Assembly: GCF_003473485.1 (NCBI RefSeq)
Contig: NC_053046.1
Location: 134,001 to 198,000 of the forward strand
Reading direction: 5' to 3'
From: Medicago truncatula
Lineage: Eukaryota; Streptophyta; Magnoliopsida; Fabales; Fabaceae
DNA length: 64,000 nt
Part shown: piece by piece, positions 1-64,000 of the stretch
Layout of the letters: every line of letters starts with the position of its first letter
Numbering within the stretch: the stretch's first letter is position 1
Notes under the pieces: model-generated
What the model saw: the letters and a program-made list of their open reading frames with translations, nothing else
Told to the model about the DNA's origin: nothing
Database searches by the model: none
Made by a program: the position numbers and the translations under genes

Positions 1-215
1 CTTAGAGTTTACATATCTTCTTCATCTATATCGTGTTCTTCAGCAAAACCATGGATAAAGGGTTTGTGAATCTAAGGGTTTGAATCTAGAGATTTTCTGG
101 GTTTTTTTCTTAATCTTCATGATTTGAAAGTTGTGAATCGATAGAGAAGATGATAAGAAGCTGAAAAGAAAAACTGGAATTTACAAGAATTTGAAGCTTT
201 GATGAAAGTGATAAA
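1..215. other. Unassigned flank left of the solo LTR
   Basis: No convincing coding frame is visible. This AT-rich segment was continuous with the sequence after position 2195 before the solo LTR inserted. It is probably interior sequence of the Mutator-like element whose end lies at 2546, whose other end would be outside the window. That assignment is inference. Confidence 0.3.
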
Positions 216-2190
216 TGTAACGCCTACTTTCGTTTAATTAATTATTTAATCGAGTTAGATTTGAAAATAAAATAAAATATTTAGTTGAGGGCTGTTTTGA
301 GATTTTAGAGAGTTTTGGGGGAGAAAGTGAGATAAGATAAGATATTAGGAAGAGATATAAAAAGAGAAAACCTAGTCTTAGAAAAATTAGTACGTACGAT
401 CAAACTTTGGAAAAAGGAGGAAAAAGCCATAGAAGGGAGAAGACCAAGAGGAGAACTGCGATTTTCATCTAACAAGGTAAGGGTGAGACTAATGATTCAA
501 TAATGTTGATTAGTATAATTCTGATGATTAATTATCAAGAATTAGGATTGAATTGGAGGAATCGAAAACAAGGTCAAATCCCTAAAATTGATGATCAAAC
601 GGTAGAAATTGATTATGATTAGATTGTTGTAGAAACTGTCCTTTGACCTTAGAATATGTTTAGGATGAATTCTGGAATCGAAATTAGGCTTTAAAACATG
701 AGTTTAGATGAATTTTTGAAGAAAACTGCATTCTGCCCGAGCCAACATTCATCGCTCGCCCTGACGAACGATGATCCTCGCCTCGCGAGTGATAAAGTTC
801 ATCGCTCGCCACGCGAGCCAATACCCCTCGCCTCGCACATGTCGTAGCTCGCCACAACGAGCAACCTTACTCGCCATAGCGAGCATGACCAAAGAGCTTG
901 TCGAATTTTGTGATTTTGACTTTTGAGTTGAACCTTAGATAGATGCCTTTGAGTACCCTTAGATGTTTAATAAAGATTAGAGGATGTTTTAGAACAAGAT
1001 TGAACCTGGAACAACCGTAGTTGGAAACCTGGCCTGTACTCGCCATGGCGAGCAGATGCTCTCGCCTCGCGAGCACTTCCAGAATTGAGTGCTTTTGTTA
1101 ATGTCGTAACCTGAGTTGTTTGGATTGGTTAGGAATGGAACCTTAGGTAGTAATATGACCTATGTGAGATGTTAACTGAGATCTGTGAGGCTGTTATGAA
1201 TTGTTAAGCTGTTGTAATGTGATTTAAAGATTAAATGCATTACTTGAATTATTCTTGAATAACTTTGATGTTGTTGAAAATGAATTGTTGTGATGAAATT
1301 ATAATGTTGTTGTGATCTGATTATGCTGCTGCTGTTATTTAACTAAGTTGCATGAGTCATTATAAGATAAATAAGACGTTGAGCTCCAAATTATTGGATG
1401 CATATTGAGATGTTGATTAAGATTGTTTTAGATTGATTGAGTCCATGCATTAGCAATGATATGTTGGGGGCTCATGCCCTGGAGCTTAGTCCTCACCACG
1501 ATGGAGCATTTGCTCAAATAAATGTTGGGGGCTTATGCCCTGAAAGTATATTAATACTAAACTATTGGGGGCTCATGCCCTGATTGGTACCACATGCATA
1601 TAAGAGGTTTAGATTTGCATTGTCGCATTTGTCGAGTCAAAAGATGTTATGTTATTGATGATGATTGAAATGATGTGATTACTTGATAATTGTTTATTGA
1701 AGATGCAATGATGCTTAAGATTGTTTATGTTGTTAATTATGATTTGAAATTATATTGATTTATATTATTGTGTTATGAAATCTCACCCCTTCTGCTTGAA
1801 AATGTTGCTCTTCGTATGAGTAACTTGCAGGTGATCGAGCTTAGTGTGCAGATTGCTGTCGTGGGTGGCCTTGCCTCATTGTGTCGTCTAGGTCGCTCTG
1901 ATACGTAACAGGATGGGGTTATATGATATGCATGCTTCATTCTGTTACGTGAATAATTATGTTATTTTATGATATTGATTAACTCATTTGAGAAATTTTG
2001 ATGGGGCCTACGTGCCAAAATGATTTATGGATTTCGAATTAATTTTCCGCTGCAATGTTTAAGATATTTGGTTGAAAGTTAAATTGTTATTTAACTGATT
2101 TTGGATTATGTTTGAATGTGATATCCCGTTTACGATGTTTACTCTGATTAATGTTTAAAAATTTTAATATTGGGAATACGGGGTGTTACA
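216..2190 (+). mobile_element. Solo LTR, probably Ty3/gypsy (Tekay/Del-like)
   Basis: A 1975-bp block starts TGTAACGCC and ends GGGTGTTACA. It is flanked by a perfect 5-bp target-site duplication, ATAAA, at 211-215 and 2191-2195. No internal retroviral genes lie beside it, so it is a solo LTR left by recombination between two LTRs. Inside are clustered GCTCGCC/GGCGAGC palindromic motifs (about 735-880 and 1035-1075) and three copies of a TTGGGGGCTCATGCCCTG-like motif (near 1465, 1522 and 1565). The TGTAAC...GTTACA ends and the length suit a plant chromovirus LTR; the family is inferred. The intact duplication suggests moderate age. Confidence 0.8.
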
Positions 2191-2379
2191 ATAAAAGTGG
2201 AACGAATCTGAGGGTTTTTTTTTTTTTTTGGTTACGAGGGTTTGGTTTTTCAATGTAGATGAACCACATTTTTTTTCTTCTTTTTTTCCTTTTCTATTTT
2301 TTTTTTAATTTTTCAATTTCTTTTTTAATTATTTAATTTAGAAAATGATTATGTAGATTTTTAATTTTTTTTTAATTCA

Positions 2380-2546
2380 GTATTTACACATGTGGCATGC
2401 CACATAAGCGTTGACTGGGTTAAAATTGACCAAAATGTCACTTTTGCAAAGGGGCTAAAATATAGGGGGCAAAATATTCATTTTTTTATTAGGGGGCCAA
2501 AATCGCAACATTGGCAAACTTAAGAGGTCAAAACTGTAGTTTAGCC
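2380..2546. mobile_element. Mutator-like element terminal inverted repeat (right end)
   Basis: About 165 bp closely resemble the terminal sequence at 61020-61192. The shared order is a GTGGC-TGCCACATA stretch, a TTGACTG-GTCAAAATTGAC stretch, a TAGGGGGCCAAAAT stretch, and an end in TTTAGCC. The same terminus type flanks complete small elements here that carry 9-bp target duplications, which is the Mutator signature. The matching left end is not visible, and the solo LTR at 216-2190 sits inside the presumed element. Confidence 0.6.
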
Positions 2547-4717
2547 TTTTTTTTTAAAAGAAAGCCAAAATTTATGAATCTACGTAAAATAAAATCATTG
2601 AGTTTATATAAAAAATAAAGTAAATCTATTTGTAGAGTGGAGTTGTAGTGGTGAGTGTCTCCATGTTATTTCCTGTTACTTTCTCGAATAAGATTGGTGT
2701 TTTCATTTTTTTTTCTTCATCAATATTACATAAACATGTTAAAAATGAAATGAGGAAAAAAAAAGAAAAAATATGTTGATATTGATTAGCTATTAGCTAG
2801 TTGTAGAATATAATATATGTATATTATTTCTTATGCATTCATGTAGAATCTTGCATAAAAAGGAGTTTCATTTTTCATGTTATAGTTTGTAAGAGATTTG
2901 ATATGAAAGGAAAAATAAAATAAAGACAATGCACAATCAAAAAATGAGTTCATTATCATCTTCTTATACCTTTGTGAAGATAAGAGGAGTTTCATTTTCT
3001 TTCATGTGTTGTTCAAGATTTTTTTTGTGAAACAATGATGAAAAATAAAAGAGAAATGATATTTGTACAACTACTTTGTGACAACTTTTTGATAACTTTC
3101 TTTCTAATACTCACATTATTCTCTTATTCTCTCTCTTCCTTTTTTTCTCTCTATTGTTTTTGACCAATGAAAAGAGAGAAAAAAGAAGTTGTCGCAAAAG
3201 TTGTATCAAATGGTTGTTCAAATATCACTACTAAAAAAAATGGAGGTTAGAAAAAATTGAGAAGAAAAAAGTATACATAAAAAACCAGTGAAAGAGAAGA
3301 AAAAGTGAGAATGGTATGATAGTGAAGGATTATTGAATGATATATAAAAGAGTATTTGAAATTTAAATTTTGAATTTTTGCCCCCAAGAGTACAACTTGG
3401 AGCATTGGTCTTGACATAAATGGTGACATTGTACCAGCAAAAGTGATTTATATAGTCTAGTTGCAATGTAAGGAAAAAGGTGTTTTTTTAAAAGCAAATC
3501 ATAGTTAATTATGGTCATTTAGTTCAATAAAGAAGTTTCATTTTTAGCAACCAGCTTGGGATAATAGTAGATTTTCCACAACATCTTCTCTTCTTATATT
3601 AAGAGAGATTGCAGGTGCGATTTCACTTTGCCATGCCGGCTGTCGGAAGCTATGGAAGATTCTGGCATAGATCTCTAAAACTGGATTCTTACTTTCTGTG
3701 AATTGCATTTTGCACATAAAATTGCCATGAATTATGGAAGGAGAATTTTGGACAGTTTAATTTGAAAATTAAATTCGAAAAAAAAACTAAAACTAAAATG
3801 AACTTATTATACAATTTTGGATTCAATTTGTGGTTTACAACGTGATTGATTGAAATTGTGTAAATTCAAATCAACAAGTGGTGGATCAAGTTGCGTTTGT
3901 TCATTGTATTATGCTTGCCGTCATTCTACCATTATCATTGTCATCTCCGTCATCTTCAGTGCTGTGTCTAAATAAAAATGCGGTAAAGAGTGACGGAGAT
4001 GACGGCGAAGACGGAGACGAATTTGACGGAGGAAGCTGACCCAATTTGTGTGGTATAGGCGGAGAGTAGCTCTGTCGGCCACGACGGCGATTATAATGGG
4101 AGGAAGATGGAAAAGCTATCTGAGAAAGACAGAATACGGGATTGTTTTTCTATTTTTTATCACGTAAATCCTTAGTATTCTTGATCTTTTAATCATAACC
4201 GTTAGATTTAGTTTTGCCATATATCACACATCTATAACTTAAAATGGGTAAATTGAGAAAACCTAAATGGAGCAAAAATGGTACCTAAAAGAGTATATAC
4301 CTTTTAGCTATGGCAATTGCAGTGTGGGAGGTGGCCTATCCACTACAGAGTTGCAAACTAAACTTTAGTTATCATAATAACAGTCAGTACTATATATTTA
4401 TAGTTATAGACTGCTGGAGCGGCATCTTGCTGTGAAGTTGGTTGGTCCATCAACGGGGTTTTGAAAGCAATGCTTTGTTGGTCAGTGGATGGCTGGATAG
4501 CAGAACTTCATTCATGATTTGAGGAGAGGGTTAGGTATTGTTTCATAAGCTATAGACATAAAGAGAAGGAATAGCGGGCAAAGCGATCTCAATGCTTAAA
4601 GAATGGACCAATCCAAAATTCGGGAATGCTATCGACAACTCCGCTTACCTTAGAAAAATGCTCTTCTCACAACAAGTTTTGCTCACTCCCTACTGCACTT
4701 TCGAAAATATTCCCAAC
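2547..4717. other. Intergenic, no gene recognised
   Basis: AT-rich sequence with homopolymer runs and short spurious frames only. A GC-richer patch around 3940-4110 (GACGGAGATGACGGCGAAGA-like) could be a worn gene or element piece, but no frame in it resembles a known protein. Confidence 0.5.
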
Positions 4718-4855
4718 GTGAGTTAGGTCATGCCTGAGTTAAACACTGCATGAGTTAACTCAAACTGTGTGAGTTAAGTCACGCATGTGTTAAACACTTG
4801 CGTGATATAACTCACGCTGGAATTAACACCTGCGTGAGTTAAGTCACGCTATGTC
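4718..4855. repeat. Palindromic GTGAGTTAAGTCACGC minisatellite
   Basis: About six imperfect copies of a 20-25 bp unit mix GTGAGTTAA, GTCACGC and TTAACAC(T/C)TGC words. Because GTGAGTTAA/TTAACTCAC and GCGTGA/TCACGC are near complements, the array can fold into several small hairpins. No coding role is visible. Confidence 0.6.
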
Positions 4856-5104
4856 GGTGCAAAATACCAGAACAGCGGAAACTCAATTTTCCCTAGTTTT
4901 TGTCACTCCTTCACTCATTCACACATCCATTCACTCAATTGCATCCATTTTTTCATCATTCATTCACTCATAATTAAAATACGCATAATAAAACAAAAAA
5001 TTACGCAAAATATCATAAAAACGCAAAGGCGCAAGTGTAAATATATTACATCCATATCCGACAAAATGTCATAAAAAACTACAAATATACAAAAGTCATA
5101 AGAT

Positions 5105-5560
5105 AAGACCCTACTCATGTGGACTACGACTCCTACTCATTCTCCGCGGATCCGACACCTCCTCCAGCACGCTATACTCGGCCAGGATACCCTCCATAAT
5201 GCCGAGAACGATTGGATTTGAAAACACATCAGGAAACCCCATTGCACTCTCCACTCTGCCTCTAATGTTGCCGACACTGCTGCTCAACAATAACATCCTC
5301 GTAGGGAGGGACAAGAGTTGTGTAGTCAGGAATGGCTGCAGGGGCGATCATTATAGGCTGGAATACTTTGTAGAACCATTTCATGTACCCTTTTGAATGC
5401 TTCTACACCTCGTCTTCCGGGACCGGATCACCCCTCTCCTGCTGGTTAAGGACATGGACAATAAACTCCATGAAAGCCATAACCACCTCTGCTGACTCAA
5501 AATCCGCAATCGTAATAGAAGATCTGGGAGGGTGTATACATTTTATGTTGCTTGTCTAGA
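5105..5560 (-). pseudogene. Broken plant-mobile-domain-like gene fragment
   Basis: On the minus strand, conceptual pieces read like the tail of the aminotransferase-like plant mobile domain family common in legume repeats: a segment with MAFMEFIVHVLNQQERGDPV, then KGYMKWFYKVFQPIMIAP and IPDYTTLVPPYEDVIVEQQ. The reading frame is broken and no complete domain is present, so this is a decayed copy. Plant mobile domains occur in host genes and in transposons, and which source applies cannot be told from this fragment. Confidence 0.45.
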
Positions 5561-5910
5561 ACAAAGATCTTATCATTGGAAAGTCTAGAACAAAGATTTT
5601 ATCATGAAGTAGAGAAGCAAAATAGCAATTAGCGCAATTTATTAAGGAAAACACTAAAATGCACGACAAATAATTCGTTAAAATTGCACGAACGCTTTTA
5701 TTGTTGTCAAGTATTTGTTTTTCTTTTCTCAAAATGACCAGTTTCGTTTCTAATGGATTTTCCATCACAATCACCTTTTCACTTTGTGAATATTATTATG
5801 CACCACAAGCCAAGTATTACCATTGTCAAATCAACCATTGGCTGGATATGTTTGATAGATATTTATTATAAAAAATGTTTTTTTTTTTTATTTATAAAAT
5901 ACTATAATAC

Positions 5911-6003
5911 TAGTATACAAATATCATTAGTAAACGAGCAAGAAATCCATAATTAACAAGTATACAAATATCATTAGTAAACAAGCATGAAATCCATAAT
6001 TAT
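5911..6003. repeat. Two-copy tandem repeat of about 46 bp
   Basis: The unit AGTATACAAATATCATTAGT... through ...GAAATCCATAATTA occurs twice in direct succession with few differences. The flanks are AT-rich and no gene is visible. Probably replication slippage. Confidence 0.7.
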
Positions 6004-6212
6004 CAAAAGTGAATTACATAGGAATGAACAATCACAAAGTCTTTCGTTCATTTAACAACACTCATTTATCAGAGAAAATATGACTCTTTTTTAAGTCAAG
6101 ATCCTCTCCATTTACAATTGTCTCCATTTCCTCCATTTAGAGAGATAAAAACACAAAAAAATCTTGAAAAAATATAAAGTAAATTAATGATGGTGGGACA
6201 CATTTAATTAAA

Positions 6213-6520
6213 GGCTTAATAGCAGTTTTGACCCCCTATGTTTCAAGAAGTTGCAATTTTGGTCCTTTTACAAAATAAATTACAAAACCACTCCTTATGT
6301 ATTGTCCCTTTTGCAGTTTTGACCCTCCAGGCCAATTTTGACTAAATCAAAGCTGACGTAGATGCCACGTGTGTCATTTTTTTTAATAAAAATAAAATTT
6401 ACATACGTGTGTATTGACTTGGTCAAAATTGGTCCGGGGAACCAAAACTGCAAAAGGGGAAATACTTAAGGGGAGATTTTGTATTTTATTTTGTTAGGGG
6501 GCCAAAACAGCTATTAAGCC
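6213..6520. mobile_element. Mutator-type MITE with 9-bp target duplication
   Basis: A 308-bp element begins GGCTTAATAGCAGTTTTGAC and ends AACAGCTATTAAGCC, giving clear terminal inverted repeats. Perfect 9-bp direct repeats, TTAATTAAA, flank it at 6204-6212 and 6521-6529, the hallmark of the Mutator superfamily. It has no open frame and is non-autonomous. Internally it shares the GACTTGGTCAAAATTGGTCC type words with the larger Mutator-like ends at 2546 and 61192. Confidence 0.85.
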
Positions 6521-6599
6521 TTAATTAAAATATCCACTATTTTTTTTTTGTGTCCGTCTCTCTCCAAATTGTATTCTCCATTTATTTTAACAAATGAAG

Positions 6600-7390
6600 A
6601 AGATCTTAACTCCCCTTTCATGTCCATCTTTGCTCCATTTAGGCTTGCACCATTTATTCCATTTACCTTCATAGATGTGCGACACGTGTCAAAAGAATAT
6701 CGAATGGTTGAAATTTAAAAGGGACAAATAAGTAATAAAACAAAATCCCTAGCAATCAGGTTCTGAAAAAAGTGACATCGACGACCTTCACAATTGATTT
6801 TTTAGATTTTCAAAATGGGCCAAAACCACCGCATCCGGCGGAGCCACCGTCCTCCGACGAAGCAAAACCTTCACTCTTCCCTGTATTCCCCGTAACAAAC
6901 TTTTCTCTTCAAATCAGATGTTGTTCCACCTTCTTTGTGTGATATAAGTTTCGATTAAATAAAATAAGGGAAGACACCGATTGAATTGAATTAGCACTAA
7001 AAACTAGCAAGAAAGTTTGGATTTCACAATGTTTTAGTTGTTACCATTGCTAGTTGTGAACTCAAGTAAATTGGCATAATGGATTTCACGCAGTCATTCA
7101 AAATTGGGTTTTCTTCTAAACTCAATTTGGATGAAAGTTTGCCAATTTGGGTGGAAATGAAATTGATGGAATTGGGTTGGTTTCAAGCTTCTTCTGTTTT
7201 GAAACAGGCAACGGGTTATGGAAAAAGATATGGAAATTGTGTTTCTAAAAGCAATCACATGTGTGTTTGTTTATTGTTGTCTTTTTTATTTCAACCGTTG
7301 GATATTAGTATATCACGTGTCACACATCCATGATGATAAATGAGGTAAATGGTGCAAAGACAAATGGAGCAAATATGGACTCTCCCCTTT
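6600..7390. mobile_element. Pack-MULE-like element with about 100-bp inverted arms
   Basis: The left arm, about 6613-6722, is complementary to the right arm, about 7291-7388. Both carry words for a (T/C)CAACC(A/G)TT, ACACGTGTC, AAATGGTGCAA and AAATGGAGCAAA. Between the arms lies non-repetitive, gene-like sequence, including a GC-richer stretch at 6815-6900 and an open frame at 7079-7333. Long arms around gene-like sequence suggest a transposon that captured a host fragment. Exact ends and a target duplication could not be fixed. Confidence 0.5.
7079..7333 (+). CDS. Hypothetical 84-aa open frame inside the inverted-arm element
   Basis: The frame starts MDFTQSFKIGF and runs 84 codons. Its first 65 codons have balanced composition (SLPIWVEMKLMELGWFQASS), and the end runs into the right inverted arm. 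An upstream GC-rich stretch at 6815-6900 might be another captured exon. I do not recognise the protein. It is most likely a captured exon fragment; whether it is translated is unknown. Confidence 0.25.
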   Translation: MDFTQSFKIGFSSKLNLDESLPIWVEMKLMELGWFQASSVLKQATGYGKRYGNCVSKSNHMCVCLLLSFLFQPLDISISRVTHP

Positions 7391-8530
7391 CCCATCCAAG
7401 GTCCCACACACACTCCATCCGTCCAATTCCCAAAAGGACCAACAAAACCAATTACTAAGAGGACCAACAAAATCATGCTTTTGCATAGTCCTTGGAACAA
7501 ATCACTAAATGAGGAAGAACCCAACCAAATACTCCCTCCGTGCCCCGTATGTAATTTTGCATTTTTCATATTCATTAAAAAAAAAAGTTATCAGTGTAAT
7601 TAATGTGTCTATTTTGTGTATTAATATTACCAAATTGTTCTTTAGGGGTATTAATTAAATTTGATTTTTCATATTTTAAGACAAGTTAATAGTATTAATT
7701 AGGGGGTATGTATAGGAAATAATAAATGCATCTAGTAATTTAAAAAATGGTTTATATGTAGAGACAAAAATAAAGTCAAATGAATGCTTAAATATAAGAA
7801 TAGAGAGAGTATAATACTAAGAACCAATTCAAGGATGAGTCACAAGATACACCCAAAAGACATAAATCATCACCATACACTAGATCCACTTCTGGTAGAG
7901 TTCGCTTACACCATAACAAAAAATGCTTCTTTGATCACAACCCAAATAAAAATATTAGAGCGCACACACAAATTATAAAGATTAAAAGAGTTAATTATAG
8001 AGTGGTGATAGGTCGATATTCTTAGGTGGCATATCACCCTTGTACACACTTCCACAACACAAAGTTTTCTTATAATTAAAGGTTTAAAAGGCGATTAAAG
8101 AAAAAAGAGGACACTTGTCACAAATGTGTGTGGAGGTTAAAAAGTATTCACAATTAAAGAGTGTCAATCTATCATTTTTCTTAATTAACTCATGTTAATT
8201 GATAAGAATACAGAGAAATTCTTGTGTAGGAACGAACCTAACCTGTCAACCTTACAAACAACAAATTAAAACATGACACGTCGTTGTTTTTCCACCATAA
8301 ATGGTGTTGGTGGTGAATGGTGATGGAAGATCACGAGTGGAGAGAGAGAGAGAAAGGACTAGTTGATTTATTTTTTTATAATTATTTTAAAAGAAAACAA
8401 CGACGTGTTATGTTTTAATTTGTTGTTTGTAAGGATGATAGGTTAGGTTCGTTACTACAAAAGAATTTCTCAAGAATACATTATTTTTGTTTAAATTTTT
8501 TTATTTTATGTGGGTGTGCCTAAGTATTTT
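7391..8530. other. Intergenic with a Stowaway-like remnant
   Basis: At 7532 a CTCCCTCCGTGCCCCGTAT-type start, and near 7810 a weak matching AGAGAGAGTA end, suggest a worn mariner-type MITE. The minus strand at about 7825-7880 carries a GATTTATGTC-TTTTGGGTGTATCTTGTGACTCA stretch that also occurs at 40775-40810, in the same orientation relative to the nearby C2 gene. Otherwise no gene is visible. Confidence 0.4.
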
Positions 8531-8665
8531 TCATATGAAATTGTTCCCATTGAAGACTTGCTCCTCCATACCATGGACGAGTAAATATTTGTGGTTATTT
8601 TTTCACCCAACACTGTTATTTCATATGAAATTGTTCCCATTGAAGACTTGCTCCTCCATACCATG
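8531..8665. repeat. Direct duplication, 44-bp identical ends
   Basis: TCATATGAAATTGTTCCCAT followed by TGAAGACTTGCTCCTCCATA and CCATG occurs at 8531-8575 and again at 8621-8665, giving a duplication unit of about 90 bp. It lies just downstream of the first C2 gene and is absent downstream of its paralogue. Confidence 0.8.
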
Positions 8666-8915
8666 ACTTTCGAAAGCAATTAACAATTGATATGGTGGCA
8701 CATTGTCACTATTTCACATCTTAGTTTTAATAGAATGATAGATAGATAAATAGAAAGACAGAAAGTCATGCCAACAAATTAAAAATGGTTTTTTATGCAT
8801 TACAAAATAAAAACTTAGACAAATGCTCTAAGGCAGAAATCTGGGCAAAGCTTGTAAAAACTAATCATCACCGAAAGCATGATGGTTCTGAGAAAGTAGC
8901 ATAATGTCACAGTAC

Positions 8916-11002
8916 TCAGTATGGCGGAGGATAGAATCCTGAAAGAAAGAAAAAATGTGATAGAAATTAAGCAAGAGATGAAAATTGAAATGGTTGGCAG
9001 AGAGACAAGAATTACTTACCAGCGTTTGGAGGATAACCTGTAGGTGGAGGGTATGAAGGCGGTGGATAGGCTGAAGATGGAGGATAAGAGTGGGGAGGAG
9101 GGTATGGCGATGGTGGTGGTGGTGGATAGGGTGATGGATTGTGTGAAGCAGCAGGGTAAGATGGTGGTGGTGGATAAGCAGAAGCAGCAGCAGCAGGTAT
9201 TGCTGGATTGTGATAATTAGAGTGTGGTTGTTGCTGTGGGTAGTAGGAAGGAACCTGATTATATAACGGGACTGCCGGCGGTGTTGCCATGTAAGGAATA
9301 TGGCTTGAGGAGCCTGCAGGTTTCTGCAATATATTACCATCACAAACACACTTATTAATCATCAATTCCAATCCTTATATGTATGTAAATAAATATAAAT
9401 ACTGATGAAAATAGGTTACCTGGTGATTCACTTTGGCATTAGCATAATGCATTATGAGTTTCACTTCACCTGCGTGTCTGCCAACCAGACAGACAAAGAT
9501 ATAGGAATAATGCACTATCAAAACTTGAACAATAGTATCGGAGAATCTATCTATTATGAAAGCCGGAAATTCACAATATATATATGTGAAAATTAGGATA
9601 TAGTAATATGATCTAGACACAAATATGAATGTATATAATACTTGTAAAGAAAAGATGCATTGATATACTTCATTAATATATAATTGCAATGAAGCTATGA
9701 AGCACGGATATGGACACCGAACACAGCTAATAATTTGAAAAAATCACATATAATTAAGTGTAATTACAAGCGTCGTATCAGTGACACCGAAACATGCCTA
9801 ATCTAAGGAGTGTCCATACTTCATAGCGATGAATTTGAAACAGCCTCGCTTATATAATATCTTCTTTCTTATTACTCTCTTACATAAAAAAAAAAAAAAA
9901 ACACATAACATATAAGTCTAGTTCATCAAAAACAATTCTATCGACTATCTTAATTACATATGTGAGGTCTCAATAAAAATATATTTTAACAAAATAAATT
10001 AAAGGTAAAATTACACAATTAATCCCTTAATTTAATTTTAGGTAACATTTTCGTCCTTTATCTTTTTTTTTTTTTAACGATTTAGTCCTTTATGTTATAA
10101 AATAACAACATAGTTATCCTTTTTATGAAAAAAATAATCAAAAATTCCAAAAAAAAAATTCATCAAACTCATAGACAAACACAAATCTTCATCATACTAG
10201 CCTAGAAAATCAAATTTCATTGAAAAAATCTCATACAAAAATGATAAAATAGTGTCATTTTATAACATAAAGGACTAAATCGTTACAGAAAAAAGATAAA
10301 GGACGAAAGTGTTACCTAAAAAAGTTAAGTAACTAATTGTGCAATTTTGCCTAAATTAAAATATAATTTTGATGCGTGTGCGGGACTGATACATAGTTGG
10401 GCTTCATACTAAATAAATGAATGGGTAAATTAAATGAAGGTAGCAATAGCAACAGAAATAGGCATAACATATATACCTGCCATTTTTAGTTTGAAGTGGC
10501 CATGCAGAGTCATCAAAACCTTGAGAGAGAACCTTGTGCAATTGAACCTTTCCGGTGCCGATAAAGTCATCAGAGGTGACAGTATTGTAGTTCCAAACAG
10601 CGACATTGATCTCACGAAGGCCTTCAATGAGGGAAAACACAAACTTCTCTTGAAAAACAGGGTTTTTTCCACCATCTGAAATCAAAATTGAAGGAGTAAA
10701 CAAAAAGTCAAGATAAGGGTCAAACTAATTAACCTACCTACCTACCTACCTACGTACCTGTGCATGTTTTGGTTCGGAACTTGTTGGTCGCGTATTCAAG
10801 GCAAACATAAGGATCTTGTCTTGAAATCCATTCTGTGTCTTTCAATTTCGAGCAACACACCACTGCAAATCAAACCAAACGAACCATTCATCATGTCTTA
10901 ATAATAGTCAAATCAAATAACACTGTTGTTGTGTTATGTTTGCTTACCAGTAACCTCGAGAGGTTGCCCTTGGATCCCTGCTATCGTTCCGCTAGACATC
11001 AT
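8916..11002 (-). CDS. C2-domain, proline-rich SRC2-like protein (copy 1)
   Basis: Six exons join in frame: 10948-11002, 10758-10862, 10477-10675, 9420-9477, 9020-9323 and 8916-8938, all GT-AG, giving 247 aa. Residues about 10-135 form one C2 domain (PLEVTVVCCSKLKDTEWISR, DPYVCLEYATNKFRTKTCT, DDFIGTGKVQLHKVL), expected to bind phospholipid, perhaps with calcium. Residues about 140-247 are a low-complexity Tyr/Pro/Ser tail of SYPPP-like repeats. This layout matches the plant SRC2 family, small membrane-associated proteins induced by cold or elicitors. The start is the first of two adjacent ATGs. Unlike copy 2 at 38376-40052, exon 3 is uninterrupted. A Mutator MITE sits in intron 3. Confidence 0.88.
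10004..10351. mobile_element. Mutator-type MITE in intron 3 of C2 gene copy 1
   Basis: A 348-bp element begins GGTAAAATTACACAATTAAT and ends ATTGTGCAATTTTGCC. It is flanked by perfect 9-bp duplications TAAATTAAA at 9995-10003 and 10352-10360. Much of it is a foldback: CCTTTATGTTATAAAAT on one side pairs with ATTTTATAACATAAAGG on the other. It is non-autonomous. The matching intron of the paralogue (38986-39383) lacks it, so it inserted after the duplication. Confidence 0.85.
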
Positions 11003-12179
11003 CGTTTTCTTTTAATTCGTTTCTAAGGAATCGATTCAGATTCAATATGCAGATTTTTGATCCACAACAACATGTCTTACTTATAAACAAAAAAGTTGAT
11101 ACTATTCTATTAATTACCAAAATCTTCTCCATTTATTATTATGCCAATTCCATTCTTTTTTCACACGTTTTCATAATTACAACGCGTATATCCCATTTGT
11201 TTTTTCTTTTCAAAATACTTACTGCTTTACCTTCTTTTTTTTTAGGAATACTTTACATTTTAAATGAGGAACAAAAATATAATTTACCATAGGAAAAAAA
11301 AAAAGAAAAAGAGAGAGAGAGATTCTCATAGTTTTTTTTCTTTTTACTAACACGAACAGCAAATAAAAAAAAATAAAAAGGCTCGTTTTTAGTTTAGGAA
11401 GATAAATTATTATAATTATCGACTATATTTTATAATAAACAGTCAAAAGTGAAAAAGTAATTTTTAAGTTAATATTTTTTTTTGGTAGAAAATTTTTAAG
11501 TTTTTTTGTTTGGTAGTGGCCGGGGTTTGAAACCCAAACCTTACATATTTTATGCATCGTCCAACCAACTGAGCTAAGCTCACGAGAACAAATTTTTTTT
11601 AATTTAATATAATAACAAAAACTTTACCTTATTTTTTAAAGCTCGTTTTTATGAACTTTATTTCAAAAGTAGTTTAAAGGTCATAAAAATGCAGGGCCAA
11701 AAAAGAAAAAAAAATTATTAAAACTTTCAAATGTAATATATTATTACTAGCATTTAGACGACATGTATGTCCGTTCTTCTTATTGCGCTAACTAATACAT
11801 AATTATGAACGGTAATTTTTATAAAATTTTGATTAAAATTATAGATATAGATATAACATATATTTTGTATTTTATATTGTAGGAAATTATATTTGTCATT
11901 TCAAATGATACCACCAATATAATAACTATAATATTTCTCAAAAAAATAAACAAATATAATATAAATATTATCTTTTTGAATGAGACCAACAAATATTATA
12001 ATAATCAAATTTGTTTAAAGTTATAATCGAAAAAGATAGGCTAATTTTTTTTTTTTTTTGTGGTGGTCGAAGTTCGTACCCCGGACCTTGGGGAGTGCAA
12101 GAAGCTCTACAGAACCGGACCTCTAAAAACTATGGGTCTAAAAAAAATTATAATACCCACCCCCACTTAAATTAAAAAA
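11003..12179. other. Promoter side of C2 gene 1 and intergenic, with SINE-like debris
   Basis: AT-rich, without a gene. The minus strand at about 11490-11590 reads GAGCTTAGCTCAGTTGG, then GGGTTTCAAACCCCGGCC, which resemble tRNA A and B boxes, so it is probably a tRNA-derived SINE remnant. About 12045-12125 holds a second worn piece with a GTTCGTACCCCGGACC word. Confidence 0.45.
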
Positions 12180-15100
12180 CACTACAAGAAAATCAGCATT
12201 TTGCGACACCGCAATTGCGACCCTTATTTGCAACAGTTGTTGCGACAGTTATAGTGAACAGTCGCAGTTTTTTTTTTTTTAAATTAGAAGGCGCGTAGTT
12301 AATTGCCCATTCCCTGGCCAAATTTTTCATTCACTCCAATACTTAGTTTCACCTCCCGCTCTATCTCACTTTCCCAAAATTTTCTCTAAACCCTAAGACC
12401 CAATTATGTCTACGTCACTCTCAAATGTCAAAAAATTTCTCAATTTCATCCCCAAAGTCTTTGTTCCCTAAATCTTCTCACTCTCAATAGCTCACCCCCA
12501 AAACCTAACCTTTCAATCGGAGCTCAATCATGGTCAACTCACTCAATCGGTGCTCAACTCACTCACCCAATTGGTGTTATGTCTGAATCGGTGCTCAACT
12601 CAAAACCTCTTCAACAACATAGCCTCTTCAACAACACAACTATCCTCTCTCTTTCTCTGGTAACCCTCAAAACCTTATTAATCTTTTCTTGTTTTACGCT
12701 GTTGTTGTGAGTATTTTTAAAGTAATGTTATCCAGTAACCCATTGTTTCATTAAAATCTGTAACCCTGTTTTGAAATTTTGAGTGAAATATTAAAATGAG
12801 ATTTTACTACTTTTTTGAGTGAAATGTTGAAATTTGATGACCCAGTAACCCTGTTTTGTTGTTCTTGAAGTAATAATTTATCTTTTATCTATGCTGATTG
12901 TGAAGTTTAGGATTTGGAAGTGTTTGTGATTTGGAAGTTTAGGATTTAGTTTCCTATGTATAATTTTGTAGTAATTTTAAAAATCTTACTGTGAAAATGA
13001 ATTTCAGCAGAGTAACTGGTTTGTATTTTTCTTGTTATAGATTTTTTTTTTTTTTTTACTGTTTATGTCCAGGGGAATTGATGACGTCTTCTAACATTGG
13101 CCTAGTACTAGAGTGAACATGTGCTGTGAAAAAGCTTTCATAATACGTGTGTTCTTATGCTGATTCTTTGGTTTCTTTGTGATGAAATTCTGTATTTTTG
13201 CATTTTGGGTTTCTCTAAACCATTGCCGAGAAATTGAAAAAGGTTTAATTTGTTTTGTTTAGGATTAGTTGATCTGTGATATGGTTTGATTTTGTTGCTA
13301 TGGTGAATGATTTGAAATGTATTTTTCATTGCTATATGTATTTATAATTTTAGTGTGTGAAAAAAAAAGATACTTTAATCCTTTAATTGGTTGTTCAAAA
13401 TTTCATCAGTTGTAGGATGCAACTACAATGATTGTGGCTGTTGTTTATGATTTTTGACAACTGATTTCTTTTTTCTGAATGTGTTGTGTGAGCATTAGTG
13501 TGGTGAGATTGTTCAAAGGAAAGTGATTTCCATGACGCTTGTTGGGTGTGATGGCTTGTTCAACTGAATTCACTCGGTTATTCACTGTTGCAGGAGCATT
13601 TAATGTACTTTTCTTGCTCAGTTATTGTCTTTGAGATTCTTACCAACGAGTTTTGAAGCTGCTTCGGAATATTCAGTTCCTATCTTTTTGGTAATATTCA
13701 GTTCCTATTTATCTCAGTTTACATGCATATTGCATTTGATTTAGACTTTTCTCACATGCATATGCCTGAAATAAATTTTTATGCAAAATTAATTTAAGAA
13801 AGTGTGGTATGAAATATAGAATAATAAGGAGTGTTCTCAAAGTGTGCTGATATGTAATTTTAAAGAGTGGCGTTGTGTTAGTGGTGCAATGGTTTTTACT
13901 TGTGGCATGAGATGTGACATTTTATGTTAAGTTTTATTTTGGTTTTTAATTGGGGGCTGATATTTCAAGTCTATTCCTGAAGATAGAAAAAGTAGTAATG
14001 TACCCAATTTGACAAGGCTGTGAAATCTACGTGGATATGTTAGAAAAATATAATATTATAGATATACCACGAAAGATAAAAGAAAAGTTGATTATCATCT
14101 AGAAAAGCTTTAAATTAGACCTTGAATTTTGATCAGTTCGAATAATGTTTGGCTTTAGCTCTTGGTTGAGCAGTTACTGATAGGTCCAGGCAGAAGGGTG
14201 GGGCGTGTTTTTGTCATTAGATGTAGCAGGTGCAGTTTTGTATTGGGGGATAAATAGCTGCGTTTTTTGGTGCAGGTTTTTTAGTTTTGTGTCCCTTGGT
14301 CAATCCTCTATTGTTTTCTAGATTGGCTACTTTAGTCTTTGGTGAGCCGAGATCCAAGAAATCAGGTTTTAACTTTAACTGTAGTAGATTAAGTTTTTTT
14401 TACAATTAGTGTTGGAATCTTTTAAAAAATGTAGTGAAGTTGCAAGCTGCTGTTCGTGAGCACTAGGTTAGGAGGCATGTCACATTCAGATGGCACTAGG
14501 TTAGGTTCGCGAGTGAGTGTGTGGCTGCTATCTAATGCTATTGTTTACTTTATTTGAGGTGTTAATGTCACCAGATTCAAAGTCATTGGTAATTGTATGT
14601 CAGACTATTTAATGACATTGAAAACATCTTTAACGTGGTTGATTTATTTGAGGCTATAGATTATATGAGATATGTCTGCTATTTTCTGTTTTATTGGTGT
14701 TATTTATCAACATGTTAACTCTACTAACAAAATGCTTACAACAGATTCACAACAAGTCTGATTTGTTACGTGCATATTGTGTCGCTTTGCCATCTGCTCT
14801 GTTTGTGCATACTTCCTTTTGTGTCGCTCTCTGTTCTGCGCGCTATTGGTTTTTTTAACTCTGGTGCTGTTTATGTAAGTCTTTTTTCCCTCATGTTTTT
14901 TTATCTTCGACTGTTAAGTTTGCACATTTTTTCGATATGTTATTGTTGGAATTGCACATATTTGCTGATGCTATATTCTGTTAGTATAGATTATTTCATG
15001 CTTGCTTTCATGTATAGATAATTCTGATTATAGACCAAAACATTGGACAAGATTTGTCTTCTTCTTCTTATGTGAAAGAACAGTTGAAATTGATATGGAA

Positions 15101-15998
15101 TATGATACAAATTTTGGATATAAAATCATATGAAACTATCATTACTGAATGTTGTGTTTTTACTTTTATCTTGACAACTCTGGTGCTTTTTTTTAGCAAT
15201 ACAAGTACTCGAATATTGTGCCATTTATCGATATATTTGACAACTCTAGTGTTTTTTTTCAGTTTCAATATTGTGTTTCAATTTACTAATCATTGTCTTC
15301 TTTATTTTTCTTCTTCATTCAACCAACAAATTTAGAAACAAGAGATGGTAGACATTCATCGAAGTCTAGCTACCGCCTCGAGGATCATTGAAGCAACATC
15401 ATTAGGGAATATTTAGATATTTTATGGCTTATAATTTTGCTACAGTTGTTTTGAATGTTCAGTCATTAGTGTTTCGATTTTTTGAATGTTTAAATTTGGT
15501 GCTATATCTTTTGTTTTAGTTAAGTTGATGTATGGATCAAACTTCTTACTCTTGAATTATGTATATTTTTGCATTTCAAGTCTTTAGTAATATATTTATT
15601 TGTGATTGTCTTCAAATTCTATAGATAAAAAAAATGAAATCAGGCCATATCAAACAGTCGCAACATATTAAATATATATATATATATATATATATAAACA
15701 CTTGCGACTGTTCAACCAATCGTAGAAAATTAAATTTTAAATTTGACTTTTGCAACAGTTAGAAACTGTCGCAACTTCCTTGAAAACCATGTGAAAGATG
15801 TACATTTGCGACTGTTGGGAACTGTCGCAACACCTTTTGCGGCTGTTGGTGCGACTATTCTACGAAGGGTCGCAAAAGACAGTTGCGACCCCAACATCCG
15901 TGACTGTTAGGGAACAGTCGCAAATGTACATTTGCGACCCTTCTAACAGTCGCAATCAACGTTTTTAAAAGTCGCAAAATGCAGTTTTTCTTGTAGTG
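12180..15998. mobile_element. Non-autonomous CACTA (En/Spm) element
   Basis: The element starts CACTACAAGAAAATCAGC and ends GCAGTTTTTCTTGTAGTG, near-perfect terminal inverted repeats, with a 3-bp AAA target duplication at 12177-12179 and 15999-16001. The first 100 bp and the last 350 bp are packed with subterminal TTGCGACTGTT/AACAGTCGCA motifs in both orientations, the usual transposase-binding sites of this superfamily. The 3.8-kb interior has only short frames, a TA microsatellite near 15670-15696, and no recognisable transposase. It looks like an intron-rich or UTR-derived remnant, so mobility would have to be supplied in trans. Confidence 0.88.
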
Positions 15999-17474
15999 AA
16001 ATTACATGTTACTTTTTTTTCTTCTTCTGGACACGTATGAGTTTTTTCTAGACTCTAGTTCTACTTTTCGGACATAAATTTGATGCTATCAAACCACCAT
16101 CAATTTGTATAATCACTTAATCAGTCAATTTGAAAAGCTATTTCATTGAAATAATCACAACAATTATTTTTTTTCCGCATAAACCATTCGTTTTCCCCTT
16201 TCTACGAAGTAGTAGTGACATTCCAAGTGAAAACCGTTAAGTAAATTTCACCTCTCTTTCACTTAATTTTATTTTGTTTTGTTTCCTGTTTAAAAGTTCT
16301 TTTGATTTTGATTTCTTAATGAAACTTAGCTACACAAAAAAAAATCGTTTTTATTTTACTGAAGCCTATTCTAAAAATAGAACCAAGCCTCTTATTTCAT
16401 AGGAATGACCCTGCTTACATATAATATGCATTGTTCATACCAATTGAGTTAAGGCTCACGAAGATAAAGATAGTCTAGTTATAAAGGTAGACTAAGTATT
16501 TTTAAAAGAAAAAACTCCGGTCAAAATAAAGAAAAGAGACTAAGTATTTATTTTTAAAAGAAAAACTCCAGTCAAAATAAAGAAAAGAAAAAGCAAATGG
16601 AATACGCGTGAAGAGATAACTTCTGAAAATAGGATAATATATGGAGTTATTTTTTATTTTTTTTTGAAAGAAGGATAATATGGAGTTGGTATGACAATAA
16701 ATGCCCCTGATTTCCAGTCAAAAAATAAGTGCTTTGATTTTGTTAATTAACACTTTCTTCATCCTAATTATCTAATATATTTTTTCCAAAAAGAGTAAGC
16801 CATTTTGCAAAGATATTCCGTCTCAAATTAGATGTTCCGTTTAAATCTTACATGTTTATCAAAAAAATACTTAATAATATTAATTTTAATGGAAAAATGT
16901 GTTTCGGTTATTAAAATACTCGTATTAATTATATTCGGTAGAATAGTTAAATGATTGTTATACGAAAAATAAAAGTATGATAGTAAAAAAGAATAATAAA
17001 CATTATAAAAGAGACAACAAATATTAGACTGAAAAATAACGAAGATGATACGTTATTTGCGAAAGAGAAAGTATAGTATGATAATTAACATTTTCAATTT
17101 TTAATACAGGATCAACGCCTTTTTCCTTAAAAAAATTAAAAGACTTTTTTAAAAGACTTTTTTATAATGAAAAAGTCTTTTAGTATTCAATCAAGACTCT
17201 TTTCAATTTAAAAAAAGTTTTGTGTTATTCAATCAAGATTCTTTGTCATTTAAAAAAAGTCATGTGGTATTCAATCAAGACTTTTAATCACTTAAAAAAA
17301 GTCTAGTGGTATTCAAAATCATTCAAATTTCGAAGGATTGTTTAATAAACCAGATTTTGATGGATTTTGTTGGATTTTCCAGTGAAATTTTAATATGAAA
17401 AAGTCTTTCATAAAAACATGAGATTTCTTAAAATTATTTTTTTTCTTTTAAGATTTTACTCTCTCCCTTCTCTC

Positions 17475-17528
<54 letters not shown>

Positions 17529-18655
17529 ATTCCCTCTCTCTCTCTCTCTCTCTCCAGTTCTAGCTCTAGCTCTCCCGTAAAAAATAAAATAAATAAAAGA
17601 GTCTTTATTGAGATTTTGTGAAAGAGAGTGTGTTATGATATTTTTTTCAATTATTTCTTAAAATTCATAAAATCTGTTGAAATCTCTTGAAATCTATAAA
17701 ATCATTTCAAATTTTATGAATTAAATCTATTGAAATCCTTAATAGTCTTTTAAAATTATCAAAGTCATCAAAATCCTGCAAAGTCTTTTAAAATCTTCAA
17801 AGACTTTTTTAAACAAAAATTATCCTTTAAAATCATAATCCAATACACCCCCTAATATTGCTCGCATAATTTTCAGTTCATGAACTTTTACTTTACCTTG
17901 CTCGTTTTTCCGTTTTCACTATTTTTAATTGTATGTTTATTTCATCGTATTATTTGGTTATAAAAGATCTAACTTCTTCTTTGAGAAACATCTAACTTAT
18001 GTTATATTGTTCATATTATCGTTTGTAAAATTATTCCTATTCTAGAATTCAACTAATCTTTAATTAAAAATTTAAATATAATACTATACTAAAATAAAAT
18101 TGCAATTATAGTCTTCCTAAACAAATTGTAATTCTAACAGTTTCAACAAGTATTATAATTGAAAGATGAAAAAACCCGTTCAAAATCATGTATCTATTTT
18201 TATTTTGTTACATGATGGTATGAAATTTTCTTCATCGCTTAACAATGATTAATCTCTGCTCATAGACATACAAGATGTCTTGTTCCCATTAACCATATTT
18301 TTTGATATACATGAGACAAAAACCAAACCTCGGGGCTTGATCGCATCACATGTTTAAGAAGCTCAAGTCCCTTACCACTTGAACCAATCTATTGTTGATA
18401 AACTATGTACCTCTATAGATTATGACCGTTCGATTTCAAATCAATGATTAATATTCATTGCAACGTAAAAGTGAGTGAGTTATTTACAACAAGGAATCCC
18501 TTCTTTTGTTGCTTAAACCTTATATCCTCCGCACGCAACTGCGAAAATTAATTAAATTAGAAGAGACTCGTGTCATCTCATATATACGTTTCAGGTGGAA
18601 TCCTGTTTTTTTTTTAATTTTTTTTAAGTAGTTTCAATAAATAAATTATAGGAAA
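15999..18655. other. Intergenic, repeats only
   Basis: No gene is visible. The minus strand at about 16398-16462 has a worn tRNA-like word series (GCCTTAACTCAATTGGTA). Around 17120-17340, direct repeats of a (T/G)GTATTCAATCAAGACT-like unit alternate with A-rich tracts. AAAGACTTTT words near 17130-17170 and 17790-17815 face each other, suggesting a foldback repeat of about 700 bp. Confidence 0.4.
17480..17554. repeat. CT microsatellite
   Basis: A nearly pure (TC)n tract of about 50 bp is followed, after TAATTCC, by a second (CT)n tract of about 20 bp. The serine/leucine-rich open frame across it is an artefact of the repeat. Confidence 0.95.
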
Positions 18656-19715
18656 TGTTAACGAGTGTTCCCAAGATACTTTTTAAGTTTTTATGGAAAT
18701 TCATGTAATCACTGCATTTAAAATTGTAATAGTTAACTTTTAAAAAAAACACTCATCTCCACTCTCATGATAAAATATAAACATTCCTCCCCTTTTATTA
18801 AAAACATATTAGAAAATATTTCGCTCACCTCCTTCGAGAGAAGCTTGAATTACACTTCCCATTCATCTTATGTTAAAATATACGCTTTACTCTTTCAATA
18901 ATATTTTTTATTTCTAATAATCTAGTAAAAAAAAAAATCTAACAAACTTCAAAGAAAAACAGTACTGCAAGTCCATTTTAATATAGTCAAAATTTGAATG
19001 CATATTTTTCGCTATTTTTTATTCACAATTTCATTAACATGTAGTTTTAAACCATATTATAAAATACGAAACAACCCAAAATAAAACTAAAATATGTGAA
19101 AAAATTACTAAAATCAATTACATATGTTTACTTAAAAGTGAATTTTATACTCCAAATCATAAAATTAATAACAAAATATTTAAGTTTGATTATCATTGAC
19201 ATTTAAATTAAAAAGAAATAAATTTGTTTATTTTAATTGGTGATTTTAAATGGGAAATGTTATCTTGTGCGACACAAGTTAATGAGCTAAAAGTGGAAAT
19301 AAATTGTTGTAATTAATGCATTTGAATTTAATTCTTTAACTTTTGATTAATTGAATGCACAAAATTCAAGAGAATATTTCTACTTTGGGATTGCTTAACA
19401 TGCGTCCTTAGAGCACAAGTTAACATGACCCATTTTAAATTAGTATATATTGTAAAAATATTTATTTATGTTAAAATAGATTAAAGTGTACTGTATAGTT
19501 AATTATCAAGGGAGGAGGTAGTAATTCAAGCATCTCATAGGGGAGGGGAGTATAAATTTTACTTTTCAAAGGAGGGGATTGTATATTTTAACATAAGAGT
19601 GGAAGAAAATATAATTCAAGTTTCTCTTGGAGGGAGGAGTTGAGTGTTATTTACTCTTAAAATAATAATTTCTAAATTTAAGATCCTTAAAAAGTGTCTT
19701 AGGACCTTCGTTAAC
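18656..19715. mobile_element. Nested MITE cluster with GTTAACGAGTG ends
   Basis: The outer ends GTTAACGAGTGTTCCCAAGA (about 18658) and CTTAGGACCTTCGTTAAC (about 19695-19712) belong to the small element family also seen at 19803 and 20283. Inside is a foldback repeat, about 18750-19655, with facing CTTATGTTAAAATATA and TATATTTTAACATAAG arms. Inside that is a third element, about 19257-19432, with TGTGCGACACAAGTTAA and facing AGAGCACAAGTTAACA ends. No coding capacity. Confidence 0.5.
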
Positions 19716-19802
19716 AAGATCTATACATTATTCTTTTATTGTTTTTGTTTGAGGTAGTAAATGAATTATTCTATCTATCTCTTGATTTCCTTTCTGGGTT
19801 TT

Positions 19803-19957
19803 GTTAACGAGTGCCCCAGACACTCTTTAAGCATACCAAAATAAACAATTATTCTTTTAAAAAGTCAATATTTCAATTTGATTAGATACATTTTCATAAA
19901 TACTTATTACTTATGGTCCTTAAAGAGTGCTATATGGGCACTCATTAACATTCTCCT
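19803..19957. mobile_element. Small MITE, GTTAACGAGTG family
   Basis: About 155 bp with facing ends GTTAACGAGTGCCCCAGACA and TATATGGGCACTCATTAAC. It is the same family as the outer element at 18656 and the one at 20283. No open frame. The superfamily is not settled because target duplications are ambiguous. Confidence 0.6.
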
Positions 19958-20282
19958 TTCTTTAATAAGCATGTAGAAGGGTTCTCCTAAAAAAAACAAA
20001 CACGCAAGTAAGGGAGAAAATCGGCTAGGCCATATCAGGTTTTGTAAGGTATAAGTCTGGTGTATTTAAAAAATTATATGCATGAACCTGACCTATTTCT
20101 CGTCACACTAATATATCTGCTACTAAATAACCAAATCACATGAAGTCTTGAGTTTATGAAGAAAAAACTACAACAATATCTATAATGGAAGATATATTAT
20201 ATATTAAATATTTAATAGACCAACATGAAAGGTTTAATAATTTTTTTTTGTATGGTTTAGCTTGATTTGTTTAAAGGGAAAT

Positions 20283-20441
20283 GTTAACCAATGCCCCAGA
20301 CATTAGTTAAGCCCTTTAAAATGTAACTTATCATAAAATTATGTGTAATCAATGTATCAGAAATTGAAATATTTGATTTTTTTATAAAATGCTTCTTCTT
20401 TTGGAATCCCTAAAGAGTGTCGGGAGCACTCGTTAACAAGA
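20283..20441. mobile_element. Small MITE, GTTAACGAGTG family
   Basis: About 158 bp with ends GTTAACCAATGCCCCAGACA and GTCGGGAGCACTCGTTAAC. It is a third copy of this family within 2 kb, and lies just outside the Helitron 3' end. Confidence 0.6.
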
Positions 20442-20574
20442 TCTTTAGTAAAAAAAAAAAAAAAAAAAAAAGTAGGTGGGTTAATTTGGGGATGACGTGA
20501 CGAATAATAATATTTAAAGAAGACACACACGATACGGGTGATGTGATCTGTGTGCATATATTCAACTAGTAAAA

Positions 20575-20596
20575 TACCCGTGCATCCGCACGGGTA
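20575..20596 (-). other. Helitron 3' terminal hairpin
   Basis: TACCCGTGC, a four-base loop, then GCACGGGTA: a perfect 9-bp stem that ends 9 bp inside the CTAG terminus. A GC-rich hairpin here is the conserved 3' end signal of plant Helitrons and is thought to mark the stop of rolling-circle strand transfer. Confidence 0.9.
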
Positions 20597-21160
20597 CTGG
20601 TTGGTCGGGGATGATTTTTGGTAGTTTAGATTTGACAAAATGTATTTGTAAACAGTTTAACTTTAGAACATTCAAAAGAAAATTATTTTGAAAATTAAAT
20701 TATATATGTATTTGAATTTTAGTAATGAAAATGTTTAGATTGTATTAATGTATGATAAAGGAAAATATTAATATTAAATTATTTTGAAAATTAGATTGTT
20801 TGATTGTGATAGTAGTACAAAGGAAAATATTAATATAAACGTATTTTGATTTAGAAATAAAATTTCGTAACACAGTTATATTAAAACGTTAAATATTTGT
20901 GGTCGCAAACAATGTTTATAGATAAACTTATATTGTTGATTGAACTTAATATTTATAGATGATAGGACAAATTAATTGGTGGATATAATATTAAAATAAG
21001 TAAGGAGAACCTGAATATTAAAGAAATGTTATAGAGGCACAGTGGAAGTCGTAGAAAAAGGACAAAATCTAAGGCATATAGTTTCTATAACAATAAATTA
21101 TGAAATGCGTAGTAAATGTTAAAAGTAATATTACAATAATAATTTAGTTTGTAGTAGTAG

Positions 21161-22076
21161 TTAATAACGTCTATAAACTTTTTGAACAAAAATAATGTTT
21201 TTGGCCATAATTGAGTCGCATTTAAATTGGAGTAGACTTTTGGGAGAAATGTCATTGTGAAAGCAGAAAGATCTCCAACCACGTGTAATAATCACAGTTC
21301 TTGTATTGCTTTTGACATCCTTTTTGAAAACTAATTTACAAATAGTTATAGTATTTGATCCTCCACATACTCGTAGATACTCATGGTTTATGGTTTGGAA
21401 AAAAATTCCAAATGCAGGTGGTAGAATCTGAAATGTATCACATGGAGTAATAAATAAAATAAGATAATTAATCAAAAGTAACCGTTATTGTGTATAGATA
21501 ATTAAAGATGGAATGTTTACCAATTTAGAAGTTATTGGCGAAGTATCTGGCATATCAACTTCGAATGTAAGATCTTTAAGACATGAAGTAGTTAATGTAT
21601 GATATCGTGGATATTCATTGTTTGGTGTAGAACCGTTGAAGAGTTTGATCAGGAATATACTATTTCCTACATATGTAAAAGACATTAGTGGATTTGATGT
21701 TATATTATAATAATTTCTGAACTTGTCCCAACCCCTTATAATTATTGGCATGAGCATAGATTTGTTAAATTCAACTTCATGAACATTTGCTAAACCATCA
21801 ATTAATGTCCATTGGTCATCAAGTTCATCAAAAAGTTCAGCAATAGTAAGGGGGTCTAATTCACAGATAACCTGTTATATAAATAAAATGATTTTAGTGC
21901 AATGTAATCATAATTTAGTAGAAAAATAAATTAATAATAAATAATAGATATACCTCTGTGCAAACTGCAATGAAGAAAGGTCTATTACTTTCAGAAGTCA
22001 TCATTGGAGCTATGCTGCAATTAACTGATCTTTGATTTTGTGGTAGTTCACTAATTAATGAAGAACTTGATTCCAT
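21161..22076 (-). CDS. Two-module B3-like DNA-binding protein, Helitron cargo
   Basis: Three exons, 21954-22076, 21521-21871 and 21161-21427, join in phase 0 with GT-AG sites to give 246 aa. Two B3-like modules are visible. The first, about residues 30-125, ends PIIIRGWDKFRNYYNITSN then SIFLIKLF. The second, about 150-246, runs from SKLILPPAFGIFFQTI to ITRGWRSFCFHNDISPKSLL and IIFVQKV. The pattern of a strand, GW..F, a polar loop and a final F.V.V strand is typical of plant B3 (REM-like) domains, which bind DNA in the nucleus. It is the gene closest to the Helitron 3' end. The call rests on fold-level pattern, not on a search. It appears intact. Confidence 0.65.
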
Positions 22077-22881
22077 TGTAAGTGTGTATTGGTCTGCTGT
22101 GAGCTATTGAAGTTGTATTTATAGTGTCCATGTCCAATTCAAAATTTTACTATACTTATATGAATAATACAATATATTATTATACGATGTGTATTAGAGT
22201 AGTTGGGAAAATAAATAAAAGTATGTTTGGCTTTAAAAAAAGTTATAATGAAGTTTCCTGATAAAATTACTTGTTTTGACAGCTAAGAGAGTTGGTCAAT
22301 AAAATGTTTTGTGGGAAAGAGTTATATTAAAGCTGAGCATGATATATAGATGTGCAGTACACCATGAATAGAGATATTGAATGGTCATTCATGAATAAAA
22401 GATTTTGAATGGTCATGTCACAATTGTAAATGTTTTTTATTTTGTTGTTTTGTGAAATCAGGAATCTTTGCAGGGTATGCAATAGTTGATGTGAATTGAT
22501 GTTTTGTTCTTAATGATGTATTATTTAAATTGAAAGAAGTAGTAGTTTTTTTTTTTTTGAAGAAATGAAAAAAGTAGAAGTTAGATATTGGTCTTCTACA
22601 TTAGTCATACAAATTGAATAATAAAATCAAAATGGTCATTATATTTAAAAAAATAACAAAATTAAAGGAAAATAATTACATCAGAGGCTAAAATAAATAA
22701 ATTAAGTGAATAGATTTGTAAAATAACTAAATTAAAACCTATAAAGCAAAGTAAACTATTAAGAAAGAAATTGGACGCGGTGAAAAAATTAGGAGACATA
22801 AATAGTCTGAAGAGGTAGATATTGATGAACTTATAGTAGCATTTATTGTAAAGAAGAATATCTAAAGTATTGTCTTGAGTA

Positions 22882-23034
22882 CTCCATCAGTTTAAAAATA
22901 TAAGCAAAATTTATTTTATAGGTTTATTTATTTATTGATGTATGTGGTTTATAATGGAAAAGTGAATTTGGTTATAGTAGCGTTAAATGAATGAACCTAA
23001 AAAGTGAATTTTACTTATATTTTAAAACGGAGAG
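22882..23034. mobile_element. Stowaway-like MITE inside the Helitron
   Basis: About 150 bp with ends CTCCATCAGTTTAAAAATAT and TATTTTAAAACGGAGAGA next to TA dinucleotides, as in Tc1/mariner MITEs. It lies in the upstream region of the 170-aa B3-like gene and is missing from the duplicated upstream region at about 25250. Confidence 0.55.
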
Positions 23035-23371
23035 AATAATTTGTTTTGATTAACAATAAGCTTAGAAATATAGATTTGTATTTATACTTTTTGTCTGTTG
23101 TGTTTGATTGAAAAGTCATATAATAATTTATGCTTTCTGTACGTTTTTTTGGAAGAAATATGGGCAAAGTTTGTACGGCATATGTTTACTATAATAATTT
23201 TTTTTTTTTTGTGAGAGAATGTGTACTATAATAATATATTGTTGTATATTATAATAATATATAGTAGGGATATTATTTGACCCTTTTTGATGCTTTAAAT
23301 AGTAACATTACTGATAAATTTTCTTATACTTTGTGTTCCCAGTATAGTAAATTTTGTTGTGGAATTTGAAA

Positions 23372-23960
23372 ATGTCTTCCTCCAGAAAGTTAGATTTTGA
23401 TGCATCAAGCAGCAGTGTTGATACAAAAAAGATTGATGTAGCCGAAGATGTTGTAGCAGAGAAATCTGAAATTGTAATTGTTGACAATTACCGTGAGCCA
23501 GTGGAAGTGCCTCCATTTTTGAATGTTAAAAGAAATTCATGGGAGATTATTGTGAATGAATATCATGTACATCCAAATCACAAGCTTGTAAGTATTATTT
23601 ATATAAGTTTCTTTACAATTTTAAATTGGATTAATTCTAAAATAATTTATTTTGAATATGTAGCGTCTCCCTCATCACCTTACATATGAAGGTGTTTTGA
23701 GTTCTGATAAGAACATCATGCTCACTCAACTTGATAGAGATCAAGATGCAGTTGATGCATTTGGTTGTGAGGTTGTTGCTGATGAAGTAGATCCTCATAA
23801 GAGATACATAGCTAGTGGTTGGCATGCATTTGTTAAGGCAAGTCAAGTTGAAGTTGGTGATAGGTTGTTGTTCTCCATTGAGAATTATGATAAGAATATC
23901 TACGTTCGTTTTGTCTATGAAAGTGACATTGACAGTGAATATGATAATTGGAGTGATTAA
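23372..23960 (+). CDS. Single-module B3-like protein, Helitron cargo
   Basis: Two exons, 23372-23587 and 23664-23960, give 170 aa. The first about 50 residues are Ser/Asp/Glu/Val-rich and probably disordered. Residues about 55-155 look like a B3 domain: RLPHHLTYEG, then DAFGCEVVADE, then RYIASGWHAFVKASQVEVGD and RLLFSI..IYVRFV, the last part being the classic GW..FV..LkvGD.l.F B3 pattern. The tail is acidic. The start is the first ATG in the frame; the frame remains open upstream through non-ATG codons. The gene is transcribed opposite to RepHel and RPA within the same Helitron. It appears intact; the name is an inference from pattern. Confidence 0.65.
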
Positions 23961-25778
23961 GATCTTTAATGTAGTTTGTTTTAATTATTATTATGTTAAA
24001 ATTAAGGCTTGAAGTTAAGTTGGTGTTTAATTAGTTATATGTATGACGTTTTGTTTTTTTTTTTTTAAGGATAGTTATATGTATGACGTTATCATGTTGT
24101 AATGTATTTTTATTTAATATAATATGTGTTGTTGTAATGCATTATTAATGTTGAGTAGTCATTAATGTATGAATAATAATTAAATTGGCAACCAATGAGA
24201 AAATTTATAATTAATAGTTAAAATAATAAAAGTAACGACGACTGATCCTACCGTGAAAATAGTATGAATAGATGTTAAATTGGCCCATTAGTATTTTGAT
24301 ATATTAACTTTCAACAAATTGAAATAATTTCAAGAAGGGAATAGTTAAAAAAGTAGTGAAGACGTGAATGAAGTAGATAATGAATGAAGTATAGTGGAGA
24401 AAAATGAAAATGAAAATGAAATGAGAATGTTTTAAAACTAAGAAAAATGATCAAATTGTGTAACAGAGATAACTTAAGCGTTCAAAATGAATCGAATTTT
24501 ATTTAACAGACGAAAACGATAATACCTAAATAGTTAAGAGACCAAAGATTGAATGTAGCATAAATGTAAACATGCATAAATTTTTGAACAACATTGTTAG
24601 TGGTCTATACACATCATATAAATGTATAAATGTATATATGAATGATAGAGAAAAATGGTTTTAAGTGTTTTTGTTAGTATTGGTCTATTATACAATGTGC
24701 TAAATGCAAAGTAGAATATATTGAATTGAGAGTGATAAAAGTAGTATTAAGTAGTGTTTTATATCTTAGTGAATACAATATTTTTTTTTTTTTGGTAGAA
24801 GTGAATACAATATTATTGTGGAAAGTATAATATATTTTGTTGTTTTGTGAAATCAGGAATCTTCACTGATACATGCAGGGTATGCAATAGTTGCGGTGAA
24901 ATGATGTTTTGTTCGTAAGGATGTATTATTTTAATTGCAAAAAGTAGAAGTTAGATATTGGTGTAACAGTTAGATATTGTTCGTAAGGATGCATTACTCA
25001 TACAAATTGAAGAATAAAATCAAATTGGTTATAATATTAAAATAAATAACCAAATTGTGAAGTGTAAAAAATTTATACAAAATATTAATTTGAAGACTAT
25101 TATAAGACAAAATAAAATCAGTGGCGTAAATAAAATAAAATTAAGTGAATAGATTTGTAAAATAATTAAATTAAAACCTATAAAGCAAAGAAAACTATTA
25201 AGTCTGAATAGGTAGATATTGATGAACTTATAGCAGCATTTATTGTAAAGAAAATATGGTGACTATTATAAGACAAATATTTTATCCTATTAAGTTTTAG
25301 GCTTCCAATCTGCCCATGAAATTACTAATTAGGATAAAAATCAAATGATTAATATTTTTATGGGTAGATTGGAATGATTAGTAATTTCAGGGACAAAAAT
25401 TTAAATGATCTATATTTGCAGGAACGAAAGAGCTATTTAAGCCTAAGTTTTATAAAAGGTAAATGTGTGTTGTTGTTTGGTTGATATATGTCGAACATTA
25501 ACTAAATAATATGTCGATCATAAAAATGATATACCGTGTCTGCATGTTCTGTGATTTGCATTAAAGTAAGATTCGTTTGTTAATTTGTTAAAAGCAAACA
25601 GTAGCAGTCAACGTTACAATCAATAAAAGTAATTTTCTCAACTGCAAACGTTACAATTGTTATCTACCATCATAACTGATAGTACCCATTGAAAAAATAA
25701 TAAAAGTAAATAAGTTACAGTAAAATGTTAATGCCATATATTTATATAAATAAGTGGTATCACCAAAGGAGTAACGTT

Positions 25779-26432
25779 ATGCTTGAAGAAGAAAGTGCAG
25801 CCAGCCAAAATGTCATCTTGTTCCAGGTTTGTTCCAGTTGGCTATTGTATATATAATGTTTTAGGACATACATGATTAGCCAATGATATAAATGATAAAT
25901 TAGTTGCAAAAGATAATGTCTATTATCTGGATTAATAACCAAATTATTTAACATGCAGTGTTGATATAGATCCTGATTATGCACAATTTCTTGCGACATA
26001 CAGTCCAGCTGAATTTGGCGAAGAATTTTGTCAATTTCATGCAGACTGTACCCTAGAGACTCTATCATGGCAGTTGATTTTTAGTGAATCCAATCTGAAC
26101 TCTCCAAGTGTGGTGGTAAGGGTAATTAGACAATATTAGTATATAATGTTTGAAAATATTAATTATGATTTATATATGGTCGTAAGGAGGTTAATAATTT
26201 TGTTGTAGATTATTCGAAAGGACATTAACATGCTTACCAATATATTAATTATTGATGAAGCTATTGGATTTTCATGCATGTGTGAGCTAGAAAATTTATC
26301 AGTGAGAAATACATAGGCTATGGACGGCAGAATTATGTTGAAGTAAAAGATCTGGCTGTTGGTGAAAAGATGGAATTAATGGTCTCGGATAATGGAAGAT
26401 TTCTGAAAGTTAAGAAAATTTGCCAAAGTTAG
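25779..26432 (+). pseudogene. Broken tandem copy of the B3-like gene
   Basis: A start at 25779 (MLEEESAASQNVILFQ) is followed by exon-like pieces: about 25959-26115 (DPDYAQFLATYSPAEFGEEF) and 26209-26432 (KYIGYGRQNYVEVKDLAVGE then KMELMV). The end repeats the B3 pattern of the gene at 23372. The pieces do not share one frame: the first acceptor leaves a phase mismatch, and a one-base frame change is needed near 26290. The upstream region matches that of the 23372 gene, so this is its degraded duplicate. Confidence 0.55.
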
Positions 26433-26938
26433 TATTGATGGTGTTTAGGAAGTGAAAATGTTATGTGTTAAAATAATAAAATGGTTGTTTGTATTGTAGT
26501 ATTTTATTTGGTGTGGTGCTTATGTTGTTTAAAAACATCTTGAATCTTATTATAAGCATGTTAAGTTGACTATGTTATATAGTATTTTGATCATAGAAGG
26601 CACTTATCATATATTTTAGAGTAATTGTGTGTAACAGACATACCACAATAAAATTCCAGTCAGTTGAATGAATGCATTAAACAAACATATATAAATTTAG
26701 AACAGATTAACAAAGCTCCGATCTCAATACATATTATTTATAAGTTAATATATGATAACTTCGTTGTTTGATTGTTCCAGGTTAGACTTCAATACTTGGC
26801 GTTACTGGTAGGGATGGTTGCTTTCCAAAACCTGTGTAAGTACACATATATTTTACGAACTGTAAGTGGCTGAATATTGATATTGAGTTAAGTAACTTGA
26901 AAAACAAAAAGGAAGATAGATATTTGAGTACTTACATG
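26433..26938. other. Helitron spacer between the B3-like pseudogene and RepHel
   Basis: AT-rich, no gene seen. It would hold the 3' untranslated region of RepHel (from the minus strand) and the end of the broken B3-like copy, so these two are convergent. Confidence 0.5.
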
Positions 26939-29900
26939 CTAAACATATTGAAATACTTCCTTATAAACCACATTTGTAGTAGTTTCCTTTGGATTTTTGT
27001 TTTCATCATGTATCAAAATTTTGATACCTTTTTTGCTTGTTACCCTTGATATGGCAACATAAATTTGACCATGACTAAATACATCTCTTGGTAAATATAG
27101 ACCAACCCAATCAAGAGACTGCCCTTGAGATTTGTTAATTGTCATTGCATATGACACAATTATTGGGAACTGTCTCCTAGATAATTTGAATGGCCATGGA
27201 GATTGTGATGGTGACATGTCCATCCTTGGAATGTATGTAACATTACCATGATGTTTACCCCCCATAATCTTTGCTTCTATTACATGAGTTGCCAGCTTTG
27301 TAACAATCATTCTAGTACCATTACACAACCCTTCAGTTTGATCCAAATTCCTCAAAAGCATTATTGGAGCTCCAACTTTTAATTTGATTTGATGATTTGG
27401 AAGTCCTGAAGTGCGTAATGAGCTTAGAAATTCTGGAGTTAACACTTCAATAATGTTGTTGTCATTAATTTCGGATCTATCAATTGAATTGGCACTATAG
27501 TAAACTCTTTCATCACCTAAAAATTGTGCATAAAACAAAGTAATTGGCTTTTACTTCTGTTTATATATTAATATTGTGCATAAAATAAATAAATTGAATT
27601 TTACCTGGCATTAAATCAAGAACGTAATCATTGATTTGATCAACTACTTCAATAGTTGATGCCAATATTGCTCTATTCTTCAAATATTCATAAGATCTGT
27701 AATTATCCAAGAAATTTGGATATGTACTTGTCACAATTGCTAGAATTGGATCTTGAAAATCCAAGATTAACATGTCCTTAGGAATTGTTATCTCAGCATA
27801 ACCGTCATTAGGTTCTGCAATTTTCCCTTCACCTACCATTAATAGCCAATTTGAAAATTCTGAAATCTGCAAATTTTCTTCAGGATTAGAACCTTGTTTT
27901 AATCTCATGTTCTGTGTCAAAGTGAGAACTTGACAATGATCCCATATATATGAGGCACTGATGGAAGCATGCACAATATCTGATCTATTTCCTCTTGGAA
28001 CAACCGGAAGAATTTGTCTAAAATCTCCTCCAAAGACAATGACCTTTCCGCCAAAAATTGTGTCACACTTAGTTATGCCATCACCCATTATATCTCTAAG
28101 TGTTCTATCCAAACACTCAAAGGTATATTTATGTGCCATTGGTGCTTCATCCCAAATAATCAATTTGGTTTGCCTAAGTAGTTGTGCCAGATCACTATCA
28201 TGATCAATTTTGCATGTTGAATTTTCAAATGTTGGGACTGGTATCTTAAACTTAGAGTGTGCAGTTCTCCCACCAGGAAGTAGAAGGGATGCAATTCCGC
28301 TGCTAGCTACTGTGAGAACAATCTCATGTTTTGATCTGAGTGCACTTGCAAGTGTTCGCCACATAAAGGTTTTACCTGTTCCACCATGACCATGCAAGAA
28401 AAAAACCCCTCCTCTTTGATTTTGAACAGCCAACATGATTTTGTCATATATTTGACTTTGTTCATCTTGATATAGTATAAGAAAGAGAAATCAAATGTTA
28501 GGTGAGGGATTCACTTAATACAACACTTGATTAATGGATGAAAATATATTAAATTTTACCTGTGAGTGATGCATGCAGTTGAGCAAATTCCTGTTTTAAG
28601 GCATCTGTGTTATAGTTGCGCTCATCATATATAAGTCTATTGCCAAGCTGCTCTAAAACATATCCTTTAGGGTAAGGAATTGAAGGGAATTCCTTCAAAC
28701 TACGTCTGCTTGATTGTAACAGTTTTTCAATCTCAAGCAAGGTTAAATTATGCAGATCTTCATTAGAAAGGTATAACTCTGTGTATTGAATAATAAAAAT
28801 TGATCCCATTAGTTAATTTATGAAGTACTGATATGTAGTATATCCGATATGGAGTTGAAACAAATACATGCATGTAATAGAAATTTATACCTTGATTGTT
28901 AGCTAAAATTCTCTGAGCATATAATACTCCATCTGACAACCAATGGACGGTGCTACGCCATACATGATTTGGTCTATTCATTGCTCCAGATAATAGCAAA
29001 ATAACAAACAATCTTCTAAGGAAATAGCCTGAACCCCATTGATATGCTTCTCTTATGGCTCCTATAAATTCCCTATCATCATCCAAAAAACCCATGGCGA
29101 AACATGCATCTCTAAAACAATGATACTGAATTTCCCCAACTTTGCGAATTTCTTCATAAGTAGTTGGTCCTTTGACAACAGTTAACATTAATCTCAAATA
29201 GAACAACTCTCCGGTAGTTGGAGGTACCCATATTAGTCTACCGATAGTAAATCCTCTCTTCCTTGGGGTCCAGGCTCTGTTTTTTTTGTTGTAAACAAAT
29301 TTGGTTACAAACTGACCATAAGTGAGTTCTCTGGCTGCCACATATTGTTGATTTGCAATTAGCCAGGCTGTGAACATGGATTCTGTAACACTTGCTTTTT
29401 CAAGTACATTTTCCATTCGAGAGTGATCAGTAAAGTATATTGCTTTCTCTCCGACCATATGAAAGAACATCCGTTCAACTGCAGGTTTACGGCCGTGAAT
29501 TGGGAAAGAGTAAATTCTCCAACACGCTTCACTTGGAGAAATATACCTACAATCAAGGTATTGTTTGATTTCATCTATGGGTTGTTTTTCAATTCTTGAT
29601 TGTTGATTAGATGGCACAATTTGTGCTGTAATACGATCATAACCTTTGTGAATGTACTTGAATAAGTACTTAATTGAAGTGCTCTGGTTACACCATTCCA
29701 TGTTAATATGAGCTTGATATTTCAACAGTAAAGTAACATTATATGGAACAACATGTCGATTATCCAAGCTCACACCATTTTTGACAATTGTGTGTGTAGT
29801 AGCACTCCTCTTGTAGACTGGATAACCATTATGATCCACAATGGTTGTTTCATTAAACTTTTTAGGAAAGAACTTGGAACATTTCTTATCTTTCATGCAT

Positions 29901-32900
29901 GGTGACTGCCACCGAGCCTTACCACATGGACCATGAATCATATGACTCCTGACCAAATTGTATAGTTCATTGTGTATCTTAGGATCTGGTATTTCTGCTG
30001 AAATAATCTTGTCTATATCTGCAGGTGTTGGATATTTGCTTGTTGGATGTAAGAACACCAAGATATGAGCATGTGGTAACCCTCTTTTCTGAAACTCAAT
30101 TGTGTACATGTCTGTCAAGTCCAATAACTTGTGTTAATACCATTAACAAATAAAGATTATTTAGAAATTTGAAGAAATGAAATTATGGTTGACAACAAAA
30201 TACTTACATGCTAATACTTTACCAAGTATATGTCTTTTGGTCAAGTCTTTCATAAGTTCATCAAACTTGATCTTGAATACTCTAGCAACAATATCTGGAC
30301 GATCCTGTGGTTTCAAATTATATTGTGCAAGTTCTCTTTTGATTTCAGGCCATGCTGGATTGCATGTAAATGTAATAAAGATGTCAGGAAACCCAACAGC
30401 ATTTGAAATAGCCATACCATCAAAATACAATTGATCCATGTATCTTTTACTACCAACAAATGTTGATGGTAACACTACCCTTTTTCCTTTCAATGTTGGT
30501 CCACTTTGGTTATTTGTGGTAGGAGTTTCTGCTATCTGTCTGTATTTTCCTACCCTCAACTTCGATTGATTTCTCCTTAACCAATTAAGCCTCTCGGCTT
30601 CCATCATTGTATAACCATCACAACTAAATTGCTGCAATAATTTCCTTGAGCACAACAAAGTAAGTGCCTCACCTTTTCTTCGTTGCAGTCGAAATGATAG
30701 CCAATGCATAATTGTCAACTTTTTCTTTTTTGTAATGTCTGTATCATCTACAAAGCGTAGCAGTATTGATGGCCGATATCCATCCTCACCATATGGAAAA
30801 ATGAGAGGATATTGGAAACTCAAGTAACTTGCATGAAATTCATCTATTCTTTGCAGATTTCCAGACTGTCCTTGCATAATTATATCTCTATATGAAGCAG
30901 AGTCAATATCACCCAAAACTAATGCAGCAACTTCGGAAACAGTAGGTTTGTTGTATATTCTGCCATCAGTTTTCCTGTCTGCAATTAACTTTAATTTCAC
31001 ATCTTGAAAATTAACATCATTTAGCATATCCCTTGCCATTCGAAAAACCTTTGCATGGACATTGTTCTGATCAAGCATTAATTTGAGCTTCTTGACAATT
31101 TCTTCATCTATATCTTTATTAGTCCTATATAAGATTGATCATATGAATGAGTAAATTTTATGTTAAGTAAAAGGGAAGATATAATTACTACATAAGTAAT
31201 TGCGTTAGTTATTAATTACCTGAAGCTATTCATTCGATTTGATATTTCATTATCAGTGTCGAAAATGTATAGCTGAGCATATTTAGGACTATCCCCTGGC
31301 AAAGGCAACAGACTTCCAACTCTGTGACATGTTTGTCCTTGCATTCTTAAAGTTGGTGGACCTTTTCCATTGTTAATTTTAGTATCCATTTTCATGCCAG
31401 GTGAAGTAAAAGAAAACATGGCATTGTATGTCCTTATATTTGTTTGGAAATTTTTGGTAGCTGGTGATTGGTTTCCAAATAACAAATCTTGCAAAAGTTG
31501 TGGAGGTTGTTCTAAAAGAGGAAGTTTTACTTTCCCACCTCCGCAACATAACTGAAACTTAGGTACAGTTGAATGCCTTGACTTATCCTTTCTTTCTTGA
31601 TACCACATCAAGGCTCCACACATTTGACACTCCCAAATAGGATCACCTATATCAGAATAAACTGTTTCATTTTAACGAAAAAAATAATATGTTAGTATAA
31701 CAATGTGTTTAAGTAGTAAAAGTAACAAAATGTACTAAGAATAGTTAAAGTTCCTTGAGTACTTACCTTGTGCAACATTGTCTACAACTTCATCAACTTC
31801 TTCAATGTCTTCTGATGAAGTATCATCAGAATGTACTGATTGATCAGTATCATCAGAATCATCTTCTGATGAAGTAGTATCTGAAGATCGAGTTGGTGTT
31901 GAGGTCATTGGTAGATGAATGATGTTCGATGAATAGTACTGTCCATCAGTAGTGGGTGCTTTTCTTTTGTTAGTATGATGTACTCCCACTCCATTTGTTG
32001 TTGGTTGTTGTGCAGAATGTTGCAGACTTACATTTGAAGTAGAAGTAGAAGGTATTTGATGAAATATGGAAGCATGTGGGTTTATAATCTGCGGATCTGT
32101 ATTTTCTTGGTTGTTTGGTTTCTTTCTTTTACCATTGCGGTGAACTGTCTCAGTTGATAAGTCCGTCTGAATTGACATTGCATGGTAGTTTTGTTGTTCA
32201 AAAGTAGAAGATGCATAATTACTTTGTATTGGCTCAACAGGTCTTGAGTTGAAGGTGTTTGGATGATATGGTGTTCCATGAAATGTAGAAGTAACTGGGT
32301 TTGGAATACTTTGATCAAAACTATTTTGTGTTCGTGGTTGTGTATGAAGCTCAGTTACCTTGTTAGAGATAGTGGGAGATTGGAAAAAACTTCGGACATT
32401 TGTTGAGGTTAAGTAACTTGTAACAAAAGGTAGTGGATTGGTTAGAGTAGCCAATGGAGTAGAAAAGGGTGGCTCGTGAATTTCCTGTTGTTTTTTTTGT
32501 TTTCTCTTAGCATTGTTTTGATCTAGTCCAGTAGGTAAAGATCTTGTTATAGATGGTATTCCGTGGTATTGAGGAGCAACTGGGTGTAGAAAATCTGGTT
32601 TAGCAATTTTCTTGGTTTTTGTATGTTTTGTTATGACATTTTTGTTGTTTGATTCAACAGATGTTCGAAGACAAATGTTGGTGGTAGGGGTTTTGTTCTT
32701 GGAAGTAGCAGCAGATGCAGTTAAAGCAGGTCCAGGAATACATTTATCTGTATCTGCAAATTTGGTAAGAAGATTGATTCCAGCTACATGTTTCCTTTCA
32801 GGTAAATTGGTAGGTATTATGAAATTGGGTAAATTTGGGGAGCTATAGTTTTGATGAAAGTATGATGTAGTAGGAATGTTGAGTACAACTGATGTTATAT

Positions 32901-33075
32901 CAGTAAGTGGTGTTGAATATACAGATTGTTGATTTTGTTGGAGTTTGGCATTGGCATTGGCACCAGAACTTGGACCTGGGGATTTTTTAGGCTTCTTAGT
33001 CTCGAGTAAAGTTCTTCTTCTTTGCCTTCTTTCTGCAGACCGTCTATTAGATGGTTCCATACATTGTTTGTCCAT
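26939..33075 (-). CDS. Helitron Rep-helicase (RepHel transposase)
   Basis: Seven exons join in frame: 31767-33075, 31220-31646, 30208-31124, 28891-30111, 28560-28778, 27605-28465 and 26939-27516, giving 1843 aa. Residues 1-436 are low complexity, with three basic KRK patches and an acidic end. A Cys-rich segment near 440-480 (CQMCGALMWYQ, CCGGGK) follows. The HUH Rep domain shows motif 1 FITFTCNPAWPEI, motif 2 GLPHAHIL (metal-binding HxH) and motif 3 YLFKYIHKGYD with paired tyrosines. The C-terminal PIF1/SF1 helicase shows Walker A GHGGTGKT, Walker B IIWDEAP and the late motif YAMTINKSQGQSLD. It nicks and unwinds DNA for rolling-circle transposition. All key residues are present and no internal stop is needed. 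Confidence 0.9.
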
Positions 33076-35115
33076 GTTTTTGACAATGGTCTACATGAAA
33101 GTACAGAAACATTATGTGCAACAGACTACATGATGTGCAATATTTTAGGATGCATATTTAAATGATTTAAGTAACAAACAATGCTTCCAATGATCCATGT
33201 AGCATTGCTATTATTAAATCATATATATAATATGAATTTAATAAGCTATAATTTATAAGAGTAAAATCATGTAAACTTAAATAACCTAATTTGATTGTGA
33301 AACCCAGTTAAAATTGGAGCCTAATGATCAGTTTCTTGATGACAATATGACATAATAATGTGTTACTATTTTGAGTTCCTAAAAATGAACAGTTATATTG
33401 GTATTTCTCTAAACTTGAACTAAAATCTTAACATATAGGAAACAATTTGTATCATACCTGGATGTATAAGCAGACCTGAATGGCAAAGCAGGTTGAATGG
33501 AAAGTTTCAGTCCTCCAATGTTCTTCTTATCCCTGGTAAGGAAAACAATATATATGTTGGCACCTTTAATGAATCAGTAGACATGTAAAAGTATTATAAA
33601 AATGTTTAGACTATATTAAATTTTTTGATAAAACTATATATTTAGAGTCTTGTCAATTATTTTATATAGTGTAAAAGCAAAAAAGGGATAATGGAAAATT
33701 GAAATAGACATGTCTTACATAACACGGGTTGCAGAGTAGTAAAAAGAGGCAAAAGACTGTTCACCATGGTACATTCATTAAATGAGTAGCACGACTTGCT
33801 ATGCAAATTTTCAAAAGGTCTTCTCCTAGAGAGATATAGGTTTGTAATGATAGTCTTTGATGTGTAGCTGTAATTAGGCAAGAGCACATCATTCAAATTT
33901 AATTATAATATAAGAAAACTGAACCAATTCATTGTGAAAGTGTGATCCAATATAAATGATAGGGTTAAACTTAAAATTAAACAGGAACCAACACATACTT
34001 TTAGTCGTTGTAAAATTTGTATTTGTTTAATTGTGCTTAAACTTTTAAATTTGTAACTAATTTAAAGAGTGTCTTACGATGTTATGAACATGTATGTAAA
34101 AAAATCTTTCAAAAATTTATAAGTTTAAGCATAATTAAACAAATTTTAATTTAACAGGGACTAAAAACATTAACAGAAAATTTTATAGGAACTAAAAAAT
34201 GTGATTTATTTTTATAGGGACGAAAAACAAAACTGCAGATTTTTATAGGGACCAAAAACTTAGTTAGAATGGAAGCAATAATATTTAACAATTGCATCAT
34301 TACTTGACATTGTTTATACGCATCAGTTGAATGTTTATTTGTTATTTAATAATAAAAGGAAAATGAACCAATATATATGTAAACGTTCAAGATGAAGTCA
34401 ATATAACATTGAGACTGTTGAAATCAGCTATAGGCATGATAAGAGGATTGTGTACACTTGAATTGAGTTTGGGAAATTTTATGATCATATATTGTTGTAT
34501 AGTAATTATTATTAGAAATATTTATGAAATTAGTAAATTATCTGGATTCTGCAAATATAAGTCCTTTATTCTTGATAGACATGGTTGTTTGAATAGATTT
34601 GGATTGAAGGGGGGTTTAAGATTTGTGGAAAAAATACAATATCTTATAAGGGTTTTATAACACAGAAAAGTTAATTCCTTAACACAAAACTTATGTGTGA
34701 ATTAAATCTATAATAACGTATAATATTTTACTATAAGTTGATGAGTTTTTGAAAGTATTTGGAGGATATACAGGCTGTGAGCATTTAAGAAGGTAAGCTG
34801 ATACTTGTGATGTATTGTTGTATGAATAATGAAACATAAGGTATATTTGTTAGGCGTAATGTAACGAACATAGACATATCATAACTCTTACATAATCATA
34901 GATAGTATTCAATAGTGGATAAGGAAGGTAGGTACAATCACTTGTTTAAAAGTTTGTTTCCAAGTGATTGTCATGTACTAATAATATTACAAATCAGCAT
35001 AAAAGTAGTAAATGGTTGGACATTTTAAAAGTAGAATATAGTATGGAAATAAAGCATATGAGAATGCAACAGCAAGCACGTTGTTGTTGCTATGGTCATA
35101 TTGTGAAGACAGCTT
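33076..35115. other. Helitron interior spacer with an RPA exon fragment and foldback repeat
   Basis: No full gene. About 34410-34560 is a worn, shortened copy of part of the RPA-like gene around its sixth exon (36410-36600): GGCATGATAAGAGGATT and GATTGTGTACAC words occur in the same order. About 34020-34155 is a foldback (TTGTTTAATTGTGCTTAAAC facing GTTTAAGCATAATTAAACAA), followed by direct repeats of TTTTTATAGGGAC. An exon-like stretch on the minus strand near 33470-33535 (AACATTGGAGGACTGAAAC) may be a 5' exon of RepHel. Confidence 0.5.
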
Positions 35116-37738
35116 TCACTTCTTTTCAGTTTTGATGACCTTAACCCTCTTGGATGAAGATTGTTTTGCCGGAATGATTTCTTCAAATAGTGGAGGATTA
35201 GGAAGCATGACTGGTTGAACCAATGTCATAGGTGTAGGAATATCAAAGGAGGGATCTTTGTTCAATTTCAGCTGAAGCTTATCACTAATTGGTGTCAATT
35301 GGCTCAAAGTATCAGGGTCGTTTTCTGCGGTTCCAGACAACTCCTGCTGAAAGACAAACAGAAATAACATCGACGTTTATAAGTAGGTTAATTGCCATTT
35401 AATTGTTGAAAGAGATTATACAGAATTAATGACAATTTGAGTCAGATTAAACTTACAGCAGACATGGTAACTTCTTCAGTCAAGGAGGTATTATCATTAG
35501 GCTTATCAACACCAACAGATTCATTTAGCAGAGGAATAACCTGTTAAAACTCAAACAGTTAAGGTGCGCATGGTCTCCTCTGAAGTATGTATATATGTTG
35601 ACATAGGGTATTGAAGATAATTGATTATGTAAGATAGACAAACTTGACAGTGGTGTATATTACATTATAAGTTGCAATACCTTGGCATTGGGGAATTTAG
35701 CCTTGACCAAATTAACTAAAGCATCAGCGTCTCTGTAACAGACAACAGAAGTTGTCTTCCACTTTGGCTGCCACTTGACCTTGAAGACATATGTCTTTTC
35801 ACCAATGCCATCCAATAGCATTGGATACTCAAGTCGGTTTGTAATCCCAGCCTATGACATAGACATATATATTAGGAGTTAGACGTAAATATCGTAAATT
35901 GGTTTAAAGCATACCAGTATATAAAAGGTAATATTTAAAACCTGAATCATGTTAGTGCGGAGCTGAGCGGCAGAAATGCCCAAAAGCTGTGTGGCCTCAC
36001 GATCCCACATAACAAAAGTTCCTTTGGTATTCTCATAGGAGACATTCAGGTCAAGTTTATACCTTTGTTAAACAATGTATGAATCCATCAAGTTAAAAAC
36101 TGAGAAGAACTCTAAAATCACATTATAGGGGTAAAGTATTAGATATATACCTAACAATCTCTGTCTCAGTATTATGGCCAGACTCGCATGTGTATGGAGG
36201 ATTGTCACCCTTGGCAATCTTCCCACATTTGAAGCATGCGAAATAGTACCAACCAAACTTAGTTGAGTTAACTTTTTCCACTTCAGCCACAGTGACACAA
36301 TATGAAATCTGGAACGAATAAATCACAAGTCATTATAAAAGCTATCTAATGTGAAATAGTGTGATATATATTTAACCGCAATTCAAACATCTAAAAGTAC
36401 CTCTTGTAGTTGAAGTATATCAGCTAGAGGCATGATAAGAGGATTAGAGAGCAAGTCATCATCAGTAATAAACTGAGAGCTAGATTGGGATTGTGTACAC
36501 ACTAATTGAGTTTGGGACATTAACTGGTCATCTTTGGGCAAGCTATATATATATATATAGTACTTGAAATTAGTGTACAATTAGTAAATTGCAATAATTT
36601 TGAAATATATTATGAAAAGTCAGAATGAAACTTGCCTTTCCCTAAACCTCTTGATCTCAGCTATGTCTTCATTTATAAGCAACTTCGTAGCACTATAAGT
36701 ATTTGTGACACTAAGAGGGTATTTGCCTGAAAGTTGTTCTTGTTAAATTTATTTTATGGTGTATATCATCTAAAAAAATAATGGGACCAATAATAAAACG
36801 CAACAACAAATATTAAACACCAACCTTCTTCCTTGATCTTGCCATACTTCAACATAACAATAATGGGACCAGTTTCTTTGTTTTCATTGTTAAACTTTAT
36901 GAACTTTGCAGCATAATCCTCCCAAAGAGTGCAGTTAAGAGAAATATCACTGGACTCATATTTGATTGGTTAGATAAGTCTTAATAAGATAATACATAAT
37001 AAATGTATCCAAAAAAACATTATTACATGTAACTAACCTTAGGTCTTTCATCAGAAAATTAACCTGTAGCTTTTTACCAGTTCCAGCCATAACTTGACAA
37101 TATCCAATTTCATGAACATACCCTATGACATCTAAATAACAAAAACATTCAAATAATCATTATATTGTATATATGATATGAAACGTTTAATCCAATGTTA
37201 AAAAATTGTAATGACATACGAACTAATAGATCAGCACGCCATTTCCCAGCAATAATCTCAGCCAAGGGCTTGAACTTCATGTTAGGTAAGGGGATATCAT
37301 GGACATTTGCGTCTACAGCTGTAGTTCCACCAGTCCATTTCAACTTGTACTTGTTATCAGATGCTTTGAATACCAGGTCATTTGGAAAGACCTGAAAGTT
37401 GCTTAAAGTATAAGTTGAGTTAACCTTAATAAGTTTCTCATATTCAGCCCTGTATGCCGTTGGAATGATAACTTGAATGTCGGTTCCCTGTTCAACAGAT
37501 CAAATAAAGGGTAACAGTAACCCAATGGTTAAGTAAAAATTATATAACTTTATAAGTGAGGAAGAAAAGTTAATATTCTAAACTCTAACGACCATAATAC
37601 CTTGGCATCAACAATAACCATTTCCATGTGCTCCATCCCATCCTTTACAACGCTCCATTTGTCTGTAACCTTAACAGCAACTTTCCAAAAGTCTTTCTTT
37701 TCATTGATATCTCTCAAGAATGCAACTGGTCTCAACAT
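35116..37738 (-). CDS. RPA1-like single-strand DNA-binding protein, Helitron-encoded
   Basis: Eleven exons: 37601-37738, 37220-37487, 37038-37131, 36825-36949, 36636-36726, 36401-36542, 36151-36308, 35942-36062, 35681-35851, 35457-35540 and 35116-35346. They keep frame throughout and give 540 aa. Three OB-fold regions match RPA70 DNA-binding domains A, B and C: about 1-110 (VAFLRDINEKKDFWKVAVKV), 125-240 (VIGYVHEIGYCQVMAGTG, LNCTLWEDYAAKF) and 280-430. The C domain has a zinc-ribbon-like CFKCGKIAKG...YTCESGH. The tail ends in a basic KRVKVIKTEKK. Intron 5 uses a GC donor (AAAG/GCAAGT); the others are GT-AG. RPA-like genes are known passengers of plant Helitrons and may coat single-stranded intermediates. 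It appears intact. Confidence 0.87.
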
Positions 37739-38375
37739 ATCAGCTGATTATTGGTAAAAGATTACAGCAAATAAGTTAGGCAGATAATGAATTCAATAAT
37801 GCAACCATAATGAAGAGCATGCATTATGAGATGCAATAGAAACTGAGAATTTAACCTTGAAAATTCTGAAGCAGATGTTTGAAAAATCAAATATAGATCT
37901 CGAAATCTTGTAGTGGTAGTAGTTTGAAGTTTGATGTTATGAGTAGAAGAAATAAATATTTGATATGTTACATTATAGTGTATTATGGAAAAGAGTGAGG
38001 GTGGTGATTTGATACGGTAGCAGGTGAACAGTATAAAGTAAAAGTTGGTGATTTGATTCAAATTGTGTTATTGTTTTTTGTTGTTAACTGAACTGAAAAT
38101 AGAAACGTCATTGAAGTAGTTAGAATTGAAGGGAACACAAAGTTTGAAGAGGAAAATAAACCAAACTAAATAAAAGATGACATCATTGTAGCAAACCAAT
38201 TTGTAAATGTAGTCAATTAGTTGGTAAAAGTAATTTTTAGACAAAGATTACCCCTAAATTAATGACGTGTCATAAGGGTAGATTGGGTGCATATAGGATT
38301 TTCCACCACGTTTAGTTTTCATAGGATAGGATAGGATTGATTCGCTCGCTCCTAACAAACTCAACTCAACTCACG
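37739..38375. promoter_or_regulatory. Shared divergent region: RPA-like gene versus C2 gene copy 2
   Basis: The 637 bp between the two start codons contain the Helitron 5' terminus at 38282. The part 38283-38375 is pre-existing host DNA and the rest is Helitron. The C2 gene therefore has only 93 bp of its own upstream sequence, and any promoter element further out must be Helitron-derived. No unambiguous TATA box was assigned. Confidence 0.6.
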
Positions 38376-40052
38376 ATGATGATGTCTGGGATTCAAGGCC
38401 AACCTCTCGAGGTTACTGGTAAGAGCAATTCAGTTGATTTTACTCTTTGACTTTGTTTTGATTTTATTATTAAGAGATGATGAATTGTTCCTTCCTTGTT
38501 ATTGTAGTCGTTTCTTGCTCGAAATTGAAAGACACTGAATGGATTTCAAGACAAGATCCCTACGTTTGCATCGAATACGCTTCCACCAAGTTCCGAACAA
38601 GAACATGCACTGGTAATTTCAATCCTTCTTCTTCTTCTTCTTCTTCTATGACTGACTTTGTTGACCGTATTTGAATCGTTGACTCTTTCATTCAATTCCA
38701 GACGGCGGAAAAAACCCTGTATTTCAAGAGAAGTTCATACTTCCCCTAATTGAAGGCCTTCGTGAGATCAATGTTGTCGTTTGGAACAGCAATACCGTCT
38801 CCTTCGATGATTTTATCGGCACCGGAAAGTAACTATATTCACTTCACTACTTCTTATCAATCATTATCTATTACTCTATCACACTATTCATTCTCTGTCT
38901 TATTTTATGTTAGGGTTCAATTACACAAAGTTCTCTCTCAAGGTTTTGATGACTCTTCCTGGCCACTTCAAACTAAAACTGGCAGGTATATATGTTATGC
39001 TTATTTCTGTTGCTATTGCTACCTTATTTTGCCCCCCCCCCCCCCAAATTATAGATGAGACATGCTTCATACACTTGTTTCTTAGATACAACTCATTCAT
39101 GCTTTTTATCCAAAATAATCCTAGTGACAAATTCACAACAGGCAACACTTGTTTTCACTTCATTATAATTATTATACATTAATAAACAATCATCCATACC
39201 ATCTTTCTTCAACATTTTTATCCTATAACTTTTCTCAACTTATCATATTCTTAATTTCTAAATTTTCATTTATCTTTATCACACCCGTACTACAGATCTT
39301 GGATTCATAGATAGATTCTCCAATACTACTGTTTAAGTGTTGATACTACATTATTATGACTATGTCTGATGCATCTTTGACAGACACGCAGGCGAAGTAA
39401 AACTCATACTGCATTATACCAATGCCAATGCCAATGCCAAAGTGAATCACCAGGTAACCTACATTTTCATTACTATATATATAATATAATAATTGGAATT
39501 GATCTTAATGAGTGTGTTTGGGATGCTAATATATTGCAGAAACCAGGCTCCTCAAGCCATACTCCCTATACAGCAATGCCAACGCCGGCAGTCCCATCAT
39601 ATAATCACGTTCCTTCCTACTACCCACAACAACCACACTCTAATTATCACCATCCAACAACACCTGCTGTCGCTTATCCACAGCCACCACCTTACCCTGC
39701 TTCACATAATCCATCTTCTTATCCACCATCCTCAACATATCCATACCCTCAATCAGTGTCATCTCCCTATCCACCACCCTCATCATCATCACCATACCCT
39801 TCATCAGTGCCATCTCCCTATCCACCAACCTCATCATCATCACCATCACCGTACCCTCCTCCCCACTCTTATCCGCCATCTTCAGCTTATCCACCACCAT
39901 CATACCCTCCACCTGCAGGTTATCCTCCAAACACTGGTAAGTAATTCTTGTTTCTCTGCCAACCATTTCAATTTTCACATCTACTGCTTTAATAATTTTT
40001 TCCTTTCTATTCACATCCTTTTTCAGGATTCTACCCTCCACCACCATATTGA
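38376..40052 (+). CDS. C2-domain, proline-rich SRC2-like protein (copy 2)
   Basis: Seven exons, 38376-38418, 38508-38612, 38702-38828, 38914-38985, 39384-39453, 39540-39936 and 40027-40052, give 279 aa. The C2 domain (residues about 6-130: PLEVTVVSCSKLKDTEWISR, DPYVCIEYASTKFRTRTCT, DDFIGTGKVQLHKVL) is nearly identical to that of the gene at 8916-11002. The Pro/Ser/Tyr tail is longer because of an extra SSSSPYPS-type repeat block. Exons 3 and 4 together are 199 bp, exactly the single exon 3 of copy 1, so the 85-bp intron 38829-38913 is unique to this copy. Intron 4 holds a 14-16-base C run near 39034. The start is the first of three ATGs. The Helitron ends 93 bp upstream. Confidence 0.88.
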
Positions 40053-40830
40053 CACAGATATGCTACTTTCGCTACCAAGGAACCACCGTGCTTTTGTACA
40101 TGATTAGTTTGTACAATCTTGCCCAGATTTTGTTTCTTATATCTCTACAGTAGGAGCATTTGTCGAAGTTTTTATTTTCTATGCGTCATAAAGATAGTTT
40201 TTATTTTCTAGATATACTATCTATCATTATTTTTTTGGGTACAAATCTATCATTCTATTATAACTAAGATGTGGATTAGTGGCATCATATCAATTGTTTA
40301 TTGCTTCTGAAAGTCATTATATGCTCTCAGTTACATTATACAAGCGGACGGTTTAGTATCCAATTTGGTCATACACAGAGAATGACAAATTTGGGTATTC
40401 ACCCATCCATGTTATGGTGTGAGTAGGCTTAGTATTCCCTAAATTACACATTTATTTATATTTTACGGTTTTTGCACAATCTCGCAAAACCCATCAAAGG
40501 AAATCTTGTAGAAATTGCTCCTTAGTTGTACTTTTGTCGGGGGATTAGTTATAACTACGTTATAGTTTTCAATGTCTCTCGTGTTTTGTAGTTATCCTTT
40601 ATAGGGAGTATGTAATTGGACCAATCCCTTTGTTTTCGGTGTCGTGCCTCTAATATGATTAGAGAGCCAGTGGGTCTACCATCTGACCTTTTATTATTGG
40701 AATCTCTATAGGTGTCTGGTTTTGGCAGACATGATCTAATCCCTTCTTTCCTCTGTGTCAGTGTGGTTGAATGATCTATGTCCTCTAGGTGTATTTTGTG
40801 ACTCACCCTCAAACTAGTTCTTGGGGGAAA
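40053..40830. other. 3' flank of C2 gene 2
   Basis: Homologous to the 3' flank of C2 gene 1: the CTTGCCCAGATTT and AACTAAGATGTGG words, and the segment up to about 40320, match 8670-8870 in inverted orientation, so the duplication extended past the genes. No separate gene is seen; the antisense open frame at 40555-40812 has no recognisable domain. Confidence 0.5.
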
Positions 40831-41330
40831 AGATTGTAGATGAGGCTACAATTCACTTTTGGCATGATATTAAGCCGGGCTCTTCATCATGGATTGAGGT
40901 GTTCCATAGGTTATATTATGTATCGGAGCAACGACATGATTTAGTTGGTCCTCGTGTGAGTTGGCCGGATAGATCTTAGGTAGAGGAGGATCCTATTTGT
41001 TCGGGAAGCTGCACTACTTGTGAAGTTATTGTCTATATTGTCTTTATATATATAGACGGTGTTGATAGTGTGTGATATGGATGAGGTTTTCTCAGTGAAA
41101 TCCACCTAGTATATCTAGTATCCTCAAAGCTTCTTGGTCAGTAAAGCTTTTTCAACCGTGCGATCTTTGTTTATGCTCCTTCCAGCGTATGTGATTTTTC
41201 TTCACAATTGTGGGACAAACTCCCTGCAAAGGCCAATTTGTTTTGGAGGAGAGTGATTTTCGAGGTACCAAATGCTGTTTGTGCCTTGTGTGAAGAACAA
41301 ATTGAAATAAGTTGTCATATATGTTTGAAA
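40831..41330 (+). pseudogene. Degenerate LINE fragment (zf-RVT region)
   Basis: Plus-strand pieces read like the 3' part of a plant L1-type LINE: WHDIKPGSSSWIEVFHRLYY-like words near 40860-40920, EVFSVKSTYLV near 41080-41110, then LWDKLPAKANLFWRRVIFEV and CALCEEQIEISCHI at 41208-41320. The last part matches the reverse-transcriptase zinc-binding domain found after plant LINE reverse transcriptases. Several stops and at least two frame changes separate the pieces, and the polymerase itself is missing. Confidence 0.55.
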
Positions 41331-42139
41331 GGTGTATTTCTCCTTTTATATATTATATGGTATTTCTATCTATCACTAGCTATGACTTGTGTTATTGATA
41401 CCCCTAATCTCTCCCATCCATTCTCTATATAGTTCATCAGGCAAGATTCAAAAGGGATTGTCATTTATATGACATTAAGTTTTGTTGTGATATGGGATGT
41501 GAGGAAAGAGGAATGAATGCATCTTCTCTAACAAAGCTTATCAATAAAACAACGAAGAAATATTCTAATATAAATCTCCAATATGGGAGCAAACATGTGA
41601 GGGTCACTTCATAGATCCGTTTTAAGGAATCAAACATTGAAGTACTAATCATGTTGCTAAAATGTGATATAGCAATGAGGATGCTAAAATGTGATATAAC
41701 AATGAGGACCACTTAAAATACTAGCATTGGAGATGTTTTAAGTGAATCAAAAGTTGAAAAAAAAAAAATTAAATCTAAATATCGTCCCACATAGATAGTT
41801 CTGTTGATGAACTAAGAAACATTAAAGAAGTTTTAAAGATGAGATCCCGGTTTCAATCCTGGAAACTAACATAATCACTAATTTAACGAACATTTGCTTA
41901 TCAAATTCAATATCGTAGTGTATTACAATAAATAATGTTTAAGAAGAAAATATTGATAAGTTATAAAAATTGATATTTAATGAAGGATACAATCTGTATA
42001 CACAAATGGTGCAATTTTTTTTTTTCTTACACAAATTAAATGAAATCCAGATAGATATTTGTAGAGATATTTTAAAAACTGACTCATAAAAGTGGCACTA
42101 TAGGATATAATTGGATTCGATGCATGTGTATAAAAACTT
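41331..42139. other. Intergenic, no gene seen
   Basis: AT-rich with no recognisable coding or RNA gene. A short direct repeat (GATGCTAAAATGTGATATAAC-like) occurs at about 41650-41705. Confidence 0.5.
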
Positions 42140-42684
42140 GGCTTAATTACACTTTTGGTCCTCGTGTTTTGACCTACTCACGAAACTGGTCCTGCCCTTT
42201 TATAACAAAACAAAACGGTCATTCAATTATCATTTTGTTGCATTTTTCGTCCTACCTCCTATTTTCAAACTCCAGAAACGCAGAGAAATGACAATTTTAT
42301 GCGGTTTTAGACCTACCCCTATGCTCAACCATGAAATGAACAAGGAATAAAACATGTGGGCACAAGAAATCTATTATATTCAGCACACTAACCAAAAAAA
42401 CTCTAATTTGAAACATATCTTAGAAATTAGGGTTTTTTTGGTTAGTGTGTTGAATAAAGTGGATTCTTTGTACCCACATGCTTTATTCCTTGTTTATTTC
42501 ATGGTTGAGCATAGGGGGTAGGTCTAAAACTGTCATTTCTCTACATTTTTGGAGAATAAAATGGGGGGTAGGACAAAAAATGCAACAAAAATGATAATTG
42601 AAGGACCGTTTTGTTCTGTTTTAAAAGGGCAAGACCAGTTTAGTGAGTTGGCCAAAACATGAGGATCAAAATTATAATTAAGCC
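42140..42684. mobile_element. Foldback Mutator-type MITE with 9-bp target duplication
   Basis: A 545-bp element starts GGCTTAATTACACTTTTGGT and ends AAAATTATAATTAAGCC. Perfect 9-bp duplications TAAAAACTT flank it at 42131-42139 and 42685-42693. Nearly the whole element is an imperfect palindrome (CAACCATGAAATGAACAAGG facing CCTTGTTTATTTCATGGTTG, and so on), so transcripts could form a hairpin of more than 200 bp. It has no coding capacity. Confidence 0.88.
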
Positions 42685-43420
42685 TAAAAACTTACACTTT
42701 TACTGCATAGAAATTAATCTCATTATTTATTTATTTTTGAAAGAAGAAATTAATCTCATTAATGAAACCAAAATGCTACAAATAAGCAAAATAATATCTT
42801 TGTACTTTTTTCCAAGGAGAATAAGGAGAGAAAAAAAGGAAAGTGTGCATTTAAAACAATATTTTCCCATAATAACATTGATTGATGGACCGCAATCCAT
42901 AGTATACGACTCTAGTCAGAATTACATGGTAAAGATGTCCAAGGCAAAATCAAGATTGGATACCATGAACCGAGCAGAATATGCATTTGATACCAACATT
43001 TTTTCTTTGTTCCTTTTCCTTTTACAAAGTAAATTGTGACGTTATCTTTGGGAATACAACCCAGACATTCTCCTATCATGTACAAAATCTCAACTAGCGT
43101 TAGCAAATCCATGGAACATACATAATGTCCCTGACATGTCACAGATGCAATGCCTTTTAATGTTTTTGCATTTTTCTATTATCTTTGTGCATGAAAGATA
43201 CAATTTTTTCTATCAAGTTATTCCTAACAGTAACATCCATGACTTGGCAAACCGGCCAAGGGAAAAAACTTCAACACATTCAACTGTACTTCTAAAACCC
43301 AAGGATGTAAACACGGGAATACCTTATACACAGCCAGGTACAGCTCAAAAACTGTCTAGCGGGCTTCCTAAACAACAGCTGATGCAATATGTCACTATTC
43401 CTTGTCACAGCTGGCAAAAT
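42685..43420. other. 3' flank of the GCP5 gene
   Basis: No independent gene. It probably holds the 3' untranslated region of the minus-strand gene ending at 43421. The short open frames here have no recognisable domains. Confidence 0.5.
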
Positions 43421-46400
43421 TCAGACAGCACAGTACCTCATCATCCCATTGTTGACATTTGAATAATATTCGTTATAGTTGAGATATTCCCAGAAACGAG
43501 AAAGCCCAAAATTCACATGCCTAGGTTCCTTGACATAGCAGACGTGCAATTCATTTAGACTTCTTTCAAACTTTTGCTTTATGGAAAGCACCTGGAAATA
43601 ATTAGAAACAGCTGGTGTTAGGATCCAATATTTGGTTCCCATCAACTGGTCAGCGTATTGTTTACTTGGATAGGATCAAAATATTTGATGACACAACTAA
43701 CATGTTCAAGATAGGATGTTCCATTTTCTGTTATGTTCTTATCTAATGCATGTATGTTTTTCAAAAAGGCCTTTTGGCAAAGATAAGGTTGTTTCAGAGG
43801 GAATCAGACCCTACAAAAAATAAAGTGTGAACATTGAGAAGTTTTGTAGAATGAAGGGACGTATACACATTGCCATACACAGCAACGACAGTTAGTAATG
43901 ACTCGCAAAGTCTATAATTGAGACGCCAAAATGCTGGAAACAGTATTTTAATTAAATTCTACTTTATAAAGTATAAATGTATCAGATATGTGATGTATAT
44001 GGTACATGGTTTACCTGGGATATATTGATTGTAGAAAGTTCTCCTAAGTCTCCCCGGCAAGCTCCTATTGTAAGACAAGACCGGAAATCGAGTGCACATT
44101 GCAAAATGCTCTCAATAATGCTGCCCACTGCCTTTGTTTCATCAGACAGAAAACATCTGCAATAATACATATACATAAACCTCTTATTTACCCTGAGCTT
44201 ATGGAAAATATTTTTAGTCCTATAGCGTGGTATGTCTTCCAACTAAAATTATGATATGTGACACTATAATGTTCTTGTTTCCTCTTGCTGTAAATTTCTT
44301 TAGCAGTTGTGAAAGAAAACTTCCAAATCCAAAGGTTTTTTTTTTGTGGGTGGGTACAAGTTCAAAAACTTGCACTAAATAGTTACCCTATTTACACATC
44401 AAACTTGCACATAAGCTTTACACTATTGATCAGTATGCAGATAACCAGTTACTAATATTACAATATTAATCGATTGGAAATTAATCAGTAAGCAAATACC
44501 TAGTTAACTACTCCCTCCGTTTCAAAATGAGTGTCGCGTTAGCCAATTGCACACAGATTAAGGAATGAAATGAAATAATCATTAGAAATAACACTTTTAC
44601 TAAACTGCCCTTGTATTATATGAAAAAGACAAACTTAAAGTTGCATTGAAAATTGTGTGAGAAAAAAGTTGGAGTATTTATTGAGGGTAAAGTTGGAAGA
44701 AAAAAATTAAAGTTGTATTGGAAATGTAAAGTGACATTCATTTTGAAACAATTTTTTTTTGCTAAAGCGACACTCATTTTGAAACGGAGGGAGTAGTAAT
44801 CAGTATTACAAAGGAGGACCAAACCCCGTGGATACCCACCAAAGCCCACCCCGACATTAATGGGAAAAATCCACTTTGACTAGGGCTTATGTTGGGGCAG
44901 AGATGGGTGTCACATGTTGAAAAAAGAATTTAGAAATCATCCATGTCAGTCAATTTGTGAAGGAGTAACCGCACAGGAAATAGAGCTGGGTCGAAGATAA
45001 TGCAATGAAGTTGTGGCAGTGGACGGAAGAACTCTTCCCTACCCCCCACAGCCACAATTGCCAAGCCTAGCAAGAGCTTGCCTACAGGGTGGCATGCAGA
45101 TATTGGTGAAGATCTTAACTAGGAAAACCAGATTAGACAAATTCATAATTCAATTTGTTAGCTAAAGTAATCATAATTACCAAAATACTTTCTCAAAATT
45201 GGCTTTCTAGTAACTGTCTCTATAAATAAAAGCAGCAATTAAATGTAAACTTACATGCTTAACGAATCAGCAAGATATTCCGTGTGCACTGACTCGAGAT
45301 CCATCATATCTTTCACCTGCATGAATGGCGGGAATATCCAAAACATTGATATAGTGATTGAATTTTGAAGTCATACACATCATCATATCTAGCCGTGTAG
45401 AGTATTTAATTTTTACGAAAAGGTTTGGTGCTTTTTTTGTTCCCAATTCTAAGAAAAAGCCACAAATTTTAAGATGTATTGATTGCTGAAACTACTTTAA
45501 AATCCTTCACATGTTTACAAGAAATACATCTTTCTCCATGTAAGTGGGTGGGGGAACATTTAATGACGAGGTAATATTTGGAATGAACTTTCAAAACTGT
45601 AGTGTTAAATTAGTCCTGAATTTTTCTTCTTGTATATGGGACCAGAGGTAGCATTCATTAATAATTAATAAAATAAAGAAACAAACAGGCAGGTACAGCT
45701 CAAAAACATGTGGCAGATTGGCGTCGTGACGTTGTCAAAGAAGATAACCCTAAAAACAGATATTTTGCCCGTAACGCCCTTGGCCCTCTTTAAAGAAAGG
45801 GTAATGAGATACTCTTTAAAGAAAGCAAGCATTCTTCTCAAACCAAAGGATAATATAAAATACACAGCCCAAAACCTGGTACTAAAACATTTAATTTTAA
45901 CCAGCAGAAACTGTTCCAAAGCAGAGGAAGCTAAAAGCCTTGATCCTTCAGGATTAAAACTGGTTTCCTAATAGTACTCGTAGAACTAGATTAGAAATGA
46001 GATGCGAGTCAAATGCAACCTAAAGAATAATGTGCAGGATGTCTTTATCTTTTTTCTCTTATTTCCTGTCTTATATCAAGTTTCCCACAATAAAAACAGA
46101 AATACAGTCTCCTAAGAAGGGCACAGCCCGTGCAGTTGTATGCAGTGAGCTTACCCAAAAGATAGAAAGTAAAAGTCAGACCTTCATTTTGACTAAGCGA
46201 CCACAGTTATTAAGACACAGATCAGAATACATAAGCAGTTCAGAAAAAGTGATTTTGCGCTGAAAATAAATACTTATAAAGCCCCATAAACACATCAATT
46301 TATACATTGAAGAAAAGGATACAAAGAAATGAAACTAAATAAATAGACGCATTGGCTTCAAACCTTATGCTGAAGGGAATGAAGAAACCTGCACCATGAC

Positions 46401-49400
46401 ACATGTGATAATTGTGACTCCACATACTGCTGCAAAGTAGATACAAAATGGCTGATCTGGTGCCTGTCAATGAAAGTGGAGCAAAGGATGCTTAGAGGTA
46501 CTAATATACATATAAAGAAGCTCATGTTCAATATTCAAAATTTATTGGAGGAACTATTTGAACCAATGCCCGTTGAATTTCCCTTTATAATTAATGGATT
46601 TTTTTTTACAAACTTCTGTACATTTGTATCTCTAAGATTTCACGGGACTTCATCAAGACAGTGTCCCCACCTAGACCACATGGTCCAAACCTCCAAGGCA
46701 TACATTAAAGACGATAATATGACGACAGAAGAAGGCCTATCATAGAAAACATAGTTCATGGTCCCAGACTTCCCAAAAAATATCCAGTACATATACCTCA
46801 TCTTCATCAATATATTAAGATGCCCTGCCCCAGGCTGGTATGGTTCAGCATTTAGACCCTTATTCGTTGTATGTGCCATATCCTGTTCACCAAAATTGAA
46901 AGAAAATAAGCACTGCAATAAAATCAAAAGCCCTTATTCCCTTGAAAAATCAGAATATAAATGCAACTCATAGCAATAGAAACAATTCGGGATATCAGAT
47001 TATACACTTCAGAATGATGCTGCAGACTAATAAAATTGCAGGCTCTCAGACATTGTTCCAAAGTTATTCGTAATGAAGTATAGAGAAACATGCAAAGCAT
47101 GTCCAAACTTTGAGATGGTATTAGAGTCGATCCAACATGTAGCATGTCCAAAATTGCAAAACTTCACTCCAAATGTGAAATATCTAATCCTATGCATGAG
47201 GGGGGTGTTGAAAATTTGAAAAACCACATCAACTAAAGATAGACCAAAGTAATCCAATAAGACTTTGACAGTCCTCATTCAAAATTAGTGGAAAAATTTA
47301 GTTTAGAAAACATTAAGGCAATAAATAGTTACTCGTCGATAACTCTTTGGACATATTTAACCAAGAAGTGTTCAATTATTTTTAATTGGAAATTTCCTGC
47401 CAATAAATTGCTAAACCGAAAACTTGTTGAGGATAGAAATAAATGCAGTTACACAATAATAACAACACGAAAAGAAAAAGGGAACGGCTGCAAGAAACCA
47501 AACCTTTAATGAGCACCACACATCAGTCAATGAAAATAAGGCAAGCTTCACTTGTATTAAAAAGCTGAATATATCAGCATATATTTTTAACGCAGCAGGT
47601 GTCAAAATAATACAGAGTGGCCAATCCACATGGTAACCCAGTCCTAAGAAATCGAAAGAACGAAGCCCTGCCATTAATTACGAATTTCCTTATCAGAAGC
47701 ATAATTTAACCTTCCACGGACAGGTGGGGTGAGCTTGTCAAACTTGAAATGAAAATGAAAATATTAATGAAACCAAATAAGACAATAATAAAAACAAAAT
47801 ACTGGATCTCTAGTAGTAGAAGTATAGATATACCTATAGCAGATGCTGAAAGAGGCAATTTTCCACGTCCTTTCATGTACACAAACAACCTATTCTTATT
47901 AGTGTCTTGCTCACAAGAAGACTTCTGGATTGACAGTTCAAGTAGGCCTTGAATTTCTGGAAGTCTCTCAGTGGCTTCTGTAACAGACCACTTCTGTGAT
48001 TTTAAGTAAAACAAAGAATGAATAACCGTGCAGTATTGTAGACTATAGTCAGAAATCAAAGCTATGAAATATTAAGGAAGTCATTGTCAATCAGAATTTA
48101 GGAATACATGTCGCCAGAGAGACAATATGAACAAATCTGCCCAATCTGCTAATTCCATAAAATGATACCGCCGCAGTGCTAAAAGATGCTCTTGCAACTT
48201 AAATGCCTCCTCAAGCACATTGATGATTAGTTTGCTGACATAATTGTATCTGGTATCTTTAAGGACACGCAAAGCTATTACATAATACTTTCCAAAAGAA
48301 ATATCATACCAACCCATTTGAATCTGAGCAGTTATTGATAAAATTCAACGTATTGTATAATACTTATTCTACATTGTTTCATCTGTCAACTTTCACACAT
48401 AAATTCTAAACATGACCAATAAATTACCATTGTCCGCCTCAACATATTACACGTTATACAGGCTTACTGTATATTTTGCACCTTGTTTAGTACAATAATA
48501 CTCTTAGAAAGGTTGGGCCTAACACAACCTCACAAAACCGGCTTGTGAGGTGAGGACTGCCCCCACTTATAAACACATGCTTAGACCATCTTTTGTCCGA
48601 TGTGTGACTCTTTAACAAATACTCATAGCACAAATTTACTATGGAGCATGAATTCTAAATGGCATCAATTAATTCATGTAGCTTGTCCTACCTGATGGGG
48701 TATGGTCTGCTTGTTTTTTTTTTTTTTGAAAATATATTGAAGCACCACTAAATCGTTCTATCATTTCAAAATATAAAATATAGTACTAGGAATTAGTAAT
48801 ATTTGCATTTCCATTGTGATTTTTTGCTTGTTGATTGTATAACTTTCTAACCCATCAGTAAAGAAGCTAACTGAGGCTGCATTAACTAATTTATAGAAGA
48901 TAATACAACTGACAACATTACAGATGCATGAACAGTATTGAAAGGACCCAGATATTACTGGGCGCCTAAGTCCCACATCGAGTAGTGGGGGATGCTTTGT
49001 ATTTAAGTGGTTTGGTTCTTCTGCTTGATAGCTAGCTTTTAAGGAAGGGTTCCCCAAGTGCTAGGATACATATCAATTAGTATCAGATTTGTCGTAGCTC
49101 GAAAAACTACCTAAGAAAGAACTGACTGAAAAGGCCGAGTAAAGCGTTGTAAAGTGTAGTTGTTGTGACATCGCCTATCATTCTCAAGGGCATATTGTGA
49201 TAGAGACTTGGGCATTATGGAGTGGCTTGGTTGTTCCACCTTGATTGTTATCTTGTAAGGGAGGGTTCCCCAAGTTCTTGTATAGTATACCTATTGAGTA
49301 TCATGCTAAGAAATAATAGAAGCTATAGAGCAATGAAATATAAAACAGCATACCTAAACCATTCAATTAGGTTACCAGAATAAATATAAAAATAAGGATA

Positions 49401-52400
49401 CTGAACCATGATTTCCTGTATTAAGCACTTGTCAATTATAATATCAAGTGGCATCTCAAATGTTGACAACAAAGTTTGCCTTTGAGTAGCATCACAATCA
49501 ACAGTTTTCCGAAAACTGCCCAGCAGTCTTCCCCAGCTGCTCCCACCAGATGTATCTGTTAAAACATATTGTTTATGGTCCACCACATCCAGTGAAGCAT
49601 CAAAACCATATTTGGGTTCATCAACCAACCCCTCTTCATTACCACGGTCAATTTCTCCATGATCATTATTCTGATTACCATAAGTAGATGCACAGCTATC
49701 CGGTGGAAATGAATATGTGTTTGTACAGATTGAATCGGTGAGTAACTTGTCCATATAAACCTTACAAGGGTCCTCTACAGTAGAAAAGTTGAAGTACGGA
49801 AATGGCTGTGCACAATCTGCTGTTTGTTGAGGCAAAACATTTCTAGTCAACATTGGGTTCATACTAAAGGGATTAATGCTAGGTAGATTACACTGATGGT
49901 CAACTTTTAGTGGTTGAAAATCACACAAGAATGAAGCCGGCGTATTATTAACAGGTTGGTCCTCACTCAAGGTTTCCACACTCAAAGAATCACTAACAGC
50001 AACGCGACATAACTGGGAATATTTCATGGATTGCAGGTGCTTTTCTGTCATCTTTTGCTCAACAGTTCCATCAGCATCAAATGATTTTTTCAGTAAATCG
50101 TCCATTGCTGAATAACTGTCAATGCAACTACCTCTCTGTTCAATACTGAATTTACTTGAGTACCACGAATTCTCAGGATTTTGAGGGTCAAACATGTGAC
50201 TTGATATCATTCCCTTATTGGAGGACTTCATCAAATGATCAACGGCGTCCATTTTATCACATATTTCATGTGAATCACTGCCTGGCTTTTCATGATGACG
50301 GGAATTTTGTATTGAACTATTTAAGGTAGTGAACTTCAAGAAGCTTAAAGCAGATAGATGATTTTGTTGTCCTGCTGCTGGGCAAGGCCAGCCACTAAGC
50401 TGATCAGACTCCAGTTGCTCGTCAGAGCTGTTTAACGATGAACTTTCAGATTGACCATACATATCTTCCAGCAAAGACATCTCGTCTTCCATACTTGAGA
50501 CATCCGAGTCCAAATTATTAGATCCCCTGAGAATTTTTACAAAACATCAATGACGAAATAACAAAGGGAAATAAAGTCGTAAGGACAAATATTTAATAAG
50601 TCAAGCAGAGAATGAGAGAAACATGTTATTAAGTGTATGCATCTTCATGCACACACATTTTTCCTGGGGGTGGGAGGAGGGGAATGAAAGTAACAGATTA
50701 CATATTTGAAGAACTTTTATCTGCTGTTGAACAGACAATAGGTTCGTCTTCTGACATGAGCTGGCCTAGTTTGTCTAGAGTCCCCACATCATTATCAAAA
50801 GAAGAAACTGGAGCATGCATAGGTACCTGCAAAAAGGAAATTCTTCAAGCATGAGAACGAAAAACAGAGAGAAAATAAGTACCTACTCGTAGTGGGAAAA
50901 TCAGTTCTTTTCTGCTCTCCATTTATTTTTATTTTTGTCCCTAATGGACCAAATTTTATACTTCCAATGCTCCTTTTTCGATTAGTGTCACTTCCAAAAA
51001 CTTAATATTGATCAAAATAAGATAAAACAAGACCATTGATAGGAACAGGACCATGACGAAATTTTTTTATTCCATATAAGGAGCAGTAACATTCTTGAAT
51101 ATGGAGCAGTAATATGCAAGCTGCACGCAAATGTTATGATCACAGCATGAATCCAAGAACCATTGCACTTCAGAGTAACAAGTAATATATAACAATTAGA
51201 TGAAAACAACACATAACTCTAAACTACATAACATCCAGACGGCAAGAATCAAGCTTTTACTGATGTTAAAGAAATACAACGTAAATGACAGTACAAAGTA
51301 AAAATACAAATAAAATTTAAACTATATCTGCTGTGCAGAAACATTGTTTGATGTTAAAAAAACCACATGATTCCCCATATCGTAGTATTAAAAAATAACA
51401 AACTACATCTAAGGTGAAGGATTGCCTGAGCATTATAAAGACTATTTTGGTTATATCTTCAGTCGACATGGGATCTCAACAAATACTAATACTTATTCTA
51501 AACAAATAGGAAACAAATGATGAAAATAACTAAGAAATATGAAAACAAATCATAAGACATAATCTAAGATACTCTAAAGATAAGATCCAAATATTATAGG
51601 ATATTTTTAATATCATCTGACATAAACAAGAAGGAAAAGATCTTGGTACAAACATAATTCTAAATCAATAATGGGATGGATTTAGTTAGAAAGTATCACA
51701 ATAATTTGTTTTCTTCCTTACGTATGACCTACATCCGTTTTAAGTGAATTTGCTTATAGTTTTTTTTCTTCATAAAATAAAAATCTGATGCCTTTTCTGT
51801 ATTTCTTCATCCATTGGTACCTGTAAGATAATATCTTGAATTTTTGGCCTTGCAATCCCTTTCTATTCTCTTGAAAGTAAATTATGTATTGGTACCACAA
51901 AATAACTGAAAGTAAATAGAGATAAAAAGTTCACTGTACAAGAAACCAAAACTATGGAGTACGATTACCTGCTGATATCTAACTTCTAAGCTGCTCAAAA
52001 GGCTTTCAATTTTTTCATTCATCCTTTTATAGTAGCTTTCTCTTGCAAGCACCATATTATCTATAGTATCTTTGTTGAAAGTCAGTGGAGAGAAATAAGA
52101 CAGACTGTTGCTTGAAAAGCCGCTCCAGCAGGGTAGAAAGTCATCAGAACTATGTTGTCCAGCAGCAACATCAATGCACAGCTCAAGTAATTTCAATAGT
52201 ACTTGAAGCTGCTGACCAGCTCTAACAAGTGGAACCAATGAGTCCTTGAGAAATCCAGGAATGGGAACTCCATCTCGCAACTGACATTAAGAAGTCCTCA
52301 CTATGAGAATCAATATAACAAGGCAATAGTACATTATTAATACACATGAAAAAACAGGCTGCAGGTCAGCACAGAAAAGAATTACCCTGATACTTGCAGA

Positions 52401-53715
52401 TGGGAAGTCAGCAGAATTACCAGCTTTAACATGCGACTTAGGAGATAAACACCCTATATTTTCAACTATAAACTCCTTGTAGGGATCATGTATTTCAGCT
52501 TTGAAAATCCAAGATCTAATAAACCCACAATATGGTTCACATGATTGAAGAAAAAGAAACTTGAGAAGAGTACAGTGAGCAGAATCAGCAACCTAAATTT
52601 CAGAAAACTGTAAAGATGAGAAGAAATTTAAAAAAAAACCAAAATTTGAGCAACCTAAGAAGAAACATGCACAAGTTCATTTATGAATCATATTTTTTGC
52701 AACCATATTTATCATGAAATTGCATTTTAGTCACAGGTTATTATCTATACTTATATATACAGGGGATACACACACGATTTTGTGATGATACTTTTTCTTG
52801 TAAACATACCTTTCATTTAAACTATGATTGAAATAAGTGAACTGACCTGTAATTGATGATACAAAAATGTTAATAAGCTCCCTCCTCTGTAGAAGTCAGC
52901 AAATTCCGAAGTAGCTTTAGCAATGACGTTTTCAAAATCAGTATCGGAAACACAATGAGCCCACTTTAGTAGGTTACATATACTGGCAAGGGCTTGAATA
53001 TGAATTCTGAGTTGTTTTGTGTGCAAATATAACTCAAGCAGCGTAATTTCAGAATGTGAAACACTGTTGAAACAACTAGAGGCAGAGAAATCAACAGGTA
53101 TCTCCGAAGCACGTCTGAAAATGAGAGAAGAGTGGATAGTGTCGAGAGAAGAAATGTAACCTTCCAAGACCTTTCCAACGGCAACAGCAAAGGCTTGATT
53201 AACAAGAGTACAGGGAGGGAGGGAAATAGTGAAATGATCAACGAAGTGACGGAGAAGGAAAACGAGAGAAGCGGTGGAGGCAATGGATTGAAGGATATTT
53301 GAGAAAGAGTGAGTGGTGGAAGCACGATACCAGAGATGAAGGAAAGTGGTGTTGGGATGATGAGAAGAAAAGATGGGAGATAGGTTATGGATAGCGATGA
53401 TGGATGATTTGGAACCTAACATTGCATTCATAACCAAACGAACCAAACTGGATTCCTAAAGTAACAGATGATGAAATGATTAGTTGCAATTAAATAAATA
53501 AGATGAAAAGAAACAAAAGAGAATATTGATTGAAATTGAAAATGAGTACTTACAGAGAGAGTGGTTTGATTTGAATTTGAATTTGAATTAGAATTTGAAG
53601 ATAATTGAAGAGGAAGAAGGGGTGTTGGTGTTCGTTGTTCCCAAGTGTTTGGAGGAAGCCATGGATCGTGTAACTTCAAATTCTGTAACAACGAAGCACT
53701 CATTTCCCATTCCAT
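43421..53715 (-). CDS. GCP5: Gamma-tubulin complex component 5-like (GCP5)
   Basis: Fourteen exons keep frame to give 1199 aa: 53554-53715, 52847-53455, 52386-52592, 51969-52280, 50702-50826, 49376-50526, 48108-48256, 47834-47993, 47504-47667, 46797-46882, 46364-46463, 45255-45316, 44015-44156 and 43421-43591. The N-terminal Spc97/Spc98 GRIP1 region includes GGSLLTFLYHQL and CEPYCGFIRSWIFKAEIHDP. The C-terminal GRIP2 region includes QEIMVQYPYFYIYS, LQEHLLALRRYHFMELADWA and FLGLGYHVDWPLCIILTPAA. Exon 6 adds a Ser/Asp-rich linker of about 380 residues (residues about 472-855) between them. The protein would cap gamma-tubulin ring complexes that nucleate microtubules. Two ATGs lie at the start (53715 and 53703) and the first was chosen. 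Several introns carry transposon debris. Confidence 0.9.
44511..44793. mobile_element. Stowaway MITE in GCP5 intron 12
   Basis: 283 bp with ends CTCCCTCCGTTTCAAAATGA and TCATTTTGAAACGGAGGGAG, a near-perfect inverted repeat, flanked by TA at 44509-44510 and 44794-44795. These are the classic Tc1/mariner Stowaway ends. It lies between coding exons 13 (44015-44156) and 12 (45255-45316). Confidence 0.9.
48480..49315. repeat. Repeat debris in GCP5 intron 6
   Basis: The intron 48257-49375 holds two repeat-like blocks. About 48500-48615 (GGTTGGGCCTAACACAACCT, then TGAGGACTGCCCCCACTTAT) has words common in legume retroelement ends. About 48957-49300 has two related segments, each with a GGAAGGGTTCCCCAAGT or GGGAGGGTTCCCCAAGT word. 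These look like old insertions. Boundaries and family are uncertain. Confidence 0.4.
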
Positions 53716-55694
53716 ATTTCAGTAAAACCCGCCTCACGCTCAATTTGCAAGAACAACTTTACTTTACTCCATGTCACTCACTGGGTTCTTCTTCTCTTCA
53801 CAACATTTTTTTAGAATTTAGAATCAAAATACATTAATCCTTCGATTATAAAGTCAGTTTTTTTTTAGAGATTTGTATATTAACAAAACTTTGAACTAAT
53901 TAACTTTATTTTCCTATATATATTTTTTTTTTTTGTAAGTAGCCCACATTTAAATGCAAGAAGTGAGATGTTTGAGGTTCGAATTCTGTCCCTTGTTCAA
54001 TTGTTTTATATGGTGGCTAGTGTTCGAACCCAAATATTGTATATATTATGCATTGTCTGTACCAATTGAGATAACTTCACTAAAGCATTGTTTTTATTCA
54101 ATTTATAAAAAGGCAGTTTAATCATTTTAAAATTATATATTATTCTTTAATTTTCTCTATGTGAATTTTAACCAATGATAGAGAATACGTTCGAAAGTTT
54201 GTGTTAGAATGTGTATTGTTAACATTTCTCATACTCTAAAATAGTTTAAAATACTTAAATATTCATGTGACATTCTTTCTTTTTAACTTAGTCAATAAGA
54301 AGTTAACTTATCCAGATAATTGTGATTTCAACTTGTGTTGTTGACGCCAACTTCTCTATGTAATTGATAATTTGTAACAACTCTATTAACGTTTGAGGAG
54401 TCTTGAAGTCCATCCCTCCTATCATATTAATTATAAAGTCCAACTAACCTAAACTCTTTTTATTAAAAAAATTTCTTTTTGTTCCATTGTTATTTTATTA
54501 TGTACTACATTTGTCTCATTTCATTTGTCACTTTCACATTTTTTTTCTTAAAATAATTATCATTTTAAAATATCAATTTAATTTTTTTTTCATTAATATA
54601 CCTTTAATTATTGAATTTTATACAAACTAATTACTCCCTTGATTACAATTAATAACAATGTTTTAATTCTTTCAAAAAAATGATACTAGTTTTAACATTA
54701 AAATCAATTCAACTATTTATTTTTTTTTAAAAAAACGTTCACAACTCCATAACAACTACTTAAAATAAGAGAAAAATGGTTTGAACATTTTCTCTAACAC
54801 TAACTTTTTGTGGAATTAAATTTATATGAGTATCATACATTGAGTGATTTGTGAAAATTAAGAAAGGAGTGAGTAATGTAAAGAAAATTCTTGGTTAATA
54901 TTAGTCCGGCAAATAAATAACAATATATATATAGGAGCATAATGTTCTGGAGAATGATTATATAAGACATTTATAATGGTTAAAAAACTCAACATCCACT
55001 TTTTCTTTTTCAAACACTCCACATCATTTTCTCTTTCTTCCAGCTAATAATTCAACACTCATTCAACTTATACAGTTTCCAATTTTTTTTTTAAAACATT
55101 CAACACTCTACTCTACCACTTTTTATTTCATATTCTTATTTAATTTTATATTTTGTTTTTATAATTACACAAAATTACAATTATCGATTATAATTAAATT
55201 AAAATAATAAACACTTAACAATTTATCTTTTACTAAAAACAAAATTTATTTAAATAATTTATTTTTATTTTCTTAACTTAAAATGCAATACAATAAACCA
55301 AACACGCGACACACAAATAACTTAAATGTAAGACAACTTAAATTGATAATTAGAAGAATTATGGGTGTTGAAATTATTATTATTGGGATCCATTTTACCA
55401 AAAAGAAGATTAAAACTTCAAAATAAAAGTAAATAGAAAGATAATAATATTAAGATAGTGGAAAATTTCACTTCTTATCCACCAACCTCTTCTTTCTCCG
55501 CGTCTGCTGCACGCGCTCTCTCCTCCAACCAGTTTGCATTGCGTGGCCTGCTTTGTTGGCCATTTTTCAGCATTCAACACGTTGAATGTATTCATCATCA
55601 TCTCTCTCTTCCACATCATTTATCAACAAACTTCAACTCCCCATTGCACATGTTCTAAGTGTTTAAATTGCTATTCAACACAACCATTGTATTT
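53716..55694. other. Promoter side of GCP5 and intergenic
   Basis: No gene is seen. The minus strand at about 53990-54080 reads TTATCTCAATTGGTA, then TTTGGGTTCGAAC, resembling tRNA A and B boxes, so it is probably a SINE remnant. The rest is AT-rich, with a CT-rich stretch at 55480-55640 that contains only short frames. Confidence 0.45.
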
Positions 55695-56272
55695 TTTTTT
55701 GACAAAAAAAAAATGATATTCATTCATTCAAATTGATGGAGTACATCGATACAATACAAATCCAAATTCGCTAAAAACAAAAAGGATGAATCTGTGAACA
55801 AACTCACAACATCCATGTTAATAGCCTAAAACGGCAAAGTACCTATGCCTACTAATATGGCTAATATGACCGTATTCAAGTCTCCGGAATACTCATGTCT
55901 CCGGATCTGCAACGTTGACAACGCCAAAGTCATTGTCATTGATCAGATCTACACTTGCTCAAGCTAATCTTTCAACCTGAATCAAATAAACACCGCACCA
56001 CGACGGGAAATCAAAAAACACACCGCACAAAGCCAGGAAATCAAAACAAACAGAGTCGTGCGCAGAGACGACGAAATCACAAAAACAAACGAAAGAAAAC
56101 ATAAAATATGTGAAATCACTTATTCAATTAGGATATAAGGAAACACAACTCGGAGAGGTGATTTTTGAGTCAAAATTGACCTTAAATCACCTCACTGAAA
56201 AGAAAAGAAGAAAAGGGTTACCGCTAGAGGTTGAGAAGGAGAGAAGAGAGAGAGGAAGAAAGAAAATTTGAT
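55695..56272 (-). mobile_element. Retroposed insertion with 18-bp target duplication
   Basis: About 578 bp are flanked by AACACAACCATTGTATTT (55677-55694) and AACACAACCATTATATTT (56273-56290), an 18-bp duplication with one mismatch. The left end is a T-rich tract, that is, an A-rich tail on the minus strand, and the right end on the minus strand starts with a CT-rich leader. This is the signature of LINE-type target-primed insertion. No reverse transcriptase is encoded, so it is either a short internally deleted LINE or a SINE mobilised by one. The near-perfect duplication implies a fairly recent event. Confidence 0.7.
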
Positions 56273-56509
56273 AACACAACCATTATATTTGGTCTCAGTA
56301 GAATTAGAAAAATGACATTTCATCTATCTACAAAAAAAAAATAAAAATAAAAATAGAAAAATGATATAAAATAAAATAAAAAAACATAAATGGCAAATGG
56401 GTCTTTATCATGAACCTAGCAAGCAGCAAAAGAGAGTGAGTTGGGAGTGTAAATCACAGTAAGAGTGAACGGAAACAACAACACACAACACAACAGTCGC
56501 AATTCGCAA

Positions 56510-57415
56510 ATGAAAGAGGCAAGCATGGATCCTGCTGCAATGTATATGCTCCCTCTTGAATTGATCATCCAAATCCTACTTCGCTTACCAGTTAAGTCTC
56601 TTATTCGTTTCAAATGTGTTTGTAAGTCTTGGTTATCTCTCATCTCCAATGATACCCATTTTGCACTTTCCCATTTTCAACTCACCTCATCAACTGCAAC
56701 ACTCACTTGTAGAATCATGTTCATTACACCAATTCCATATCGTCATCGTCATTGTCATTGTTTATCTATTGATTTTGAAGCATCTCTTAAGGATGATTCT
56801 TCTTATGCTTCCTCCAACATTTATTTTATGTACCCCCATGATCTTCAATTTAAAGTTTCTTGTAGAGGCTTTTTACTTCTTCACGGTTCTTTTGACATCT
56901 ATATATGGAACCCATCCACTGGATTTCATAAACAATTACCTTTGTCTCGTTATGGTTCCTCTTATCGAAATTATTTCTATGGTTTTGGGTATGAGGAGTC
57001 AACAGATGATTACTTGTTGGTGTCAATTTCTCATGACCCCAAATTAGCTAATACTAAGCATTTGGAGATTTTCTCATTGAGAGATAATACATGGAAAGAA
57101 ATTGAGGGTATTCACTGCCCTTATACCAATTCCTCTACTGATTACCCCAAAATAATAGGCTCTCTTTTTAATGGGGCTATTCATTGGTTCTCTTTTCGTC
57201 ATGATCATTTACAAATGGATCTTATTCTTGCCTTTGATCTAATCAAAAGGGAACTTTTTGAGATTCCTCTCCCAATTGATATTGACTATGAAGCTACAAA
57301 TTGTGATGTATGGGTATTTGGACAATTTCTCAGTATATGGGCTATGGATTATGATAATGATACAGTTGAAATATGGGTGATGAAAGAATACAAAGTGCAT
57401 TCATCTTGGGGGTGA
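56510..57415 (+). CDS. F-box protein, 3' end replaced by MULE sequence
   Basis: A single-exon frame gives 301 aa from the ATG at 56510 (a second ATG is at 56525). Residues about 13-55 form the F-box (MLPLELIIQILLRLPVKSLI, FKCVCKSW), which would bind SKP1 in an SCF ubiquitin ligase. The rest is an FBA-type substrate-binding region (SCRGFLLL, IYIWNPSTGFHKQLP, YGFGYEESTDDYLLVSI, IGSLFNGAIHWFSF, VEIWVMKEYKVHSSW). The family normally continues 60-90 residues beyond the EIWVMKEY..SSW motif. Here the frame stops 2 codons later, exactly where MULE transposase sequence begins in another frame. The product would be truncated and may be non-functional. Confidence 0.75.
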   Translation: MKEASMDPAAMYMLPLELIIQILLRLPVKSLIRFKCVCKSWLSLISNDTHFALSHFQLTSSTATLTCRIMFITPIPYRHRHCHCLSIDFEASLKDDSSYASSNIYFMYPHDLQFKVSCRGFLLLHGSFDIYIWNPSTGFHKQLPLSRYGSSYRNYFYGFGYEESTDDYLLVSISHDPKLANTKHLEIFSLRDNTWKEIEGIHCPYTNSSTDYPKIIGSLFNGAIHWFSFRHDHLQMDLILAFDLIKRELFEIPLPIDIDYEATNCDVWVFGQFLSIWAMDYDNDTVEIWVMKEYKVHSSWG

Positions 57416-59900
57416 GTGGAACACAGATGAGGTGAATCTCAATGATCTGGACAAACTAGTAAGGGAGATAGGTGTGGAAGGTGACTATAAGTTGTGGTAT
57501 GTTATACCTGGTGGAAGTTTGGGTGGTGGTTTAAGGTTGCTGAAAACAGATAGAGACTGTGTGAGGTTCATTAATGAGTTTCAGAATCAGGTAGCTGCTG
57601 ATATTTATGTTGAGACTCCACTAACTGAAGGATTGGATAGTAGGTATGACGGTGATGTTGAGGTGGTAGAAGAGGTAAAAGGTAGTGAAGACTCTAGCTC
57701 AGATGGTGAATACATAGCTGAAGGTGAAGGTAGTGAAGAAGAAGGTGAAGGGAGTGAAGAGGAAGGTGAAGGTGGTGAAGGTTCTGAAGGTGGTGAAGAG
57801 AAACAATCTGAAGAAGGAAGTGTTGAAGGGTTATCAGAGTATGACAGTGAGTATGATGAAGACTAGGAGTGGACATCTGTCTTGCCTGATCACACTTTGA
57901 ATCCGCTCCATCTTCAAGTGTGTTGCCTGTTGTAGTTGCTGCTGCTCAATCATCTAGGAACCCTGCTCCAACTACTCTCTCTGATTTTGAGGATGACAAT
58001 GCTGATTCAGAGGAACTAGAGAGTCCATACTCTTCATCTGATGATGGTGTTGGTAAGAAAAAATTGAGTAAGTTTGTTTTGAATGAGAATGAGCAAGTTA
58101 GCTTTCAGGTAGGTCAGATATTTGCTAATGCCGAGTTAATTAAAGCTGCTGTTAAAGAGTATGCTTTAGAAAGTAGGAAAAATGTTTATGTTAAGAAAAA
58201 TGAGAGAAAAAGAGTCATTGTCAAATGCATGCCTAAGTGTCCATTTCATATGAGGTTTAGTAGGGATGAACCAAAAACTTATTATGTGTTATCTAGGTAT
58301 AGGTCTGGTCATAAGTGCTATTTCACAAAAAAAGCTAGGTTATTGAAAACAACTATTTTGGCTAAGAAACTTGTTCCAATTCTGAAACACACACCAACTA
58401 TGAAACTAAAATCTTTAGGGGAAGAGTGTCAGACTAGGCGGGGTGCTCATTTAAGTAAGTTTCAGCTGTATAAAGCAAAAAACAAAGCCTTGGAAATGAT
58501 TCATGGTGCTATAGATGAGCAATATGCTCATCTTAGGAATTATGCTGAGGAATTGCGTAGGAGTAACCCTGGGAGTACTGTGAAGATAAAGTGTAATGCT
58601 GGTCTTGAGGGTCCTTTGTTTGAGAGGATGTATGTGTGTTTCAATGCAAGCAAGAGAGCTTTTGTTCAAAGTTGCAGACCATTGATAGGTCTAGATGGGT
58701 GTTTCTTGAAGGGTAGGTATGCAGGACATATGTTGTCAGCAATTGGTAAAGATGGGAATAATCAGATGATGCCCATTGCATTTGCTGTTGTGGAGGCTGA
58801 AACCAAGGAATCTTGGGATTGGTTTCTAGATCTGTTGCTAGCTGATTTGAATGGTATTCAACATAAAAGATGGGCCTTTATGTTAAGATATGAAGGTGAT
58901 ATTTGTCCTAAGATTGCAAAAATTATGGACAAAAATAAGAGGGATGCTGATGGATGGTCACCAAATTGGCATGGGGACAGAGATTACTCCTCATTTTCTG
59001 TGGGTAATGGTATTGATAAGTATGTAGTTAGTCTGAAAGATAAGTCATGTGCTTGTAGAAAATGGGACATCACTGGCATACCTTGCCCTCATTCTATTGC
59101 TTGTATGAGGTTTAATAACCAGAATCCAGATGATTTTGTGGCCTGTTGGTACAAGTAATTATGTTGTTAACTATTTTGCTAATTATGTGGTACAAGCAAC
59201 AAACTGTTTACTAACTGATTTTGCTAATTATGTTGTACATGAAACAAACTTTCTTAGATTGCAATAGCAATCCGATGTTGCCATCCAATGGACCTAAGCT
59301 TTGGCCAGAAGTAGTTGGTGATCCCATATTACCACCTAAAATGAGGAGAGCTCCTGGTAGACCAAAGAAGTTGAGGAGGAAGACAAATGATGAACCAAAG
59401 AAACCATCTGGTGCTGGTGGGATGAAGAAAAGAAACCAAGAAACTGTGAGATGCAGAAGGTGCAAGGAGTTAGGCCATAATCAGAGAACTTGTGGGGGAA
59501 AGACTGGTGCAGATAGGAAGCTTCCTAAGGGAGGTAACAAGGTATGATTGAATCTTGTGAACTATTTATGATGAATGTTGTGTATACATGATGTGAAATA
59601 AGTTTGAATGAATGTTGTGTATGTTTTATGTAGACTGGTGCAGATAAAGGGAAAGGCAAAGCAGTTGCAACTGGTGCATCAAAGAAAGCTAAGAAGCATA
59701 CACAAACTGGAGGTAGTCAAGCCGGTGGGAGTCATGTTGGTGGTGTACTTCAAGGTGGTGAGAGCAATGCTGGTGGGAGCAAGACTGTGACACAAATTGT
59801 GACACAAACTGCTGCTAAATCAGCCTCTGTTACTGGTGGGAAACATGTAATTGTTGGTGAGGCTACAATGTTTGTGCCAAGAAAGATATGGACAACATGA
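57412..59900 (+). pseudogene. Defective MULE (MuDR-type) transposase
   Basis: The N-terminal plant MuDR domain is recognisable from GEWNTDEVNL, KLWYVIPGGSLGGG and FINEFQNQVAADIYVE, followed by an acidic EGEGSEEE linker. The frame then meets a stop at 57864 and needs one shift near 57900 before VGQIFANAELIKAAVKEYAL (MuDR zinc domain). The MULE catalytic domain has its first Asp (LIGLDGCFLKGRYAGHMLSA) and EAETKESWDWFLDLL. An internal deletion near 58875 then joins RWAFM directly to LRYEGDICPKI, removing the second catalytic Asp and the following Glu. A SWIM zinc finger (CACRKWDITGIPCPHSIACM) and, after a probable intron 59154-59264, a CCHC knuckle (CRRCKELGHNQRTC) follow. A further intron near 59542-59633 leads to a Gly/Thr-rich tail. 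It is not active. Confidence 0.85.
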
Positions 59901-60410
59901 GTCAAGAGGAAGGTGGATGAAATTGGAACTCAACAATCTGTCAACAAGAACAAGTCCTTTTTAAAGTCATGAGACTTATGTAATTTTGGCATGTAATTCA
60001 TAAGTACTTTTTGCAATATTTATGTTATTTTGGGATGTAATTCTGCCAAGTACTTTCTGCTAAGTTAGACTGCTAAGTTGTTCTGCTAAGTTATGAGACC
60101 TATGATTTTTTGGTTTGTAATGTTAAGTGCACCTTTGGTGTATAACCTTTTAGCATGTAATGATTACTACTTTTATGCTGTTATTTCTATGTGCTTATTT
60201 AAGATCGCTTTTAGCATTTAACTTTTGTTCAATAAGGTAACACAGTTGCCATATTAACACAAACAAACAAACACTTTTGATTAATTTATCACAAATTACA
60301 TCAAACTTTAACAACACATAGTGTTTCATAAAATTACAGAAACTTAAACAACACATTAAGTTACTAACATTAAGCTAAAATGCATAAAATTACACCTAAA
60401 CAACAGAAAC

Positions 60411-60681
60411 TTAAAGACACTTATAGCAAACTACACCAACACTCAAGACCAACAAAACCACTAATATGACTATCACTTTATTGTTTTTCTTCAACAACCC
60501 ACTAATGATTTTCTTCTGTCTATCTGGAACTTCAGGATCAAACCAACGAAAGAAGTTGCATTTCCTTCTTAAGAAAAATCTTCCACATCCATGGAATCTC
60601 CTTCATGGGTTTTCTTCTGTCCAAGCAGTCACCAAAGGAGATTCCACACCCATTGAAGCTTGAGGATGAAAATTGAGACAT
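60411..60681 (-). pseudogene. Broken GRF zinc-finger protein with C-terminal membrane segment
   Basis: On the minus strand: MSQFSSSSFNGCG, then in another frame GVESPLVTAWTEENP, a TGA where the family has Gly (NPGRRF), then RRFHGCGRFFLRRKCNFFRW, FDPEV, a short basic linker and a hydrophobic end VIVILVVLLVLSVGVVCYKC. This is the zf-GRF layout (C...NPGRRF..C...FF.W.DP) with a C-terminal transmembrane helix, a small protein type often seen beside plant MULEs. Two lesions are visible: a frame change near the first Cys, consistent with loss of a 5-bp repeat, and the nonsense codon. It is convergent with the MULE transposase and lies inside its terminal repeat. Confidence 0.65.
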
Positions 60682-60999
60682 TTTCGAAGTTTCTGGAAAA
60701 ACAAGGTCCGCTAATGGAGATGGAGGGAGGGATGAAATAAGAGAAGATGAAGATGAAGGTTTGGGTCGGAATTTCTTGAAAGGAATTTTCTGGAAAAACA
60801 AAGGAGAGGATGATGAAATAAGAGAAGATGGAGATGAAGGTTTGGGTCGGAATCTTCGAGAATGAAGGTTTGGAAGAGGAAGATGAAGATTTTGTTTGGA
60901 AAGAGAAGATGAAGGTTATTAAAAGGAGGTGATATTACCGTTTGGAGCTCGCACGTGCCTCACCTTTTTCTTTGTTATTTTTGGTTTATTTTTTTAATT

Positions 61000-61192
61000 A
61001 ATTATATGCGAGGAATTAAAAAAATACAAAATAAAAATAAATACACAGGTGGCGTGCCACATAGGATTGACTGAGTCAAAATTGACGTTTTGCAAAAGGG
61101 GGTAGACATGGGGTCACTTTTGCCATTTTTTTTAATAGGGGGCCAAAATTGCAACTTTTGCAAACTTAAGGGGCAAAAAGCGCGTTTTAGCC
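61000..61192. mobile_element. Mutator-like element terminal inverted repeat (right end)
   Basis: About 190 bp end in GCAAAAAGCGCGTTTTAGCC and closely match the terminus at 2380-2546 (GTGGCGTGCCACATA, TTGACTGAGTCAAAATTGAC, TAGGGGGCCAAAAT). It closes the element that holds the transposase remnant and the GRF gene. No matching left terminus is seen before the F-box gene, and the next 9 bases (TAGAAATAA) do not recur upstream, so the left end is lost. Confidence 0.7.
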
Positions 61193-61810
61193 TAGAAATA
61201 ATTGTCACATCAAATATTGCGATGTGCTTAAGAGAAAGAAGATTGAAATGAAAGCACTATTTTTGATACTCGAGCTGATCGGATTCAGAGTATGTATACA
61301 AGCAATTTTTTCGTACAGCAACAAGTCACTTCCTTGAATCTCTATACATTCTCTATATATAAAGATTAGGATAGAAAATGGGGACAAGCTGTGAAGAATT
61401 TGTTTTTTTGAGAGAAGAGTGAGAGAAAGAGAAATAAGATGAAAGAGAGTGTTGTGGGAGATAGGGTGTGGTTTACGCCATAGAGAACTCCCTATAAGAA
61501 AGGGATCAAGGCAACTCACAATCCTAACGTGGACGGTGCATGCAATAGAGTTGAAGGGTATCTAATATCTTTCAACTACAATAACATGGGACAGACAGAC
61601 ATACATATACAACTAGAAAAAAAAATAGTATCACTTTATTCATGAAATGACCATTTCAACATATGGAAAATGCAATGCCAATTGAATTCTCAAGAAACAT
61701 ACGTTACAAACACACTTGAAGGCATCAAATTGATAGCAGAATCTCAAACGGAAGAAGCTACAAAGATGAAACCAAGTGAATTAAAAAGACTGCTACACTT
61801 TGATCATAAC
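61193..61810. other. Short intergenic spacer
   Basis: No gene is seen. It holds the 3' untranslated region of the pseudouridine synthase gene (minus strand) and AT-rich sequence. The minus-strand open frame at 61205-61519 has no recognisable domain. Confidence 0.5.
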
Positions 61811-63900
61811 TCAAGAATTTGTCACCTCCCAACTCTTTTTCATGTATGGAGGCAAATCTGCTTCCAACTCAAGTGATTCAACTGCTGAAAGGTCATAACT
61901 TGAATCTGATACTGATTGCACATTTTGCAGTGCTTGAGATATATTGGGCAAGACTATTTGCTTGCAATGAAGATGTAATCGTGGATGCTTGTCTGAGATG
62001 CTCCCCTTGTTCAAATTAAGGCCAAAAGGGAGCGCCTCTTCCTTGAGATGTTCTTCAGTTGAGTCCTCCAGATTAGAGAAATCAAACTGTCCCCACTTCT
62101 TATGAGCTTGCCGTCCATACTTGTAGTCCCCAACTATCGGTGTACCTAACACTTCAGCACAGTGGACACGGAGCTGCAGAACCAGCACAAACAATCAGAA
62201 TAGAAATTATGGGGATGCAGCATATGCATTGATTAAACACTTTAAGTTAGTACCAAGATCAGCTGGTTTTGATTTTTCCCTTTTTTCTATTACCTGGTGT
62301 TTTCTACCGGTTAAGGGGGAAAGCTCCAACCATGTAAAACCTGCATCATTACCGGTGACATGAGTAGGGGTTGGCAACTGAGAAGATCAGAAGAGACACA
62401 TTTTGAAGGAAAACTCATCATAACAAAGGGGGGAGAGGGAAGGATGCATCACAAATTTTCAATATATCCTAGGCTCGAACATTTGCAATTAGGTCTGCTG
62501 TGATAAAAATCATGTAGGACATCATCTATTGGTTTAATTACTTGTGCCCAGACTATATTCTATTTCCCAAATATGAAATTAAATTGAAATCCTGCTTTTT
62601 ATGTAGCTATCAGTTCACTTTTGTGTATGCTTTTTTGAATAACATGTGATGATATGAAATTATTAAACTAAATTATGTAATAAATCATTTTGTAAATTCG
62701 ACTAGTTTGGAAGCATGCATTTCAGAAATTCCACTAGGAGGGATGTTAATTAGTGCTTGAGAGGACGAAACTAAAGATAAGTTTAAAATGTCAAAGACAC
62801 TGCAAAAGGGAAAAAAGAACCTGAACCCAGAATCATGTTGTGCTATAAAACACAAGTTCACCCACACTTAATGGGACAATCACAAATGTCAATCTCTAAA
62901 GTTAAGGTGACTTAAAACTCAGAATTTAACCAACCATGAGACGATGATGAAATCACTCGGTACTCTGTAACTGCATGTTGCGATGACAGTAATGCAGAAT
63001 TGTCAACGATAGTTATTCGATCAGATTTTCCATTGTCAACCACCACCTAAAACCAAATGAACATTATTCACAATATGAGGACATCCAACAACATTGTGAC
63101 ATAAGTAAGTTCAGAATATGGATACAAACCTTACCGAGTGGAGCATTAACAACCCCGCCTGAACGTCTAGGACATCCAAGAACCAATGCCCAATACCTTC
63201 TTTGTAGGATTATCTTTTCAGTGTCATTCTCCTCATTTGAAGCCCTTGAAGTTTTTTCACGGAAGATGGAATGCAGAAGTGCGGTAGATGTCTTTGTTCT
63301 TCCCATGACAAGAATTCCAGAACAGTCTCTGTCTAGTCTATGGACCAAACGAGGAGGTTGAGAGTAATCATAATTTAAAGATTGAGCAGCAACAGCATCT
63401 AAACTCAGTTTGATATTAATGCCACCCTGCACTGGCATTCCAGGAGGTTTGTTTAGAACAAGAATGTGAGGATCTTTATAGATAACAAGAGAACGAATGA
63501 AGTTTATTTGTTTAGCAGTGAGAGTGAGGGGAGATTCATGTTTGGGGGGTGTAGGAGTAAGAGGAATTTGTTGTTTAACAGAATTGGGAAGAAATATACG
63601 ATCTCCTGAGTTCAAAGTATCCTTAGGTGTTACCCTTTTGAATTTGTTATCATCTTGTTGTCGTGGGAGCATTCGAACCTGTTTTAGACGAAAGAGTTTA
63701 TGAATAAGGGTTTTAGGTAATTCAGGGCAACATCGAATAACCCATTTCAGGGCAGGGGTCGAAGTCGAAGAGGAGGAAGTGTTTACAGTAGTACTCACAG
63801 GTGGCAGTGTAAGCCATTTTCCATCTTCCGCCACCGCCGAAGATGACAACTGACGACGACGACTCCATGATCTCACGGCGGCTCCGACTCGGACATACAT
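61811..63900 (-). CDS. RNA pseudouridine synthase, RluC/RluD family, probably mitochondrial
   Basis: Four exons, 63130-63900, 62935-63046, 62294-62340 and 61811-62173, give 430 aa. The N terminus (MYVRVGAAVRSWSRRRQLSS) is basic and Ser-rich, like a mitochondrial presequence. An S4-like segment spans about 60-105. The catalytic core has LVLNKPPGMPVQGG and RLVHRLDRDCSGILVMGRT with catalytic Asp190, then FTWLELSPLTGRKHQLRVHC and GTPIVGDYKYG. This corresponds to plant RNA pseudouridine synthase 4-type enzymes, which convert uridine to pseudouridine in RNA. An alternative acceptor for exon 3 just upstream breaks the frame, so the CAG/GTTTTACATGG site was chosen. It appears intact. Confidence 0.88.
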
Positions 63901-64000
63901 GTATGTTTAGTTAGTGCTCAATGAAAAATGATGGCCGCCGCCCAACATTAACGAACCAGGTAGAACGACCGTCAAGATCGGTGGGCCCAAACCAAATTGT
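63901..64000. promoter_or_regulatory. Upstream region of the pseudouridine synthase gene
   Basis: The last 100 bp hold the 5' untranslated region and proximal promoter of the minus-strand gene starting at 63900. The window ends before a promoter can be delimited. Confidence 0.4.

Follow-up and report, generated by a model that had tools for sequence, protein, structure and literature searches.

B3-type genes between the Rep-helicase gene and the 3' end of a Helitron in Medicago truncatula

Helitrons are rolling-circle transposons. In plants, they have been described with a Rep-helicase (RepHel) gene and, often, an RPA gene; in PHRPA elements, for example the sister family of rice Mothra, the additional gene is RPA, and a captured 96-aa ORF lies in a non-autonomous element (available part of PMC4683698). 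The Medicago truncatula Helitron presented here resembles PHRPA in having RepHel, a resident RPA-like gene, a 3' hairpin and non-autonomous relatives, but it differs from PHRPA, as described in that part of the paper, by its B3 genes. The statement of an earlier note on this DNA that no B3 cargo is described in Helitrons agrees with the literature searched, in the titles and abstracts of which no B3-carrying Helitron was found.

In the window, i.e. the whole stretch of 64,000 nucleotides that was analysed, the Helitron is 17.8 kb long, with the 5' to 3' order RPA gene, RepHel, B3-type genes and 3' hairpin. The features are the following.
20566..38320, minus strand: Helitron, 5' end near 38320 (to 38323), ends fixed by a second copy
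20566..20596, minus strand: Helitron 3' end, a 9-bp hairpin, then TTTTA and CTAG, the next base being T
22076-21954, 21871-21521 and 21427-21161, minus strand: gene A, two B3-like modules, 246 aa, three exons with GT-AG introns
22469..22855, unstranded: first of the two direct-repeat copies around gene B, from repeat comparison
23372-23587 and 23664-23960, plus strand: gene B, one B3-like module, 170 aa, two exons
24874..25252, unstranded: second copy of this direct repeat, from repeat comparison
about 25800-26430, plus strand: broken third B3-like gene, weakly supported, from weak matches
26939..33075, minus strand: RepHel gene in several open pieces (Helitron_like_N, PIF1, Pif1_2B), from Pfam profile matches
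about 37738-35116, minus strand: multi-exon RPA-like gene, from a DUF223 match, splicing judged by eye from the sequence

Both ends were located because the second copy, at C5:17983050-18004643, is nearly identical inside (99-100% identity over the aligned parts) and divergent beyond the two common ends. This nearly identical pair of elements, at two sites, carries B3 genes. The 3' end shows the Helitron hairpin and CTRR terminus, with insertion before a T, CTAG being followed by T in both copies. The Helitron 5' end consensus begins with TC; the 5' end shared by the two copies, placed from these two only, is GAAAACTAAACG and lacks this start.

The RepHel domains were found by Pfam search at 26939-31078, in a putative gene read as separate open pieces, where a HUH-type Rep (Helitron_like_N, E 2.5e-47) and a PIF1 helicase (E 5e-86) occupy adjacent pieces. 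Between the two element ends, as in RPA-bearing plant Helitrons, lies the RPA-like gene, which matches DUF223 at 52.7 bits (cut-off 24.6), while its Rep_fac-A_C and REPA_OB_2 matches are both under their cut-offs; a PF08646 search for RPA missed this gene of the window, which DUF223 picked up.

The B3-like genes lie between RepHel and the 3' end, in the interval 21161-26432, as had been proposed. The claim of an intact two-module gene of 246 aa was borne out for gene A: its reading frame has no stop, and it scores just above the Pfam B3 (PF02362) cut-off, over two stretches (30.6 against 30.1 bits). In an alignment of the window gene with seven homologues, each of the eight sequences matches Pfam B3, at E values up to 1 and at 6e-10 in the best case; against a profile built from 20 presumed host B3 domains, module 1 reaches a probability of 96.4%. 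Single-sequence structure predictions for exon 2 alone, of gene A and of gene B, had pLDDT values of 40 and 47 and were discarded because of this low confidence. When solved structures were searched with the gene A profile, the sole match was a ribosomal protein at E 0.53, which was taken as chance and rejected, and no relatives were found in the viral and prokaryote collections. Gene A resembles the REM-type B3 superfamily in being B3 by profile and in its two modules, as in VDD, VAL, REM12 and REM13, which have two B3 domains (available text of PMC12270911); it is unlike the plant B3 superfamily in being transposon-encoded and very divergent, its DNA binding being predicted.

Gene B, likewise, has a reading frame of 170 aa without a stop, as expected for the intact single-module gene announced in the earlier note, but its Pfam B3 match is under the cut-off (21.6 bits, E 2e-4). 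A relative at locus L032, 31% identical over 59 residues, has an ORF that passes Pfam B3 at 31.4 bits. The dN/dS values of gene B against two other copies are 0.26 and 0.30. The window element is predicted to encode RPA and RepHel together with two intact proteins of B3 type.

Gene A recurs across the genome. Among the matches listed, 20 of 56 gene A clusters have a RepHel domain no more than 15 kb away, where uniform density would predict 0.36 such clusters; in all 20, gene A is on the RepHel strand and in 19 it is downstream. Of 20 stretches, 11 have a Helitron 3' end after gene A (none of the 20 reversed controls does), at a distance of 304-829 bp in ten and of 2.25 kb in one. Among the same matches, most RepHel loci (72 of 92) lack a scored gene A match at up to 15 kb, which leaves 20 with one, and a RepHel match at this distance is likewise missing from 36 of the 56 clusters; such genes are therefore not required by Helitrons generally. 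These counts derive from the best 150 of 210 candidates for gene A (145 rows, 92 places) and the best 150 of 154 for RepHel (126 rows, 94 places), the rows outside the place lists being, by our reading, more pieces of the same loci; the lists hold the best-scored candidates, and the counts are therefore lower bounds.

A full-length gene A model was obtained in 12 of the 22 clusters examined (of 56), L039 and L051, with partial or broken matches to gene A, being omitted from this reading. The exon structure of gene A, including its introns, is conserved among element copies. Gene A is also present, often with a paralogue, in further elements of the lineage; among six ORF pieces of paralogues, three match Pfam B3 under the cut-off and three show no match. 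In addition, a high-copy Helitron family has an 82-aa B3 ORF close to its 3' end.

Judging from its substitutions, gene A is under purifying selection. The dN/dS values are 0.21-0.39 in 58 between-lineage pairs, which come from seven lineages and are not independent, and in neutral simulation 2 of 1000 frames survived at K 0.27 and none of 1000 at K 0.5 to 1.0. Trees of ten elements built with gene A and with RepHel agree in placing the window element with C4:16.36 Mb, and in the group of C5:23.73, C1:31.53, C8:25.3 and C7:14.34, most other RepHel branches being without resolution. However, gene A may move between elements, since synonymous divergence is higher for RepHel in 11 of the 12 measurable pairs. 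Between C4:4.52 and C1:19.86 Mb, gene A has a synonymous distance of 0.10 and RepHel one of 1.31, their DNA identities being 92% and 79%. As these synonymous distances conflict, strict co-descent of gene A with RepHel was rejected and exchange between elements is likely.

We consider it moderately probable that the B3 genes are long-resident, selected Helitron genes for DNA-binding regulators and not random cargo. Being repeatedly carried between transposase and tail and kept by selection, they suggest a Helitron that makes its own gene regulators. The intact genes would yield proteins whose B3 modules would give sequence-specific DNA binding, and these proteins may act on their own element, most likely on the transcription or chromatin state of its genes. 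A role in transposon control, put forward in the earlier note, is plausible. Host REM proteins, in which dimerisation is predicted for one B3 module and DNA reading for the other, are a rough analogy. As an idea only, the system would be like VANC of the Mutator-like VANDAL elements, in which a transposon has its own sequence-specific DNA-binding proteins. The targets of VANC are often tandem repeats in non-coding parts (available part of PMC5735166), unlike the window element, which has no notable tandem repeats (small ones only, the longest unit being 60 bp in 1.9 copies, with no large array) and no over-represented words (8-, 10- and 12-mers all stayed within the shuffle maximum). Nor is the window enriched in the REM motif TTTTGCTTAT (16 occurrences, 18 expected), and these simple motif searches yielded no candidate binding target.

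Alternatively, the B3 proteins may act in transposition itself and not in regulation, for instance as 3'-end-binding proteins that guide RepHel. Gene A does lie close to the 3' end, and the last 55-73 bp of the window Helitron are common to several other elements with A or B homologues. Nevertheless, this role seems unlikely: most RepHel loci are without a scored gene A match nearby, distant gene A lineages have in common just the hairpin and CTAG and not the inner sequence, and for Feng8, an active wheat element described as encoding a 1,676-aa transposase, the available part of PMC13286980 states that it is required and sufficient for mobilisation.

Evasion of silencing is another conceivable role. 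Certain host REM proteins recruit complexes of RNA polymerase IV and influence DNA methylation. The two-module B3 proteins might be a self-defence kit that resembles such REM proteins and, on the DNA of its own element, occupies this pathway or competes for it so as to escape silencing, as a Helitron counterpart of VANC, in which case the high-copy Helitrons with the 82-aa ORF could be parasites or decoys of the system; we regard this reading as rather improbable.

As to origin, the earlier note had left the choice between functional passengers and captured host genes, perhaps exapted as regulators. The former is favoured by the recurrence of gene A downstream of RepHel on its strand, with conserved introns and purifying selection, and the latter was not sustained: module 1 is 16% identical to the presumed host B3 profile, and the element-borne modules are on long branches of a tree in which subfamily placement is without resolution. 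As the presumed host B3 genes are this distant, recent capture from the host is unlikely, and no close host donor of gene A was found among the 22 of 56 clusters examined. That the B3 genes serve the plant, copies having been exapted under selection at the host level, would fit two intact copies (C1:44.6 Mb and C6:21.196 Mb) without a listed RepHel match within 15 kb. It is very improbable, however, as several mobile elements with a Helitron 3' terminus have intact copies, two of these being almost identical although at different sites, and a Helitron 3' end also follows the C1:44.6 Mb copy. Least probable of all are recent host regulators passively carried in neutral decay, for although gene capture is known for plant transposons, including Helitrons (available part of PMC13317346), and 10 of the 22 clusters have no full-length model, this is largely contradicted for gene A by its dN/dS, its intact frames, its repeated position relative to RepHel and its distance from the host profile.

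Returning to the reading of resident regulators, selected B3 proteins encoded by a lineage of elements would represent long retention of transcription-factor-type genes by a mobile element, and B3-carrying Helitrons would offer a concrete handle on Helitron control of self or host. The data also suggest that B3 or REM annotations in such genomes may include some transposon genes.

The third gene had been described as a broken B3 copy. It is indeed interrupted, with stops in all three frames, and its B3 identity is likely but weakly supported: in 12 piece-by-target comparisons with the two halves of the L030 B3 gene, two of the three pieces exceeded all 300 shuffles, one of them barely (52 against a shuffle maximum of 51), and the remaining piece did not. 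Finally, the blocks of the direct repeat around gene B are 88-96% identical and about 2.4 kb apart.

The Helitron of the window holds, from 5' to 3', a replication-protein-like gene (RPA, with a DUF223 match above the cut-off), the Rep-helicase gene (RepHel), a broken third gene, gene B (reversed), gene A (forward) and the 3' end. The features at its 3' side are:

Window 20566, minus strand: Helitron 3' end, a 9-bp hairpin followed by TTTTA, CTAG, then T; the one found in the window
Window 21161-22076, minus strand: gene A, a two-module B3-like gene of 246 aa
Window 23372-23960, plus strand: gene B, a single-module B3-like gene
Window 25800-26430, plus strand: third gene, probably B3-like and broken in all frames

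The genome searched comprised 430 Mb in 42 contigs, the window being C5:134001-198000, and a second copy of this Helitron was found at C5:17983050-18004643. The second copy is 99.5% identical from the 3' end through window 22487, lacks window 22487-29223, matches most of 29223-33005 at 99-100% and carries other sequence at two points, about 7.5 kb near window 32438 and, near 29930, some 3.3 kb. A 5' end near window 38320 is common to both copies and the flanks beyond the ends are unlike. As the copies share their ends and diverge outside, the Helitron is about 17.8 kb long, and their near identity suggests that it moved recently. The consensus of Helitron 5' ends is TC; the one at window 38320 is GAAAAC, starting GAAAACTAAACG in both copies, and not TC. 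A 446-aa ORF (window 31735-33075) upstream of the Rep domain had no Pfam hit with an E-value of 1 or below. Just outside the Helitron, window 38388-38615 is 79% identical, in opposite orientation, to 10755-10978, roughly 10 kb into the window.

We investigated the B3 identity of the three genes. Gene A, with its two modules, barely reaches the Pfam B3 cut-off, the scores against this cut-off referring to the window's gene, and each of the 8 aligned gene A sequences matches B3 with an E-value of 1 or less (best 6e-10). Against a profile built from 20 B3 domains that presumably belong to host genes, drawn from 151 Pfam B3 matches, module 1 gave 96.4% probability with 16-17% identity, and module 2 gave 66% over 29 columns. 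Gene B matches Pfam B3 under the cut-off. Two of three pieces of the third gene, compared with the two halves of a B3 gene of L030, a stretch read elsewhere in the genome, outscored 300 of 300 shuffles, one of them narrowly. Six ORF pieces were scanned from paralogues of gene A in other elements: three gave a B3 match under the cut-off and three gave none. A sequence search of solved structures gave no convincing match for the gene A profile, and single-sequence structure predictions of exon pieces of genes A and B were of low confidence.

The gene A search, covering the best 150 of 210 candidates, gave 145 matches grouped into 56 clusters; that for RepHel covered the best 150 of 154. At least 20 of the 56 clusters have a RepHel domain no more than 15 kb away, with 0.36 expected under uniform density. 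These 20 all share the strand of RepHel, and 19 lie downstream of it, the exception being C2:21.37 Mb. Among these best-scored matches, 20 of 92 RepHel loci have a gene A match within 15 kb and 72 have none. A class of paralogues sharing 20-29% identity with gene A was found by eye in 11 RepHel-linked clusters, between RepHel and gene A in 8 and beyond gene A in 3 (C4:16.36, C4:34.35 and C4:41.5 Mb), so that gene A comes last in many clusters but not in all.

Reading of 22 gene A clusters placed RepHel within 15 kb in 12. Three more (L014, L040, L049) have a Helitron 3' end no further than 0.9 kb away, and in L011, L019 and L042 sequence matching the window's 3' end lies 5-11 kb off; L018, L043, L048 and L050 were unplaced. 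Of 20 stretches examined, each of 865 to 4001 bases, 11 have a 3' hairpin beyond gene A, at a distance of 304-829 bp in ten cases and of 2.25 kb in the eleventh; the 20 reversed controls have none. The window's 3' end has 23 matches including itself, 10 of which have, judged by eye, a homologue of gene A or B no more than about 12 kb away. In the window, at C7:21.16 and at C6:21.2 Mb, gene B and gene A or RepHel are on opposite strands. A direct repeat of about 390 bp flanks gene B (window 22469-22855 and 24874-25252, in blocks 88-96% identical), perhaps the trace of a duplication or insertion of this gene.

The 22 clusters yielded 12 full-length gene A models that begin with ATG and have the three exons in common, the acceptor being shifted in one of them; of the remaining ten, one lacks the ATG, two are truncated and seven have no intact model. 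The dN/dS of gene A is 0.21-0.39 in 58 of 66 pairs, which come from seven lineages and are not independent; in the other 8, near-identical, the ratio is noisy (0.14-1.03, one undefined). The copy without ATG gave 0.51 against its closest relative, at a dS of 0.10. In a neutral simulation with substitutions only, intact frames remained in 2 of 1000 runs at K 0.27 and in 0 of 1000 at K 0.5, 0.7, 0.85 and 1.0. Gene B gave dN/dS ratios of 0.26 and 0.30 against two other copies, which are nearly identical and gave 0.96 against each other; the gene B of L025 has no intact model. RepHel gave 0.05-0.18 in 12 of 15 pairs, the other 3 being saturated.

Since the genes remain close to the element's end and are under selection even as copies move, the most economical reading is that the predicted B3 proteins act on the element itself. 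A target search in the window's element found no enriched word and no large tandem array, and the REM motif is not in excess in the window. A bolder reading, by analogy with reports that two-B3-domain REM proteins recruit Pol IV complexes (PMC12270911) and that VANC proteins of VANDALs lift silencing (PMC5735166), would have them counter silencing on the element's own DNA. Among the open-access titles and abstract beginnings listed for Helitrons, none presents B3 genes as genes of these elements, nor are they mentioned in the Helitron and VANC passages of a 2026 review of plant transposon gene capture (PMC13317346).

Concerning their history, trees built for gene A and for RepHel from ten elements concur on the window with C4:16.36 Mb and on the C5:23.73 group, most other branches of the RepHel tree being without resolution. 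Synonymous divergence is lower for gene A than for RepHel in 11 of 12 measurable pairs: 0.10 and 1.31, respectively, between C4:4.52 and C1:19.86 Mb; between the window and C4:16.36 Mb it is 0.27 for gene A and saturated for RepHel. Elements have probably exchanged their 3' part with gene A. The mosaic Helitrons C1:19862432-19869121 and C4:4517042-4526910 are 92% identical in the gene A region and 79% in the RepHel region.

In a tree with the 20 B3 domains of presumed host status, module 1 and module 2 of gene A each fall into a single group, supported and with a long branch, subject to a long-branch warning. Gene B groups, also among long branches, with the B3 ORFs of L030 and L032 (support 98/89). 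The L030 ORF (L030:1504-1824, C1:20421157-20421477; 29.5 bits, just under the cut-off) adjoins a MULE/FAR1 transposase ORF on the opposite strand. L032 is part of a second carrier:

L032:1441-2065 (C8:5796930-5797554): high-copy Helitron, apparently non-autonomous, bearing an 82-aa B3 ORF above the Pfam B3 cut-off

This ORF lies about 350 bp ahead of the Helitron 3' hairpin. The family is presumably non-autonomous because open frames in the 3.2 kb read reach 114 aa at most. A DNA search gave 608 candidates at first look; the 40 that were scored have 89-100% identity, and 33 of these 40 cover the ORF region as well as the 3' end. Weak gene B matches were numerous and included the L032 ORF, most with an open frame of about 82 aa. 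Genome-wide, the general pattern of a Helitron 3' end occurs 762 times, 372 on one strand and 390 on the other, compared to 0 for the reversed pattern.
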